This document shows positions 1 through 64,000 of a stretch of DNA of 64,000 bases, piece after piece; position 1 is the first letter of the stretch, and the number at the start of each line of letters is the position of its first letter. The stretch covers positions 1 through 64,000 of the forward strand of contig DAOVGR010000014.1 in NCBI GenBank assembly GCA_030672305.1, read 5' to 3'. The notes under the pieces were generated by a model. That model made no database searches. It saw only the letters and a list, made by a program, of their open reading frames with translations, and had not been told where the DNA came from. The stretch comes from Thermoplasmatales archaeon. Its GTDB lineage: Archaea > Thermoplasmatota > E2 > DHVEG-1. A program made the translations under genes and the position numbers.

Positions 1-8
1 ATTAACTC

Positions 9-236
9 TTAAAAAGATTTTATTAGCTCTGCAATTTTTTCTCGTTTGTCCTTCTCGTTAGGTAAAGCAATAGATGCTCTCCATCTCTTTGTTTCATCAG
101 GCAAATAATAAACACATGAGATTGCAACAAACTCATTCTCCCCTACAGGAGTTACTACCCTTCTTTTAGAAATTTCAATAAAGCTATTTCTTCCAAATTT
201 AACCTCTTTAGATTTTAAGGTCTCAAATTCTACCAT
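9..236 (-). CDS. hypothetical protein (75 aa)
   Basis: ORF with ATG start and upstream purine-rich region on minus strand; no family recognised. Confidence 0.5.
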   Translation of the reverse strand: MVEFETLKSKEVKFGRNSFIEISKRRVVTPVGENEFVAISCVYYLPDETKRWRASIALPNEKDKREKIAELIKSF

Positions 237-358
237 TTTACACTTCCTCCCTCGAAGGTGCTAGATATCTAATGTTACACTATCTTAATACTAATTAATA
301 TACTTATGTATAATAGGTATTAGAAGATTATTCAAAAAAATAAGTAAAAAAGGTGGAT

Positions 359-1534
359 TTATTTTTTCAATCCGGCCTCTTTTTTTAATAATTCAACTTT
401 ATCTGTTTTCTCCCAGGTAAAATCTGGATCATCACGGCCAAAGTGACCATAAGATGCTGTTTTGTGGAATATTGGTCTTCGCAAATCTAGATGCTTTAGA
501 ATATCACTTGGTTTCAATGGGAAAAACTCTCTAATAAGGTCTTCTATTTTACTAAGAGGTATCTTATTTGTGCCAGAACAATCAATATTTACTGAAACGG
601 GTTCAGCGACTCCAATTGCATAAGCAAGTTGGATTTCACATTTATCAGCAATGCCAGCAGCAACTATGTTTTTAGCAGCATAACGAGCTGCATAAGCTGC
701 ACTCCTGTCAACCTTTGAGGGATCTTTACCAGAGAAAGCACCACCACCATGACGACCGACACCGCCATAGGTATCAACTATGATTTTACGACCGGTAAGT
801 CCTCCGTCAGCATATGGTCCACCACGGACAAATGCACCAGTTGGGTTAACATGGAAAATTGTATCTTTATCTATCCATTTATTACATACAGGTTTTATGA
901 CTTTTTCAATAATATCTTTTCTAATTCTGTTATGTGCTATGCCGCCATCATGTTGGGTGCTTACAACAATTGTGTCAGCTCTCAATGGTTTTCCTTTTTC
1001 ATCATATTCAATTGATACCTGTGATTTACCATCTGGTCGAAGGTAGGCAACTTCTCCTTTTTTTCTGACTTCTGCAAGTTTTTTTGTAAGTTTATGTGCA
1101 AGAGCAATTGGTAGTGGCATTAGTTCTTTTGTTTCATTACACGCATATCCATACATCATTCCTTGGTCGCCTGCACCTTGCTCTTTATGAAGTCCATCTC
1201 CCTCAGTAACTCCTTGAGAGATATCTGGGCTTTGTTCTGTGATCTGAATCCAAACAGAGCATGTTTCCCATTCAATACCGTACTCTGCATGTGTGTATCC
1301 AATTTCTTTAATAGTATCTCTGACTGTACTTGGAATATCAATATATGCTTTTGTTGTCATTTCACCAAAAACCATTACGCCTCCATTCTTAGTTCCAGTC
1401 TCAACTGCTACTCTTGAAAATTTATCTTGACTTAATGCCTGATCTAAAATTGCATCTGATATCAGGTCACACATTTTATCTGGATGACCTTCAGTTACTG
1501 ATTCTGAACTAATTAGTATCTTTCTTTTAGTCAT
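359..1534 (-). CDS. metK: S-adenosylmethionine synthetase, bacterial-type MetK
   Basis: [12 protein letters not shown]-like N-terminus ([23 protein letters not shown]), [54 protein letters not shown] motifs; ATG start chosen inside the longer TTG-start ORF. Confidence 0.96.
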
Positions 1535-1642
1535 ATTTTCACCTACAATATACAACTTAGCCTCCAAATTAGTGGAATGTATGAAACTAAAACCTGGTTA
1601 TTAACTTTTTTAAAATGGGGAATAAAAAAAAAAGTAGATTAA

Positions 1643-2050
1643 TTATTCATCAATTTTCCTTGTTACCCAAGTTTTATCATCAAGAGCATCATAAATAGCT
1701 TCGTCAGATATATCTTCAATAGTTTGCTTATCTGACAAGACACTTCTAATTCTTTTATTTTCATCTTTTGCATATTTTAATATAATGTCTTTTCTAATAA
1801 CCCAATAGTGAGTTCGCCATTCTCTACCATCATATAGTGTTGTCTCTTCTCTTTCTGTTGTAAGCATTCCTTCTTCTTCTAAAATATAAAACAATTGTCT
1901 ATCTTCAGGGTCTAAAACATTGTCAATAACTCGGTCTTGAAAACCAAAAATATCCATTACGAAACCTGCATCTCTTCTTGCTTCCCCAATATTAATTCCA
2001 ACTCTATTTGCTATTGCTTTTGATAAATCATCAAGTGTTATAATGTTCAT
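1643..2050 (-). CDS. conserved hypothetical protein (DUF6015-like)
   Basis: 135-aa ORF, winged-helix-like charged protein; resembles small conserved Thermoplasmatota proteins from memory. Confidence 0.55.
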   Translation of the reverse strand: MNIITLDDLSKAIANRVGINIGEARRDAGFVMDIFGFQDRVIDNVLDPEDRQLFYILEEEGMLTTEREETTLYDGREWRTHYWVIRKDIILKYAKDENKRIRSVLSDKQTIEDISDEAIYDALDDKTWVTRKIDE

Positions 2051-2221
2051 AATCTATACACCCTCTTCTTGTATTATTGCATAAAATTGTATTGCACTAC
2101 TATTGTGTTTGTTCTCATATATATAGTTTTTGGTTATTTCTCCTTTTAAAATTGAAAAAAATCGATAAAAATAGCTGAAAATGGCGTAAATTATAAATAC
2201 GTAAAGATTCCTAAGATTTAA

Positions 2222-2416
2222 TTGATGAAGCAAGAAAACATATTAAAGAAGTTTTCTGGTGAATGGCTTTTGTTATTCAACGATGAAATAGTAGATCATA
2301 GTGCTAACGTTGAAGATATACTAAAATTGGCTGAAGAAAAATTCCCAGCAGATAAATTTCCAGACGACCAAATTAAGATATCAAAGGTATTAGATGGAAG
2401 ACTAAGAGATTTTTAA
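2222..2416 (+). CDS. small DUF5678-like protein (64 aa)
   Basis: FSGEWLLLFNDEIVDHSANVEDILKLAEEKFP pattern typical of DUF5678 proteins that accompany retropepsin-like proteases. Confidence 0.6.
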   Translation: MMKQENILKKFSGEWLLLFNDEIVDHSANVEDILKLAEEKFPADKFPDDQIKISKVLDGRLRDF

Positions 2417-2467
2417 TATTTGAATTAAATTTTAATTTATGTGTATTAAAATATCAAAAGTATTATC

Positions 2468-2893
2468 TTGAGATATTCATTTACATTGCTTCTTATGTCA
2501 GAACCAATGTTTATTTTCAAATACTTTCGATATCCTGTTGTTCCCGTTAAATTCTATTATAAGGATCAAGAAACTCCTTTTATTGATGCTTTACTTGACT
2601 CTGGCGGAGATTTTATAGTAATTCCAATGCCTATTGCACGGTATCTAGGATTAAGATTAAAAAAAGCTGGTGATGTTGATACTGCAGGGGGAACAACTTC
2701 TCTCTTTAAAGCAACATTAAGCATGCTTATGGGTAATAAACAAAAAAACGCAGTCTATAACAATATTCAGATACATGTTTCTGGAAGAAATGACATACCT
2801 GTGTTACTAGGAAGACATCCAATTTTTGAAGATTATGAGATTATCTTCAAAAAACAAAAAAATCAACTTATTTTAAAGTCACATAATCCATAA
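2468..2893 (+). CDS. retropepsin-like aspartic protease
   Basis: ALLDSGGDFIVIP catalytic-type D-S-G motif and VLLGRHPIFEDYEI segment typical of archaeal single-domain retropepsin-like proteins. Confidence 0.65.
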   Translation: MRYSFTLLLMSEPMFIFKYFRYPVVPVKFYYKDQETPFIDALLDSGGDFIVIPMPIARYLGLRLKKAGDVDTAGGTTSLFKATLSMLMGNKQKNAVYNNIQIHVSGRNDIPVLLGRHPIFEDYEIIFKKQKNQLILKSHNP

Positions 2894-2906
2894 ATTATAA
2901 ATATAG

Positions 2907-3000
2907 AGATTGGTATAGCGGGTAGAATACTTCACTGTTAATGTTGATTAGAGTGAGATATATAAAAATAATGATTTAAAGGTTGAGTCCCGGCCTATTA
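2907..3000 (+). pseudogene. degenerate tRNA-Asn(GTT)-like sequence
   Basis: Retains GGGTAGAAtaCTTCACTGTTAATG (D-loop/anticodon arm) and GGTTGAGTCCCGG (T-arm minus one base), but D-arm is deleted, T-loop lacks C56, anticodon and acceptor stems do not pair. Confidence 0.5.
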
Positions 3001-3001
3001 T

Positions 3002-3075
3002 GGGCCTGTAGCTCAGCTAGGTAGAGCATCTGGCTTTTAACCAGGTGGCCAAGGGTTCGAATCCCTTCAGGCCCG
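3002..3075 (+). tRNA. tRNA-Lys(TTT)
   Basis: Cloverleaf: GGGCCTG/CAGGCCC acceptor, TCTGG-CTTTTAA-CCAGG anticodon arm, GGTTCGAATCC T-arm. Confidence 0.96.
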
Positions 3076-3112
3076 CCTTCACCCTGAAAACACTAGGAGG
3101 AAGGAATATATA

Positions 3113-3382
3113 ATGGTAAAAACAAAAACAATTGAAAAAAAACAACTTGATATTCTACAACATAAACTAGTTCCGTTTCATGTAATACTTTCTGAAAAAG
3201 AAAGAAATGAATTCTTAGAAAATTATAAGATAACACCTGATCAGTTGCCAAAAATACTACATACAGATCCAGTCGCAATTTATATCGATGCACAGCCGGG
3301 ACAAATTGTAAAAATTATTAGAAAGAGCCATACTGCAAAAGAAGCAGTAGCATACAGACTTGTAGTGGAAAGTAACGAATAA
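3113..3382 (+). CDS. rpoH: DNA-directed RNA polymerase subunit H
   Basis: [14 protein letters not shown]...[42 protein letters not shown] is Rpb5/RpoH; upstream AGGAGG. Confidence 0.97.
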
Positions 3383-3393
3383 TAGGTGTAAAA

Positions 3394-6300
3394 ATGAGAG
3401 AACTTATCGATTCTTTTTATAAAGAGCGTAGTATAGTTAACCACCAGATTGCATCATATAATGATTTTCTTGAGCGCAGGTTACAAAGTATTGTTGATAG
3501 TACAATAATTGGTCAAGAAGAAGAAATGGAAAGGGGTTATATCTATCCAGAAATAGAGAATTATAAAATAAAATTTGGTAAAATAACTGTTGGTAAACCA
3601 GAAGTAAAAGAAGCAGATGGTACTGTAAGAAGATTAACCCCAATGGAAGCACGCTTAAGAGATTTAACTTATGAAGCGCCAATATCTTTAGAATTTATCC
3701 CTGTAAAAGATGATGTTGAGTATGATCCTGAGGAAGTAAGAATCGGTGAGCTTCCGATTATGATTAAATCAAAGGCCTGCAATCTTGCAAGGCACAGTAT
3801 TGAAGAGAAAAAAGGTCATGAGCTCTCAGACGAAGAAACAAAAAAAGAACTTCAGCAGATGCAAGAAGATGTTTTAGATCCAGGTGGGTACTTCATTAGT
3901 AATGGTACAGAAAGAGTTCTTATTACAGTTGAAGATCTTGCACCTAATAGAGTTCTTGTTGAAAGATCAAGCAGATATGGTAGAGATATAGAGGTTGCCA
4001 AAGTATTCTCTCAAAAGGAAGGGTATCGTGCTTTAACGGTTGTTGAAAAGAAAAATGACGGCATGCTTATGGTATCTCTTCCAACAACTTATGGGCAGAT
4101 TCCCTTAATGATACTCTTAAGAGCACTTGGAATGGAAGATGATGAAGAAATCGTTGATGTAATAAGTGTAGATCCAAAGATGGAACCTTATGTTCTTGCA
4201 AACATAGAAGAATGCGCTAATGAGTATGGTATAACAACTAAAGAAGACGCTATTGCCTATCTCGGGAAAAAATTTGCTGGAGGCCAAGCAAAAGAGTATC
4301 GTGTTAAAAGAGTCGAGACCTTGATGGATAAGAATCTTTTACCTCACCTTGGTAATGAATCTGTGGATCGTCTTACCAAAGCAATTTTCATGGCGCGTAT
4401 GGGAATGGCGGTATTAGAGCTTGCTCTTGGAAAAAGAGAAGAAGATGATAAGGATCATTATGCAAATAAAAGATTGAAGCTCGCAGGGGACCTTATGGAG
4501 GATCTATTCCGTGTTGCTTTTACAGCTCTCTGTAAGGACCTTAAATATCAAATTGAAAGGATCCATGCAAAAGGAAAAGAAATAAAAATTAGTTCATCAC
4601 TTAGATCAGATGTTTTGAGTCAACGTATCCATCACGCTTTAGCTACAGGTAATTGGGTAGGTGGCAGAGCAGGAATATCGCAACTTCTTGATAGAACAAG
4701 TAATTTAGCAGTTCTCAGTCACTTAAGAAGAGTAACGTCGCCTCTAACTAGATCACAACCTCATTTTGAAGCACGTGATTTACATTCTACACAATGGGGT
4801 AGGCTTTGTCCTAATGAAACTCCCGAAGGGCCCAACTGTGGCCTTGTAAAAAATCTTGCCCTAACTGTCGAAATAGCTGAAGGATTCTCAGAAAAAGAAG
4901 TTGAAAATATGCTTAAGGATTTGGGAATAAGAGATATTACTAAAAAATCAACTGGCGCTAGAGTTTATCTTAATGGAGATCTTATTGGGATGTATCCCGA
5001 TGGCAAAGAATTAGCTCAAAAACTTAGAGAGAGACGAAGAAAAGGACTTCTAAATAACGAGGTAAATGTTGCTTATTACGAAGAAGCAAATGACTTAATC
5101 GTAAATTGTGACTGTGGTAGACTCAGAAGGCCACTTGTAATCGTTGAAAATGGTAAACTATTATTGACAAAGAAATATGTCAGTGATCTCTTAACAGGTA
5201 GAAAGAGATGGGTAGATCTTATAAATGAAGGTATTATGGAATACGTTGATGCTGAGGAAGAAGAAAATACCTTAATTGCACTAAAAGAAGAAGATATTAC
5301 ATCAGATTATACACATATGGAAATGGACCCAATATGCATACTTGGCATAGGAGCATCTCTTGTTCCTTATCCAGAACATAATTCTTCCCCAAGAATTACA
5401 ATGGGTGCGGGAATGGGAAAACAATCCTTAGGTTTTGGAGCAGCAAACTATCGAATAAGACCAGATACTAGAGGACATCTACTACATTATCCTCAAGCAC
5501 AAGTTGTTCAAACTCATCCTGTTAAGTATATTAAATTTACAGAAAGACCCGCAGGTCAGAATCTAGTTGTTGCAGTAGCATCCTATAAGGGATATAATAT
5601 GGAAGATGCATTGGTGATGAACAAGGCTAGTATAGAAAGAGGAATGGGACGTAGTAGTTTTTTTAGAACATATAGCAGTGAAGAAAAAAGATATCCTGGT
5701 GGACAAGAAGATCACTTTGAAGTTCCCGATCCTGACTGTAGGGGTGTCAGAAGCGAGGAAGCATATGTAAATCTTGGTGAAGATGGTCTTATTTCACCAG
5801 AATGTGGTGTAAAAAGCTCAGATGTTCTAATAGGAAAAACCTCTCCACCCAGATTTCTAGAAGAACCAACAGATTTTCTTACACCACAGAAAAGAAGAGA
5901 AACATCTGTAACAGTTCAACATGGTGAGGGAGGAACTGTTGATAAAGTAATGCTTTCTGAATCAGTTAATGGTTCAAGAATGGTAAAGATTACAGTTCGT
6001 GAAGAACGAATTCCTGAATATGGTGACAAATTTGCATCAAAACATGGACAGAAAGGAGTTATCGGACTATTAGTATCTCAGGAAGATATGCTATTTAACG
6101 AGCAAGGAATTACCCCTGATTTAATAATTAATCCACATGCAATTCCAAGTAGAATGACCGTTGGCCATGTTCTTGAAATGATAGGCGGAAAAGTTGGTGC
6201 TTTAAACGGTAGAATTGTTGACGGTACTGCTTTTAGTGGAGAGTCTGAGGAAGTTTTAAGAAAAGCCTTAGTGGAAAATGGATTTAAACATAATGGTAAA

Positions 6301-6756
6301 GAATTGCTGTACAATGGAGAAACAGGTAAACCTCTTGAAGTTGATATATTTGTTGGATGTATTTACTATCAGAAACTTCATCATATGGTAGCAGGAAAAA
6401 TTCATGCTCGTTCAAGAGGTCCTGTACAAATATTAACAAGACAACCGACAGAGGGTAGGGCTAGAGAAGGAGGACTAAGGTTTGGAGAAATGGAGAGAGA
6501 TTGTCTAATTGGTCATGGAGCATCAATGGTTATTAAGGATAGACTTCTTGATGAATCAGACCTTACTGTGAAATATATATGTAATACATGTGGACACGTA
6601 GCAATCCATGATAGACACGGAGCTTTGCGTTGTTCAGTTTGTGGAGATAAAGCAGATATTTATCCAATTGAAATGAGCTATGCATTCAAACTTTTAATTG
6701 ATGAATTAAAATCTTTGGTCATCGCACCAAGAATAAAATTAGAATCATTAGTATAA
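3394..6756 (+). CDS. rpoB: DNA-directed RNA polymerase subunit B (unsplit)
   Basis: 1120 aa, full RpoB with THWGRLCP-like ([19 protein letters not shown]), [14 protein letters not shown]-terminal zinc site CNTCGH..CSVCG. Confidence 0.98.
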
Positions 6757-6776
6757 TTAAATTGAAGGTTAAAATT

Positions 6777-9446
6777 ATGGAAAGATCAAAAAGTATTACA
6801 AAAAAAATAGGTGCTATTTCCTTTTCACTTCTTTCACCAAATGAAATAAGAAAGATGAGCGCTACAAAAGTTATAACTGCTGATACATATGATGATGATG
6901 GATTTCCAATTGCTATGGGCCTAATGGATCCCAGACTAGGTGTAGTAGAACCAGGTCTACGCTGTAAAACATGTGGACTAAGGGTAGGGAAAGACAAATG
7001 TCCAGGACATTTTGGTCATATAGATCTAGCAATGCCTGTTATTCATGTTGGCCTTGTAAAATCTATTCGTGACTGTCTTCGTGGAACTTGTAGAGGATGC
7101 GGGAAAATTTTACACACTGAAAAACAAAGAGAAGAACATATGCTAGAACTAAAAAAATATAAAGGAGAAGGACGAGATCCAACTTTTGTATTAAAACAAA
7201 TAATTAAAGAATCTGTAAAATCAGAAAAATGCCCTTATTGTAGCAGAGAAGTTGGAAAGATAGAACTTGATAAACCAACCTCAATAAGAGAAAATGGGAA
7301 AAAACTTACACCATCAGAAGTAAGAGAATGGCTTGAAAAAATACCAGATGAAGATCTTCCACTTTTAGATATAGATGTCAAATCTGCGAGACCTGAATGG
7401 ATGATTTTAACAGTCCTACCAGTTCCACCAGTTACAGTAAGACCATCTGTTACACTTGAATCGGGTGAGCGATCAGAAGATGATTTGACACATAAGCTTG
7501 TTGATGTTATTCGTATTAATCAACGATTACAAGAAAATAGAGATGCTGGTGCACCACAACTTATTGTTGAAGATCTTTGGGAATTATTACAATATCATAT
7601 TACTACTTATTTAGATAATCAAACATCTGGAATCCCACCAGCTCGTCATCGTTCAGGAAGACCACTAAAAACACTAGCACAACGTTTAAAGGGAAAAGAA
7701 GGACGATTTAGAAGTAATCTTTCTGGAAAACGTGTTAACTTTTCTGCACGTACTGTAATTTCTCCTGATCCAAATTTAAGCATAAATGAAATCGGTGTTC
7801 CTATACAAATAGCAAGAGAACTAACAATACCCATAAAAGTAACAACCCACAATATTGAATGGTGTAAAAATCTGATTCGGCAAAAGATTAAAATTTCTGA
7901 AAATCCAGAGCAATACAATCCCGGTGTAAATTATGTAATTCGTGAAACTGAAGGAATGAAGCAACGGATAAAAATAACAGAAAAAAATGCAGAAGATGTA
8001 GCAGAAAAATTAGAAATTGGAGGGGTAATCGAAAGGCAACTCATGAACGGTGACCTTTCTTTATTTAATCGGCAACCTTCTCTTCATCGCATGTCAATGA
8101 TGGCACATCGGGTTAAGGTTGTACCAAATAAAACATTTAGATTTAATTTGAGTGTTTGTCCTCCTTATAATGCAGATTTTGATGGAGATGAGATGAATTT
8201 ACATCTCTTACAAGGTGAGGAAGCACAAGCTGAAGCAGAAATACTAATGAAGGTTCAAGAAAATATTTTATCCCCAAGATTTGGAGGTGCTATTATTGGA
8301 GGAATACATGATCATATTTCTGGTTGTTTCCTCCTTACACATCAAAATAAAAAGATTCCTTATGACGACGCTTCCCATATATTATCAGCTATTAAATATG
8401 AAGGTAAAAAACCTAATATAATAGAAGAAAATGGAAAAAAATATATGAGTGGAAAGGACATATTCAGTACTCTTCTACCAGATGATCTCAATTTGGAATA
8501 TAGAGCTAAAACATGTTTGAACTGTGAGGTTTGTACAGCTCCAAAATGTCCAAATGATGCATATGTAATTATTAAAAATGGTATGTTAAAACAGGGAACA
8601 ATAGACGAACATAGTATAGGTGCTTTTAAGGGAAAAATTTTAGATAGAATCATCAGAGATCATGGAATGAATTCAGGTAGAGAATTTATCGACAATGTTA
8701 CAAGGATGGGAATAAATTCTATTACAATATTTGGCTTTACTACAAGCATTGATGATGAAGATATCCCCGAAGAAGCAAAGAGGCAGATACAAGAAGGATT
8801 AGAAAAAGCTATGAATAAAATCAGAAGTCTTGTTAAAGCCTATGAAAATAATGAACTAGAATCTCTTCCTGGAAGAAGCCTTGAAGAAACTTTAGAGATG
8901 GAAATAATGAGAGTTACAGGTAGAGCAAGAGACATGGCTGGTGAAATAGCAGGTAAACACCTTGGACTGAATAATAGTGCAGTCATAATGGCTAAATCTG
9001 GTGCTCGTGGTTCAATGCTTAACCTTTCACAGATGTCAGGATGTGTAGGACAACAAGCTGTTCGAGGTGAGAGAATTCATAGGGGTTATCAATACAGAAC
9101 CTTACCACATTTCAAAAAGGGAGATCTTGGTGCAAGAGCAAAGGGATTTGTTGCATCTTGTTATAAAACAGGACTTAATCCAACAGAATATTTCTTCCAT
9201 TCAATGGGTGGACGAGAAGGTTTAGTTGATACTGCAGTACGTACTTCAAGATCAGGTTATATGCAAAGAAGATTGATTAATGCTCTTGAAGATGTTAAGG
9301 TAGAAAATGACAAAACTGTTAGACATTCTGGTGGCCAGATAATACAATTTATTTATGGAGAAGATGGAATAGATCCTGCTAGAAGCAGTGGTGGAAATGC
9401 TGTAGATGTAGATCGAATAATAACTGATATTAAAGAGGAGATGTGA
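6777..9446 (+). CDS. rpoA1: DNA-directed RNA polymerase subunit A'
   Basis: [12 protein letters not shown] catalytic motif, [20 protein letters not shown] zinc motif. Confidence 0.98.
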
Positions 9447-10906
9447 TGGCTAAAAAACAAACAAAAAAACAAGTAAAAAACAAAACTAAAATTAAAAAGA
9501 TTATCTTAAAAGATACTACTGCAAAAAAAACAGTAAAAAAAGAAAAAAAGACTAAAAAACAAACAAAAATATCACCTAAAAAATCCCCACAAAAAAAGAC
9601 TTCACCCAAAGAGAAAATAGAAAAGATTAGAAAAAAGAAAAAGGCTGAAGTAAAAACTACAAAAAAGCCTAAACAAAAAGAAAAAAAGTTGGTAGTTAAA
9701 AGAGAAACTCCACCACCAAAACACCCAAAACCAATTGAGGAATCTCCTGAACATAAAAAAATTAGATCAGAGATTAATAAGATTCTAGATGGTAGATTTC
9801 TTCCTTTAGCAATACTTGATGATATTATTTCTAAGGTCTCAGAAGAACAAAAACTTCAATCTAAATTAAAAGTTATAATTTCTAAATCCCTTGCAGAATA
9901 TGATAAAAATGCTGTTGATCCATCTGAAGCTTGTGGTATAGTTGGAGCTCAGAGTATTGGAGAACCTGGTACTCAAATGACAATGAGAACATTTCACTAT
10001 GCTGGTGTTGCAGAGATTAATGTTACTTTAGGACTTCCTAGACTAATTGAAATTGTAGATGCAAGATCAATTCCTTCCACACCTATGATGAATATATATT
10101 TGCGGGATGAATTCAGACTAAATTCTGATCTTGCAAAAGAAGTAGCCAATCAGATAGAAATTACACGTTTAAATAGTATAGCAGATATTGAGACAGACCT
10201 AACAAATTTAGTAATTTATGTTAAGCCAAATATGAAAACATTAAAAAATAAAAATATATCAATTAAGGAAGTAGGGGAAATAATTAAAAAAATTAGAGGA
10301 ATAGATGCAAAAATTGATAAAGATAGTATAAAGATATCTTTGGATGATCCTAGTTATAAAAAACTTTTAGATGTAAATGAAACATTAAAGGATTTAAAAG
10401 TAAAAGGAATAGATGGTATTAAGCGTATTATTATACGAAATGAACCAAAGGAAGGATATGTTATTTATAGTGAAGGGAGCAACTTGGAAAAGGTTTTGCA
10501 AGTAGAAGGTGTTGATCCCTATAGAACAACAACCAATGATATACAGGCTGTTGGAAGAACCCTTGGGATAGAAGCTGCTAGAAACATGATTATACAAGAA
10601 GCTCATAATACTTTATCAGAACAGGGTTTAAATGTTGATTTAAGACACATTATGCTTGTTTCAGATGTAATGACTGCTGATGGAACTATAAGAGCTATTG
10701 GCAGACATGGTGTAAGTAAAGAAAAGGAATCAGTGCTTTCTCGTGCTGCTTTTGAAATAACTGTTTCTCATTTATTACAAGCCGCCAGAAGAGGTGAAAC
10801 CGATAAACTCGGGGGTGTTGCAGAAAACATTATTGTAGGACAACCTGTTAACCTTGGAACTGGTGCCGTAGAACTCGTCATGAAAAGAAGTAAAAAGAAG
10901 GAATAA
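9446..10906 (+). CDS. rpoA2: DNA-directed RNA polymerase subunit A'' with Lys-rich N-terminal extension
   Basis: [38 protein letters not shown] core; start overlaps rpoA1 stop; first ~100 aa dominated by Lys. Confidence 0.97.
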
Positions 10907-10910
10907 AAAA

Positions 10911-11210
10911 ATGGTAGATATAGATAAGATTTTAAAAACTACAGTAAAGAAAGGAACGGTAAAGATTGGTACTAAGGAAACTAAAACATCCATTAACGAT
11001 GGATCCGCAAAACTTGTTGTTATGGCCAAAAATTTTCCGTACTTTATAGAAATCGATAAACTTGCAAAAAAGAAAAAAATACCAGTCTATAACTTTAATT
11101 CAAACGCTATTGATCTTGGTTATACCTGTGGAAAGGCTTTTGCAGTATCTGTTTTTGCAGTTCTAGAAGAAGGCGGATCAAATATACTTAACCATATTAA
11201 AAAAAGGTAG
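10911..11210 (+). CDS. rpl30e: ribosomal protein L30e
   Basis: L30e/L7Ae fold family signature (KLVVMAKNFP..IPVYNFNSNAIDLGYTCGKAFAVSVFAVLEEG), position after rpoA2. Confidence 0.93.
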   Translation: MVDIDKILKTTVKKGTVKIGTKETKTSINDGSAKLVVMAKNFPYFIEIDKLAKKKKIPVYNFNSNAIDLGYTCGKAFAVSVFAVLEEGGSNILNHIKKR

Positions 11211-11216
11211 TTGCTC

Positions 11217-11642
11217 ATGGCTGACATAATGCTCTCAAATGAAGAAATGCAGTACATAAATATGGCAAGTAATGTAACTAAAACCTATATCCTGGATTGT
11301 TTAAGTATTGAAGATAGAATCATTTTTATTGTTAAAAAAGGACAACTTGGTGCAGCTATTGGTATCAAAGCAAAAAATTTGGAAAAACTTCGTTCCCTTT
11401 TTAAAAAGACAATAAAATTTGTAGAATTTGATGAAGATAAAGAGAGATTTATTATTAATCTTTTTAAACCTTACAAAATAAACAATGTTACATTAGAAGG
11501 AGATAATGATTCAACTGTTGTTAAGGTCGATGTGGAAGTTAGTGATAAATCCAAAATAATAGGAAAAGGTGGAAGAAACATTGAAATAATCCGCAACCTT
11601 GCCCGTAGACATCACTCAATTAAGGATGTTCAGATTAAATAG
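11217..11642 (+). CDS. nusA: NusA-like transcription factor (KH domains)
   Basis: ILDCLSIEDRIIFIVKKGQLGAAIGIKAKNLEKLR and KIIGKGGRNIEIIRNLARRHH KH motifs; rpoA2-rpl30e-nusA order. Confidence 0.93.
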   Translation: MADIMLSNEEMQYINMASNVTKTYILDCLSIEDRIIFIVKKGQLGAAIGIKAKNLEKLRSLFKKTIKFVEFDEDKERFIINLFKPYKINNVTLEGDNDSTVVKVDVEVSDKSKIIGKGGRNIEIIRNLARRHHSIKDVQIK

Positions 11643-11706
11643 AATTACTTTAACTTAATCATAATAGTTTTTAAATAGAGCCTATATTCTGGAGTGGGGA
11701 GGACTT

Positions 11707-13161
11707 CTGAGAATAAAAGATCATCCTGTAATTGATTTCAAGGATAAGAGGAAAATCTCTTTTTATTTTAATAATAAGAAGATCGCTGGCTTAAAAGGTG
11801 ATACCATTGCATCTGCATTACATGTTAATGGTGTAACAACTCTTTCACATAGTTTAAAATATCATAGACCAAGAGGATTTTTCTGTGGAATTGGGAAATG
11901 CTCTTCTTGTTTTATGACAGTTGATAATGTTCCAAATGTCAGAACATGCATAACACCATTGGAAGAAAACATTAGAGTTCTAGAGCAAGATAGAGTCGGT
12001 GAATTGTCTAATAAAAAAAAATTTAACAGAAAGAGAAAAAAAATTGATGTTGATATAGTAATAGTAGGTAGTGGTCCTGCTGGTATGATGGCTGCAATTA
12101 CTGCTGCAAAACAAGGTGTACCATCTATATTATTAGTAGATGAAAATCATCTGATTGGCGGTCAACTTGTTAAACAGTCTCATAAATTTTTTGGATCTGA
12201 AGAAGAAAAAGCTGGAACTCGAGGAATAGACCTCGCAGTTGAGCTTATGGAACAGGTTAATTCTGTTAAAACTATCCAATCCATGCTTAAAACAACAATA
12301 ATAGGATGTTATAATGGAAAGAAAAATCATAAATTAATTGCTATTAAAAGACTAATAGAGGGCGATCAACTCATTGAAATCAATTCTAAAAGTGTAATTT
12401 TTGCTTGTGGGGCTATGGAAAATATGTTGGCTTTTCCAGGCAATGATCTACCTGGTGTCTATGGCGCAGGTGGTGTACAAACCCTTATGAATGTCTATGG
12501 TGTAAAACCAGGTAAAAAAGTATTAATGGTAGGTGCAGGAAATGTTGGATTAATTGTATCTTATCAACTTCTACAAGCAGGTGTTAATGTTGATAGAGTA
12601 GTTGAAATATTGCCAAAAATTGGTGGTTATAATGTTCATGCTGCAAAGCTGCGTAGATGTGGCGTTCCAATATATACCTCTCATTCAATTAAGGAGGTAT
12701 ATGGAAATGGTAAGGTTGAAGGGGCTATTTTAGTAGCAATTAATAATTCATTTAAACCAATACCTGGAACTGAACAAAAGGTTTCTTGTGACACGGTTTG
12801 TATAGCAGTTGGCCTTACACCATCGATACGTTTGTTAGAACAAATTGGCGCAAAGACAGAGTTTATTGCTGAAGCAGGTGGACATGTAGCAATTCATGAT
12901 TCATCGATGCAAACAAGTGTTAAAGGTGTTTATGTTGCAGGGGATTCATCAGGCATTGAGGAGGCATCTACTGCTATGATTGAAGGCCAACTTGCTGGTA
13001 TTTCAGCAGCTACATTATTAGGGTATGATAAACAAGCAGATATGTTAAAGAAAAAATACAGAAAAGCACTGGAAGGTTTTCGTTCGGGTCCTTTTGGCAT
13101 AAAACCAAAGATATGTAAAGAAAAAATTGCCTGTTGTTGGAATGGAGGTATTAACTATTAA
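11707..13161 (+). CDS. sarcosine oxidase alpha-like / proline dehydrogenase alpha-like FAD-dependent oxidoreductase with N-terminal 2Fe-2S domain
   Basis: ORF extended upstream of the track's ATG (11914) in an open frame: R-I-K-D-H-P-V-I-D-F...GFFCGIGKCSSCFMTVDNVPNVRTC; VIVGSGPAGMMAAITAAKQG FAD-binding motif; CTG (11707) occupies the usual start position behind GGGGAGG. Confidence 0.85.
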   Translation: MRIKDHPVIDFKDKRKISFYFNNKKIAGLKGDTIASALHVNGVTTLSHSLKYHRPRGFFCGIGKCSSCFMTVDNVPNVRTCITPLEENIRVLEQDRVGELSNKKKFNRKRKKIDVDIVIVGSGPAGMMAAITAAKQGVPSILLVDENHLIGGQLVKQSHKFFGSEEEKAGTRGIDLAVELMEQVNSVKTIQSMLKTTIIGCYNGKKNHKLIAIKRLIEGDQLIEINSKSVIFACGAMENMLAFPGNDLPGVYGAGGVQTLMNVYGVKPGKKVLMVGAGNVGLIVSYQLLQAGVNVDRVVEILPKIGGYNVHAAKLRRCGVPIYTSHSIKEVYGNGKVEGAILVAINNSFKPIPGTEQKVSCDTVCIAVGLTPSIRLLEQIGAKTEFIAEAGGHVAIHDSSMQTSVKGVYVAGDSSGIEEASTAMIEGQLAGISAATLLGYDKQADMLKKKYRKALEGFRSGPFGIKPKICKEKIACCWNGGINY

Positions 13162-13621
13162 ACAATACGAAAAAACCGGTATTCTATCCTTAAAAGATTT
13201 AACACTTCCTAATGATGAGCAATTAAAGAAAGGTGTTGCAATAATAGAATGTGTCCAGGAAATACCTTGTGACCCATGTGTAGCAGTATGCCCAGTTAAT
13301 GCAATATCTATGAAGGATATTAATGATATTCCAAAGATTGATTTTAATAAATGTACTGGTTGTAAACGATGTGTAGGAATCTGCCCAGGTTTAGCTATAT
13401 TTGTTATAAAGATAAGGGACGATAATGCATTGGTTACTCTTCCCTATGAATTTTTACCAATTCCAAAAGTTGGAGATAATATAACAGCTTTGGATAGAGC
13501 GGGGAAACCTAGAGGAAATGCTAAAATTGTTAAGGTTAATAGAAGTAATAAGACAACAGTAGTAACAATTGAAATTGAGAAAGATTTGGCAATGGAGGTA
13601 AGGAGCATTTTGCTGGATTGA
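13142..13621 (+). CDS. 4Fe-4S ferredoxin-type subunit of amine/imino-acid dehydrogenase
   Basis: CVQEIPCDPCVAVCPVNAI and KCTGCKRCVGICPG clusters; overlaps preceding gene. Confidence 0.88.
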   Translation: MEVLTIKQYEKTGILSLKDLTLPNDEQLKKGVAIIECVQEIPCDPCVAVCPVNAISMKDINDIPKIDFNKCTGCKRCVGICPGLAIFVIKIRDDNALVTLPYEFLPIPKVGDNITALDRAGKPRGNAKIVKVNRSNKTTVVTIEIEKDLAMEVRSILLD

Positions 13622-13626
13622 GAGAT

Positions 13627-13896
13627 ATGAGCGATAAAGTTTTTATTTGTCGATGTGAAGACTTGACTGAGGAAGAAATAAAACAGGCAATAGATGAAGG
13701 TTATACAACTTTAGAGGAATTAAAATGTAAATTACGTCTTGGAATGGGACCTTGTCAAGGACGAGGTTGTCTATCTTTAGCAAGACGTATCCTTTGTCAG
13801 AAAACAGATAAAACAACAGAAGAAATAACCTTACCACCTTCTCGGCCTCCTGTTATTCCTGTTTCTCTGGGGACACTAGCAAGTGATGAGAAATGA
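13627..13896 (+). CDS. BFD-like (2Fe-2S)-binding subunit
   Basis: FICRCEDLTEEEIKQAIDEGYTTLEELKCKLRLGMGPCQGRGC motif. Confidence 0.9.
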   Translation: MSDKVFICRCEDLTEEEIKQAIDEGYTTLEELKCKLRLGMGPCQGRGCLSLARRILCQKTDKTTEEITLPPSRPPVIPVSLGTLASDEK

Positions 13897-15050
13897 AAGA
13901 AATAGATAATAATGCAGACGTTGTAATTATTGGTGGAGGAGTCAATGGCTGTTCTCTTGCATATCAGCTCGCTAAAAAGGGTAAAAAGGTTGTATTATGT
14001 GAGAAGAATCACTTATGTTCAGGTGCAACTGGACGCTGTGGTGCTGGGATTAGACAACAATGGTCCACAAGAGAAAATATAGAGCTTTCGATTAAAAGTA
14101 TAAGAATTTTTAAAGGGTTAGAAAAAGAACTAGGCCAAGAAATAGGTTTAAGACAGGGAGGATATCTTATAATTGTCCATGATAAGAAAGAAATGATGCA
14201 AGCTGAGAGAAATGTTAAAATGGAAAAGGAACTTGGTTTAGATGTATCTATTTTGACACCTTATGAAATTCTTAATGTGGTTCCTATTTTAGATATTAAA
14301 GGAATGAATGCAATTGGGGCAACATTTTGTCCAACAGATGGACATGTTGACCCATTTAAGACAACTCATGCCTATGCAAAAGCTGCTGAAAAACAGGGAG
14401 CTAAGCTGTATAAATTCACAAATGTCACAGATATTAAAACAAAGAATAAAAGAATTGATTGTGTTATAACAAATAGAGGTACAATAAAAACAAATATTGT
14501 AGTAAATGCTGCAGGTGCATGGTCAAAACAGGTTGCTGAGAAGTTAAAAATAAAGCTTCCAAATAGACCTTTTAGAAAGGAAATACTGGTAACAGAGCGA
14601 GTAAAACCTGTATTTAAAGCAATGGTTATCTCGTTTAAAGACGGTATTTATTTTAGTCAACAGGATGAAGGGCAGATCCTTGGTGGAATTCCCATTCCCA
14701 ACGAAAAATCTGGTTATTTAACTGTTCCAACCTTTGATTTTCTTCAGCATATGTCCAAAACCTTGACACGTTATGCTCCCACTCTAAAATTTGTAAATGT
14801 AATCAGACAATGGACAGGATACTATGATGTGACTCCTGATGCCCGACCTATTCTTGGAGAGGTAGAAGGATTAAAAGGTTTTATTCAATGTAACGGTTTC
14901 AGTGGACATGGTTTCATGCTTTCACCGATGGTTACAAAAATTCTTACTGAATATATATCGGAAGGTAAAAGCTCTGATATATTAGAACGATTAAATATCA
15001 ATAGGTTTAAGGGTAAAAAAATAGTTCATGAAACATCAGTTGTAGGATAA
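13893..15050 (+). CDS. FAD-dependent oxidoreductase, sarcosine oxidase beta-like (DAO family)
   Basis: DVVIIGGGVNGCSLAYQLAKKGKKVVLCEK and CSGATGRCGAGIRQQW; ATGA overlap with preceding gene. Confidence 0.9.
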   Translation: MKEIDNNADVVIIGGGVNGCSLAYQLAKKGKKVVLCEKNHLCSGATGRCGAGIRQQWSTRENIELSIKSIRIFKGLEKELGQEIGLRQGGYLIIVHDKKEMMQAERNVKMEKELGLDVSILTPYEILNVVPILDIKGMNAIGATFCPTDGHVDPFKTTHAYAKAAEKQGAKLYKFTNVTDIKTKNKRIDCVITNRGTIKTNIVVNAAGAWSKQVAEKLKIKLPNRPFRKEILVTERVKPVFKAMVISFKDGIYFSQQDEGQILGGIPIPNEKSGYLTVPTFDFLQHMSKTLTRYAPTLKFVNVIRQWTGYYDVTPDARPILGEVEGLKGFIQCNGFSGHGFMLSPMVTKILTEYISEGKSSDILERLNINRFKGKKIVHETSVVG

Positions 15051-15065
15051 TAGAAATTGAAAAGA

Positions 15066-15758
15066 TTAACTAACTCTCTTTTTAAATAAATACTTAAAAT
15101 TTTTCCAACCATCTGTAAAACTCTGTAATTTTACTTCTCCTTCACGGGCATATAGAGCAGAGGGTATTTCCTTTGTTTTTATATTTTTATTTGTAAACAT
15201 CTCAATTTTTATCTCTTCTGAAAAAGGCATTCCATCGTTAAAATCTTCTAAAGCTTGAATTTTTTCAAGAGCATCTTTTTTAAATATCCACATGCCAGAT
15301 TGAGAATCTCTAATATTAATAAGATATAAAATACGTAAAGCAAGAGCAAGTATTAGATTTCCAAAATAATGTTTTATAGACATAGATCCATGTTTTAATT
15401 CTGAGAATCTATCTGTAGTTATAAAATCTAGGTTTTCATCAAGTAATTGTTGAATGTACAGATGAATCCTATCAAAAGGATATGTCGCATCGGCATCACC
15501 TGTAACAATAATATCTCCCGTTGCCTTTGATAGTCCTGTTTTATAGGCTCTACCATAGCCTTTTCTTTTTTCAATAATTATTTTCGCTCCCTTTTTTTTG
15601 GCTATATCTTGTGTTTTATCTTTAGAATCACCATCAACAATAATTATTTCAAGGCTCCATTTGTTTTTTTTGAAATAATCCTTATTTATTGAATCAATTG
15701 TTTTTCCAACACCTTTTTCCTCATTTAGAGTTGGTAGAATAACATTTATATTTGTAAT
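15066..15758 (-). CDS. family 2 glycosyltransferase
   Basis: Open frame upstream of the track ORF (15383): ITNINVILPTLNEEKGVGKTIDSI...LEIIIVDGDSKDKTQDIA...GKGYGRA-like KRKGYGRAYKTGL...VTGDADATYPFD; starts with ATT directly after an in-frame stop. Confidence 0.85.
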   Translation of the reverse strand: MTNINVILPTLNEEKGVGKTIDSINKDYFKKNKWSLEIIIVDGDSKDKTQDIAKKKGAKIIIEKRKGYGRAYKTGLSKATGDIIVTGDADATYPFDRIHLYIQQLLDENLDFITTDRFSELKHGSMSIKHYFGNLILALALRILYLINIRDSQSGMWIFKKDALEKIQALEDFNDGMPFSEEIKIEMFTNKNIKTKEIPSALYAREGEVKLQSFTDGWKNFKYLFKKRVS

Positions 15759-15844
15759 TTAAACCACTCCAGTAGAAAAATGTAATAAAGATTAGATTAA
15801 AAAGGTTTCAAAAAAATAAACAAAAAAATTTAAAAAAAAAGATT

Positions 15845-15865
15845 AGAGGGGGATTTATTCCCTCT
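15845..15865 (-). terminator. putative hairpin/T-run terminator of the S-layer-like gene
   Basis: AGAGGG/CCCTCT stem overlapping the stop codon region, followed on the minus strand by AATCTTTTTTTTT. Confidence 0.5.
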
Positions 15866-18800
15866 TATTTTCGTCTGCGTTTTAGTAGTATTAAAGCTAC
15901 TCCAAGTGCAATTATCAGTGTTAATAGTTCGAATCCAGGTGCTTGTGCTTTAATTTCTATTGTTGCTGGATCTGCAGCAACGTAACCAGTCATCGTAGCT
16001 GTTATCGTGTATTTTCCGGGTTTTGCAGCTTTTTCTGTTACTTTGAATGTTGCTTGTCCATTTACTGTTGCTTCTGTAGTAACAACTGTACCATCAGCCT
16101 TTGTAATTGATACTAGTATTCCATTGTTGTTACCATCATCAGCACCTGCTTTAATTGTAAATGACTCACCTACTGATGCTGAAGTCGGAACGCTCATATA
16201 GATCTTTGGTTTATTGATAACTTTGATTGTTACTGTATCAGTATCCTCTCTGTATCCTGCTTTTGTAGCTTTTATTGTATATGTACTATCACTTGTGACT
16301 GAAGGAGCAGTAAAGGTTACCTTTCCAGCAGAATCTGTTGTTGCAGAGCCGATTCCTGAAATCGAAACAGTTGCTCCCTCAACTGCTGTTGTAGTTCCCA
16401 TTCTTATCACTGTAACAGTAAAGTCGCTACCCTCATTTACTTGAGCAGGATCGACACTAACATCAAGCATCCAGTTTGTAACTATTAATTTGGTATCTAC
16501 AATTCTTCCCTCTTCTCCAACATGTATATCAATATCTCCAGTTGAAGATGGGGTTATTGAGAATTCAATCGTACCATCCGCGCCAGTTGTACCATTTGTA
16601 TCTGAAACACTAATACCTCGACCGTCTAATCCTACGAATATATCTTCTAAAGGAGTTCCACGTCCCGTAACAGTACAGGTTAAAGTTGTAATTGTACCTA
16701 TTGATGCATACATTGGATCCGGTGTAACAGTTGGTACTGATACACCAACTATACCAGTTGCTCTTGCCCATTCTCCACTACTACCATCTGTTAATTCTGG
16801 TTTAAACCAGAAAGTTATATTTTGTAATGCTTCTCCAGATGGTAAATGGCTTGCAGTAATATCATTAACTGTTACTTGTCCATTAACAAGTCCTTCATCT
16901 TCGTCAAGATCTAATGTATCATTTGCTGAATCAGATGTATTAGTCCATGTCATGTTATATGTTCCATCTGTCCATGACATATTTTCAATTCTCAATGTTC
17001 CATTTAGACGTTCACCAGTTATTTCACTTGTAATTGTAAACGTTGCACTTATATTTTCATCATATGCCCAAATAAATGGTGCCTTGTCACATTCTACATG
17101 TGCCTGCTTTATATCTATTGTTGCGTTATTATCGGTGGTATCAGATGTAAGGTTTTTAGCATATACTGTGAAAATACCTGGTGTTGTAATGTATTCATTT
17201 TTTAGTTTGTAAACGTAATCGTTGCCCATATTAGATGCAGCTATATCAGAAGCCGAAATTGAACCAATAGTTGTCGTCACATCCTCACCATCCTGATCGT
17301 ATATCCACACGTCTATATCTGTATAGTCATCCTCATCAGGAATCTCTGAAGCATTTCCTACATCATCTATCTTTGTTATGTTAATATAGAAATAGCTATA
17401 TTTATACCCAGCAAGCAATGTACTTGTACCAGGGCTATCAACAGCTTCAAATGTAATCTTAAGATCATTAACTGGTTTCATTCTTATAATAGCCCATCCA
17501 TAAACAGACGTACCACCAACATATGCCTTCACGAAAACTGATAAGTTTCTCGGAGCTTTGATTTTGGAAAATCCAGCTTCGGTTTGATTGTCCCTTTGTT
17601 GAGTGGCGTTGAAACCTAATGAATACCCATCAAAACCATAGATATCCATAGATACTGTATGACCATCTAAGGGATTCTGCGCAGTAGCAACTTCGCCATC
17701 ATCGATATAGTAGAGATATACTTCAGCACTACTGATAGTAGATCCATCAGCATACTGTACTTGTACTGTAAATGTTTGATCTGTACCAATCTCAAATTCG
17801 TTTGGTGTTACAGTTACAATAGTTCCATTATTTATATATTTAGTTCCGCCAATTGCTAATGTTTCACTGATAGATCCATAGTCCTCCCATGTAGCAGAAA
17901 TATCAATGCTTCCACCACCTTGACTCATGGTTGGAATAATTGGGATATTCCAGGTTTGTCCCCCGGTGAATGTAACTCCAGGTATTTTATCAAGTCTGCC
18001 AGTAAATAGTGCATTTCCAGTAATAGTTATGTTCTCACTTGCTTCTTTTTGAGCAGTTGCTCCGCCTGCACCATAAAATGTATGATCTTTTCCAATTATC
18101 TGAAATTGTATATTTATAGGGGCTACAGTGGATCCTGGGATTGTCGGTAATTCTCCATCATTTAGAGTACCTCCACCATCATTAATCCATTTGAATTGTG
18201 CACCAGGTGCTGAACGAACATGCCAATCAACTGTAGCATTCCATTCTTCATTCCATTCTTTATTAGACTCTACTCTATCACCATTCAAATCGACGTATAT
18301 ATGAGCAAACCATGATCCATTACCACCATAGATATGCCAGCTACTCTGATTTACACCCCAGCCGGCACTATATATAAGACAATATCCTGTATTTTGTGAA
18401 ATAGTAAGGTTGTTTGTAATATCATTATCATTCTGGTTGTATATTTTTATAGTATAATTCGCAGCAGGTATTGGATTGTCACTTGTATCTTTTATTGAAA
18501 TATTAACTTCGCCACTAAAATTCCAATACATGGTATCATTTCCAGCTGAAATTGATGTCATCGGTTCTCCAGGCCTAACTCTAAATACCAGTTCTGTTGC
18601 ATTTATTTCAGGTGGATCCCAAGGACCACATATTGAATAGTTCCAGTTATCGCCAGCTGTTATTGGTGAAAATCCTGTACCATATCCTCCGCTGTATCCT
18701 TGGTCAATACCCTCATCATTATAAAGATACGCCGCACTGCTATATTCATCTAGGTCAGCGTACGCACGTACTGTATAATTACCAGCCATAGTAATATTCA

Positions 18801-19467
18801 AATAAGTATCAAAGGAGTAAATACCATCAGCCTCATACCTATGAAATATTGTGGAGCCATCTGGTGCTATAAGATCTATATTAACAGGAGTGTCAGGAGT
18901 TTCACCAGATTGCGTTACAGTAATTGTTTTGGAGGTATTTGTACCAAAATCAAAATCACCCATCGTACTTATATCTATTCCTTCTGAGGTATTAACCCAT
19001 AAAAAAGCATCAAAGGTAAGTTGATCTTCTCCATCTATAGTACTCGGATCACTATCATCAAACACCCACATTCCAGCTCTATCCAAGGTGATCGGACCAC
19101 TCAATTGAACAATACCTGGTGCAGCGCCAACGGTTAATGTTACTGCAGTGCTGGTATCAGTTCTAAGAACTTGCTCAAACCATTCTAATTGCGTTGCATA
19201 ACGATAACCCGTAGCACTACAATTATATGCTGGTTTATACAAGAAATATGTTGTAGAAGCCGTCATCCCAGTGGTGTTTATCCTAGGTCTTACTGTCGTA
19301 TCTGGATCATATTCTAAATCAGTAGTTGCATTACCAAAATCGTTGACACCTGGTGTAGTAGTTGGTGGATAAGCTAAAACAGTAGTTTCGTTATTAGTTA
19401 TCAATACAAAAACAGATGCCACTAATGCTACTGCTATAAAAGCAGTCAATATTTTCTTACCTATCAT
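15865..19467 (-). CDS. large surface (S-layer-like) glycoprotein with PGF-CTERM-type C-terminus
   Basis: 1200 aa; N-terminal signal peptide; many NxT/S sequons; Ig-like repeats; C-terminus PGFELLTLIIALGVALILLKRRRK. Confidence 0.85.
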   Translation of the reverse strand: MIGKKILTAFIAVALVASVFVLITNNETTVLAYPPTTTPGVNDFGNATTDLEYDPDTTVRPRINTTGMTASTTYFLYKPAYNCSATGYRYATQLEWFEQVLRTDTSTAVTLTVGAAPGIVQLSGPITLDRAGMWVFDDSDPSTIDGEDQLTFDAFLWVNTSEGIDISTMGDFDFGTNTSKTITVTQSGETPDTPVNIDLIAPDGSTIFHRYEADGIYSFDTYLNITMAGNYTVRAYADLDEYSSAAYLYNDEGIDQGYSGGYGTGFSPITAGDNWNYSICGPWDPPEINATELVFRVRPGEPMTSISAGNDTMYWNFSGEVNISIKDTSDNPIPAANYTIKIYNQNDNDITNNLTISQNTGYCLIYSAGWGVNQSSWHIYGGNGSWFAHIYVDLNGDRVESNKEWNEEWNATVDWHVRSAPGAQFKWINDGGGTLNDGELPTIPGSTVAPINIQFQIIGKDHTFYGAGGATAQKEASENITITGNALFTGRLDKIPGVTFTGGQTWNIPIIPTMSQGGGSIDISATWEDYGSISETLAIGGTKYINNGTIVTVTPNEFEIGTDQTFTVQVQYADGSTISSAEVYLYYIDDGEVATAQNPLDGHTVSMDIYGFDGYSLGFNATQQRDNQTEAGFSKIKAPRNLSVFVKAYVGGTSVYGWAIIRMKPVNDLKITFEAVDSPGTSTLLAGYKYSYFYINITKIDDVGNASEIPDEDDYTDIDVWIYDQDGEDVTTTIGSISASDIAASNMGNDYVYKLKNEYITTPGIFTVYAKNLTSDTTDNNATIDIKQAHVECDKAPFIWAYDENISATFTITSEITGERLNGTLRIENMSWTDGTYNMTWTNTSDSANDTLDLDEDEGLVNGQVTVNDITASHLPSGEALQNITFWFKPELTDGSSGEWARATGIVGVSVPTVTPDPMYASIGTITTLTCTVTGRGTPLEDIFVGLDGRGISVSDTNGTTGADGTIEFSITPSSTGDIDIHVGEEGRIVDTKLIVTNWMLDVSVDPAQVNEGSDFTVTVIRMGTTTAVEGATVSISGIGSATTDSAGKVTFTAPSVTSDSTYTIKATKAGYREDTDTVTIKVINKPKIYMSVPTSASVGESFTIKAGADDGNNNGILVSITKADGTVVTTEATVNGQATFKVTEKAAKPGKYTITATMTGYVAADPATIEIKAQAPGFELLTLIIALGVALILLKRRRK

Positions 19468-19627
19468 CTCATTTTCCTCCTAAATTTATATTTTATTCTC
19501 TTAGTATAAGATCCAGTTTTAGACATTATTAGTTCACACCGCGAACTAATTAGAAAGTCCATAAGGCTATCTAATAAATGTATGAACTTTCAGCATCCGT
19601 GTCCTCACCGGACCCTCTTTTCACCCT
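19468..19627 (-). promoter_or_regulatory. putative ~150-nt structured 5' leader of the S-layer-like gene
   Basis: TATA-like CTTTTATAAAG (about 19638-19650, minus strand) lies ~150 nt upstream of the start codon; leader contains ATTAGTTC/GAACTAAT, GAAAGTTC/GGACTTTC and GTCC/GGAC potential stems and AGGAGG before the ATG. Confidence 0.5.
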
Positions 19628-19777
19628 TAATAATTACCTTCTTTATAAAAGTTGCGTTTTTCCTTATCTTACATACAGGTTTACAAGAATATATATCTGA
19701 TGAATTACCTGCATAATCAAAATAATTTTTTCTTTTAAATAATTTTTATTTAATTTTGTTATAATTATATTTTGTAA

Positions 19778-20068
19778 TTAACGATCTTGCGGTGTATTAA
19801 CCTCATCAATTATCTTAATTCCAGCAGAAACCCCATCTATTGAGTGAATAGATGCACCGCATTCAGAAATTTCCTTTTCAATATTTGTATAATTTATGTT
19901 GCTACCTTCAATAGTTATTTTAATACTATCCGTTTCGGCATCAGTTTCTTCAAGAGAAATGGTAACACCTGTGATTCCCTCTAATTCACCCAGTCTCTCA
20001 GCCACTTCGATAATTGAAGGAGAATGAGGTTTTAATACATCAAGAATTATTCGTCTTATAGCGGTCAA
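19778..20068 (-). CDS. DUF211-like protein
   Basis: IRRIILDVLKPHSPSIIEVAERLGELEGITGVTISLEETDAETDSIKITIEG matches the DUF211 pattern. Confidence 0.85.
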   Translation of the reverse strand: MTAIRRIILDVLKPHSPSIIEVAERLGELEGITGVTISLEETDAETDSIKITIEGSNINYTNIEKEISECGASIHSIDGVSAGIKIIDEVNTPQDR

Positions 20069-20219
20069 ATTAATCTCCAGTCGGCTATCTAAAATCTCAT
20101 TAATAAGTTTTTTTACTAAAATTTTGTTGGTTATACTTTCTAGTTTATGTACTATTAATTACATTTCTAATAACAACCTTAACTAATAAATATAACTATG
20201 TTTATTTGGGCTTTAAATT

Positions 20220-20308
20220 CCCGCCTTAGCTCAGTCTGGCTGGAGCGGCCGGCTGTAGACCCTATGGCCGTAACCGGCAGGTCCCCGGTTCAAATCCGGG
20301 AGGCGGGA
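20220..20308 (+). tRNA. tRNA-Tyr(GTA) with ~14-nt intron
   Basis: CCCGCCT/AGGCGGG acceptor with archaeal C1-G72; GCCGG-CTGTAG..A-CCGGC anticodon arm interrupted after position 37; T-arm GGTTCAAATCC. Confidence 0.93.
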
Positions 20309-20388
20309 TTCATATACTTTTTATCTACTATTATGATACATTAATCAATCTCTAAATAATAGTGTAATTAACATAAAAAAGGACAACT

Positions 20389-21435
20389 ATGAAAGAAATA
20401 GGAATACAAATTAGAAAAAAACAAGCCGAAAAGATGCGAAGATATCTATTAAAAGAGAATCTGTTAATTAGAGATTTTAAAATAACCAGAGATGAAGGAT
20501 TTGTATATTTTCCAGTCAGAAATCTTCCAAAGAAAAATACATCTTATAAACTTGTAAAAATGGATTTTGAGAAAATAAAAAAGGCACCTAACTCATACAA
20601 GGAGATAGCAGTGATACCGGAGGAATTAAAAAATAAATTACCAACTTCATATGATATAATTGGAAATATAATAAATATTAAAATTCCAAAAGAATTGATG
20701 CAATATAAAAATAGGATCGGAACAGCATTACTTAAAGCTAACAAAAGTATAAGAACTGTATGCGCAACTACCTCTATAACAGGAGAATTAAGAACCCACA
20801 ATCCAGAAGTTATATCTGGTAAAAAAAGTACAATTACTATCCATAAGGAGTATGATTTAAGATTTTATGTAGATATTAGGAAAACATATTTTTCCCCAAG
20901 ACTTGCAGAAGAGAGAAGAAGGATTGCAAATCTTGTAAGACCTGGAGAGATTGTTATAGACATGTTTGCAGGTGTTGCACCTTTTTCAATTATGATTGTA
21001 AAATATGCAAATCCAAGGTTGATCTATGCATTTGATAAAAACAAGGATGCAATAAAGTATGCTTTAAAAAATGTAAAATTAAACAATGTTATCGATAAAA
21101 TCGAAATTATTAATGCTGATTCGAAAAATATTAACAGAATTCTTGATAAAAAGGTAGTAAAAGTGGATAGAATTATTATGAATTTACCTTTTTCGGCTCA
21201 TAAGTATTTTTCTCATGCAATGAAACTTATTTCTGAAAAAAGTGTAATTCATTATTACGCAATAATTGAAAAACAAAACCTAGATGAAAGACTAAAAGAA
21301 CTTGAAAAAATTGCAAATGAAAATAAAATATCATTTATTACACGTAAAATTAGAAAAATCAAATCTTATTCACCTAGAGAATTTTATATAGCAATTGATA
21401 TTACGGCTAAGAAAAAAGATGCCGATGTAGCTTAG
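20389..21435 (+). CDS. trm5: tRNA (guanine37-N1)-methyltransferase Trm5
   Basis: [38 protein letters not shown] motifs. Confidence 0.92.
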
Positions 21436-21494
21436 ACCGGTAGAGCAGCTGATTTGTAATCAGCAGGTCGAGGGTTCAAATCCCTTCATCGGCT
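21421..21494 (+). tRNA. tRNA-Thr(TGT)
   Basis: GCCGATG/CATCGGC acceptor, CTGATTTGTAATCAG anticodon arm, GGTTCAAATCC T-arm; overlaps 15 nt of trm5 3' end. Confidence 0.95.
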
Positions 21495-21520
21495 TTTAAC
21501 AAAAAGAACAATTTTAATCA

Positions 21521-23734
21521 TTAATTTTTATTTCTTCTCTTAAACACTAACGTAAACAAAATTGCTATAAATAATAGTATAATTTCATATCCCGGTAATC
21601 CCTCACTTTTCTTTACCTTTATCAATGCATAAGTAAAACTTGTATCACTATCCCCTTCTTGATCAGTAACAGTTAATGTGACAGTATAATTACCTGCTTT
21701 TTTGTAAACATGATAAGAAATAAATCCACTTTCATTATTTCCATCACCAAAATCCCATATAGGGTTAATAGTATCTCCATTATCAGGATCATAACTTCCA
21801 GAACCATCAAATATTATTGTTTTACCTTTTAGGCCTGAGTAATATCCATTTGAAATTGCAACTGGTGGTCTATTAGATTCGCTTCTTATTACAACAGTAG
21901 TGTTAACAGAATTGCTTGAACCATCATTATCTATAACTACCAAATTAACTGTGTATGTCCCCTCACTTTTAAAAGAATGATCAGAAGATATCTCATTTAT
22001 TATACTTGTGTCAGGTGGAAAGGCCCATTTGTAAAAAATAATTTCTCCGTCTGGATCATAACTAGCAGATGCATCAAAAGTAATCGAATCATTTACTTGT
22101 GCATGTATTTCATCACCAACGACATATTCGTTAGGCACACTTATATCTATAATTGGTTTCTTATTATCAAGTGGAGTATTTATAGTAGTAAATATCCAAA
22201 TAGGGGATCTAACTCTTGAATAACTATCTTCTACTTCAGCATACCATACACCTATATAATCATAACCAAGACCTTTATAAGTGTAAGTTGCAGTCTTTCC
22301 TTCAATTGTAGAAGAAAATGCCACAGATGCAGTCCCACCACTTTCAATGTTACGATTTACTCCAATTAAATTATAAGTGTCATTTAAAATGTAATAAAAA
22401 TAAACATCTAATCTTTCTCTATATGATGGAGGATCAGGATCTGTTACTTCAACACTTAATATTGGATTTCTATCAACACCGCTTATTTCATTAGCAGGCG
22501 ATGGATTTGATAAAGAAGGTTGTTTATGATAAATTCCTTTAGGATAATTATCATAAACTCCACTTTTTTTATATTTATATATATCTGGGATATCAACAGA
22601 ATCATATTCAACAGTATTGTTTACATTAGCTGGATCTGGACCATAAAAATCATCCCACCAGTTTCCTATATATCCATTGTCCCATTTATTTTTACCTTCC
22701 TCCTTTGCATTCAGATCTATATTATCTTTAAATCTATTATTGTAAATAGTGTTGTCTTTACTTCCAGGTCTTGTGTATAATCCAGTATGTAAAGAATCAT
22801 CAATGTAATTGTCTCGAATAATGCTATTGGATCCTCCAATACTTATACCCATACCATTTTTTATGATGAAATTTCCACTTACAGTACAAAAATCACCACT
22901 TAAATCAATTCCATAAATGTTGTTACTACTTATTGTATTATTAAAAATCTCATTTTCACTTCCAGAAACAATTAGAGTCCCAGAATATTCATTAAACGCA
23001 ATTGTGTTATTATCGATTAAGGTATTACTACATTCTGAGGCATATATTCCATAAGTACTGTTATCAATGTAATTATTAATAATATGGTTACCGATAGATG
23101 TTGCAATTCTAATACCAGGATTATTAGAACAGTTCCAAACACTATTTTGGTCTAATGTTATCAAATTCGAATTTCCAATATATACTCCTCTTGTACCATT
23201 GATAGTATTATTTCTAATAACTGCTCCATGAGAGCCATCTATTAGAATTCCATAACCATTTTTACTATGGTTTATTAAACAATCAATAACTTTTACACCA
23301 CTTGCTTCTGATGAGATATGAATTACAGCTTTTCTGTGCGATGTTGGTGTCGTATCCATTAATGATAATCTTTCAAGAGAAACAGAATCTGCTACAATAT
23401 CAATTAGATAAGCATTCTTCATTGAACTATTAATCAAAACATCTTCCAAAGATTCAGTTATAATTGTTATAGATTTATCAACAACTACATCACCTGTGTA
23501 TTTTCCTGCAAGAACTTTGATAGTATCACCATCTTGAGCATTATTGACGGCATCCTGAATGTTCTTGTAAGGATTATATAAAGAACCATCAGCTTCATCT
23601 GGGTATCTTTGATCATCATCGACATAAATATCTTTACCAGAAGCTACAGAATGTTCACTATATATGTTTATCACAAAAATACTAATCAATAATGATAGAG
23701 TAATTATACTAACAAGTGCTTTGGATTTATGCAT
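21521..23734 (-). CDS. secreted NosD-type right-handed beta-helix protein with PKD domains and PGF-CTERM-like tail
   Basis: Signal peptide; repeated (I)xNNxI/GI beta-helix rungs; PKD signatures (DPDNGDTINPIWDFGDGNNESG..YHVYKKAGNYTVTLTVTD); LPGYEIILLFIAILFTLVFKRRNKN tail. Confidence 0.87.
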   Translation of the reverse strand: MHKSKALVSIITLSLLISIFVINIYSEHSVASGKDIYVDDDQRYPDEADGSLYNPYKNIQDAVNNAQDGDTIKVLAGKYTGDVVVDKSITIITESLEDVLINSSMKNAYLIDIVADSVSLERLSLMDTTPTSHRKAVIHISSEASGVKVIDCLINHSKNGYGILIDGSHGAVIRNNTINGTRGVYIGNSNLITLDQNSVWNCSNNPGIRIATSIGNHIINNYIDNSTYGIYASECSNTLIDNNTIAFNEYSGTLIVSGSENEIFNNTISSNNIYGIDLSGDFCTVSGNFIIKNGMGISIGGSNSIIRDNYIDDSLHTGLYTRPGSKDNTIYNNRFKDNIDLNAKEEGKNKWDNGYIGNWWDDFYGPDPANVNNTVEYDSVDIPDIYKYKKSGVYDNYPKGIYHKQPSLSNPSPANEISGVDRNPILSVEVTDPDPPSYRERLDVYFYYILNDTYNLIGVNRNIESGGTASVAFSSTIEGKTATYTYKGLGYDYIGVWYAEVEDSYSRVRSPIWIFTTINTPLDNKKPIIDISVPNEYVVGDEIHAQVNDSITFDASASYDPDGEIIFYKWAFPPDTSIINEISSDHSFKSEGTYTVNLVVIDNDGSSNSVNTTVVIRSESNRPPVAISNGYYSGLKGKTIIFDGSGSYDPDNGDTINPIWDFGDGNNESGFISYHVYKKAGNYTVTLTVTDQEGDSDTSFTYALIKVKKSEGLPGYEIILLFIAILFTLVFKRRNKN

Positions 23735-23808
23735 TTTCCCATCTTCTCAGAAAAAAACAAATAACATAGTTGGATTTATAGTTTTCTCATAAGCGATCTG
23801 ATGATTCT

Positions 23809-24261
23809 ATGAAAATCTGTGTTGGCGGAACCTTTAATCGACTTCATAAAGGTCATAAATTGATATTAAGAAAAGCCTTTAAACACGCTGGAAAAGATGG
23901 TACAGTTTTTATTGGACTTGCTACGGGAAGCTTAGTAAGAAATAAAGAAGAAACTAGACATTTAGATAAACGAAAAAAGGAATTAGAAAAATATCTTTTA
24001 AAAGAAGGATATAATATTCAAGCAGAAATTGTTCCAATAACAAATAAATATGGTCTAACTTTAGATGAAGATTTTGATGCAATAGTCATATCCCCAGAAA
24101 CAGAAAGAATTGCTATACAAATAAATCATAAACGCGTTTTAAAAGGCAAAAGACCATTAAAAATTATAAGAATACCTTTTGTTTTAGCAGAAGATGGTAA
24201 ACCTATTAGCTCGACAAGGATAAATAATAAAGAAATTGATGAAAATGGGAATCTACTTTGA
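23809..24261 (+). CDS. coaD: phosphopantetheine adenylyltransferase (archaeal type)
   Basis: GGTFNRLHKGHKLIL nucleotidylyltransferase motif, PISSTRI. Confidence 0.9.
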   Translation: MKICVGGTFNRLHKGHKLILRKAFKHAGKDGTVFIGLATGSLVRNKEETRHLDKRKKELEKYLLKEGYNIQAEIVPITNKYGLTLDEDFDAIVISPETERIAIQINHKRVLKGKRPLKIIRIPFVLAEDGKPISSTRINNKEIDENGNLL

Positions 24262-24318
24262 AGAGATTAATTTAATAAAGGGGATTTTTATACATCGCCT
24301 AAAAAAGGGTGATTATAA

Positions 24319-24618
24319 GTGACATATTTAATCTTTGAAGTAAAATCAGACGAAATTGGGAAGATAAATAAATTAATCAAAGATGATCTTATCAGTAGGC
24401 AAAGCATACTCACCAGAGATTCAAGTTCTTTAAATTTAAAAGGAAATTTTTCCTATGTAAAAATTGAAGGCAGCAATGATGGCCTAAAAAGAGCAAAAGA
24501 ACTTGCTAAAGATCTTGAACTTAAAAAATTAGACGGAAAAAAGGCAAAAGAAATCGATACAAAAATGCAAGAACAAGAGGATTCTGCTGCTTCTGGTATG
24601 GGTATGATTTTTGATTAA
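24319..24618 (+). CDS. conserved small hypothetical protein (99 aa)
   Basis: GTG-start ORF between coaD and HDAC-like gene; no family recognised. Confidence 0.6.
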   Translation: MTYLIFEVKSDEIGKINKLIKDDLISRQSILTRDSSSLNLKGNFSYVKIEGSNDGLKRAKELAKDLELKKLDGKKAKEIDTKMQEQEDSAASGMGMIFD

Positions 24619-25622
24619 ATCTTCCAATATCTACTCATCTCATTTTTAATCTCTTTTATTACTTCATTAACATTTTCTTCTTCTGTTGATTGATCTTTAA
24701 AATCTACTTCTTTACCAATCATTTGCCCCAACTGAGAAACAAGACACTTACCAATCCAATCTAGATTATATCCACCTTCTAAGGTACAAACAATTTTTGG
24801 TTGAATTTCCTGAAATTTTGAAATTATTTCTCTATAAAAATGAGAGGTTAATCTTAAACCCCCTAAAGGATCTAAGTGATGAGAATCATAACCTGAAGAG
24901 AAAATTATCAATTCAGGCTTGAATTGTTTTGCTATTGGTAGAAAAACTTCGTCTATGGTTTTTGAAATAGCATTATCTCCATTTCCATGAGATACTGGTA
25001 TATTAACAGTAAATCCCTCACCTTTGCCGATTCCTGTTTCATTTGTATCTCCAGTTCCAGGATAATGTGGTGATAAATGAAATGATTGATACATTACATC
25101 ATTTCTATCATAAAATATATCTTGTGTACCATTTCCATGATGAACGTCAAAATCAAAAATTAGTATCTTTTTTCCTTGTTTTGTTAGTTCATTTGCAGCT
25201 ATTGCTGCATTATTGAAAAGACAGAATCCCATTGATCTATTTTTTGTTGCATGATGACCGGGAGGTCTGACCAGTGCAAATGCATTATCAACTTTTCCTT
25301 TTAGGACATTGATACTTGCTTTTAATAATCCTCCTGCTGCAAGTCTAGCTGTTTCAAAATCAGAATTACAAACATATGTGTCCATATCTACCCATGCTTC
25401 GTATTCTGTGCTCATCTCCTTGATTTGTTCAATCATTCTCTCAGAATGTATTTCATATAAAAGGTTTTCAGGTAACAATTCAGGCTTTATAAATTCTATA
25501 TCATTATAAAATGGAGTTTTTTTAATTTCTTCAATCATTACATTTAGTCTTTCAGCATTTTCTGGATGTCCTCTATTATTATGTTTACTAAATTCTTCTG
25601 AGAAAACAATCTGTGTTGACAT
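24615..25622 (-). CDS. histone deacetylase-family (AcuC/acetylpolyamine amidohydrolase-like) protein
   Basis: RPPGHHATKNRSMGFCLFNNAAIAA, ILIFDFDVHHGNGTQDIFY, SSGYDSHHLDPLGG, EGGYN motifs. Confidence 0.92.
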   Translation of the reverse strand: MSTQIVFSEEFSKHNNRGHPENAERLNVMIEEIKKTPFYNDIEFIKPELLPENLLYEIHSERMIEQIKEMSTEYEAWVDMDTYVCNSDFETARLAAGGLLKASINVLKGKVDNAFALVRPPGHHATKNRSMGFCLFNNAAIAANELTKQGKKILIFDFDVHHGNGTQDIFYDRNDVMYQSFHLSPHYPGTGDTNETGIGKGEGFTVNIPVSHGNGDNAISKTIDEVFLPIAKQFKPELIIFSSGYDSHHLDPLGGLRLTSHFYREIISKFQEIQPKIVCTLEGGYNLDWIGKCLVSQLGQMIGKEVDFKDQSTEEENVNEVIKEIKNEMSRYWKI

Positions 25623-25722
25623 AAAAATCAATAACAGAAAATATAGCACTTACATATAAATCATAACATTGAATTTAAGTAGATGAACTATATTGATGCT
25701 AAAGATAAAAGAGTTATAAGTT

Positions 25723-28700
25723 GTGAATGATTTGTTAATTGGCATATCACCAGAATATCTTTATTTACATGAAAAAATTCCAAAGGCTATATCAGAATTA
25801 CATAAACCATATTTTTTAGTTTTTTGTCCTAAAGATAGAAATACAGAATCTGCAAGAAAAGACCTTATTAAAAAATGGGAGAACAATAAATCTTCAGATG
25901 ATTCTTTATCCAAAATTAAAGAGATAGGTGAAGTTGAAACCTACCAAAGTTTTTGGGATTCTGGAGCAGATAGAGAGATTTTTAAAGTATTTACTAAAAA
26001 ATCATATTTTGTACCAGATGTAAGTGACTATTTATTTTTCAATCAGGGGTTATATACTGCAGAACATGATATTCCTTATCAACAAAGAGCATTAGTAGAT
26101 CTAGCTGCTGAAGGAAAAACATGGCTTTTTGATACAAATGGAGAAAAAAAGAATCTTAAGGTTTTAGTATATGATATTGAAACATCAGAATTTGAGAAAG
26201 GGAAAGAAAATATTCCGATAGATATCATTGGATTCTCAGATTTTGATATAGTTTTTGATTCAGATAAAGACCTAGAAAAAGAAGAATTTAGTTTTAACAT
26301 TTTAGATTGCCCATCTGATTGGGAGAGTATTGAAGTAAAACAACTTATCTCACGTAATCTTGATGAAGAAATTGATAATCTTTTAAATTTTTGTAGTATT
26401 GTTTCCAAACACGACATAATATCTGGTCATAACATTATTGGTTTTGATAATTTTCATATATATAACAGGTTAAACTGGATTTTAAAAGAAAAGAGAAATC
26501 AACTATCTGATGAAAATAAAAAAATTCTTCAAAATTTTGTAACCAAGAATAGTAGACCTGATAAATCCTTTTATTTTGGGATTCGCTCTGAAGCAGTGCA
26601 ATTCTATCCTTGCAGTCTTGATACATATTTAGGAGTTAGAAAGTTTTATTCTTTCTTGAATGATTTTAGTCTAAAATCAGTTGCTCCATTCCTGGGTATT
26701 GAGGTTAAAGATAGAATAATTTTGACTCCTTCTCAAATTAAAATCGATGAAAGAACTATAAAATATAACAAGCAGGATGTTCAGGAGCAGTTAGGAGTGA
26801 CCCTTAATTTAATTCAACAGTCTCTTCCTCTCGCTTTTACCACTTGTATGCCTTTTGATATGCTACTTTCTTCTGGTGCTGTGTATATGTGGGACCATAT
26901 GTCTCTTATTAGGGCATCTGTCCAAAAAAAGATTATGCCGCCGATTTGTAGAGTAATGTCTATTTCTCAAATTTTGCTGAAATATTTTAAGGATTGTAAA
27001 ACTAGAGAAGATATTGTTAGACAATCTAAAAAAATAAAGGAACAATTGTCAAAGGATTTTGTTCGAGTGATAAAATATGGATATGAAATGCCAAAATGGA
27101 TGGAGGATCCATATGTTATTTATAATGAGAATCCAGCTGATCCTGATGAAAGATTAAATTATCATATGCCTGGTGGTATGACAATGAAACCTGATAAAGA
27201 AGCATTTTCTCATTTTATTCCTTGGTGGTATGTAGTTGTTGCCGATGTTGGAGCAATGTATCCTACAATTCTTAAAGCTATGAATGTGGGTGCAGACACT
27301 GTAAGACTTGCACATAAGACTGAAAAACCTGACGATTGGATTTGGTTAAAAAAACTTCCTGATCGTTTTTTAAGTAGTAGAGATGTAAACTGGAGGAAAA
27401 TTACAAAAGAAGATACTTTTGCAGATGAAGGATTTATGCTTGGCATCAAAATAGACGATAAACCAGGTGTTGTAAATTGTGCTATGACTGGAATTATGAG
27501 TATGATTGCAAAGACAAAAGATGAACTGAAAGAAGCAAAGAAAAGAAACAATGAGGCAGAGTTGCAACGCTTAAAGATGATGTATCAAAGTGTTAAAGGC
27601 GCTCGTAACGCCGGTAGTGTTGATTATTCGCAAAGAATTATTCTCATTAATTCAGAAGGAGAATATGAAAATATTAAAATCGGTGAGTTTGTTGATAAAG
27701 CAATTGATAAATTTGGATATTTTACTGAGAAAATCAATGGTACTGAATTTGAAATTGCCGATATCAAGGATAATTGGAGAGTAGTTTCGATAAATAAGAA
27801 TGGAAAAATTGAAGTCAAGAAAGTAAAACAAGCAGTTAGACATAAATGGAAAGGAAAACTTGTTAAAATCTCGACAAAAAGCGGATTTACAGTTGTTACT
27901 CCAAATCATAGTGTATTTACAATAAAAGATAAAGCGATAAAAGAGATTTCAGCTGGGGAGATTAATGCTGATACTTTGCTTGTTCATGCAAACAAAATTC
28001 CAAATATAGAAAAAAGTCAAAAAATCAACTTGATTAATGCAATAACTAAACCAGGGTATTATGGATTCATAGAAAAAGAAGATTTAAATTATTTTAATGG
28101 TTTGAGAAAAGATTTGGTTAATATAAATCTTAAAGATAATACTTGTACACCCTATTTAAAAATTAAACTTGAAAAACTAAAAAAAATAGATATTCCTGAT
28201 GATCTCTTAAAACATATAACAGTTGGATCAAATGGGAGAAAATCTAGTAGAATTAAATCATATATCAAAATTGATAAGGATCTTGCAGAATTTCTTGGTT
28301 ATTACATTTCTGAAGGCCACACATCTAAAAGAATTATAAATAAAAATCCATTCTATTATATTACAATTTCTAGTGCTTCTAAACAAATGCACAATAGGAT
28401 TCAAGAGATATCTAACAAAATATTTGGTTTAAAGCCATATATGTTAGATAGAAGAAAAACAGCAGGGGTAATTGCATCTACAGTTCACGCAAAAGTTATA
28501 AATCATATCTTTGAAGAAATAATTAAATGTGGAGATAACAGCAGAAACAAACAAATTCCATATCAAATATTATCTGCTTCAAGTTCTGTAAAGGAATCAT
28601 TTTTAAAGGCTTATATGGAAGGCGATGGAAATTTTAAATCTGATATGCCAAATTCCTGTCCATTAGGGAGATTCACAACTAATAGTCGAGATTTAAACGA

Positions 28701-29922
28701 AGATTTGATAACAATACAAAAACAATTTGGAATAAAAATAAACACTTATTTTAGAGAGAGTGAAAAAACATATAATACTAGAATGGTAAATTTTTATAAA
28801 GGAAAAAAAGAGAAATTAGAAGATTGTTATGCAATCCCCCCTAAAAAAATTGAATATATCGATCCATCTTCAGATTATGTTTATGATATAAGTGTTAAGG
28901 ATAACGAAAATTTTATTGATATAAATGGAGGTTTGCTATTACACAATACACATGGCATTTTAGCCGCACCTAGTGTATCTGGTAGACAATTCAATCTTTG
29001 GGGGGCGGCAACAATTACTACAAAAGGACAGTTTATAATGTCTGATACTCTTGATTATTTAAAAAATAAAGGAATCCGTGTTGTATATATAGATACGGAT
29101 GGTGCATATTTAGGATGTTCTCGTTCGGTAGGAAACATTCCTAATCTTTCAAAAGCATTGGACCTTGATGTACCAAATGATGAAAACTCTTGGATTACAA
29201 AACCAGATAAAGCAATAAAAGCAATAGAAGAATGCAACAGCAAATGGCAAAAAGAACTTAATTATCCTGACTTTGAATTAGAGCCCGAAATTCATGACAA
29301 TATGATTTTTGTCAAACATAAGAACTATCTAATTTTTGATAATAAAGATGGAAAAATCGAAATGATTACCAAAGGTAATAATTTCAAGGGCGCAGATAAG
29401 GCAGATATTGCAAGGAAAATTCTCAAAAAGATAATGATCGAAGTCCTAAAAGAAAATCCAACTTGGAAAGACGAGGAAGAAGCAAGAGAATCAGTTAAAA
29501 ACAGTATTATGAACATAACAAAAGAAATCGTTTCAAAACTTGATTTAACCCAGGTAGACCTAGATGATTTAACACTTGTTCAATCTGTTCAACCAGCAAA
29601 AAGGTACAAATTGAATCAGGATGGTTCAATTTCTGTGTTTGGTAAACGTTCTCAAGCATTAGAAAAGCTTATTGGTCAGCCTATAAAGAGTCGTATTAAA
29701 TTCAAATTTGTGGTTACAAAAAGACCTCTTCCAGGTATTATTAAACCATCTAAAAGTGGTGTAAAACCAATTGATTATATGTATCCTGTTGATTTTTTAA
29801 TAAATAAAAACGAAATTGATCTTGATTGGTATAAAAAAATGATTGAAAATTATATCCAGGGAGCATTTGGCTTATCAGATATTGCAATCACTGAGCAAAC
29901 TGGACTAGATGCTTGGATGTAA
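25723..29922 (+). CDS. family B DNA polymerase containing an intein
   Basis: Exo motif YDIETSEF; motif A VVADVGAMYPTIL; motif C VVYIDTDGAYLG; motif B VKGARNAG|THG interrupted by intein; GTG start. Confidence 0.92.
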   Translation: MNDLLIGISPEYLYLHEKIPKAISELHKPYFLVFCPKDRNTESARKDLIKKWENNKSSDDSLSKIKEIGEVETYQSFWDSGADREIFKVFTKKSYFVPDVSDYLFFNQGLYTAEHDIPYQQRALVDLAAEGKTWLFDTNGEKKNLKVLVYDIETSEFEKGKENIPIDIIGFSDFDIVFDSDKDLEKEEFSFNILDCPSDWESIEVKQLISRNLDEEIDNLLNFCSIVSKHDIISGHNIIGFDNFHIYNRLNWILKEKRNQLSDENKKILQNFVTKNSRPDKSFYFGIRSEAVQFYPCSLDTYLGVRKFYSFLNDFSLKSVAPFLGIEVKDRIILTPSQIKIDERTIKYNKQDVQEQLGVTLNLIQQSLPLAFTTCMPFDMLLSSGAVYMWDHMSLIRASVQKKIMPPICRVMSISQILLKYFKDCKTREDIVRQSKKIKEQLSKDFVRVIKYGYEMPKWMEDPYVIYNENPADPDERLNYHMPGGMTMKPDKEAFSHFIPWWYVVVADVGAMYPTILKAMNVGADTVRLAHKTEKPDDWIWLKKLPDRFLSSRDVNWRKITKEDTFADEGFMLGIKIDDKPGVVNCAMTGIMSMIAKTKDELKEAKKRNNEAELQRLKMMYQSVKGARNAGSVDYSQRIILINSEGEYENIKIGEFVDKAIDKFGYFTEKINGTEFEIADIKDNWRVVSINKNGKIEVKKVKQAVRHKWKGKLVKISTKSGFTVVTPNHSVFTIKDKAIKEISAGEINADTLLVHANKIPNIEKSQKINLINAITKPGYYGFIEKEDLNYFNGLRKDLVNINLKDNTCTPYLKIKLEKLKKIDIPDDLLKHITVGSNGRKSSRIKSYIKIDKDLAEFLGYYISEGHTSKRIINKNPFYYITISSASKQMHNRIQEISNKIFGLKPYMLDRRKTAGVIASTVHAKVINHIFEEIIKCGDNSRNKQIPYQILSASSSVKESFLKAYMEGDGNFKSDMPNSCPLGRFTTNSRDLNEDLITIQKQFGIKINTYFRESEKTYNTRMVNFYKGKKEKLEDCYAIPPKKIEYIDPSSDYVYDISVKDNENFIDINGGLLLHNTHGILAAPSVSGRQFNLWGAATITTKGQFIMSDTLDYLKNKGIRVVYIDTDGAYLGCSRSVGNIPNLSKALDLDVPNDENSWITKPDKAIKAIEECNSKWQKELNYPDFELEPEIHDNMIFVKHKNYLIFDNKDGKIEMITKGNNFKGADKADIARKILKKIMIEVLKENPTWKDEEEARESVKNSIMNITKEIVSKLDLTQVDLDDLTLVQSVQPAKRYKLNQDGSISVFGKRSQALEKLIGQPIKSRIKFKFVVTKRPLPGIIKPSKSGVKPIDYMYPVDFLINKNEIDLDWYKKMIENYIQGAFGLSDIAITEQTGLDAWM
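27616..28947 (+). mobile_element. intein (444 aa) with LAGLIDADG-type homing endonuclease domain
   Basis: N-splice block starting Ser (SVDYSQRIILINSEGEYENIKIGE), VVTPNHSVF block B, FLGYYISEGH and FLKAYMEGDG dodecapeptides, C-terminal YVYDISVKDNENFI..GGLLLHN followed by Thr. Confidence 0.95.
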
Positions 29923-30165
29923 AAAAAAAGATGATTAGTATATCCTCAGGCGTTATCTTTTTCCTTTGATCTATAAACTTTTCACATCCATAACATAAAT
30001 ATGAAACAAAGTAGCACGTTACCATTAAACAATTTTATCTTTCAATATAAGAAATCTGTTAAGATTGAACCCATTTAATTGTAACAATAATTACAAATAC
30101 TTTTAAGGAGGATAACAGGAGAGTACATAAGAGAAAATTATTTATTCAAAGAATTGATTTAAAAA

Positions 30166-30258
30166 TGGGGGACCTGGTATTAATAGAATTGGGGAGGTTT
30201 ACTGTACCTGCTTTCCGCTTTGAGGCGCATTCCTCCTACCAATGCATCCTGTCCCCCA
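30166..30258. ncRNA. candidate structured non-coding RNA or bidirectional terminator element
   Basis: TGGGGGAC/GTCCCCCA terminal stem (plus A5/T5 flanks), internal ATTGG+GGAGG / CCTCC-TA-CCAAT helix; CTAAATAAA TATA-like box on minus strand about 25 nt upstream of 30260. Confidence 0.45.
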
Positions 30259-30386
30259 CTTTTTAATCAGATAAGAAACGGTTTTTATTTAGATTTAATA
30301 AGAAAAACATTGAGTTTCAACAAGTAACTAATCTATTATTTTAATAGCATCTCTGTATATACTTTTGTTGAAACAACAATATTTTT

Positions 30387-30710
30387 TTATCCAAATAATG
30401 CGCCAAGTCCTGCAGCTGCTTCTTCTTCTGAAACCTCTTCTTCTTCTTTTTTCTTCTTCTCTTTCTCTTCTTTTTTCTCTTCAGGTTTTCCCTCAGCAGG
30501 TGCTGGTGCGCCCGAGGGTGCAGCAACCACTGGAACTGCAGCAGATTTTATTGCCTTATCGATGTCTACACCTTCAAGAGATGCAGTTAATGCTTTTATT
30601 TTTGCATCATCAGCTTTTACGCCTGCGGCAGTAAGTACTTTTTTTATATTTTCCTCTGTTATTTTTTTTCCTGCAGAGTGAAGAAGCATTGCGCCATATA
30701 TGTATTCCAT
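30387..30710 (-). CDS. rpl12: ribosomal protein L12 (P1-type)
   Basis: [30 protein letters not shown] ... [13 protein letters not shown]. Confidence 0.97.
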
Positions 30711-30722
30711 TTTTTCTTCCTC

Positions 30723-31568
30723 CTAAGTTGTTATATTTTTTAAGGCTAGTACATTTGAATGAGCTTTTAAAATCAAATTCTTAATCGTATCCTTATTTGG
30801 GATTCCTTGCTTTATTGCAAGCGATATTGCGCTATTATATGCTTTCATTAATAACGGTTTGATTGTAAGCTCATTAAACCAGCCTGCCTCAATTGCAAGG
30901 TTAAATGAATTATTGAAAGCTTGCTTCATTTTTCCAATAAATTCATCAATATTAATATCTAAAACGTCAGGTTTGAAAATATTTCCATCTTCAAAAACAG
31001 CATGTAAAGACATTCCAATCTCAATAGGGAAGATTTCAAGACGGGTAAGCATTTGGGCTACGCCAACTGGTATCTTTTCTCCCTCTGCGACAATAACCTT
31101 GTCAGATTTAATTATAACTTTTCCTTCTTGTATTGCCGCAGGTATTCCAGCTTTTTGTAGCTCGCCTACAATAGGACCAGGTTTAAAGGGAGTATCTCCA
31201 GCTTTGACCTTAATATCTTGATTAGCTGTTTCACCGCCCTTTGCAGGTGCCATTGTTCTTGTTGCTTTAATCTTAGCAAATAACTTGAATGGATTCATCT
31301 CAGTTGATATAATCGCAGTTTGACCAGTTACTAATTCCTTTAATCCTGAAATACCTTTTACTTTTTTTTCAGCTTCATCAATTGCCCTGAAAATTAACCT
31401 ATTCTTTGCAGAACGAACCGTAGCAATATCATGAAGATTAGTTCTCATTTGTTGCATTTGAGGTGCAGGAATACCTCCAATCTCGACAATCCCTACAACC
31501 TTATTTCTAGTAAGAAGATCGATTAGTTCTTTTACCTCTCCATGTTTCCATTCTGCGATATGAGCCAT
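30723..31568 (-). CDS. rpl10: ribosomal protein L10 (P0), short form
   Basis: WKHGEVKELIDLLTRNKVVGIVEIGGIPAPQMQQMRTNL..; operon rpl1-rpl10-rpl12. Confidence 0.95.
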   Translation of the reverse strand: MAHIAEWKHGEVKELIDLLTRNKVVGIVEIGGIPAPQMQQMRTNLHDIATVRSAKNRLIFRAIDEAEKKVKGISGLKELVTGQTAIISTEMNPFKLFAKIKATRTMAPAKGGETANQDIKVKAGDTPFKPGPIVGELQKAGIPAAIQEGKVIIKSDKVIVAEGEKIPVGVAQMLTRLEIFPIEIGMSLHAVFEDGNIFKPDVLDINIDEFIGKMKQAFNNSFNLAIEAGWFNELTIKPLLMKAYNSAISLAIKQGIPNKDTIKNLILKAHSNVLALKNITT

Positions 31569-31579
31569 AATAAATCAAC

Positions 31580-32224
31580 CTAAATAATTCTCTCTGAAGG
31601 ACCCATAGTTGTTTTAATATATACTGAGCCAATATTCATTCGACCTTTCTCAAGAGCGGTCTCTACTCTTTTAATTATTGTATCAACATTATCAGCTATA
31701 TGCTCTTTAGACATATCCGCACAACCTGCAACTGTATGAAAGGTCTTACTGCTCTTTGATCTGACTTTGATGGATTTTCGTAAATTTTTTACAATACCTG
31801 TTAAATCCGCATTAGGCGGGACTGGTTTTGGCATCTTCCCTCTGGGTCCAAGAACAGTACCAAGAGTCTTACCAATAGTAGGCATGAGAGGAGCTTCAGC
31901 AATAAAAAATTCATAATCATCAGCAATTTTTTTAAATTTCTTTTTATCCTTTGAAAGATCTCCAATCTCTTCAGGTTTAATAAGAAGATCAACATGTTTT
32001 TTTGATTTTATAGCAAGTTCACTACTTGCAAAAAGAGCGATCTTTACTTCTTTACCTCTTCCATGAGGGAGATGGATTTCCTCATCAATACGGTTTTTTG
32101 GAATATTAAGATCGATGTTCTTCAAATTAATTACTAAATCGATATTTTGTTTGAATTTTCTATCAATCTTCTTAGATTCATCTAAGATTTTTACAACTGC
32201 TTCTGTAGTTTTTTTATCTGTCAT
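31580..32224 (-). CDS. rpl1: ribosomal protein L1
   Basis: NIDLNIPKNRIDEEIHLPHGRGKEVKIALFA, LGPRGKMPKPVPP; internal ATG chosen by typical L1 N-terminus. Confidence 0.95.
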   Translation of the reverse strand: MTDKKTTEAVVKILDESKKIDRKFKQNIDLVINLKNIDLNIPKNRIDEEIHLPHGRGKEVKIALFASSELAIKSKKHVDLLIKPEEIGDLSKDKKKFKKIADDYEFFIAEAPLMPTIGKTLGTVLGPRGKMPKPVPPNADLTGIVKNLRKSIKVRSKSSKTFHTVAGCADMSKEHIADNVDTIIKRVETALEKGRMNIGSVYIKTTMGPSERII

Positions 32225-32330
32225 AGATATCAATCGGAGTGTTTTGTATGCCATTTTCTTCATAAAAAGGAGAAAATGTAATCTCCGGGAATGACAACCC
32301 TATTTATAAAAGTTTGGTTAAAAAATAATA

Positions 32331-33290
32331 TCAATTCTTCCTATAAAGTCGTTCAAGTATCAAATCAAGTATTTCTTCAGGACCCCTTATTTTCTTTAAT
32401 TCTCTACGAACAATCAAAGGTGTACCTTCTAAACTTGTCTTATTAACATCTTTATCTGTGATAAGAACTGCATGTTTCTCTGTTACTCTTGAGATACTGC
32501 TAACAACTTGTGCTTTTTTAAGAAGCTTTTTATTATATTCATCTACACAAGTTAGAAGGACTTTCTTTTTATCTTGACTTACAGCTTCAAAAACACATCT
32601 TTCTAGAGGAGTAACCTTATAACCTACTTTCTCAAGGATTGAAAACACCTCTCTTTGAAATCTTCTAAAAACATCTGTTTCTGAAGATACAAATTGAACC
32701 TTCTTTTTTAATTTTTTATTTCTAAATAAATCAATTGGAAGTGAAATATTTGTTCCAAGAGTATCTTCAATTCTAATAGCAACTTCAATAGTAGCATTCA
32801 TCCCATCTTCATACATTTGAACTGTTCTTCTGGATACTTTTAATGAACGGGCAAAAGATCCAAGTGAAATATTCTGCTCTATTCTTGTGTTTTTTATTTT
32901 ATCTTTATCAAGATTTACATATAAACCACCAGGAGCAGCATAAACTTCAAGTGGTATTCCTTCGAGTAGATAGGTTTTAAGTGTTTCTGAGGTAATAGTT
33001 TGAATTCCAAATCTATCATATACTGCGTCATCTTGAATATCTCCTGTTCCACTTTTTTGACCTATAATCAATGGGCACCCTTTTAGCAGTATTGAAAGTT
33101 TTCTGAGTTCACTTGCAACATCTTCTGACATTGCATCAATATTAATCAAAACTTTAATTATCATTAATGAATTGTCTCTTCTTGCAACTAGATCAAAACC
33201 TATTGGTCGCATCAAATAGAGTTCAGAGACATAGAAACCTGCCTTTATCAAGGTGTCTCTGACTTCCCCTAAAAGCTCTAATCGCTTCAT
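32331..33290 (-). CDS. putative HTH transcriptional regulator (COG1395-like)
   Basis: SLGSFARSLKVSRRTVQMYEDGMNATIEVAIRIEDTLG HTH; N-terminal restriction-endonuclease-like fold region. Confidence 0.8.
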   Translation of the reverse strand: MKRLELLGEVRDTLIKAGFYVSELYLMRPIGFDLVARRDNSLMIIKVLINIDAMSEDVASELRKLSILLKGCPLIIGQKSGTGDIQDDAVYDRFGIQTITSETLKTYLLEGIPLEVYAAPGGLYVNLDKDKIKNTRIEQNISLGSFARSLKVSRRTVQMYEDGMNATIEVAIRIEDTLGTNISLPIDLFRNKKLKKKVQFVSSETDVFRRFQREVFSILEKVGYKVTPLERCVFEAVSQDKKKVLLTCVDEYNKKLLKKAQVVSSISRVTEKHAVLITDKDVNKTSLEGTPLIVRRELKKIRGPEEILDLILERLYRKN

Positions 33291-33343
33291 TTGGTAAAAA
33301 ACTAAAGAAGCACTTCATATATATAAGTATCGGGAGTGATATT

Positions 33344-34651
33344 ATTTGGATTGGGATAGATGACACTGATTCAATTTCAGGTGGATGTACAACCTATTTA
33401 GCCTGTGCACTTATTAAAAAATTAACCGATAATAATTATGACATCATTGGTTATCCAAGACTTGTTAGATTAAATCCAAATATCCCTTGGAAGACCAGAG
33501 GTAATGGTGCAATATCACTTCAAGTTGATAAAGGGAAAGGATTAAAAAAAAAAATTGGTGAAATAGATAGTAAAGAAATTTTCTGTTATCAAAATAATTT
33601 ATCAGGGAATTACAACGATATCAAAATTAAAGAAATTGTAGAGCAAATGGTAGATTACTATGCAAGAATAGATGATGAAGAGACAAATCCTGGTTTTGTA
33701 TTACTGACAAAAAAACCTTATTATAGTAGTTATGAAAAAGCTGTACGGGAAATTGTTACATTAGAAAACACAAAAAAGATACTAGGATCATATAACGCAT
33801 ATTATAGAGGATATAAAAATTGTAGAGGCCTTATTGGTGCTACTGCATCTATTGCATGGTCATCTGAAAATGATAATACCTACGAATTAATTGCTTATAG
33901 AAAAGAACAAAAATGGGGTAGTAAGAGATTTGTAGACAACGACTCAACAAAAAAAATGGATAAACAATGTCATTCAACCTTTGATAATTACGATTATAAA
34001 CATAAGCATAATAGGATAATTCCTAATTCGCCCTGTCCTGTTTTGTTTGGTATAAGAGGAACCGATGAAGAAGAATTGATAAATGCAAAATCCTTGATTA
34101 TATCTGAGGAAATTGATTGCTGGTTAATATTTGAAACCAATCAAGGAACTGATGAACATCTTCAAAAAACGACTATTAATAAAATTCAACCATATCAATC
34201 AGTTATTGTAGATGGTAGAGTTGTAAAAGTTCCCTTTACTGTTGAAGGAGGACATGTGTTTTTTACGATAAAGGATTCCAGTGGAGAAATTGATTGTGCA
34301 GCCTATGAACCTACAAAAAATTTTAGAAAAATCATAAGAGAATTAAATCTTGGTGATAAAGTTGAAGTTTATGGAGGTGTAAGAAAAGATCCTCTTACAA
34401 TAAATTTAGAGAAAATCAACATAAAGTATCTTGAAAAACAAGTGGAAAAGGTTGAAAATCCTATCTGTCCAAAATGTGATAAACATATGAAATCAAAAGG
34501 CATCAACCAGGGCTATAGATGTAATAAATGTGGTACAAAAAGTGATAAACCAATATTTAAGGAAATTAAAAGAAACATTAATACTGGTTTATATGAAGTA
34601 CCAGTTTGTGCTAGAAGACATCTAAGTAAACCAATAAAGAGAATAGGATAA
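33344..34651 (+). CDS. tiaS: tRNA(Ile2) 2-agmatinylcytidine synthetase TiaS
   Basis: Upstream extension of track ORF (33647): (I)WIGIDDTDSISGGCTTYLACALIKKL...RLVRLNPNIPWKTRGNGAI; OB-fold and zinc ribbon CPKCDKHMKSKGINQGYRCNKCG; ATT at start position. Confidence 0.93.
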   Translation: MWIGIDDTDSISGGCTTYLACALIKKLTDNNYDIIGYPRLVRLNPNIPWKTRGNGAISLQVDKGKGLKKKIGEIDSKEIFCYQNNLSGNYNDIKIKEIVEQMVDYYARIDDEETNPGFVLLTKKPYYSSYEKAVREIVTLENTKKILGSYNAYYRGYKNCRGLIGATASIAWSSENDNTYELIAYRKEQKWGSKRFVDNDSTKKMDKQCHSTFDNYDYKHKHNRIIPNSPCPVLFGIRGTDEEELINAKSLIISEEIDCWLIFETNQGTDEHLQKTTINKIQPYQSVIVDGRVVKVPFTVEGGHVFFTIKDSSGEIDCAAYEPTKNFRKIIRELNLGDKVEVYGGVRKDPLTINLEKINIKYLEKQVEKVENPICPKCDKHMKSKGINQGYRCNKCGTKSDKPIFKEIKRNINTGLYEVPVCARRHLSKPIKRIG

Positions 34652-34701
34652 CCATAAGACTTTTTAATGGCTTGTCTCTTCATGGTTTTCAAAATTTATT
34701 T

Positions 34702-34774
34702 GCGGGTGTGGTGTAGCCTGGTATCACTTAAGCTTGCCAAGCTTATTACCCGGGTTCAAATCCCGGCGCCCGCA
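34702..34774 (+). tRNA. tRNA-Gly(GCC)
   Basis: GCGGGTG/CGCCCGC acceptor, TAAGCTTGCCAAGCTTA anticodon arm, GGTTCAAATCC T-arm. Confidence 0.95.
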
Positions 34775-34846
34775 TTTTTTCTAAGTTTTTCTTAAATTTT
34801 TCTAAATAAATTTAAATACTCTAATCAAGTAGTCGAAATAGGAGAT

Positions 34847-36454
34847 ATGAATTATATTAATATATTAAATAAGAAGTTAGTTACGGTTTTAATTCTAATT
34901 TTTATTATTACATCGGTCATACCAAGTATAGATGCACGTATTAAAGAATCGGAAAATAATTGTAACTATTCAACAAGTCAAAAACTTAATTTGATATCTG
35001 ACGGAAACACATTAGATATTCAATTTATTTACAACATTACTGCAAACCTAAGTAATATCATATTTGATGTCTATGACGAAGAAAATGGTGAAATCGCGAA
35101 AGGACGTGCTTTTGGTACAAAAGGAGAGCATAGAGCAGCTGAGATACTATATGAAAATATGACAAAATTAGGATTATATACAGTAAAAGAACAAATAAAA
35201 AATACCGATAAATGTCCAGATCTTACTCATGAGCTAGAGATAAATGAATATTTTGTTAAAATAAACAATAAAAAAATAGATTCATATATTGCCCCAGTAT
35301 GGGTTGAAACCTCTGAGAATAATTTTAATCTAAACCATACCTATAGTTATTCCAATCTTAAAATAATAGAACCGCCGCTTCTCCCTAGACTTTTCATACA
35401 AGGGCAAAAAATTATAAATAAATTAGAACCTTTTGTTTTAATTGTTAAGGACAAAGCCTTTTATCCATTTAGTCCTCTAAAAAAATTGCCATTTACTGAT
35501 AACTTCATTTTTGATTACTATATAATTAGGCAGTTACAAGGTGGTATTCCAGTTTTATATTCGTGGTTATGGGATAAGTATTTAGATTATTGTAAAGGAT
35601 TAGTTCTTTATGATTTTAACAAAGATGTTCATGATATGAATCTCTTAAAAAAATTTAATCATATACCCTTTATATATATCAATGGTAGTGATGGAGCTAA
35701 AATCCTAAATAATATTGAAGATACTCGAATTGATTTTGAATTAAAACAACATATGAATACTTCAATAGTTAGCTATAATGTTATTGGACAGCTTAATGGT
35801 ACAAATCAAAATAAAATAGTTATTGTTGATTGTCTTTATGATTCATGGTGGTGTCAGGGGACAGCAGATTCAGCAATTGGTATGGCAATGGTTTTAGCCG
35901 TTGCAAAATATTTCAAAGAAAACAATATTACACCTAGATATACAATAAAATTTATTGGTTTTGGTGGTGAAGAGCATGGTTTTTGCGCTGGAGCAAAATA
36001 TTATGAATCATCACATATAGATGAAAACATATCATATGTACTTGATTTAAATCAGATCGGATTCAAACAAGATAACCCAAAATTGACCCTTAATGTTATT
36101 GGAAATAGACTTGATTTTCTATTTGACATTTATAAATCAATTAAAAAAGCGGATTATAACAATCGAGTAAATAGCTCAGATGGAATTCAGTTATTATGGT
36201 TGAAAAACGGTGGTCCTGGAAATGCTATGATATTTGCTAAAAGTAGAAGTGATTGTAAAACAGTTTGTTTTTTAAAGGATGGTGGATGGAAAATGCATCA
36301 TCGCGATGGATTGAATCATACTGAAGGTGATGTCCTAAAATATTTTGATTGGACGGATGTAAATGTAACTGGGGAGATTGTGCTTAGTATTGCTAAATAT
36401 TTAACCTTGGATACGTCCCTAAATACGCAAAAAAGGGAGATAAAAACAATATGA
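34847..36454 (+). CDS. secreted M28-family metallopeptidase
   Basis: Signal peptide; Zn-ligand region DSWWCQGTADSAIGMAMVLAVAKY...FIGFGGEEHGFCAGAKYY. Confidence 0.85.
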   Translation: MNYINILNKKLVTVLILIFIITSVIPSIDARIKESENNCNYSTSQKLNLISDGNTLDIQFIYNITANLSNIIFDVYDEENGEIAKGRAFGTKGEHRAAEILYENMTKLGLYTVKEQIKNTDKCPDLTHELEINEYFVKINNKKIDSYIAPVWVETSENNFNLNHTYSYSNLKIIEPPLLPRLFIQGQKIINKLEPFVLIVKDKAFYPFSPLKKLPFTDNFIFDYYIIRQLQGGIPVLYSWLWDKYLDYCKGLVLYDFNKDVHDMNLLKKFNHIPFIYINGSDGAKILNNIEDTRIDFELKQHMNTSIVSYNVIGQLNGTNQNKIVIVDCLYDSWWCQGTADSAIGMAMVLAVAKYFKENNITPRYTIKFIGFGGEEHGFCAGAKYYESSHIDENISYVLDLNQIGFKQDNPKLTLNVIGNRLDFLFDIYKSIKKADYNNRVNSSDGIQLLWLKNGGPGNAMIFAKSRSDCKTVCFLKDGGWKMHHRDGLNHTEGDVLKYFDWTDVNVTGEIVLSIAKYLTLDTSLNTQKREIKTI

Positions 36455-37791
36455 TATTTAAAAAAATCTTGATTATTTGTATGGTTTTTTTACTATTGGG
36501 GGTAAATCTATTACCATTAATTGATAGTAGATTTATAGAACCAAACATGAAAACATTTTTCGAAAATAAATTGGATACATCGGTGATCTATATCAATGCT
36601 TCTTCGCCATATGATTATGGATGGAAGGCAGGAATTCAATATAGGTTACAATATAAACTACTTGATTTTTTTATAGAACTTATAAAAAAGGGTGAGATTA
36701 ATCCTACTAATATTGAAAATCAGATAAATACTATGAAAGAATATTATCCTATATTTTTAAAGGAATTGGAGGGTTTATCTGCAAGTACTGGAATAAAACT
36801 TGAAAGATTAATTGCTGCACAAATTATATTCCATCCATTGTTAGGGAGAGCTTGTACTGTTACTGCTTCAACAGGATTTGCTACAAAAAATAATGAGACG
36901 TACCTCACAGAAAATTATGATACAAACTTTGGAAATAGAAAAATTTTTAGATTTAATTTATTAAAAATTTTTATGATACCAATAATTCGATCATATACCT
37001 GGCGATGGAATCAATTTGTTAATATAGCACGACCAGGACCAGATCAATATAAGTATGCATTTATTGGGATACCAGTTATTAGTGAGATTGCACTATTAAA
37101 CGAAAAAGGATTAGGTTATGGAGGAACTGGTACTCATCTTACAAATAACGAGAGTAGATACATTGATGAAGGTCCCGGCATCCTTCCATACTTTTTGAAC
37201 AGAAATGCAATGAGGTATTGTAAGAATGTTTCTGAAGTGGCATCTCTTTTTAAAAATTCAGAGAGGGCCGCTAATAAAAATAAGGTCTGGCCTCATGATT
37301 ATGACTACGATTCTTCCATATGGTGTGATAGTGAAGGCAATATACTACTTATTGAGCAGACTCATTCCTTTATTAATATAGTGTTTGGAAACTCAACAGG
37401 TATCACTGGTGCCCCTGAAGGTATATTATGGCATACCAATCATCACATATGGTTAGATGCAAATCAAACTGGATCAATATATCTGGGAGAAGAGGGTGTT
37501 AAAAAAAGTAGCTTTATACGAGCGGCTAGAGCTCGTGAATTACTTGAGATAAACTATGGAAATATTACATTGGATATATGTAAAAATATAACTAGAGATC
37601 ATGAGAAAGGTAGTAAAGAAAATGGAAAAGATTCCTGGGATCTTTGTCGTCATCCAGATAAAAATGATTTTGCAATAACGCTTTTTTCGTGGATTATAGT
37701 TCCAAAAAAAATGACTGTTTACTGGACTTATGGATCTCCATGTAACCATAAATTTGTAGAAAAGGATTTTTCTAAGATATTTGAAGAATAA
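36451..37791 (+). CDS. secreted C45-like autoproteolytic acyltransferase/hydrolase
   Basis: Signal peptide; SPYDYGWKAGIQYR, GRACTVTASTGFATKNNETYLTENYDTNFG (candidate Cys nucleophile); ATGA overlap with M28 gene. Confidence 0.75.
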   Translation: MIFKKILIICMVFLLLGVNLLPLIDSRFIEPNMKTFFENKLDTSVIYINASSPYDYGWKAGIQYRLQYKLLDFFIELIKKGEINPTNIENQINTMKEYYPIFLKELEGLSASTGIKLERLIAAQIIFHPLLGRACTVTASTGFATKNNETYLTENYDTNFGNRKIFRFNLLKIFMIPIIRSYTWRWNQFVNIARPGPDQYKYAFIGIPVISEIALLNEKGLGYGGTGTHLTNNESRYIDEGPGILPYFLNRNAMRYCKNVSEVASLFKNSERAANKNKVWPHDYDYDSSIWCDSEGNILLIEQTHSFINIVFGNSTGITGAPEGILWHTNHHIWLDANQTGSIYLGEEGVKKSSFIRAARARELLEINYGNITLDICKNITRDHEKGSKENGKDSWDLCRHPDKNDFAITLFSWIIVPKKMTVYWTYGSPCNHKFVEKDFSKIFEE

Positions 37792-37873
37792 AAAATACTA
37801 TTTATAATTAATATTGGAGTTGATTAATTAAACCATAAATTTCTAATACCGATGGAAATTAACTTTTGCAAAA

Positions 37874-38560
37874 TTGGATGACTATAATATGCTAAAAATA
37901 GATCTACATATACATTCACAATATTCAGGTGATGGATTAGGTTCACCAAAGGAGATAATAAAGATATTGCAACAGAGAGGATTACAAGGTATGGCCATTA
38001 CAGACCATAATTCTGTTGCAGGAAGTCTAAAAGCATTAGAAATTGCTCCAAAAGATTTTATTGTGATACCTGGTCAGGAAATATCAACCCTTGAAGGTCA
38101 TATAGTTGCTTTAGGTGTCAAAAAAAATATTGAAAGAGAGTTATCAGTAGAAGAAACCGTTGAAAGAATTATTGATCTCGGTGGAATACCTCTAGTCGTC
38201 CATCTTTTTAGAAATATGTCAGGTATCAAAAAGAATAATCTTAAAAAAATTCATAAAAAACTTAATACAATTGAAGTTTTCAATTCATGCAGTGTTCCAA
38301 AATCAAATTTAAAATCAGCAAAAGTTGCAAAGGAATTTAATCTGGGTGGTACAGGCGGGTCTGATTCACATAAACCTGAATTTGTTGGTTATGGATACAC
38401 ATTAGTTGATACAACTGATTATAGCTTAGATACAGTTTTATCACAAATAAATAAGAAAAAAACATGGGGGAAAGGAGAGACCCTGCCATTATCTTATAGA
38501 CGAGACAGAATGGCGAAATCAGTTAAACAATTCTTTCAGAGAGGATTTAAACGTATTTAA
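37874..38560 (+). CDS. PHP-domain metal-dependent phosphoesterase
   Basis: KIDLHIHSQYSGDGLGSP, MAITDHNSVAGS, GGSDSHKPEFVG. Confidence 0.92.
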   Translation: MDDYNMLKIDLHIHSQYSGDGLGSPKEIIKILQQRGLQGMAITDHNSVAGSLKALEIAPKDFIVIPGQEISTLEGHIVALGVKKNIERELSVEETVERIIDLGGIPLVVHLFRNMSGIKKNNLKKIHKKLNTIEVFNSCSVPKSNLKSAKVAKEFNLGGTGGSDSHKPEFVGYGYTLVDTTDYSLDTVLSQINKKKTWGKGETLPLSYRRDRMAKSVKQFFQRGFKRI

Positions 38561-38611
38561 ATTAAGGACTGATAAGAAACCTTTTAATCTAAATAAATTA
38601 TACGATTGCTT

Positions 38612-38827
38612 ATGGATGATGCACAAATTATCAATTCATTAGAAAATAAAATTAGGAACTTAGAAGAAAGGCTTAGAGCAATAGAAAAGGAACAAAGAAA
38701 TATTCGTGAAGACATTTTATCAGGAACACCAGAGGGACGTATGCAAAGAAGAATACTTGAAAAACCACCAAAAAAGATAAAAGATTTTAAAGAAAAATTA
38801 GATAAAGAAATTAAGATTGAAATTTAG
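38612..38827 (+). CDS. small coiled-coil hypothetical protein
   Basis: 71-aa charged ORF; heptad-like N-terminus. Confidence 0.55.
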   Translation: MDDAQIINSLENKIRNLEERLRAIEKEQRNIREDILSGTPEGRMQRRILEKPPKKIKDFKEKLDKEIKIEI

Positions 38828-39290
38828 AATCGTAAATTCCCTCGGCTATTGCTTTTTGAATTTCTTGCGGCTTTTTTCCTTCGACTGTTACACCAATCGA
38901 CACACAGGTACCAATTACCTCTTTTGTTTTGTGTTTGAGTTCTTTACCTAAAAGAGTCTCATATTTCATTTTGGCAATCTTAATTGCTTGATCAACTGTG
39001 AGATTTCCAATTTTATGAGTTCCAGCTGATCCTGATCCTTTCTCTAAGCCAAGCTCTTTAAAAATAAGAGATGATGTAGGTGGGGTACCGACTTCAACCT
39101 CAAAATTCTTAGTCTTTGGGTCGACAATTACCATTACAGGAACCTTCATTCCGTTAAATTGTTTAGTTTTATCATTAATTGTATTGATTATCTGCATTAT
39201 ATTTACTCCTAATGGACCAAGAGCTGGACCAAGAGGAGGTCCTGCAGATGCTTTTCCTCCTTCCACAAGTGCTTTAATTTTCTCTGTCAT
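38811..39290 (-). CDS. rpl11: ribosomal protein L11
   Basis: VEGGKASAGPPLGPALGPLGVNIMQIINTINDKT. Confidence 0.98.
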   Translation of the reverse strand: MTEKIKALVEGGKASAGPPLGPALGPLGVNIMQIINTINDKTKQFNGMKVPVMVIVDPKTKNFEVEVGTPPTSSLIFKELGLEKGSGSAGTHKIGNLTVDQAIKIAKMKYETLLGKELKHKTKEVIGTCVSIGVTVEGKKPQEIQKAIAEGIYDSKFQS

Positions 39291-39294
39291 ATAT

Positions 39295-39813
39295 CTAATC
39301 CCTCTTTTCCTCTTCTGATTTGTTCTTTTCTTCGTCTTTTCTTTTTATAACTCTTACTTGTTCTCCTCGAACAGTAATTGGTATAGGAACCACGGATTCA
39401 AAAAGTTCCACAGTAATTTCTTCTTTTGTATCGTCTATATGAGTTACTTTAGCGGTCTCACCTCTAAAAGGGCCTGCTATCATTTCAACAACATCACCCT
39501 CAGTAATCTTTGCCACAGCAGATGCTGGAATGAGGAAGTGCTGTATCTGATCGATAGGAATATCACCCTCAAGCATGTTTCGTGCATATGAAACAGTCTT
39601 TATCATATCTCTAATACGTTCTTTATCATAACTTTCAAGAAAAATATATCCCCTAAGTTCAGGTGTTACCAAAATTGATGGGATTTTAATTTTTGATTTG
39701 CCTGCTCTGCTATTTATGAGATCAGCTGTGTTTTGCTCTTTACCAACTTGAGTTTTTATAGTAAATATTTTTGTATTCTCCTGAACAATTTCTTCAGAAT
39801 TTGAACCTTCCAT
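39295..39813 (-). CDS. spt5: transcription elongation factor Spt5
   Basis: NGN domain (TIKTQVGKEQNTADLI) and KOW (EGDVVEMIAGPFRGETAKVTHID); between secE and rpl11. Confidence 0.95.
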   Translation of the reverse strand: MEGSNSEEIVQENTKIFTIKTQVGKEQNTADLINSRAGKSKIKIPSILVTPELRGYIFLESYDKERIRDMIKTVSYARNMLEGDIPIDQIQHFLIPASAVAKITEGDVVEMIAGPFRGETAKVTHIDDTKEEITVELFESVVPIPITVRGEQVRVIKRKDEEKNKSEEEKRD

Positions 39814-39827
39814 AATAATACACCTTT

Positions 39828-40106
39828 CTATAGTCCAAGTATCTCTGCTATCCAAGGAGCAACTAGTTCAGCTACTAAAAAGATAAGAAATCCAAGGCCT
39901 CCTATCAATATAATACCTAACCCTGTTATTTTTGAGGTTTTTGCATACTCTTCGTTTGTTGGTTTTCTAGCCATTTTAAGGACTCTTCCATATTTTCCTT
40001 TACCAATTCTATTCTGTCTTGATTCTATATTATGTTGTAAATCCCAAGCCTTTTCCACAAATGATCGGTCATCAGGAACTTTGTCTTTTCGATTGAAGAA
40101 TTTCAC
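39828..40106 (-). CDS. secE: preprotein translocase SecE/Sec61-gamma
   Basis: KMARKPTNEEYAKTSKITGLGIILIGGLGFLIFLVAELV; single TM; gene order. Confidence 0.9.
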   Translation of the reverse strand: MKFFNRKDKVPDDRSFVEKAWDLQHNIESRQNRIGKGKYGRVLKMARKPTNEEYAKTSKITGLGIILIGGLGFLIFLVAELVAPWIAEILGL

Positions 40107-40219
40107 TTATTTACACCCCTTTTAGGCAAGTTGGTCAAATAAATGGATATATATAAAGAATTTGGCTGTTTTTAATTAATAAATAAGAAAAAATTATGGA
40201 AGTTTGATTATTGGATGGA

Positions 40220-41353
40220 TTATGCTACGAAATCAATGCCAAATTCTTCTTTTTCAAATGATTTCTGAGTTGGACCAAGGATCTGCTTTGATTTAACGCC
40301 TGTTATTACAAGCATTGCTCGAATGTTACTCTTAAGATTTGGATCAACTGTTGTACCCCATATTATTCGTGCGTTCGGATCGACTCTTGAATATATCTCC
40401 TCAACTACTCGCTCTGCTTCACTAATAGTCATATCTTCACCACCTGTGACATTGACCAGTGCACCTGTTGCCTCAGATATATCAACCTCCAAGAGAGGAG
40501 AATTAAGAGCTTCTACAACAGCATTAACTGCTTTATTTTCACCTTCTGCTTCTCCAAGTCCTATCATAGCTACTCCACCACGTTTCATAACAGTTTTTAA
40601 ATCAGCAAAATCTAGGTTTACAAGACCAGGCATTGTTATCATCTCAGTTATGCCCTTAATAGACCTCATTAAAACCTCATCTGCAACCTTGAAAGCAGCA
40701 TTAAGTGAAAGATTTGGAACAATATCAAGTAGTTTATCATTTGGAATTACAATAACAGTATCACAAATATCCCTCAACCGTTTTAGACCTGTTTCAGCGT
40801 TTTCCATTCGAATTACTCCTTCTACACTAAATGGAAGGGTAACAACACCTATAGTTAATGCACCTGTTTCTTTGGCAATTTGTGCAACTATTGGAGATGC
40901 CCCAGTACCAGTTCCGCCTCCAAGTCCGCATGTTACAAATACCATATCAGCATGACCAATAGCACCTCTTATATCTGGTTCACTTTCTTTTGCCGCCTCT
41001 TCACCAATCTGAGGTAAAGAGCCTGCACCAAGACCTCTGGTTAGGTGTCTACCAATCAAGACTTTATGAGGTGATTGAGTTAATAATAGATGCTGAGCAT
41101 CAGTATTAATAGCAACTAACTCTGCTCCACTTATCAGGCTTGCTACACAACGAGCGATAGTATTTGTTCCAGCACCTCCACAACCAATTACTTTAATAGT
41201 AGTGGTGAGGCCAGATAATACTTCTTCAAGTTCTCTATCAACAGTATTACGTGTTAACGATTTGTTTAAAGGATCATTCTTTTTATTTGTTTTTTTAGCT
41301 GGTTTTTTAGCATTTTTCTCATTTGCAACTACTTCTTCAATAATCTTCTTCAT
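40220..41353 (-). CDS. ftsZ: cell division protein FtsZ
   Basis: [30 protein letters not shown] tubulin signature. Confidence 0.98.
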
Positions 41354-41460
41354 AAACTCACCATACCCTCACACCAATAATCCCCTCATAACTGAGATTA
41401 ATATATTTTTTTCAATATTGTAAACAAAAATCTAATAATTAAAGATTTCCTAAAAATTGT

Positions 41461-42276
41461 TTAAATAATTTCCAAAGAAAAGTCAATACTTTTTATTGAG
41501 TGAGTGATATATCCAAGAGAGATTCTATCTGCAAATGAGGCATATTTGCTAATATTACTTAACGTAATTCCACCTGATATTTCAATAAGGATATTTTGAT
41601 TTATCTCTCTGATTTTTTTTGCAATTTCTCTTCCAGTTTCCGGATCAAAATTATCAAGCATAATAACATCAACATTGAGTGCTGCAGCAGTTATTGCATC
41701 CTTTTCATTTTCAACTTCAACTTCTATAATTTTATTTTTAACTTTTTCTTTAATTATGATAATTGTTTTTTTGACAGAACCAATAAGTTTAATGTGATTA
41801 TCCTTAATCATAATTGCATCATAAAGTCCAAATCTATGAGATTCTCCACCACCAATTACAACAGCTTTTTTTTCATATTTACGAAATCCCGGAGTTGTCT
41901 TTCTTGTTGCAGCCACTGTAACTTTAGGGTTTATTGATTTACAAATTTCTACTAGTTTCTTTGTCTCTGTGGAAATACCACTCATTCTTCCAATTATGTT
42001 TATTGCCAATCTTTCTCCTTTAAGAATTGATCTTGCTGTACCATCGACAATGGCGACAATAGTCCCTTTTTTGACAAAATCACCATTATTTACCTTAAAC
42101 TCTGTATTTGCACCAGTCTTATCATATACATCTTTAATTTCATCTAAGCCTGCAATAATACAGTTTTCTTTTGTAATAATATGAGCTTTAGCATATTCAT
42201 TAAAAAATAATGAATCAGATGTGATATCTCCTTCAGTTCCAAGATCCTCATCAAGAAATCTATCAATATCGTTCAT
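41461..42276 (-). CDS. nadC: nicotinate-nucleotide pyrophosphorylase
   Basis: DEDLGTEGDITSD, AATRKTTPGFRKYEKKAVVIGGGESHRFGLYDAIMIKDNH. Confidence 0.95.
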   Translation of the reverse strand: MNDIDRFLDEDLGTEGDITSDSLFFNEYAKAHIITKENCIIAGLDEIKDVYDKTGANTEFKVNNGDFVKKGTIVAIVDGTARSILKGERLAINIIGRMSGISTETKKLVEICKSINPKVTVAATRKTTPGFRKYEKKAVVIGGGESHRFGLYDAIMIKDNHIKLIGSVKKTIIIIKEKVKNKIIEVEVENEKDAITAAALNVDVIMLDNFDPETGREIAKKIREINQNILIEISGGITLSNISKYASFADRISLGYITHSIKSIDFSLEII

Positions 42277-42325
42277 AACAATATTTTTTATATTGATTTG
42301 GTGTTTTAAGGTTTTGGTAGATTGC

Positions 42326-43093
42326 ATGAATCTTGGAATTATTGGCTGTGGGGCAATTGGAACTGATTTGGCTCTTGCTGCAGATAAAATAAAGGAAATT
42401 GAAAAAATATATCTCTATGATATCAAAGAAAATGCATCAAAAGATCTTTGTAAAAAGATTACAAAATCAGAGGTAAAAAAAGTTAAGGATTTTTTACCAC
42501 TTGTAGACGTTGTTTTTGAAGGTGCTTCACAAAAAGCTGTAAAGGACTATGCAGAAGAAGTTCTAAATGCAGGAAAAAATTTAATCATTATGAGTGTTGG
42601 GAGTTTGTTCAAAGACAGTTTTAGGAAAAAACTTCAAAATAAAGCCCGAGAAAAAAAATGTAAAATTTATATTCCCTCAGGCGCAATTTGTGGAATTGAT
42701 GGAATCTTATCAGCTAGTATAGGTGGTATAGATGAGGTAACCCTTGTAACAACCAAGCCACCAGAATCCTTTGGAAAAAATTATTCTATACGAACTGTAC
42801 TTTTTAAAGGAAATGCTAAAGATGCTGTGAAAAAATTTCCTACAAATATAAATGTAGCTGCAAGTCTATCCCTTGCTGGGATGGGATTTAATTTAACGCA
42901 AGTGCAGATTGTTGCTGATCCTGTAGTTAGCAGGATAAGTCATAAGATACTTGCTCATGGAAAATTTGGAAGATTACGAGTTGAATTAGAGAATATGCCT
43001 AATCCTAATAATCCAGGATCGAGTTATATGGCTTCATTGTCTGCTATTGCAACTCTTAAAAAAATAATTGATCCTATACAAATAGGTATTTAA
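42326..43093 (+). CDS. nadX: L-aspartate dehydrogenase
   Basis: MNLGIIGCGAIGTDLA; SGAICGIDGILSASIGGIDEVTLVTTKPP; NVAASLSLAG; NPNNPGSSYMASLSAIATLKKI. Confidence 0.92.
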   Translation: MNLGIIGCGAIGTDLALAADKIKEIEKIYLYDIKENASKDLCKKITKSEVKKVKDFLPLVDVVFEGASQKAVKDYAEEVLNAGKNLIIMSVGSLFKDSFRKKLQNKAREKKCKIYIPSGAICGIDGILSASIGGIDEVTLVTTKPPESFGKNYSIRTVLFKGNAKDAVKKFPTNINVAASLSLAGMGFNLTQVQIVADPVVSRISHKILAHGKFGRLRVELENMPNPNNPGSSYMASLSAIATLKKIIDPIQIGI

Positions 43094-43226
43094 TTAACGT
43101 TTAACATAGATTTAGTAAAGGTGTAAAGACAAAAGATAGATTTAAATAATAAAAATCCAGGACTATAATTTTTAACTAAACCAAAACTAAATATCTATCT
43201 TTTAATTACTCAATTCAATAGAGATT

Positions 43227-45170
43227 ATGAAATTTGAAATTAAAGATAGAGATGCTGCAGGTAGAATATGTAAATTTACTACAAAGCATGGTACTATCAA
43301 TACTCCTACGCTCCTACCTGTAATTAATCCTAATAAGATGTTGATTACTCCAAAAGAAATGAAAAATCTTTTTGGTGTAGAAATAGTAATCACAAACTCA
43401 TACATTATATTTAAAGATAAGAAATTAAGAAAAATAGCATTAGAAAAAGGAGTTCATAAACTTATAGATTTTAATGGACCAATCATGACTGATTCTGGGA
43501 CATTTCAATCTTATGTGTATGGTGATATCAAAATAGATCCTATTGAAATTGTTGAATTTCAACGAGATATTGGAAGTGATATTGGTACAATACTTGATGT
43601 TTTTAGTACTCCAAATCAAAAAAAATCAGAAGTTGAACAAATTGTTAAAGAAACAGTTAAACGTGCAAAAAAAAGTGTTGATGTAAAAGGAGATATGGCA
43701 CTTGCGTGTACAGTCCAAGGTTCTATTTATCCTGATGTAAGGCAGATATGTGCAAAACAACTAAGCAAATTAGATTCAGATTTTTTTCCCATAGGGGGGG
43801 TTGTACCTCTTATGGAAAACCAGAGATATACTGATCTTGTAAGATGTATTATCTATTCAAAAAAAGGTTTAGATCCCTCTAAACCAGTACATTTATTTGG
43901 AGCAGGACACCCTCTTATATTTCCACTTGCGGTTGCTCTTGGATGCGATTTTTTTGATTCGTCTGCTTATGTAAAGTACGCAAATGATGATAGATTTCTT
44001 TTCCCCTGGGGAACTGAAAAGCTTGATAATTTAATAGAATTACCGTGCTCCTGCCCAATTTGTTCGAAATATACTAAAACTGAGTTATTAAAAATGGATA
44101 AAAATGTTAAAACTATAGAAATTGCTAAGCATAATCTGTATATCACTTTTATGGAATTAAAAAAGATAAGAAATGCGATTGCACAGGGTAATCTTTGGGA
44201 ACTTGTTGAAAGAAGAGCAAATTCTAATCCTTATCTACTCGAAGCATTAAAGGAGCTTAGAAAAAAGGAAAATAAAGAATTTCTAGAGCAATTTGAACCA
44301 ACTAGCAAGAAAAAAGCATTGTTTTATACAGGATGTCAGACTATCCATAGACCAGAAGTATATAGAATTCAAAAAAGGTTACTAGAAAGATATAACGAAT
44401 CATATGATACAACAATAGTTTTTCCAGATGGAACTAAACCTTATTCAGTTTATTATTCTGATAAAATTAATAGAATATTTAAGCGGAATTGTAAATTAAA
44501 TATCCTGATTGATTCTCATCTTGGTCCTGTTCCTCTTGAACTTGATGAAATGTATCCTTTTGCCCAGTCAATATTTCCAGATGTAACTGATAAAGAAACT
44601 GAGGAATTTGTAACAAAAATATTTGATGATTTCATAAAAAATAAAAATATGATATGTTGGACTGGATCTGCAACCTTGAATGAGTTTCAACCAAATCAAG
44701 AAGAATGTAAAGATTTTGATATAATGAGGATCTCTGCTATTTCCGATATGCAATTTGGAAAAGGTGCAGGAAAAGCTATACTTAATGGGAAAATAAGAAT
44801 TGTCAAATCAAAAAAGACAAGTAAAATAAGAAATATTTACTGCAATGAAAAACATGTTTTATCAATGCGTGCCGAAGATGGCATGTTTACCCTAAAATTA
44901 GATGGAGCAAAATTGTTACATAAATATTTTAAATACCCAAAGCTAAGAGTTGTTGTCGATGATGACGTATCTGCATTTATCAAAGAAGGTAAAAGTGTTT
45001 TTTCAAAATTTGTTAAAGATTGTGACCCTGAGATTAGACCTTTTGACGAATGTCTAATAGTAAATGAAAGTGACGTGTTGATTGCAGTTGGCCGATGTCT
45101 ATTAAATCGAATAGAGATGTTATCATTTTCCTATGGCATGGCTGTTAAAACAAGAGATGCTGTGGGTTAG
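43227..45170 (+). CDS. tgtA: archaeosine tRNA-guanine transglycosylase
   Basis: LPVINPNKMLITPKEMKNLFGVEIVITNSYII; MTDSGTFQSYVYG; C-terminal PUA (MRAEDGMFTLKLDGAKLLH). Confidence 0.95.
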   Translation: MKFEIKDRDAAGRICKFTTKHGTINTPTLLPVINPNKMLITPKEMKNLFGVEIVITNSYIIFKDKKLRKIALEKGVHKLIDFNGPIMTDSGTFQSYVYGDIKIDPIEIVEFQRDIGSDIGTILDVFSTPNQKKSEVEQIVKETVKRAKKSVDVKGDMALACTVQGSIYPDVRQICAKQLSKLDSDFFPIGGVVPLMENQRYTDLVRCIIYSKKGLDPSKPVHLFGAGHPLIFPLAVALGCDFFDSSAYVKYANDDRFLFPWGTEKLDNLIELPCSCPICSKYTKTELLKMDKNVKTIEIAKHNLYITFMELKKIRNAIAQGNLWELVERRANSNPYLLEALKELRKKENKEFLEQFEPTSKKKALFYTGCQTIHRPEVYRIQKRLLERYNESYDTTIVFPDGTKPYSVYYSDKINRIFKRNCKLNILIDSHLGPVPLELDEMYPFAQSIFPDVTDKETEEFVTKIFDDFIKNKNMICWTGSATLNEFQPNQEECKDFDIMRISAISDMQFGKGAGKAILNGKIRIVKSKKTSKIRNIYCNEKHVLSMRAEDGMFTLKLDGAKLLHKYFKYPKLRVVVDDDVSAFIKEGKSVFSKFVKDCDPEIRPFDECLIVNESDVLIAVGRCLLNRIEMLSFSYGMAVKTRDAVG

Positions 45171-45212
45171 TTTTTTCAGAAAACTCTTTAATACTATACA
45201 AAGCTTATTTTT

Positions 45213-45824
45213 TTGGATAAGATGAGCAGATATGGTAGTGGTTTTAGGGAACCCCCATGGGTAATGGGTTCTCCAAAAGAGGTTATGGACTGGATGGAAG
45301 CTAGTCATCCTGGTGAAAAGGGAAAAGATAAACATAAATATAAAAAAGAATTTTTGAAAAATCTTCATATAAAGTTTGATTTTGATGTAAAAAGAAAAGA
45401 GGTAGATCCTCCCAGTTTTCTTTCGAAGATGATATTTGGAAAAATGATAGAGGAAGACTTTGAATTGCTCTCTACTACGGAATTGATATTAAGAGGACTT
45501 GCAAAAGCAAAGTTTAGAAATACAGCAAAAATAGTTGTTGATGGTAATACACTGTATGAACATCCTGAGAAAAAATCAGATCTTAGAAAAACAATAGAGG
45601 ACATAGGTGAATATTCATCTGAAATAACAAAAGGGAAAAATGTCATAATAACTGCAATATTGGCAGATGTAGAAAAGAGTACTGCTACTATAAAAATAAA
45701 CAAAATCCATAGTCCAAAAGAACATTCAGTTGACATTCAAATAACAGGTAAGATTAGAAAAGAGATCTACCACACATTTCTCAACTACTTAAACGAAAAA
45801 ATAGGTTTAAAAGAAGAATCTTAG
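45213..45824 (+). CDS. conserved hypothetical protein (203 aa)
   Basis: Good ORF with SD-like upstream region; GFREPPWVMGSPKEVMDWMEASHPGE N-terminus; family not recognised. Confidence 0.65.
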   Translation: MDKMSRYGSGFREPPWVMGSPKEVMDWMEASHPGEKGKDKHKYKKEFLKNLHIKFDFDVKRKEVDPPSFLSKMIFGKMIEEDFELLSTTELILRGLAKAKFRNTAKIVVDGNTLYEHPEKKSDLRKTIEDIGEYSSEITKGKNVIITAILADVEKSTATIKINKIHSPKEHSVDIQITGKIRKEIYHTFLNYLNEKIGLKEES

Positions 45825-45912
45825 AATTAATCGTCAATAGACGAATTTCTAATAAACAATTATAAAAATAGGTAGCTGAATTCTGGTTCACTTAATAAGG
45901 AGGCATTATTTT

Positions 45913-47178
45913 ATGTCAAATAAAGATAAATCATCACAAATATCTGGTTTCTATAAGCTATCAATTAAAGACAGAATAGAATTGGTAAAAAAATTTTCTA
46001 ATCTGAATGATGAAGAAACACAGTTGTTTTCTTCCTGCTTAAATATGGATATTGCCGATAGAATGATTGAGAATGTCTTAGGAACTTTTGAAATTCCTCT
46101 CGGAATAGCTGTAAATTTTCTGATTAATAATAAGGATTATCTTGTGCCAATGGCAATAGAGGAATCAAGTGTTGTTGCTGCAGCAAGTAATGCTGCAAAA
46201 ATTGCAAGAATTAATGGGGGATTTAAAACTGAATGTACAGAGCCTCTAATGATAGGTCAAATTCAGATTTTACATATCGATGATGTTGTAGGTTCAGCCA
46301 AAAAAATCTTGAATAAAAAGAAAGAAATTTTAAAACTTGCCAATAATCAAGATAAAGTACTTGTAAAATTTGGTGGAGGAGCTAAAGATATTGAGGTAAG
46401 AATACTTGATAGCCCCATTGGAAAAATGATAGTAGTTCATCTAATTGTGGATGTTCGTGATGCAATGGGAGCAAATGCTGTTAATACAATGTGTGAAGCC
46501 CTTGCTCCAATGCTTGAAGAGATAGCAAATGGTAAGGTCCGGTTAAAAATTCTTTCAAATCTTGCTGATAAACGAATTGTTAAGGCAAAAGCTGTGTTTG
46601 ATAAAGAAAAAATGGGAGGAGAAAAAGTTGTTGATGCATTCCTTGAATCTTATAATCTTGCAGCGATTGATCCATACAGAGCAGCTACTCATAACAAGGG
46701 AATAATGAATGGTATTGACTCATTGATCATTGCAACTGGTAATGATTTTCGGGCAATTGAAGCAGGTGCCCATGCATATGCAGCTAAAAATGGGCAATAT
46801 ACCTCATTAAGTCATTACTACAAAGATAAGAATGGAAATCTTGTTGGCGAATTAGAACTACCAATGGCTATAGGGATCATTGGTGGTGTAGGAAACATCC
46901 ATCCTAAAGCAAAACTTTGCAAGAAAATACTTGGTATAAAAACTGCAAAAGAGCTAGCGGAAATAGTGGTAAGTCTTGGCCTTGCTCAGAATTTTGCTGC
47001 GGTATTTGCTTTATCAACAGTAGGAATACAAAAGGGACATATGTCATTACATGCAAAAAATATAGCAGTAATGGCTGGTGCAGAGGGAAATGAAATTGAT
47101 AAAGTTGCAGAAAAGATGATAAAAGAAGGCAAAATAAAAATAGATAGAGCAGAAGAAATATTAAAAGAAATTAGATAA
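45913..47178 (+). CDS. mvaA: hydroxymethylglutaryl-CoA reductase, class II type
   Basis: EESSVVAAASNAAKIA, DVRDAMGANAVNTMCEALAPMLE, RAIEAGAHAYAAKNG, HMSLHAKNIAVMAGA. Confidence 0.95.
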   Translation: MSNKDKSSQISGFYKLSIKDRIELVKKFSNLNDEETQLFSSCLNMDIADRMIENVLGTFEIPLGIAVNFLINNKDYLVPMAIEESSVVAAASNAAKIARINGGFKTECTEPLMIGQIQILHIDDVVGSAKKILNKKKEILKLANNQDKVLVKFGGGAKDIEVRILDSPIGKMIVVHLIVDVRDAMGANAVNTMCEALAPMLEEIANGKVRLKILSNLADKRIVKAKAVFDKEKMGGEKVVDAFLESYNLAAIDPYRAATHNKGIMNGIDSLIIATGNDFRAIEAGAHAYAAKNGQYTSLSHYYKDKNGNLVGELELPMAIGIIGGVGNIHPKAKLCKKILGIKTAKELAEIVVSLGLAQNFAAVFALSTVGIQKGHMSLHAKNIAVMAGAEGNEIDKVAEKMIKEGKIKIDRAEEILKEIR

Positions 47179-47626
47179 TTCTATCAGCAATATCCTCTGG
47201 TTCTCTTTCGCAATAATAGCACTTTATTTTAGGCGGATCCTTTTCAATTACGTTAAATCTACTTTTTACAGGTTCATTTGCATTAGATACACATGTAGGA
47301 TTAGAGCAACAGACAATACCAATTATTTCATTTGGTAGCTCAACTTTATGTTTCTTTGCAACATTATAATTACGTATGATATTTATTGTTGCTTTTGGGG
47401 CAATAAGTGCAATTTTATCAACCTCTTGGGGATCAATCTCTCGATTTTCGACTTTCACTATGTCTTTTTTTCCAAATTTACTCTTCACATTTATTGCAAC
47501 ACTTATAACAGAAGAAGTACTAATTGGAATACCTAGTATATGTAAGACTTTTACAGCATTTCCCGCAGTAATATGATCAATTACTGTTCCATTCTTAATT
47601 AGAGGTATTTTTAACTCTTTTTTCAT
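47171..47626 (-). CDS. pyrI: aspartate carbamoyltransferase regulatory subunit
   Basis: IKNGTVIDHITAGNAVKVLHILGI; zinc site CSNPTCVSN...CYYCE. Confidence 0.97.
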   Translation of the reverse strand: MKKELKIPLIKNGTVIDHITAGNAVKVLHILGIPISTSSVISVAINVKSKFGKKDIVKVENREIDPQEVDKIALIAPKATINIIRNYNVAKKHKVELPNEIIGIVCCSNPTCVSNANEPVKSRFNVIEKDPPKIKCYYCEREPEDIADRII

Positions 47627-48552
47627 ATTCTCCCCCCAATAACAAGCGAAAGCAAAGCCATTCTAACAGGTAATCCATTAAAAGCTTGTTTAAAATACAG
47701 AGCATGATGTGTTTTATCAACTTCTGGATCAATTTCAGTAACTCTGGGTAAAGGATGCATAATTATTAGGTCTTCTTTAGCACTTTTTAAAAGTTCGTTA
47801 TTGACTTTATATGAACCAACAACACGATTATATTCTTCGGCATCAGGAAATCGCTCTTTTTGAATTCTTGTAACATACAAAACATCTGCATCTCTTATTG
47901 CTTTTTCTAAATTAGAAGTTGATATAGGTTCTATCCCAAGATCCTTACATTCGCCAACTACTTCATTAGGCATCTTTAAACTAGTAGGAGAGACAAGAGT
48001 AAGTTTTGCTCCATATAAAGCTAAAGCATATGCAAGAGAATGCACGGTTCTACCATATTTTAAATCACCTAAAAGTACTATCTTTTTATTCTTGATTTTT
48101 TTCTTCTCTTCACGTATTGTAAATAAATCAAGAAGACACTGCGTTGGATGTCTCCCTGCTCCATCTCCAGCATTGAGAACAGGCACATCAGAGAATTCAG
48201 CAGCAAGTCGAGCTGCACCTTCATGGGGATGTCTAACTACTATTGCATCACTATATGAATCTGCCATACGTATAGTATCAGAAAGGCTTTCTCCTTTTTT
48301 TTGTGAGGTTCCACTAGGATCTGAAAACCCAATAACTCTTCCACCAAGTCTGTTCATAGAACTCTCAAAACTCAGTCTTGTTCTGGTACTTGGCTCAAAG
48401 AATAGTGATGATAATACTTTTCCCTTTAATATATTCTTAAATTTATCTCCTTTTGCATAGGGAATCATATCCTCAGCATAATCGAGGATATAGTTGATTT
48501 CATTCTTTGTAAAATCTTTTATTGAAATTATGTCTTTTCCATTAAATTTCAT
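47623..48552 (-). CDS. pyrB: aspartate carbamoyltransferase catalytic subunit
   Basis: FFEPSTRTRLSFESSMNRLGG, LNAGDGAGRHPTQCLLDLFTI, HPLPRVTEIDPEVDKTHHALYF. Confidence 0.98.
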   Translation of the reverse strand: MKFNGKDIISIKDFTKNEINYILDYAEDMIPYAKGDKFKNILKGKVLSSLFFEPSTRTRLSFESSMNRLGGRVIGFSDPSGTSQKKGESLSDTIRMADSYSDAIVVRHPHEGAARLAAEFSDVPVLNAGDGAGRHPTQCLLDLFTIREEKKKIKNKKIVLLGDLKYGRTVHSLAYALALYGAKLTLVSPTSLKMPNEVVGECKDLGIEPISTSNLEKAIRDADVLYVTRIQKERFPDAEEYNRVVGSYKVNNELLKSAKEDLIIMHPLPRVTEIDPEVDKTHHALYFKQAFNGLPVRMALLSLVIGGRI

Positions 48553-48738
48553 ACAAATCAAAAAGACAAACATGTAAAGGATGTTTAATAAGCTTTTTAA
48601 TTCGTTAAATATAGAAAGGTTGGCATAATATATTAATATAATAAAATTCCTATAGTATTATGATAATAATTGCTCAATAAGATATATATAGTATGCGTTA
48701 CTGAAAGAGATATGTAAGAAAATTGATGGGGACTTTAT

Positions 48739-51633
48739 ATGTCAAAAAATCAAAAATCTAAAAATTATGCTGTTACAAAATTACACAAAATTTTAGATTA
48801 TAATTCAAAAAAAGATATTCGTCCTGAAAATGAAAAATATCTTGGATCATTAAGTCAAAGATTAAAAGAAATTTCTGGGGAAGAAATTATTTTAAAGAGG
48901 AAAATAAATAAAGAAATTCTAGAGGATGGTGCTGATACCTTAAAACCAAAAGTAATTGTACATGCAAGAGAGGTAAAGAAAGAGTCTGAACTCCCAGAAA
49001 TAAAAATTGAAGAAAAGAAAAAGAGAGAATTTAGGGGCGAGGATATATTTGAAATCAAAAAAATTAAGATAAAAGAACCAAAATTTATTGAAGTTAAACC
49101 TAAAGCTTCTTCGAAAGAAGAGATTATAGAAATTGGAGATCTAAAAGCGGAGGAAGAGAAATTACTTGAATGGGATTCTATAGAGGTTCATAAAAAAGAG
49201 GAAAAATTAGAAGAACTTCCTGAATTAGAATCTATATCCCAAATAGAGATTAAAAAAACTGAACCAGAACCTTTTGAAAAAATAAAAGAAAAAAAAGAAG
49301 AAAAAAAGGAAATAGATGATAGCACTAATTTTTGTCCTGAATGTGGAACCAAGCTTGATAATTTAGTAGAGGTCTGCTCTAATTGTGGAAAAAAAATAAG
49401 AGATGAGGAAATACCATCATTTATTCCTGTTAAAAAAGTTGAGAAGGAACATATTCCTTCGGAATGGGAACCAATTGAAATTGAAAAACCAAAAGATGAA
49501 AAAATATCTTTTATTGAAAAAGAAGTAAAAATTACTGTTTTTAAAGATTTTAAAAGTATAGATGATGAAATAGCTGCTCTACTTTATAATAATGGAATTA
49601 CTACAATTGATTTATTAAATAAAGCCACTTTAAAGGAATTAACAAAAATTAAGGGCATTAAAAAAAAGGCTGCGAAACGGATTAAAAAAGAACTTAAAAA
49701 AATGAGTAAAAAACCGGAAAAGGAAAAACCAATCGAAATAGAAGTGTTTGAAAAAGAGGATTTTATCGAAGAGGAATTCCCAGTAGATAAAGAGATTGAA
49801 GAAGAATCAGAAGAGTGGTCTTCTAATGCGGAATTAACTTCAAAACCCTCTGTATGGGAACCCATTGAAGATGAATTTAAGGAAACAGAGGAAAAAGAAA
49901 CTGTTATTTTTGAAGAATTTACTGCTGATAAGGAAATTGAAAAATCTCTAATAGATGAGGAGATTAAAGTAGAAGTTTTTAGAAATATAAAAAGTATAGA
50001 TAGTAAAACCGCAGTTCTACTTTTTGATAATGGATATTCCACTGTTGATGCCCTTATTGAAGCTCCAATAAAAGATTTAATAAAAATAGAAGGAATAAAA
50101 AGAAAAACAGTCAAAAAAATCAAAAAAGAACTTGATAAAACCGAATCAACACCAAGTATAATACCCTCTGAAGAGAAACAAGAAAAAACTAAAACTGATA
50201 ATTTTCAAAAAATTAGAGAAGAATTAGATACAACAAAACAAGAATTTAAAACAATAACGAAAGAGTTAAACAAAAAAGAAAAAAACACTCAAAAACTACA
50301 AGAAGAATTAGATGACAAAATAAAGGACCTAGAATCCAAAAAAACTGAATTATACAACAGAGATGAAGAAATAAAACAATTACAAAATCAATCAGAACAA
50401 AGTAAACAAGAACTAGAAATAGGAAGCCAAGAATTAAATAAAAAACAGGAAGAAATAGATCAATTACAAAAAGGACTAGAAGATAAAACATTGGATTTAG
50501 AATCAAAAACCAATGAAATTGATGACAGAGACAAAGAAATAAAACAATTACAAAACCAATTAGAGAAAAGATTACAAGAACTAGAAACAGGAAACTCTGA
50601 ATTAAATAAAAAAGAAGAAGAAATTGAAAAAATAAAACAAGATTTACTTATAAAAACAGAAGAATTAGACGAAAAATATAAAACCATCACAGAACTGCAA
50701 TCAGAACTAACAGATAAACAAAAAGAATTAGAAAGAAAAGATAAAGAAATTAAAATCAAAGCTTTCAAAGATATGATAAGCATAGATGATGAAACAGCTA
50801 TACTACTTTTTGACAATGGAATAACAACAATTGATGCACTTAAAACCACTCCCCAAAAAAGTCTAATAAAAATAAAAGGAATAAAAAGAAAAAAAGCTAA
50901 CCATATTAAAAAAGAACTAGACGAAAAATCTAATAAAGAATCTTTTCAGGAGTTAGAACCAGAAATTGAAAAAAGACCTACAGAATATATCCCAGATAAA
51001 AAAGAAACTACTAAAAAATTAAAGGCAGAAGAGGAAAGATCTGCTGAATATTCTGCTGATGAAAATGAAATTACTAAATATGAGGCTAGGGAAATTGATA
51101 AAAAAATAGCTGATGAATTCTCCCTTGTTGTTATAGATGATGATATTTTTGAAGATATTAAAAGCATAGATGAAAAAACCTCAAAGTTACTTAAAGAAAA
51201 CGGAATCACTACAATTGACGCACTTAAAGTCGCAACTGTAAAAGATTTGACAAAGATTAAGGGGATAAAAAGGAAAATTGCAAAACAAATAAAGAAGGAG
51301 ATTATTAATTCACCTGAAACAGACATAGATAAAAAAGTAGAGGCATCCTCTGAAGGAGAAGAAGAAATATCTGGAGATGAAGAGGAAACGGAATGGGAAT
51401 ATTATGATGAACATTTAATATCTCATTCAACATTGAAAGAATATAAAGGCTTTAGACAGGGGGATTATTCTCTGTATAAAAAAGAAATTGAAACAAAATC
51501 AGGCAAAAAAAGAGCTGTCAGATTTTTCAGCAAAGCTGAGCCTGATGATGCAGAACCTATTGACCTGCCAAATGGATACGAAGTAAAGAAAAATAAAAAG
51601 ACTGGTCTTCCTTATTTAAGAAAGAAAAAGTAG
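48739..51633 (+). CDS. 964-aa Zn-ribbon / four HhH modules / coiled-coil protein of unknown function
   Basis: Single ORF; zinc ribbon CPECGTKLDNLVEVCSNCGKK; four ~58-aa modules of the form (x)FxxxxSIDxxxxxLLxxNGITTIDxLxxAxxKxLxKIxGIKRKxAxxIKKEL; EELDDKIKDLESKKTEL-type coiled coil; distinct basic C-terminus. Confidence 0.85.
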   Translation: MSKNQKSKNYAVTKLHKILDYNSKKDIRPENEKYLGSLSQRLKEISGEEIILKRKINKEILEDGADTLKPKVIVHAREVKKESELPEIKIEEKKKREFRGEDIFEIKKIKIKEPKFIEVKPKASSKEEIIEIGDLKAEEEKLLEWDSIEVHKKEEKLEELPELESISQIEIKKTEPEPFEKIKEKKEEKKEIDDSTNFCPECGTKLDNLVEVCSNCGKKIRDEEIPSFIPVKKVEKEHIPSEWEPIEIEKPKDEKISFIEKEVKITVFKDFKSIDDEIAALLYNNGITTIDLLNKATLKELTKIKGIKKKAAKRIKKELKKMSKKPEKEKPIEIEVFEKEDFIEEEFPVDKEIEEESEEWSSNAELTSKPSVWEPIEDEFKETEEKETVIFEEFTADKEIEKSLIDEEIKVEVFRNIKSIDSKTAVLLFDNGYSTVDALIEAPIKDLIKIEGIKRKTVKKIKKELDKTESTPSIIPSEEKQEKTKTDNFQKIREELDTTKQEFKTITKELNKKEKNTQKLQEELDDKIKDLESKKTELYNRDEEIKQLQNQSEQSKQELEIGSQELNKKQEEIDQLQKGLEDKTLDLESKTNEIDDRDKEIKQLQNQLEKRLQELETGNSELNKKEEEIEKIKQDLLIKTEELDEKYKTITELQSELTDKQKELERKDKEIKIKAFKDMISIDDETAILLFDNGITTIDALKTTPQKSLIKIKGIKRKKANHIKKELDEKSNKESFQELEPEIEKRPTEYIPDKKETTKKLKAEEERSAEYSADENEITKYEAREIDKKIADEFSLVVIDDDIFEDIKSIDEKTSKLLKENGITTIDALKVATVKDLTKIKGIKRKIAKQIKKEIINSPETDIDKKVEASSEGEEEISGDEEETEWEYYDEHLISHSTLKEYKGFRQGDYSLYKKEIETKSGKKRAVRFFSKAEPDDAEPIDLPNGYEVKKNKKTGLPYLRKKK

Positions 51634-51687
51634 TTTTTACCAAGATTTATAAAAGATTTTTATATCCTACTTATTTGTGCGAATAAA

Positions 51688-53157
51688 ATGAGTTGGAATG
51701 GACCATTGAATAAAATTGATAATTATAGATTTGAGATTCCTTCTAGTTATAGAGGTGAACGAAATAACTTGGAGATGAAGACGTCTGCAGTAATTTATGC
51801 TGACGATAAAATGGTCCGCAATATTAGGGGTGATAATGCCCTTGAACAAGCTGCAAATGTCGCAACTCTTCCAGGAATTGTTGGGAAATCTTTAGCAATG
51901 CCAGATATTCATTGGGGTTATGGTTTTCCCATAGGGGGTGTTGCTGCAACCGATGCTGATGAAGGTGTTATTTCGCCTGGCGGAGTTGGTTTTGATATTA
52001 ACTGTGGTGTTAGACTTGTCAGGACAAATTTGCATATAAATGACCTAACTGAAGATAAAATCAAGAGTTTGGTTGATGAGATGTTCAAGAACGTCCCCTC
52101 GGGTCTTGGTTCAAAGGCCAAAATTAGATTTAGTAAAAACGAACTTAATGATGTATTAAGATTAGGGGCTAAATCTCCTGTAGAAAAAGGTTATGGATGG
52201 GAAGAAGATATTAAGTTCTTAGAGGAGAATGGCTGCCTGGATTATGCGGATACCTCGCATGTATCAGAAAAAGCAATTCAAAGAGGAATGTCTCAAGTTG
52301 GATCTCTAGGAGCCGGAAATCATTTTCTTGAAATACAAAAGGTAACAGAAATTTTTAATCCTGATGCCGCAAAAGTTTATGGGATAAACAATATTGGACA
52401 AATAACAATAATGATTCATACTGGTTCTAGAGGTTTTGGCCATCAGGTATGTACAGATCATCTTAGAGTTCTAGAACAAGCCGTTAGAAAGTACAATATC
52501 CGACTTCCTGACAGACAGCTAGCTTGTGCACCAGCAAAATCTATGGAAGGTCAATCATATTTGAAGGCAATGGCATGTGCAGCTAATTTTGCTTGGGCAA
52601 ATAGACAACTAATAGTTCATTGGATTAGGGAGTCCTTCGAAAGAGTTTTAAATAATAGTGCTGAAAATATGGATATGGGAATTGTATACGATGTATGCCA
52701 CAATATCGGAAAACTTGAAGAACATGAAATAGAAGGCAAAAAGAGAATGGTTTATGTCCATCGAAAAGGAGCGACTAGAGCATTTGGACCAGGAAAATCA
52801 GAAATCCCTTCTAAATATCGTGAAATTGGACAACCTGTATTAATTCCAGGAGATATGGGAACAGAAAGTTATCTTCTTCGTGGTACAAAAGAATCAGAGG
52901 AAACATTTGGGTCCACTTGCCATGGTGCAGGACGTGTATTATCAAGGCATCAGGCACTTAAGAAATGGCGTGGTGAGTACATAGTACAAGAACTAAAAAA
53001 CAGAGGTATATATGTTCACCCAGCAAGTTTTAAGGTTGCTGCTGAGGAAGCACCTGGCGCATATAAAGATATTAGAAATGTTGTTGATATAGCTCATGGG
53101 GCAGGTATATCTAAAAAAGTAGTAAAATTCGTTCCCTTAGGAGTTGTAAAAGGATGA
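51688..53157 (+). CDS. rtcB: RNA-splicing ligase RtcB
   Basis: MPDIHWGYGFPIGGVAATD, SPGGVGFDINCGVRLVRT, LGAGNHFLEIQ, HTGSRGFGHQVC, GSTCHGAGRVLSR. Confidence 0.98.
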   Translation: MSWNGPLNKIDNYRFEIPSSYRGERNNLEMKTSAVIYADDKMVRNIRGDNALEQAANVATLPGIVGKSLAMPDIHWGYGFPIGGVAATDADEGVISPGGVGFDINCGVRLVRTNLHINDLTEDKIKSLVDEMFKNVPSGLGSKAKIRFSKNELNDVLRLGAKSPVEKGYGWEEDIKFLEENGCLDYADTSHVSEKAIQRGMSQVGSLGAGNHFLEIQKVTEIFNPDAAKVYGINNIGQITIMIHTGSRGFGHQVCTDHLRVLEQAVRKYNIRLPDRQLACAPAKSMEGQSYLKAMACAANFAWANRQLIVHWIRESFERVLNNSAENMDMGIVYDVCHNIGKLEEHEIEGKKRMVYVHRKGATRAFGPGKSEIPSKYREIGQPVLIPGDMGTESYLLRGTKESEETFGSTCHGAGRVLSRHQALKKWRGEYIVQELKNRGIYVHPASFKVAAEEAPGAYKDIRNVVDIAHGAGISKKVVKFVPLGVVKG

Positions 53158-53202
53158 TAAAAATTTTACCAATTAATTTTAAATGCTTGAATGTATATTT
53201 AG

Positions 53203-53979
53203 GTGCAGAAGATGGTGATGCATTTGGAAGAAGTTGAGATATGTAATTTTGAAGACGTAGATCTTAAAGGGGCAACAGTAATTGCTGGCTTTCCCTCTAT
53301 TGGATTAGTTAGTACTATTGCAGCAAATTACCTTATTGATGCCTTAAATTTAACACAAATTGGTTGTGTTACATCCCCTCAATTTCCAGCATTATCAGTT
53401 GTTCACACTGGAGAACCTCTATCACCAGTTAGAATATATGCCGGTGATCAGGGATATCAAAAGAAAATTGTAGTATTTGTATCTGAGTTTAAACCTAAAC
53501 CTAATCTAATTAATTCTATTTCTGAGACAATTATGACTTGGGCAAACGAAAAAGATTGCAAACTACTTATTTCTCCAGAGGGAATGGTTGTTGAAGGTAA
53601 ATCTGGTGAGGGTGTAGAAGCAGTTGAGGCATATGCAATAGGATCAACTGAAAATGCCCGGTCAATGCTCCTTGAGAAAAAAATTGCACAGTTTAAAAAT
53701 GGAATAATTGCTGGTGTTTCAGGTGTTTTGTTAAATATTGGAAAACAGCAGGATTTTAACGTAATTTCAATTCTAGCAGAAGCGCATCCTAACTATCCTG
53801 ATGCTAAAGCGGCTGCCGCTGCAATAAATGTAATGGCGCTATTAATGGATATAGAAATTAATGTCACACCACTTTATGAGGAATCAGAACGTATTGAAAA
53901 ACAACTTCAGAAGTTCCATAAACAGGCTAAACCAATGGTTTCTGCAGGCCAAGCACCACAACCAAGCATGTACGGATAA
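53203..53979 (+). CDS. proteasome assembly chaperone (PAC2) family protein
   Basis: LKGATVIAGFPSIGLVSTIAANYLIDALNLTQIG; GVSGVLLNIG; AEAHPNYPDAKAAAAAI. Confidence 0.88.
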   Translation: MQKMVMHLEEVEICNFEDVDLKGATVIAGFPSIGLVSTIAANYLIDALNLTQIGCVTSPQFPALSVVHTGEPLSPVRIYAGDQGYQKKIVVFVSEFKPKPNLINSISETIMTWANEKDCKLLISPEGMVVEGKSGEGVEAVEAYAIGSTENARSMLLEKKIAQFKNGIIAGVSGVLLNIGKQQDFNVISILAEAHPNYPDAKAAAAAINVMALLMDIEINVTPLYEESERIEKQLQKFHKQAKPMVSAGQAPQPSMYG

Positions 53980-54047
53980 TTAAATTCTTTATTTTTCAAT
54001 CTGATAAAGAACTTTTTAATAGCTTATGCTATTGCCGATGTTGAACT

Positions 54048-54797
54048 ATGGTAGAAATACCCAAGAGTCACCCTAGATATTTATCACTGAAAACAAGAGA
54101 AAAAATTAAGCAAGCAATGAAGAAGGGATTGGTACATGAGACAGGATTAATTGCCCATGGGCGCGGAGAGGCCTTTGATTATTTAATTGGTGAAAAAACA
54201 ATACCTTCTGCTGAGGAAGCAGAAAAGGTAGCTGCTTCAACCTTGATTTGTGCAGAAAATCCAGTTATTTCTGTAAATGGAAACGTTGTTGCACTTACAG
54301 CAAAAGAAATCATAGAACTTGCAGAAATAATCCCTGCAAAACTTGAAGTTAATCTTTTTCATAGATCAGAGAAAAGAATAGAAAACCTTATTTTGGAGCT
54401 AAAAAAACAGGGGGCAAAAAAGGTCTATGGAGCATCAGCTAATGCTCAGATTTCAAGTTTAGAACATAACAGGAGCCTTTGTGATAAGGAAGGTATTTAT
54501 TCTGCAGATGTTGTTCTTGTTCCTCTTGAAGATGGTGACAGATGTGAAGCTCTAAAAGCTATGGGCAAATCTGTAATAGCAATTGATCTAAATCCTCTAT
54601 CAAGAACGGCAAGAACAGCAGATATTACAATTGTTGATAATGTGATAAGAGCAATTCCAAATATTAGTAAATGGGTTAAAAAACTAAAAAATGAAGATAT
54701 TGAAACTTTGAATAATATGGTTAAGTCTTGGAATAATAATAAAATGTTAAGAGATGTTTCTTCTTTCATTTCAAAAAGACTAAATTCATTGTTTTAA
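54048..54797 (+). CDS. 4-phosphopantoate--beta-alanine ligase
   Basis: IPKSHPRYLSLKTREKIKQAMKKGLVHETGLIAHGRGEAFDYLIGE; DLNPLSRTARTADITIVDN. Confidence 0.9.
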   Translation: MVEIPKSHPRYLSLKTREKIKQAMKKGLVHETGLIAHGRGEAFDYLIGEKTIPSAEEAEKVAASTLICAENPVISVNGNVVALTAKEIIELAEIIPAKLEVNLFHRSEKRIENLILELKKQGAKKVYGASANAQISSLEHNRSLCDKEGIYSADVVLVPLEDGDRCEALKAMGKSVIAIDLNPLSRTARTADITIVDNVIRAIPNISKWVKKLKNEDIETLNNMVKSWNNNKMLRDVSSFISKRLNSLF

Positions 54798-54810
54798 TTA
54801 TGGGTGGATT

Positions 54811-56118
54811 ATGGAATCTTTAAGAACTCATTATTCAATTGATGTGACTAGTAAGGAATATGGAAAAACTATATCTGTTGCTGGTTGGGTAGAAGATATT
54901 AGAAATATTGGTTCTATTGCTTTTATTATTCTCCGCGACAGAAAAGGAACTCTTCAGATTACTATTCTGAAAAAAGAGGACATAAAGATTTTTGAGGAAT
55001 TAGTTAATATTTCTCGTGAGTCTGTAATTTCTGTTGAAGGTCTTTGTAAAAAAAGTGATAAGGCTAGAAATGGCTATGAGGTTATTCCTCATAAAGTGAA
55101 TATTTTATCTACTGCTGAAACACCTTTACCATTAGGTGTTGTTGATAAAATAGAATCTGAACTTGAAACTCGTCTTGATAATCGGTTTATAGACCTCAGA
55201 AAACAGGAGATTCAGGCAATTTTCAAGATTAGAAATGAGATTATTGCAGCGGTACATGAGTATTTAAAAAAAGAGAATTTCATTGAGGTTCATACTCCAA
55301 ATATTATTGCTAGTTCCTCTGAAGGAGGAACCGATGTTTTCAAGCTTAAATATTTTGAAAAGGAAGCTTTTCTTGCACAATCTCCACAGTTATATAAACA
55401 GATGTTGATGTCCACAGGTCTTGATAGAGTCTATGAAATTGCATGGTATTTTAGAGCTGAGGAGCATAATACCCGTAGACACCTGAATGAGTCAACAGCT
55501 GTAGATTTAGAAATGGCCTTTATCAAAGACGAAGAAGATGTAATGAAAATCCTTGAAAACCTTGTTTTTTCTATGTGGAAAAGAGCATGTGATTGTAAGG
55601 AAGAACTTGATGTTTTAAAACAGAAAATTGAGGTACCAAAACTTCCCTTTAAAAGAGTAAAATATGATGAGGTTATTGATAAACTAAATAATAATGATTG
55701 TGACCTTAAATGGGGAGCTGATCTTGGATCTGAGGAAGAGAAACTCTTAGGAAAAATTATGAAAAAGGAGGGGCATGAATTCTATTTTATCACGAAATAT
55801 CCAATAGAGGCTAAACCCTTCTATACAATGCCTCAAGAAAGTAAATATTCCCGGGGTTTTGATCTAGAATGTAAAGGTGTAGAGATTGCATCAGGTAGTC
55901 AACGTATCCATGATGTTGAACTATTAACAGATAGAATTAAAGCATGTAACCTTAATCCAAATGATTTCAAATCATATCTTAAAGCTTTCAGATTTGGTAT
56001 GCCTCCGCATGGTGGTTTTGGATTTGGAATAGAGCGATTTTTGATGAATCTACTCGATATCAGAAATATTAGAGAATGTATTTTATTTCCAAGAGATAGA
56101 ACAAGACTTACACCGTAA
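54811..56118 (+). CDS. aspS: aspartyl-tRNA(Asp/Asn) synthetase, archaeal type
   Basis: OB fold then FIEVHTPNIIASSSEGGTDVFKLKYFEKEAFLAQSPQLYKQ; GGFGFGIERFLMNLL. Confidence 0.97.
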   Translation: MESLRTHYSIDVTSKEYGKTISVAGWVEDIRNIGSIAFIILRDRKGTLQITILKKEDIKIFEELVNISRESVISVEGLCKKSDKARNGYEVIPHKVNILSTAETPLPLGVVDKIESELETRLDNRFIDLRKQEIQAIFKIRNEIIAAVHEYLKKENFIEVHTPNIIASSSEGGTDVFKLKYFEKEAFLAQSPQLYKQMLMSTGLDRVYEIAWYFRAEEHNTRRHLNESTAVDLEMAFIKDEEDVMKILENLVFSMWKRACDCKEELDVLKQKIEVPKLPFKRVKYDEVIDKLNNNDCDLKWGADLGSEEEKLLGKIMKKEGHEFYFITKYPIEAKPFYTMPQESKYSRGFDLECKGVEIASGSQRIHDVELLTDRIKACNLNPNDFKSYLKAFRFGMPPHGGFGFGIERFLMNLLDIRNIRECILFPRDRTRLTP

Positions 56119-56189
56119 ATGTTATAAGTTAAAATTAGTTGGCGTCTAGATAGTATAGAATATCAATAAAAAATACAAGGTGAGGGAAA

Positions 56190-56786
56190 ATGAGAAGTAT
56201 AAATGAAGCAAAGGCTTTTGGAGGAATTGGAGCACTTTTAATGCTAATTGGAACATTTACTAATGGAGGTCCTATTCTCTGGATTTTAGGTCTTGTGTTT
56301 ATATTCATTGCTGTTAAAGCAATTTCAAAAATAACTAAGGATGAAGACGTTTATAGTAATTATCTAATGTATTTCATATTCAGTATTCTTGCTATTATTG
56401 CAATAGTAATCATATTGGGTATTGCTTTTGGAGTTGCAGGTGGATTTTCATGGGTTAATGAAGTATCAAAACTACAACCAAACGATATTACTGATCTTAA
56501 TATGTTTTGGGACTTATTTGGTGATATGATAGTTGGTGCTATTGTAGCATTAGTTGTTGGTTGGGTCTTAGTAATAATATCTGCTTTATATTTAAGAAAA
56601 TGTTATAATAGTATAGCTGAACATACAAAAGTAGATTTATTTAAAACAACAGGAAAATGGTATTTCCTTGGAGCAATTACTTCCATAATTTTAATTGGAA
56701 TTATCATTTTATTTATTGCAAAATCAATGGAAATTGTAGCATTTTTCTCTTTGCCAGATAAGCTTTCAACCCCAAAAGAATCTTAG
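56190..56786 (+). CDS. DUF996-like membrane protein
   Basis: EAKAFGGIGALLMLIG..; multiple TM helices. Confidence 0.8.
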   Translation: MRSINEAKAFGGIGALLMLIGTFTNGGPILWILGLVFIFIAVKAISKITKDEDVYSNYLMYFIFSILAIIAIVIILGIAFGVAGGFSWVNEVSKLQPNDITDLNMFWDLFGDMIVGAIVALVVGWVLVIISALYLRKCYNSIAEHTKVDLFKTTGKWYFLGAITSIILIGIIILFIAKSMEIVAFFSLPDKLSTPKES

Positions 56787-56930
56787 AAGAATCTTTATCT
56801 CATTTTTTTTTTATTTTTTTCTATACTTTCAATTATCCTAGCTTAATCTTATAAACAAAAGGTTTGAATACCATAAACTTATGAGGAAAAAGACAGATAA
56901 AAAGAACCTTGATAGTTTTGGGGGGCAGCT

Positions 56931-59756
56931 TTGAAAGATATTACAATAAAGGGAGCTAGAGAACATAATCTTAAAAATATTAACTTAGTAATCCCTAGAG
57001 ATAAGTTTATTGTAATTACTGGAATATCTGGTTCTGGAAAATCAACTCTTGCATTTGATACTATATATGCAGAAGGGCAACGCCGTTATGTTGAATCACT
57101 TTCTGCTTATGCAAGACAGTTTTTAGGACTGATGCATAAACCTGATGTTGATAGCATTGAAGGTCTTTCTCCTGCAATTTCAATTGAGCAAAAATCAACA
57201 AGTAAAAATCCACGTAGTACTGTAGGAACTATTACAGAAATATATGATTACCTTAGACTTCTTTATGCAAGGGCTGGTACTCCTTATTGCCCAGAACATA
57301 ATTTAAAAATTGAATCTCAATCTCCTGAAAAAATTTCAAAAAGAATTGGTGAAGATTTTAAAGGTATGATAACAATTCTTTCCCCTATTATTCGACAGAA
57401 AAAGGGAACATATGAACAACTTTTTACAGATTTAAATAAAGAAGGTTGGACAAAAGTACGTGTTGATAAAGCTATATATCGAACAGATGAGACAATAACC
57501 TTGGACAGATACAAAAAGCATGATATTGAAATCGTAATTGATAGGTTTAAAAATGAAGATAAAACAAGACTTGCTGAAGCAACTGAAAATTCCTTAAAAA
57601 AATCAGATGGATTAGTTATCGTTCTAGATAAAAAAGGAAATGAAAAATTGTATTCTTCAAAAATGGCTTGCCCAAAGTGTGGAATGGTTTTTGAAGAACT
57701 TCAACCACGTATGTTTTCATTTAATAGTCCATTTGGAGCCTGTGAAAAATGTCATGGTCTTGGAATTAGAATGGACTTTGATCCAAATCTTATAATTCCT
57801 GATAAGGAGCTATCAATTGCAGATGGAGCTATAAAACTTTATAGAAATGCAATTGATGGCTGGCGGATTAAATTTTTAGGTTCAGTTGCCAAACATTTTG
57901 GTTTCGATATATTCACTCCAATTGCAGATCTTAATGAGGAGCAATATGATGTTTTAATGTATGGTTCTCCTGAAAAAATACATTTTAACATGACCTCTAG
58001 TACCAAAGATGCTCAATGGTCAGGAATGAGTTCTTGGGAAGGATTCATACCTCAATCTGAAAGACTTTATAAACAAACTGAATCTGAATATCGCAGAAGA
58101 GAGCTTGAAAGATTCATGAGGATTTCACCATGTCCAGTTTGTAATGGTAAAAGACTCAAACAAAAAGTGTTATCAGTAAAGATTACTGATAAATCAATAA
58201 TTGATTTAACAGATATGTCAATAAAACAAGCTATAATATTTTTCAAGACATTGATACTATCAAAAAAACAAGAGGAAATTGCATGGCAGATCTTAAAAGA
58301 AATAAAGGTTCGGCTTGATTTTCTTGACAAGGTTGGACTTAACTATTTAACCCTATCAAGAAGCTCTGGTACTCTTTCAGGAGGGGAAGCGCAAAGAATT
58401 AGACTTGCGACCCAGATTGGATCTAATTTGATGGGTGTTGTATATATTCTTGATGAACCCTCAATAGGACTTCATCAAAAGGATAATAAAAAACTAATTG
58501 ACACACTCTATAAGCTAAGAGATCTTGGAAATACTCTAATTGTTGTCGAGCATGATGAAGAAACAATTCGTCATGCTGATTACGTTGTGGATTTAGGACC
58601 TGGTGCTGGTCTTCATGGTGGGAAAATTATTGCTAAAGGAACTCCAGAAGAAATTGAAAAGCATCCTACATCATTAACAGGTAAATATTTGTCCGGAAAG
58701 CTTCAAATTCCGCTTCCAAAAAGTAGAAGAACATCAGATAAATTTTTACACATCTTTGGTTGTAGAGAACACAATCTAAAAAATGTAAATGTTCAAATCC
58801 CAATTGGTGTCTTAACCCTTATTACAGGTGTCTCTGGAAGTGGAAAATCAACTCTTGTTTATGATATTTTATTTAGAGGTCTTATGAGGAAAATCCATAA
58901 TTCTAAACAAAATCCTGGAGATCATGATGCTATTGTTTTTGATGAGAAAATCGATAAAGTAATTGTTATTGATCAAAGTCCAATTGGAAAGACTCCTCGC
59001 AGTAATCCTGCTACTTATACCAAGGTTTTAGATGAAATTAGAAAACTTTTTTCAAAAACACCCGAAGCAAAAAGACGTGGTTATAAACCTGGTAGATTTT
59101 CTTTCAATGTTAAAGGTGGAAGATGTGAAGCATGCCAGGGCGATGGTCTAATAAAAATTGAAATGAACTTTTTACCTGACATTTACATAGAGTGTGAGGA
59201 ATGCAAGGGAAAAAGATACAACAGTGAAACCCTTGAAGTAAAATTTAAGAGCAACTCAATTGCAGATATACTTAATATGAGTGTTGAAGAGGCTCTTGGT
59301 CTTTTCCAAAATATTCCATTTATTAAAAGAAAACTTGAAACTTTATCACAAGTTGGACTTAATTATATTAAGCTTGGACAGAGCTCAACAACACTAAGTG
59401 GAGGAGAGGCTCAAAGAATAAAACTTACAAGGGAACTTTCTAAAAAAAGCACAGGACGAACCATTTATCTTTTGGATGAACCAACAACAGGTCTTCATTT
59501 TCATGATGTAAAAAAGTTAATCGATGTGTTGAATAGTCTTGTTGATAAAGGAAATACCGTAGTAGTTATTGAGCATAATCCAGATGTAATTAAATCTGCA
59601 GATAACATAATTGATCTAGGTCCTGAAGGTGGTGACCTTGGAGGTAAAATTATTGCAAGTGGAACACCTGAAGAGGTTTCACAAAATTCTAAAAGTTATA
59701 CTGGTGAGATTCTGAAACCATTTTTTAAGGATAAGGAAAAATGTTTGACACAATGA
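56931..59756 (+). CDS. uvrA: excinuclease ABC subunit A
   Basis: ITGISGSGKSTLAFDTIYAEGQRRYVESLSAYARQFL, two ABC signatures, CxxC zinc motifs; TTG start. Confidence 0.98.
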   Translation: MKDITIKGAREHNLKNINLVIPRDKFIVITGISGSGKSTLAFDTIYAEGQRRYVESLSAYARQFLGLMHKPDVDSIEGLSPAISIEQKSTSKNPRSTVGTITEIYDYLRLLYARAGTPYCPEHNLKIESQSPEKISKRIGEDFKGMITILSPIIRQKKGTYEQLFTDLNKEGWTKVRVDKAIYRTDETITLDRYKKHDIEIVIDRFKNEDKTRLAEATENSLKKSDGLVIVLDKKGNEKLYSSKMACPKCGMVFEELQPRMFSFNSPFGACEKCHGLGIRMDFDPNLIIPDKELSIADGAIKLYRNAIDGWRIKFLGSVAKHFGFDIFTPIADLNEEQYDVLMYGSPEKIHFNMTSSTKDAQWSGMSSWEGFIPQSERLYKQTESEYRRRELERFMRISPCPVCNGKRLKQKVLSVKITDKSIIDLTDMSIKQAIIFFKTLILSKKQEEIAWQILKEIKVRLDFLDKVGLNYLTLSRSSGTLSGGEAQRIRLATQIGSNLMGVVYILDEPSIGLHQKDNKKLIDTLYKLRDLGNTLIVVEHDEETIRHADYVVDLGPGAGLHGGKIIAKGTPEEIEKHPTSLTGKYLSGKLQIPLPKSRRTSDKFLHIFGCREHNLKNVNVQIPIGVLTLITGVSGSGKSTLVYDILFRGLMRKIHNSKQNPGDHDAIVFDEKIDKVIVIDQSPIGKTPRSNPATYTKVLDEIRKLFSKTPEAKRRGYKPGRFSFNVKGGRCEACQGDGLIKIEMNFLPDIYIECEECKGKRYNSETLEVKFKSNSIADILNMSVEEALGLFQNIPFIKRKLETLSQVGLNYIKLGQSSTTLSGGEAQRIKLTRELSKKSTGRTIYLLDEPTTGLHFHDVKKLIDVLNSLVDKGNTVVVIEHNPDVIKSADNIIDLGPEGGDLGGKIIASGTPEEVSQNSKSYTGEILKPFFKDKEKCLTQ

Positions 59757-61291
59757 ATCTACCAAATGAACCTGGATGTTATCTTTTCAAAGATAAAAAT
59801 GAAAATGTGATCTATGTTGGAAAGGCAAAGAATCTTAAAAAAAGAATTAAGCAATATAGCAAGAAAAATGATTTTGATATTAAAACTCAATCAATGCTCA
59901 ATTACATAAAATCAGTTGATTTTGTCGCAACTGATAATGAAGTTGAAGCATTAATTCTTGAAAATACCTTAATTAAGAAATATCAACCAAAATACAATAT
60001 TAGATTAAAAGATGCAAAGACACATTCATATATCCTTTTAACCGATGAAAAATATCCTCGGATTTTAATCGCTAGACAAAAAAACGAAAAGGGTAAATAT
60101 TTTGGACCATTTGTATCTGCGACTGAACGCGATTATGTCTTACGATTTCTAAAAAAAACGTTTTTAATAAGGTCTTGCAAAAGACTTCCTAAAAAAGCAT
60201 GTTTAAGATATCATATTAACCTTTGTGAAGCACCATGTATAGGTCTTATTTCTCAAAAAGATTATGAAAATAAAATTGAAAATGTAAAACTTATTCTAAC
60301 TGGTCATACAGATAAACTTATCAAAAAATTAAAGACAGATATGAAATCTTTTTCAAACAATAATTATTTTGAAAGTGCACTAAAAATACGAAATCAGATA
60401 ACTGCTATTGAACATCTTAATGAACGTCAAAATATGCAGCGTGAGAAAAAATATAATGAGGATATTATAAACTATGAAATAAAAGATGATAAAGTGTATC
60501 TCATGCTTTTTAATATCTATAAGGGAACTCTCAATAATAAAGTTGATTTTGTTTTTGATTATAATTCTGATTTTCTTGAGGAGTTCATTGTTCAATATTA
60601 TTCAGATAGTCCTGTTCCAAAGGACCTTATCTTACCAATAAAACTGTCTGATTCAATAGCAACTTTTCTTGAAAATTTGAAAGGAAGTAAAGTAAAAATA
60701 ATCAAACCTGAGAAAGGGGAGAAAAGACAACTTTTAAATCTTGTTTTGAAAAATATTGAAATTACATTTTTTGCAGATATTGACAAGGTTGAAACCTTAA
60801 AAACTAAATTAAATCTTCAGGAAAATCCAAATGTAATCGAATGTTTTGATATCTCTCATTTGTCTGGTACTTCTACTGCTGGTTCAATGGTTCAATTCAG
60901 AAATGGTAAACCTGATAAGAGCAATTATCGAAGATTTAAAATTCGAAGTGTTGAAGGAATTGATGATACAGCAGCAATTGCTGAAGTGGTTAGACGAAGA
61001 TATTTCAGGCTTAAATCCGAGGATGCGGATCTACCTGATTTAATAATTATCGATGGAGGTAGAGGTCAATTAAACTTTTCTCTTCAGGAACTTGTTAAAC
61101 TTGATTTAAAAATACCAATAATTTCCATTGCAAAACAATTTGAAGAAATCTATCTTCCAGGTAGAATACTACCATTAAGAATATCAAAAAAAGACAAAGC
61201 ACTTCAATTCATACAAGAAATAAGGGATGAGGCTCATCGTTTTGCAATAAAATATAATCGTCTTCTACGTAAAAAAGAGTTGATTTCATGA
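59753..61291 (+). CDS. uvrC: excinuclease ABC subunit C (lacking C-terminal HhH domain)
   Basis: GIY-YIG region PGCYLFKDKNENVIYVGKAKNLKKRI; VIECFDISHLSGTSTAGSMV; ends IRDEAHRFAIKYNRLLRKKELIS. Confidence 0.96.
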   Translation: MNLPNEPGCYLFKDKNENVIYVGKAKNLKKRIKQYSKKNDFDIKTQSMLNYIKSVDFVATDNEVEALILENTLIKKYQPKYNIRLKDAKTHSYILLTDEKYPRILIARQKNEKGKYFGPFVSATERDYVLRFLKKTFLIRSCKRLPKKACLRYHINLCEAPCIGLISQKDYENKIENVKLILTGHTDKLIKKLKTDMKSFSNNNYFESALKIRNQITAIEHLNERQNMQREKKYNEDIINYEIKDDKVYLMLFNIYKGTLNNKVDFVFDYNSDFLEEFIVQYYSDSPVPKDLILPIKLSDSIATFLENLKGSKVKIIKPEKGEKRQLLNLVLKNIEITFFADIDKVETLKTKLNLQENPNVIECFDISHLSGTSTAGSMVQFRNGKPDKSNYRRFKIRSVEGIDDTAAIAEVVRRRYFRLKSEDADLPDLIIIDGGRGQLNFSLQELVKLDLKIPIISIAKQFEEIYLPGRILPLRISKKDKALQFIQEIRDEAHRFAIKYNRLLRKKELIS

Positions 61292-63219
61292 ATGAATTTA
61301 AACTTGTAAGTGATATGGAGCCAAAGGGTTCTCAACCTGAGGCAATAAAAAAACTTGTTGAAGGTCTAAAAAGAGGTGAAAAGTTACAGACACTTCTTGG
61401 TACAACGGGATCTGGAAAAACTTTTTCAATGGCAAAAATAATTGAGAAAATACAGAGACCAACACTTGTTCTTGCACATAACAAGACTCTTGCAGCTCAA
61501 CTTTTTTCTGAATTCAAAGAATTCTTTCCAGAAAACAGAGTCGAATATTTTGTTTCATATTATGATTATTACCAACCAGAGTCATATATTCCTTCTAAAG
61601 ACCAATACATTGAAAAAGATGCAGATGTAAATCCAAAAATAGAACAGATGAGACTTGCTGCTACTGCATCTGTTTTATCTCGTGAAGATGCAATTGTTGT
61701 TGCCTCTGTTTCTTGTATTTATACTGTTGGAAATCCAACTGATTTTATGTCACTTGGTTACGAGTTTAGAAAGGAATTTAATGTTAATAGAAGTGAAATT
61801 CTCGAGCGCCTTGTTGATATGCAATACGAACGAAATGACCTGTCTCTTGCACCTGGAAGATTTAGAGTAAAAGGCGATACAATTGATCTGATTCCTGGTT
61901 ATTATGACAATATAATTCGAATTGAGCTTTTTGGTAATGAAATCGAAAAGATATCTGAAATCGATAAGATAACTGGTAACATAATTGATGATTTAGATTA
62001 TATTTTTGTTTATCCTGCAAAGCATTTTGTTATTAGAGAAGATAAAAGAAATCGTGCAATTGAAGCAATAAAACAAGAACTTGAAGAAACCCTTCCAAAG
62101 CTTGACATGATTGAAGCTCATAGACTGAAACAGAGAACTCTTTATGATATAGAAATGCTTGAAGAAACAGGTTTTTGCAAAGGAATTGAAAATTATTCAC
62201 GACATTTCGACGGCAGAAAACCTGGTGAAAAACCATATTGTTTTCTTGATTATTTTCCTAAAGATTTCTTAATGTTTATTGATGAAAGCCATAGAACAAT
62301 ACCACAGATTCATGGAATGAATCATGGTGATCATTCTCGAAAAAAGGCTCTTATAGACTATGGTTTTAGACTCCCTAGTGCTTTTGATAATCGGCCTCTT
62401 ACCTATGATGAATTTTTTGATTATATGAAAAATGTAATTTTTGTATCTGCAACACCTGGTGATTATGAGCTTGGTATTTCCAAGTCCATTGTCGAACAGA
62501 TCATTCGACCTACAGGTCTTGTTGATCCTCCTGTTGAAATAAGAAAAACAAAAGGACAAATCGATGATTTAATTTCTGAAATAAATTCCACAATTGCTCG
62601 TGGTGATAGAGTCCTTGTAACAACACTTACTAAACGACATGCTGAAGAACTTTCTGAATTTTTAGCTGAAAAAGAAATCAAAACTAGATATCTCCATGCA
62701 GAAATAGACACCCTTGAGAGATCTGAAATTATAAGACATCTTCGTCTAAGAAGATTTGACGTATTAGTTGGAATTAATCTACTCAGGGAAGGTCTTGATA
62801 TTCCTGAAGTTGGTTTTATAGGAATTCTTGATGCAGATAAAGAAGGATTTTTACGTGACCATAGAAGTCTCATTCAAATAATTGGAAGAGCAGCAAGAAA
62901 CGTTAATTCAAAAGTGGTGCTATATGCAGATAATATAACAGATTCAATTAAGAGAGCACTTGATGAAACAATTAGAAGGCGAAATATGCAAATTGTTTTT
63001 AATAAAAAACATAATATAACTCCAACAACAATTATTAAACCGATAAAAGAAAAGATAATAGATGTAAAAGATGTAAAGCATATTCCTAAAAAAGATATTC
63101 CAAATATGATAGTTGATCTCGAAATTGAGATGAGAAAGGCAGCAGATGAACTAAATTTTGAAAAAGCAATTTATCTAAGAGATAGAATTAATAGGTTGAA
63201 ACAAACAATTAGAATATAA
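61288..63219 (+). CDS. uvrB: excinuclease ABC subunit B
   Basis: LLGTTGSGKTFSMAKII, YVSYYDYYQPESYIP-like, GINLLREGLDIPEV, C-terminal UVR motif. Confidence 0.98.
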   Translation: MNEFKLVSDMEPKGSQPEAIKKLVEGLKRGEKLQTLLGTTGSGKTFSMAKIIEKIQRPTLVLAHNKTLAAQLFSEFKEFFPENRVEYFVSYYDYYQPESYIPSKDQYIEKDADVNPKIEQMRLAATASVLSREDAIVVASVSCIYTVGNPTDFMSLGYEFRKEFNVNRSEILERLVDMQYERNDLSLAPGRFRVKGDTIDLIPGYYDNIIRIELFGNEIEKISEIDKITGNIIDDLDYIFVYPAKHFVIREDKRNRAIEAIKQELEETLPKLDMIEAHRLKQRTLYDIEMLEETGFCKGIENYSRHFDGRKPGEKPYCFLDYFPKDFLMFIDESHRTIPQIHGMNHGDHSRKKALIDYGFRLPSAFDNRPLTYDEFFDYMKNVIFVSATPGDYELGISKSIVEQIIRPTGLVDPPVEIRKTKGQIDDLISEINSTIARGDRVLVTTLTKRHAEELSEFLAEKEIKTRYLHAEIDTLERSEIIRHLRLRRFDVLVGINLLREGLDIPEVGFIGILDADKEGFLRDHRSLIQIIGRAARNVNSKVVLYADNITDSIKRALDETIRRRNMQIVFNKKHNITPTTIIKPIKEKIIDVKDVKHIPKKDIPNMIVDLEIEMRKAADELNFEKAIYLRDRINRLKQTIRI

Positions 63220-63300
63220 CCTAAATCAAATAAGATTTATCACTAATAAGATTTATAAATCAGCATTATATTATAAAATTATAATTATGAGGGAAGTAAA

Positions 63301-64000
63301 ATGAAGAAAAATTTAATAGTAGGTTTACTTATTTTTATGTTAGCAATTCCCAGTTTTATTACATCTGCTGAGCATACTGGCACTGTTAAATCAACCATAA
63401 ATTTAGATGATGATGTACCTATCTGGAATGTTGGTGACAGTTGGACCTTTGCAATTAGTGAATTTTCTGTTGATTATACATATGAGGATTTGAACATTGT
63501 TATGAACGGGAAAATTGATGATTTTAAATGGACAGTTTCTGATACAAGTGGTTCTTCATACATAGTTGATGTTTCTGGAAAAGTAACTGCATCTTTTGAA
63601 GCTGCTTTTCCATTAGGTGGAAATGTTTTAAATGTTAATGGTGATATTAAACCAACACTGAATAAAATAACAGGAACAATTGTTTTTACCAAATCTAACC
63701 TGGAGATTGAGGATTTTAATGCTGCGATAAAAGGTATTGCAAACGTACAAATTCATCCGATACCAATAAAGCTTCCTTTACCAATTAAAATATCTGCTAA
63801 TGCTGATTTAAGTACAGTTTTTCCATTGTTTAGTTTTCCGCTGCATGTATTAAAATTCTGGTCTATGCCTGATATTGATATAGCAATGCATACAAGTTTT
63901 GGAGGGATATTTGGCCTTATCAAGATTCCAATAACATTTAATACCCATTATTCCTGGACGCCCTTTGCATTTTCAATCCTAGTTAAAGAAAGTGTTACTG
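63301..64000 (+). CDS. secreted hypothetical protein, truncated by window end
   Basis: ATG after GAGGGAAGT; signal peptide MKKNLIVGLLIFMLAIPSFITSAEH; frame open to end of window; not in ORF track because no stop is reached. Confidence 0.8.
   Translation, partial: MKKNLIVGLLIFMLAIPSFITSAEHTGTVKSTINLDDDVPIWNVGDSWTFAISEFSVDYTYEDLNIVMNGKIDDFKWTVSDTSGSSYIVDVSGKVTASFEAAFPLGGNVLNVNGDIKPTLNKITGTIVFTKSNLEIEDFNAAIKGIANVQIHPIPIKLPLPIKISANADLSTVFPLFSFPLHVLKFWSMPDIDIAMHTSFGGIFGLIKIPITFNTHYSWTPFAFSILVKESVT

Follow-up and report, generated by a model that had tools for sequence, protein, structure and literature searches.

The gene of the predicted tRNA(Ile2) agmatidine synthetase TiaS, located at positions 33344–34651 on the forward strand of the window, the 64,000-nt stretch of archaeal DNA analysed here, begins with an ATT codon at 33344–33346. 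The analysis establishes where the gene starts, that this start is conserved and accompanied by a Shine-Dalgarno (SD) sequence, and that the unusual codon is gene-specific and recurs in other lineages. Sequence comparison further suggests that tiaS is probably translated from this AUU and that the codon serves as a conserved weak start, similar to that of infC, which throttles the production of TiaS.

The tiaS frame comprises 435 codons from the ATT plus a stop codon, and its product matches four Pfam domains above their cut-offs, TiaS_TCKD (PF22641; 1.4e-46), TiaS_FLD (PF08489; 5e-39), an OB fold (PF01336) and Zn_ribbon_TiaS (PF23783), which are arranged in the order TCKD, FLD, OB and zinc ribbon. 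The NCBIfam equivalog model NF040849 covers the full length of the protein with an E-value of 3.6e-123 and 411 bits, the curated cut-off being 600 bits. By its sequence scores, therefore, the protein ranks as a divergent member at the NF040849 threshold while exceeding the Pfam cut-offs. The genome to which the window belongs contains several tRNAs with a CAU anticodon.

The start region reads TATCGGGAGTGATATT-ATT-TGG-ATT-GGG-ATA-GAT-GAC-ACT-GAT, and the TiaS_TCKD match begins at residue 2 of the protein read from the ATT. Upstream, the frame stays open back to 33263, and no in-frame ATG, GTG or TTG occurs between the upstream stop codon and the conserved W-I-G-I-D-D-T-D-S motif. An ORF caller has to begin at the ATG at 33647, the earliest canonical codon, and so drops 101 conserved residues and with them the N-terminal portion of the catalytic domain. 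A previous sequence-only reading of this DNA had proposed that tiaS lacks a canonical in-frame start at its conserved N-terminus and starts instead with the ATT at 33344, 5 nt downstream of GGGAGTG, and both proposals are borne out by the sequence and by the aligned relatives. There are two tandem ATT codons, at 33341 and 33344. The position of the first varies freely among relatives, and that of the second is an invariant AUY, so the start is assigned to 33344 and not to 33341. The absence of an upstream canonical start, the aligned AUY in relatives and the onset of protein conservation all mark this same codon.

The relatives are Thermoplasmata/Thermoplasmatota MAGs and may correspond to marine benthic group D (Thermoprofundales). 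A TiaS search of 60 related genomes gave a match in 54 of them, and the upstream DNA was read in these 54 genomes and in 80 named records. At the aligned start position, 15 genera of the window's family (f1) have ATC or ATT, as does one genome of a sister family (G036). No nearby canonical alternative was found upstream of the ATC or ATT in many of the f1 genes, and in six of them (L018, L025, L029, L062, L063 and L066) an in-frame stop lies just 2–3 codons upstream, leaving only the AUY or a non-start codon available. The order contributes 26 sequences with AUY, 23 of them ATC and 3 ATT. In this set, the amino-acid entropy is about 1.8–2.4 bits at the eight preceding codons, with about 1.9 at position -1, and falls to zero both at the AUY codon itself and at the Trp after it. 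These entropy values, like the SD energies given below, are not independent observations because the sequences are related. Outgroup families carry ATG or GTG at exactly the aligned codon, and some members of the family itself have ATG either there or at the codon immediately upstream (L023, L038, L040, L034, L020 and L031). The odd codon can be dispensed with, as 11 of 39 tabulated copies in the order have a canonical start either at the site itself or no more than two codons away; five further copies are ambiguous, with a canonical codon 3–5 codons upstream. One MAG (G018) contains two TiaS copies, with ATG (L023) and ATC (L046), respectively, and could represent mixed strains (6% contamination).

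The start codons found at TiaS are narrowly restricted. All unambiguous cases are AUC, AUU or, once, AUA, and neither CUG nor ACG was found at the TiaS start site. GTG and TTG never occur at the aligned position within the order, and they make up 65 of the 271 first canonical codons in the genome of the window, where they are ordinary starts. A tree built from 93 TiaS proteins places 24 of the 28 sequences with an unambiguous AUH start in one 34-member clade and the rest elsewhere. In about six other lineages of the Thermoplasmatota, ATC or ATA has appeared separately as the start (L085, L091, L109, G124, G226 and G086), with SD matches of -7.6 to -14.3. An artefact of annotation or assembly, whether an error in the sequence or a genuine start further upstream in a different frame, might be suspected because the data come from MAGs and because standard ORF calling truncates tiaS. 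However, dozens of related species carry ATC or ATT there in separate, independent assemblies, so that neither chance nor a sequencing error accounts for the ATT; the stops just upstream, the co-occurrence of the SD and the conservation that begins exactly at the codon also speak against an artefact. This explanation has a negligible probability and is rejected for practical purposes.

The SD sequence GGGAGTG of tiaS (33332–33338, forward strand) ends 5 nt before the ATT and is predicted to form a duplex of -9.8 kcal/mol with the anti-SD AUCACCUCCU. In relatives, it is preserved as GGGAGTGA or GGTGA. Every one of the 29 AUH-start TiaS genes reaches an SD energy of -7.2 kcal/mol or better, with a mean of -8.4 kcal/mol. 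The mean is -2.1 kcal/mol for the 47 canonical-start TiaS genes, most of which are without an SD, and -5.3 kcal/mol for the ATG genes in the genome of the window. The AUH cases from the unrelated lineages listed above share the strong-SD pattern.

The upstream region also bears on whether this block acts as an SD at all. A gene for an HTH-type regulator with a normal ATG start (32331–33290, reverse strand) diverges from tiaS, and a homologue of this neighbour is also found in G028 and G008. The divergent gap of 53 bp (33291–33343) contains a putative TATA-like element at 33317–33326, read from the sequence and given no strand. A near-symmetrical TATATATA in the same gap might serve either gene. 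A TATA-like element is present about 20–27 bp before the tiaS start in many family members, and together with the shortness of the gap this would fit a leaderless mRNA beginning near the AUU, with the GGGAGTGA block being promoter-proximal DNA. However, the block varies among SD-like alternatives (GGGAGTGA, GGTGA and GGAGG), pairs with the anti-SD in every AUH case, unrelated lineages included, and is kept as GGTGA in L018, L025 and others that have no clear TATA at this place. A leaderless transcript is thus very improbable.

Two other genes in the window begin with non-canonical codons. A Fer2_4/FAD oxidoreductase subunit (11707–13161, forward strand) has a CTG start with the SD GGGGAGG at 11696–11702; its Pfam Fer2_4 match (1.6e-26) runs from residue 28 of the open frame, upstream of the first canonical start, and the aligned codon in relatives is CTG, TTG, GTG or ATG. 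A family 2 glycosyltransferase (15066–15758, reverse strand) has an ATT start directly after an in-frame TAA, with the SD GGAGTGG at 15764–15770; Glycos_transf_2 matches from residue 6 (2.9e-24), and the start is CTG or AUH in family relatives and ATG in outgroups. The CTG and the second ATT case cited in the sequence-only reading are thereby located at 11707 and 15758, and its count of three genes in 64 kb that combine a GGAG-type SD with a non-canonical start holds, all three being conserved as non-canonical or variable in relatives. Elsewhere in the window, a frame of 1399 codons for a family B DNA polymerase (25723–29922, forward strand) is interrupted by an apparent intein (about NAGSVDYSQRII... 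to ...GGLLLHNTHG), as judged by eye from the translation, and a complete uvrA-uvrC-uvrB run lies at 56931–63219 on the forward strand of this archaeal genome.

Such companions raise the possibility of a lineage-wide relaxation, in which an initiator tRNA with C at position 33 makes near-cognate starts (CUG, AUU, AUC, AUA and ACG) tolerable and TiaS is one of many genes whose starts have drifted. Besides the glycosyltransferase and the Fer2/FAD oxidoreductase, near-cognate starts are seen in an Fe-S oxidoreductase with CTG in G028 and in a POR-domain gene with ACG in G008. The latter (L241:13718-14308, reverse strand; indolepyruvate oxidoreductase beta-like) has no canonical start near its conserved N-terminus, and its ACG follows a AAGGAGGG SD directly past a TAA stop. 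A coding-signal scan, which is limited to genes where the signal extends 12 or more codons upstream of any canonical start, flagged 20 of 738 genes in three family genomes versus none of 223 in one outgroup genome (about 275–420 kb sampled per genome; one-sided Fisher p 0.005). However, the outgroup is represented by a single genome, and the few-percent rate is rough because some flagged genes look broken, as pseudogenes or sequencing frameshifts. Accordingly, own_607, own_62 and several other flagged genes that look like pseudogene or repeat fragments are not used as evidence by name. A pairwise ortholog comparison between G028 and G008 yielded just 73 non-overlapping gene pairs with few clear cases.

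The initiator tRNA follows the family boundaries closely. Its anticodon loop is GGGCCCATAACCC in nearly every f1, f2 and f3 genome where it was found, and GGGCTCATA in f4, f6, f7, f8, f9 and f10 where found, so that f1–f3 have C33 (CCCAUAA) whereas f4 and f6–f10 have U33 (CUCAUAA). One f1 genome (G025) is an exception with another sequence at this loop. C33 is the state reported for eukaryotic initiator tRNAs in a study of metazoan tRNAs (PMC9023262), and the replacement of U33 by C33 in this archaeal order is alike; the order differs in being archaeal, and the link of its C33 to near-cognate starts is a correlation only. C33 is neither necessary nor sufficient for an AUH start of TiaS: three genomes combine AUH with U33 (L085, L091 and L109), and others combine ATG with C33 (L089, L078 and, in f3, G039). 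C33 alone is therefore rejected as the explanation of the TiaS start. The initiator tRNA gene of about ten family genomes appears to be interrupted after a 4-nt 5' exon (AGCG) by a short intron, which sits at an unusual position inside the acceptor stem, with the layout CATCATAGCG...GCCTATAA-GGGTGGGG; the putative loci include G000:C57 at about 4603 (L374) as well as L384, L387, L388, L389, L392, L393, L400 and L401. Editing as the origin of the mismatched acceptor stems in these roughly ten tRNAs was dropped, as the short 5' exon and intron explain them. A separate 19.7-kb contig (G000:C51; for example L336, L360-L362, L364, L368 and L369) carries about 15 tRNA genes, among them a presumed tRNA-Pyl (CTA) and one or more with an encoded CCA end; it is possibly a virus, a plasmid or a contaminant.

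The remainder of the initiation machinery appears ordinary. The control gene KAE1 has ATG as its start in every one of the 15 order genomes where its pattern matched, aIF1/SUI1 is present in the genome of the window and throughout the order, and relatives carry the normal GGATCACCTCCT as their 16S 3' anti-SD tail; the 16S end of the window's own genome was not found on search. These three observations speak against a blanket relaxation of start selection. The loss of aIF1 is rejected, as is an altered anti-SD in the relatives. It had been suggested earlier that start selection is relaxed in this lineage, perhaps through differences in IF1/IF2/IF3-like factors, and that the 16S tail should be compared. 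The excess of flagged genes over the outgroup supports the first part, and the uniform ATG of KAE1 limits it; the factor explanation is not supported, the correlate found being C33 of the initiator tRNA and not an initiation factor, and the tail comparison in relatives gave nothing abnormal. Non-canonical starts in this group are thus both gene-specific and lineage-wide, to different degrees. As an account of the TiaS start, lineage-wide relaxation is possible, but we consider it doubtful. The restriction to AUC, AUU and a single AUA at TiaS, never CUG or ACG, together with the recurrence in other lineages, points to gene-specific selection. Archaeal aIF1 has been reported to destabilise initiation complexes on non-AUG mRNA (PMC6237735), and it would be a natural brake on the AUY start of TiaS.

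In the throttle mechanism that we favour, the SD GGGAGUG would position the 30S subunit so that the initiator Met-tRNA with its CAU anticodon meets the AUU codon. The pairing would be mismatched at the third codon position, and TiaS would still begin with Met. The strong SD would support initiation on AUU or AUC, the weak codon appears to have been retained by selection in this archaeal family, and it may keep TiaS scarce as a translational throttle of the infC/sigR type, with a low output and a regulatory benefit. The C33 initiator tRNA may raise the tolerance of the order for near-cognate starts without alone explaining TiaS. The task of TiaS is to modify C34 of tRNA-Ile2 (CAU) while sparing the initiator and elongator Met tRNAs, which also carry CAU. 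Plausibly, the enzyme is kept scarce because it must modify one CAU tRNA and spare the other two. Pure drift in a permissive lineage could also produce AUC or AUU at TiaS. However, it leaves unexplained why GUG, UUG and CUG are missing here; the narrow choice of codons, the lack of GUG and UUG within the order and the emergence of AUH in several lineages argue for selection on the codon rather than drift.

A few genes of bacteria and organelles are known to have kept non-canonical start codons in evolution. The infC gene for bacterial IF3 starts with ATT in Escherichia coli and ATC in Streptomyces and is autoregulated by IF3, and the GTC start of Streptomyces sigR is a translational brake that keeps its product in ratio with its partner (PMC5472188). 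In chloroplasts, conserved non-AUG starts are reported for particular genes, not genome-wide (PMC9845219). Like infC, tiaS belongs to the translation apparatus and has an AUU/AUC start. However, tiaS is archaeal, has a different product and works with aIF1/aIF2 instead of IF3; several sister species have AUG, and feedback has been shown for infC alone. With sigR, tiaS shares a non-canonical start as a brake, putative in the case of tiaS, whereas sigR is bacterial, has GTC instead of AUH and is regulated according to experiment, tiaS being known from its sequence. The chloroplast genes share the conservation of a non-AUG start in particular genes and differ in their organellar, bacterial-type translation. 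No archaeal precedent for a conserved non-canonical start was found in the literature searched, a limited collection.

The infC parallel also invites stronger forms of regulation. If the level of TiaS or the modification state of tRNA-Ile2 fed back on the AUY start as IF3 does on infC, the preservation of AUU/AUC in a translation-apparatus gene and its recurrence in several lineages would be accommodated. However, there is no known route from agmatidine at C34 of tRNA-Ile2 to a change in initiation at AUY, and such autoregulation is quite improbable. A broader scenario, in which the order gained an animal-type C33 initiator, became permissive for near-cognate starts and uses the AUY of TiaS as a sensor of initiation stringency in the manner of infC, is likewise unlikely.

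That TiaS of this uncultured Thermoplasmata group retains an unusual start codon along with a strong ribosome-binding site suggests a deliberate brake. If the regulation is real, throttling of a decoding enzyme through its start codon has arisen independently in archaea. Furthermore, the order-wide C33 initiator provides a natural test of whether position 33 of the initiator tRNA sets the stringency of start-codon selection, which bears on animal cells as well.

Follow-up and report, generated by a model that had tools for sequence, protein, structure and literature searches.

Architecture of P0001

The window analyzed here is the 64,000-nucleotide stretch at positions 1 to 64,000 of contig DAOVGR010000014.1, from a Thermoplasmatales archaeon. 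It contains an intact open reading frame of 964 amino acids, P0001, which lies immediately upstream of rtcB. The features of the locus, with the evidence for each, are as follows.

48739..51633, +: whole P0001 open reading frame, 964 aa; intact, with syntenic orthologs
48772..48885, +: N-terminal motif A (residues 12-49), two predicted helices; profile search, homologous motif phylum-wide
48940..48963, +: motif B, LKPKVIVH (residues 68-75; V72 invariant); alignment of relatives
49039..49104, +: motif C, EDIFEIKKIKIKEPKFIEVKPK (residues 101-122); alignment of relatives
49165..49182, +: W motif 1, LEWDSI (E144 invariant, W145 nearly invariant)
49333..49386, +: zinc ribbon CPECG...CSNC (residues 199-216); Zn_Ribbon_1, present in few relatives
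49456..49485, +: W motif 2, PSEWEPIEIE; DNA repeat copy 1 (DNA repeat analysis)
49528..49695, +: helix-hairpin-helix (HhH) module 1 (residues 264-319); Pfam, AlphaFold, Foldseek
49846..49875, +: W motif 3, PSVWEPIEDE; DNA repeat copy 2 (DNA repeat analysis)
49966..50133, +: HhH module 2 (residues 410-465); Pfam, AlphaFold
50203..50760, +: 186-residue heptad helix (residues 489-674), 28-residue periodicity; AlphaFold, DNA repeats, heptad count
50752..50919, +: HhH module 3 (residues 672-727); AlphaFold, groups with module 2 in the module tree
51139..51303, +: HhH module 4 (residues 801-855); AlphaFold, orthologous to the C-terminal-domain-proximal module of many genera
51391..51408, +: W motif 4, EWEYYD (W886); EWESY in most relatives
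51451..51630, +: C-terminal beta domain (CTD) of about 60 aa (residues 905-964); alignment of relatives, AlphaFold
51688..53157, +: rtcB, the next gene downstream, 54 bp away; PF01139, neighbor kept in families f1 to f3

An earlier reading of the DNA (the sequence-only reading) had described a 964-aa frame with a zinc ribbon, four HhH modules, a long helical region and a C-terminal domain, and this description was borne out. In agreement with that reading, no characterized protein with this architecture was found in Pfam, NCBIfam, PHROGs, PADLOC or the PDB. A search of one literature library found neither the CTD signature peptide nor HhH together with Thermoplasmata. The AlphaFold model of the whole protein, made with a 16-sequence alignment, contains four helical HhH bundles (pLDDT about 80 to 95) and a beta-type CTD. 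The acidic linkers are modeled with low confidence and are probably disordered. Charge is divided sharply along the chain: net charge falls as low as -23 in the linkers and is +3 to +9 in the modules and +8 in the CTD.

Assignment of P0001 to known classes of protein was rejected in each case. It is not a RadA/Rad51 recombinase, since the Pfam scan found no RecA-type ATPase core and TIGR02236 scored 43.5 bits against 361; nor is it a NusA, since S1 and KH domains are absent from the same scan. An SMC-like protein was likewise rejected: TIGR02168 scored 41.9 bits against 567, over residues 455-672 only, and Walker A/B head domains are lacking. The sole match to a defense system was to LmuB, via the coiled coil.

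HhH modules and growth of the array

Pfam HHH_5 matched P0001 in four separate stretches (E = 3.1e-35; 120.9 bits, above the gathering cutoff of 27), placing the four modules where the sequence-only reading had put them. The modules are 54 to 64% identical in pairwise comparison, with z-scores of 22 to 28 against shuffled sequence; a chance origin of the repeats is therefore ruled out (z > 22). At the DNA level they form a four-copy repeat of 214 nt whose copies are 60 to 70% identical.

A likeness to the RadA/Rad51 N-terminal domain had been proposed, and it holds at the level of fold. Foldseek aligned 47 residues of the module model with the RAD51 N-terminal lobe (8xbw) at 0.9 A (TMt 0.72) and 50 with RadA (1xu4) at 1.1 A; the NusA AR domains matched at 2.0 A. 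The best Foldseek E value for the modules was 0.003, a weak score of the sort to be expected when short domains sit in a 964-residue query. Modules without an HhH fold would have counted against the sequence-only reading; AlphaFold and Foldseek confirm HhH folds. By sequence, the nearest solved relatives are the NusA acidic-repeat domains (AR1; E about 1e-4), and TIGR01954 matches P0001 four times (E = 2.4e-20).

The hairpins depart from the canonical form. The hGhG pattern is not present in both hairpins: the second reads GIKRK, with one G, and the first is degenerate (SIDxxTA) in f1. The canonical hairpin KG[VI]GKKKA was seen only in f2 orthologs. The second hairpins are strongly basic (GIKRKxAKKIKKEL). 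The consensus given earlier, KIxGIKRKxAxxIKKEL, is close to this, but module 1 has GIKKK, module 2 has V for A, and module 4 ends in EI.

The history of the array can be sketched from a tree of 52 modules together with the DNA repeats. In this tree, modules 1 to 4 of P0001 pair respectively with modules 1 to 4 of its nearest relative (G034, 906 aa), modules 2 and 3 of P0001 share one group, and the CTD-proximal module of many genera forms one group. The W motifs at 49456 and 49846 form a 30-nt DNA repeat (80% identity) that precedes modules 1 and 2 at similar distances. The unit duplicated at modules 1 and 2 thus probably included the W-motif linker. HhH modules of the P0001 type also occur elsewhere. 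A protein whose sequence reads as a type IV pilus/secretion-type ATPase (L065:11131-13086, minus strand; G000:C50) has an N-terminal zinc motif and one C-terminal module of this kind, and similar HhH-tailed frames were seen in two other genomes (G018 and G019).

Heptad helix and zinc ribbon

The sequence-only reading placed a coiled coil between modules 2 and 3. This region is a heptad helix in which one heptad position is 93% hydrophobic, unbroken over 27 heptads, and the next best position only 30%; AlphaFold gives helices at residues 489-617 and 622-674. A classical two-stranded coiled coil is likely yet uncertain, because only a single heptad position is consistently hydrophobic. The 56-aa tandem duplication reported within this region reflects the strongest harmonic (lag 56, 41.5% identical) but belongs to a longer periodic array of 28 residues, or 84 nt. 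The long helix is common to P0001 and G034. Other genera have differing charged helical segments, or none, in its place, with the exception of G020, where a separate long heptad-like stretch was read by eye between two of the modules. The zinc ribbon ahead of module 1 was confirmed as CPECG-x10-CSNC (Zn_Ribbon_1, E = 9e-7); among orthologs the complete ribbon is limited to a few genomes and is usually absent.

Conserved N-terminal and linear motifs

Residues invariant across the 16 aligned sequences comprise L42, V72 and E144 plus six positions in the CTD; the HhH modules contribute none. Motif A has the consensus LxkILDxP...LxSLxxRL and was modeled, at low pLDDT, as helices at residues 5-19 and 29-45. 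In families f4 and f5 it carries CxxC...CxxC (L205, L223, L224). A motif A profile built from f1 only was searched against 9,695 open reading frames. It recovered the orthologs and one membrane protein (L058, E = 1.2e-7); its marginal matches (E of 0.02 to 0.34) were only to distant CTD proteins (L219, L233, L171, L170 and L217), and the first chance match came at E = 0.46. The membrane protein (L058:9267-11501, plus strand, G035) is cytochrome b561-like and carries a P0001-type motif A module and a zinc ribbon; neither HhH nor CTD was found in it.

Among orthologs, motif B is kept as LkPkV and motif C has the consensus lyEIEKVev.PEFIEVkPk. The W-motif peptides (LEWDSI, SEWEPI, SVWEPI and TEWEYY) had been overlooked by the sequence-only reading, and LPEWEPV peptides recur among orthologs as a constant part of the protein.

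A small C-terminal domain with free-standing paralogs

The C-terminal domain that had gone unrecognized was searched alone. Pfam, NCBIfam and PHROG gave no match, and no sequence relative was found in the PDB. The CTD model is confident (mean pLDDT 89.6, about 95 across the core; pTM 0.72) and has four main strands. Nor did a fold search of the PDB yield a match: the lowest E was 0.79, and none of the 50 entries listed exceeded a TM of 0.35. A resemblance to the T4 gp34 tail fiber, weak in both sequence (E = 0.37) and fold (19 columns), was taken as chance. The BFVD fold match is one uncharacterized siphovirus protein (TM 0.59, probability 1.0, E = 0.001).

The domain also occurs as free proteins of about 61 aa that are 41 to 48% identical to the P0001 C terminus and share with it the LY, FFSK, P and N-x-x-T-G-x-P positions. 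Counting all forms, most genomes have 2 to 10 copies. In 14 of the 55 genomes with a located radA, representing six families, a free CTD paralog follows radA directly, on the same strand and 50 to 130 bp away (G000, G009, G023, G026, G027, G032, G048, G049, G051, G052, G114, G166, G185 and G229; positions compared by eye, plus neighbor clusters). In P0001's genome this is a 61-aa protein downstream of radA (G000:C21:31875-33054; L003, L191). The radA-adjacent protein is possibly a RadA-linked small protein. A second free paralog lies at 14 loci between divergent dph5 and an Rpr2/Rpp21-S19e-PDCD5-L39e/L31e-eIF6 operon (among them L104, L105, L108, L115, L117 and L132, around position 5000); Rpr2 and S19e were confirmed by Pfam, and the names dph5, PDCD5, L39e/L31e and eIF6 come from reading the sequences.

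The CTD is joined to HhH in at least three arrangements: the P0001 family, L214/L220 (CTD, HHH_5) and L219 (motif A, CTD, DUF4332/HHH_5). It is also fused to multi-TM membrane proteins; two such proteins (L174:2264-3178 and L225:1069-2184) carry one or two CTDs and, by eye, a C-terminal DUF2188-like domain. A search of a plasmid collection found no CTD. Viral contigs gave one distant CTD and phages one (MW202692). The Caudoviricetes homologs are L204:5956-6162 (MW202692) and L203:4995-5198, and the MW202692 gene lies 2 to 5 kb from genes for DNA ligase, polynucleotide kinase and a nucleotidyltransferase.

P0001 belongs to an old scaffold family with constant ends

We define here a Thermoplasmatota family, the motif A-CTD scaffold family, by motif A and CTD in one protein and by position in the tgtA/HMGR/pyrB/rtcB block; P0001 has both. 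All 46 sampled genomes of P0001's taxonomic family gave matches. The ortholog, with its surroundings, sits between divergent pyrB-pyrI and rtcB-PAC2-PPS-aspS in f1, f3 (L170, L171) and f2 (L231, L233, L235). The gene at the syntenic position between pyrB and rtcB, compared across at least 30 related genomes, has variable helical spacers and 0 to 5 HhH modules, where the count of 5 (G031) is summed over two reading frames and counts of 0 for L056 and L063 are distrusted, as stretches of both loci are masked (N). Outside f1, the f3 ortholog has 280 aa and two CTDs, that of f4 and f5 has 201 to 299 aa with a tgtA-like gene nearby (L205, L223, L224), and that of f31 has 558 to 584 aa, is very acidic and adjoins pyrB (L216, L217); all three lack HhH. 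One genome (G088, L219) separately joins motif A, CTD and a C-terminal DUF4332/HHH_5 region.

Since the ends are constant and the modules number from 0 to 5 across orthologs, the core of the family consists of motif A and the CTD, to which HhH modules were added later in the order. Sequence comparison shows P0001 to be an enlarged, lineage-specific member of an old Thermoplasmatota scaffold family, and its HhH modules and coiled coil to be recent, variable insertions between old conserved ends that have since multiplied. The architecture-based proposal is partly supported: the RadA/Rad51 likeness stands, but the HhH array and coiled coil, as variable insertions, are not the center of the protein. 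Among the versions of this scaffold, which is widespread in uncultured Thermoplasmatota and had not been described before, P0001 has the longest arms.

Through the CTD, named relatives were traced to MAGs of uncultured Thermoplasmata/Thermoplasmatota or "Euryarchaeota," among them "Thermoplasmatales archaeon SG8-52-3" and "SM1-50"; we take these relatives to belong to the Marine Benthic Group D/Thermoprofundales lineage (compare PMC6461988). The G032 (CP070836) ortholog is split into parts about 590 kb apart (L042:8519-10711 and L060:7893-8477). Its 5' part adjoins pyrB and its 3' part adjoins rtcB, with apparent transposase-derived sequence before the 3' part; this is either an IS-mediated rearrangement or a MAG misassembly. 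Also in the block, a 203-aa frame at 45213-45824 (plus strand) of the window is kept in several relatives and has no Pfam match.

A candidate nucleic-acid-binding scaffold

From its charge pattern, fold and neighborhoods, we tentatively favor P0001 as a flexible, multivalent nucleic-acid-binding scaffold. The HhH folds, the basic modules and CTD, the canonical hairpin of f2 orthologs, the CTD-HhH combinations, and the neighbors radA, Rpr2/Rpp21-S19e and rtcB all point this way, and nucleic-acid binding or tethering by P0001 is plausible. The location beside rtcB and the CTD paralogs beside radA and the RNase P gene Rpp21 allow either DNA or RNA as the ligand. There is precedent for an HhH array that wraps DNA in topoisomerase V (PMC9489208). 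Against this reading, the first hairpin of f1 modules is degenerate, NusA AR2 and Rad51-lobe domains (8xbw) also bind proteins, and both CTD and motif A occur on membrane proteins. The neighborhoods also count for less, as the nadC-aspS block is conserved in its entirety. Orthologs without HhH persist, so HhH binding is dispensable for the basic function.

In P0001's family, HhH modules of the Rad51-NTD/NusA-AR type were inserted between the constant ends and multiplied, in places with a W-motif linker, and variable helical spacers were added, in P0001 the 186-residue heptad helix between modules 2 and 3. In the proposed scaffold, the basic hairpins and CTD would bind the nucleic-acid backbone weakly and independently of sequence. 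The acidic disordered linkers would space the modules and permit simultaneous contact with several sites, and the heptad helix may dimerize the protein and hold two pairs of sites at a set distance. Protein partners might be recruited by the N-terminal and W motifs. P0001 would then act as a flexible, multivalent tether at which nucleic acid is concentrated together with enzymes of processing or repair. More speculatively, the CTD could be a small beta domain, not described before, that binds nucleic acid and is tied to radA, RNase P and rtcB, with P0001 its multivalent form in a condensate-like hub for DNA/RNA repair or processing; we regard this as somewhat unlikely.

The main rival to the nucleic-acid scaffold is a protein-protein hub, in which the HhH modules dock partners (recombinase, RNA polymerase or RtcB), the W and N-terminal motifs serve as SLiMs, and the CTD is a beta domain that binds protein. 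In favor of a hub, SuhB and alpha-CTD are bound by NusA AR2, a domain of the same HhH type (PMC6614801), and AR1 is the nearest solved sequence; outside the CTD, invariance is highest in short linear motifs rather than in HhH; and membrane proteins also carry the CTD and motif A. However, the hairpins are strongly basic, unlike the NusA acidic repeats, and CTD paralogs cluster with nucleic-acid enzymes. We consider a hub possible, though somewhat unlikely.

A dedicated RtcB accessory, that is, an RNA-binding scaffold delivering broken or intron-containing RNA to the RtcB ligase, is improbable. In its favor, the gene directly precedes rtcB in three of the order's families, a different CTD-HhH protein (L214) is convergent with archease-rtcB in G166, and archease-rtcB operons reflect function (PMC3973293). 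The neighborhood evidence is weakened, however, because the whole nadC-aspS block is conserved. In two relatives (L041, L045) 1.5 to 7 kb separates the P0001 ortholog from rtcB, and a TATA-like TTTATAAA, read by eye at 51647-51654, could provide rtcB with a separate promoter. The small f4/f5 ortholog lies near tgtA, and rtcB was not found in the stretch examined (L205, L223, L224). Archease is encoded elsewhere in P0001's genome, which rules out P0001 as its replacement. A specific role of P0001 with RtcB is therefore possible but weakly supported. P0001's genome also has a second, divergent rtcB-family gene (G000:C47:51277-52377).

Least probable of all is a chromosome-organizing DNA bridger, in which a dimeric coiled coil would be flanked on either side by two or four HhH modules at SMC-like spacing: only P0001 and its sister G034 have the architecture, the weak SMC match arises from the coiled coil, the ATPase head is absent, and most orthologs carry at most one module and nothing comparable to the coiled coil, so bridging is not the family's function and at most a local addition.

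The analysis brings to light an unnamed protein family that almost every sampled genome of an archaeal lineage carries; its beta domain is unannotated, and the PDB gives no detectable solved homolog for it by sequence or fold. It also shows that HhH modules of the nucleic-acid type were gained and multiplied on a genus-level timescale inside a disordered scaffold. Should the CTD bind nucleic acid, recombination (radA), tRNA/RNA processing (Rpp21, rtcB) and membrane proteins would be connected in these archaea by a single small domain.

Comparison with known systems

Each P0001 module shares the HHH_5-type HhH fold of the RadA/Rad51 N-terminal lobe. P0001 differs in having no ATPase core, in carrying tandem copies on long acidic linkers and in the degenerate first hairpin of f1, and its genome encodes its own RadA as a separate gene. 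The NusA acidic repeats AR1/AR2 are the closest solved domains in sequence, with the fourfold TIGR01954 match; P0001, in contrast, lacks S1 and KH, has a basic rather than acidic module surface, and is archaeal, in a nonorthologous context. Topoisomerase V of Methanopyrus, with 12 tandem (HhH)2 domains, is likewise an archaeal protein with an HhH array (PMC9489208), whereas P0001 has no topoisomerase or AP-lyase domain, its modules are widely spaced by disorder and helix, and module number varies between genera. The free 61-aa proteins correspond to the C-terminal domain of P0001 but are stand-alone, undescribed, and found beside radA or Rpp21-S19e rather than rtcB. The HhH array is built of modules already known in kind; what is new is the CTD and the scaffold family.
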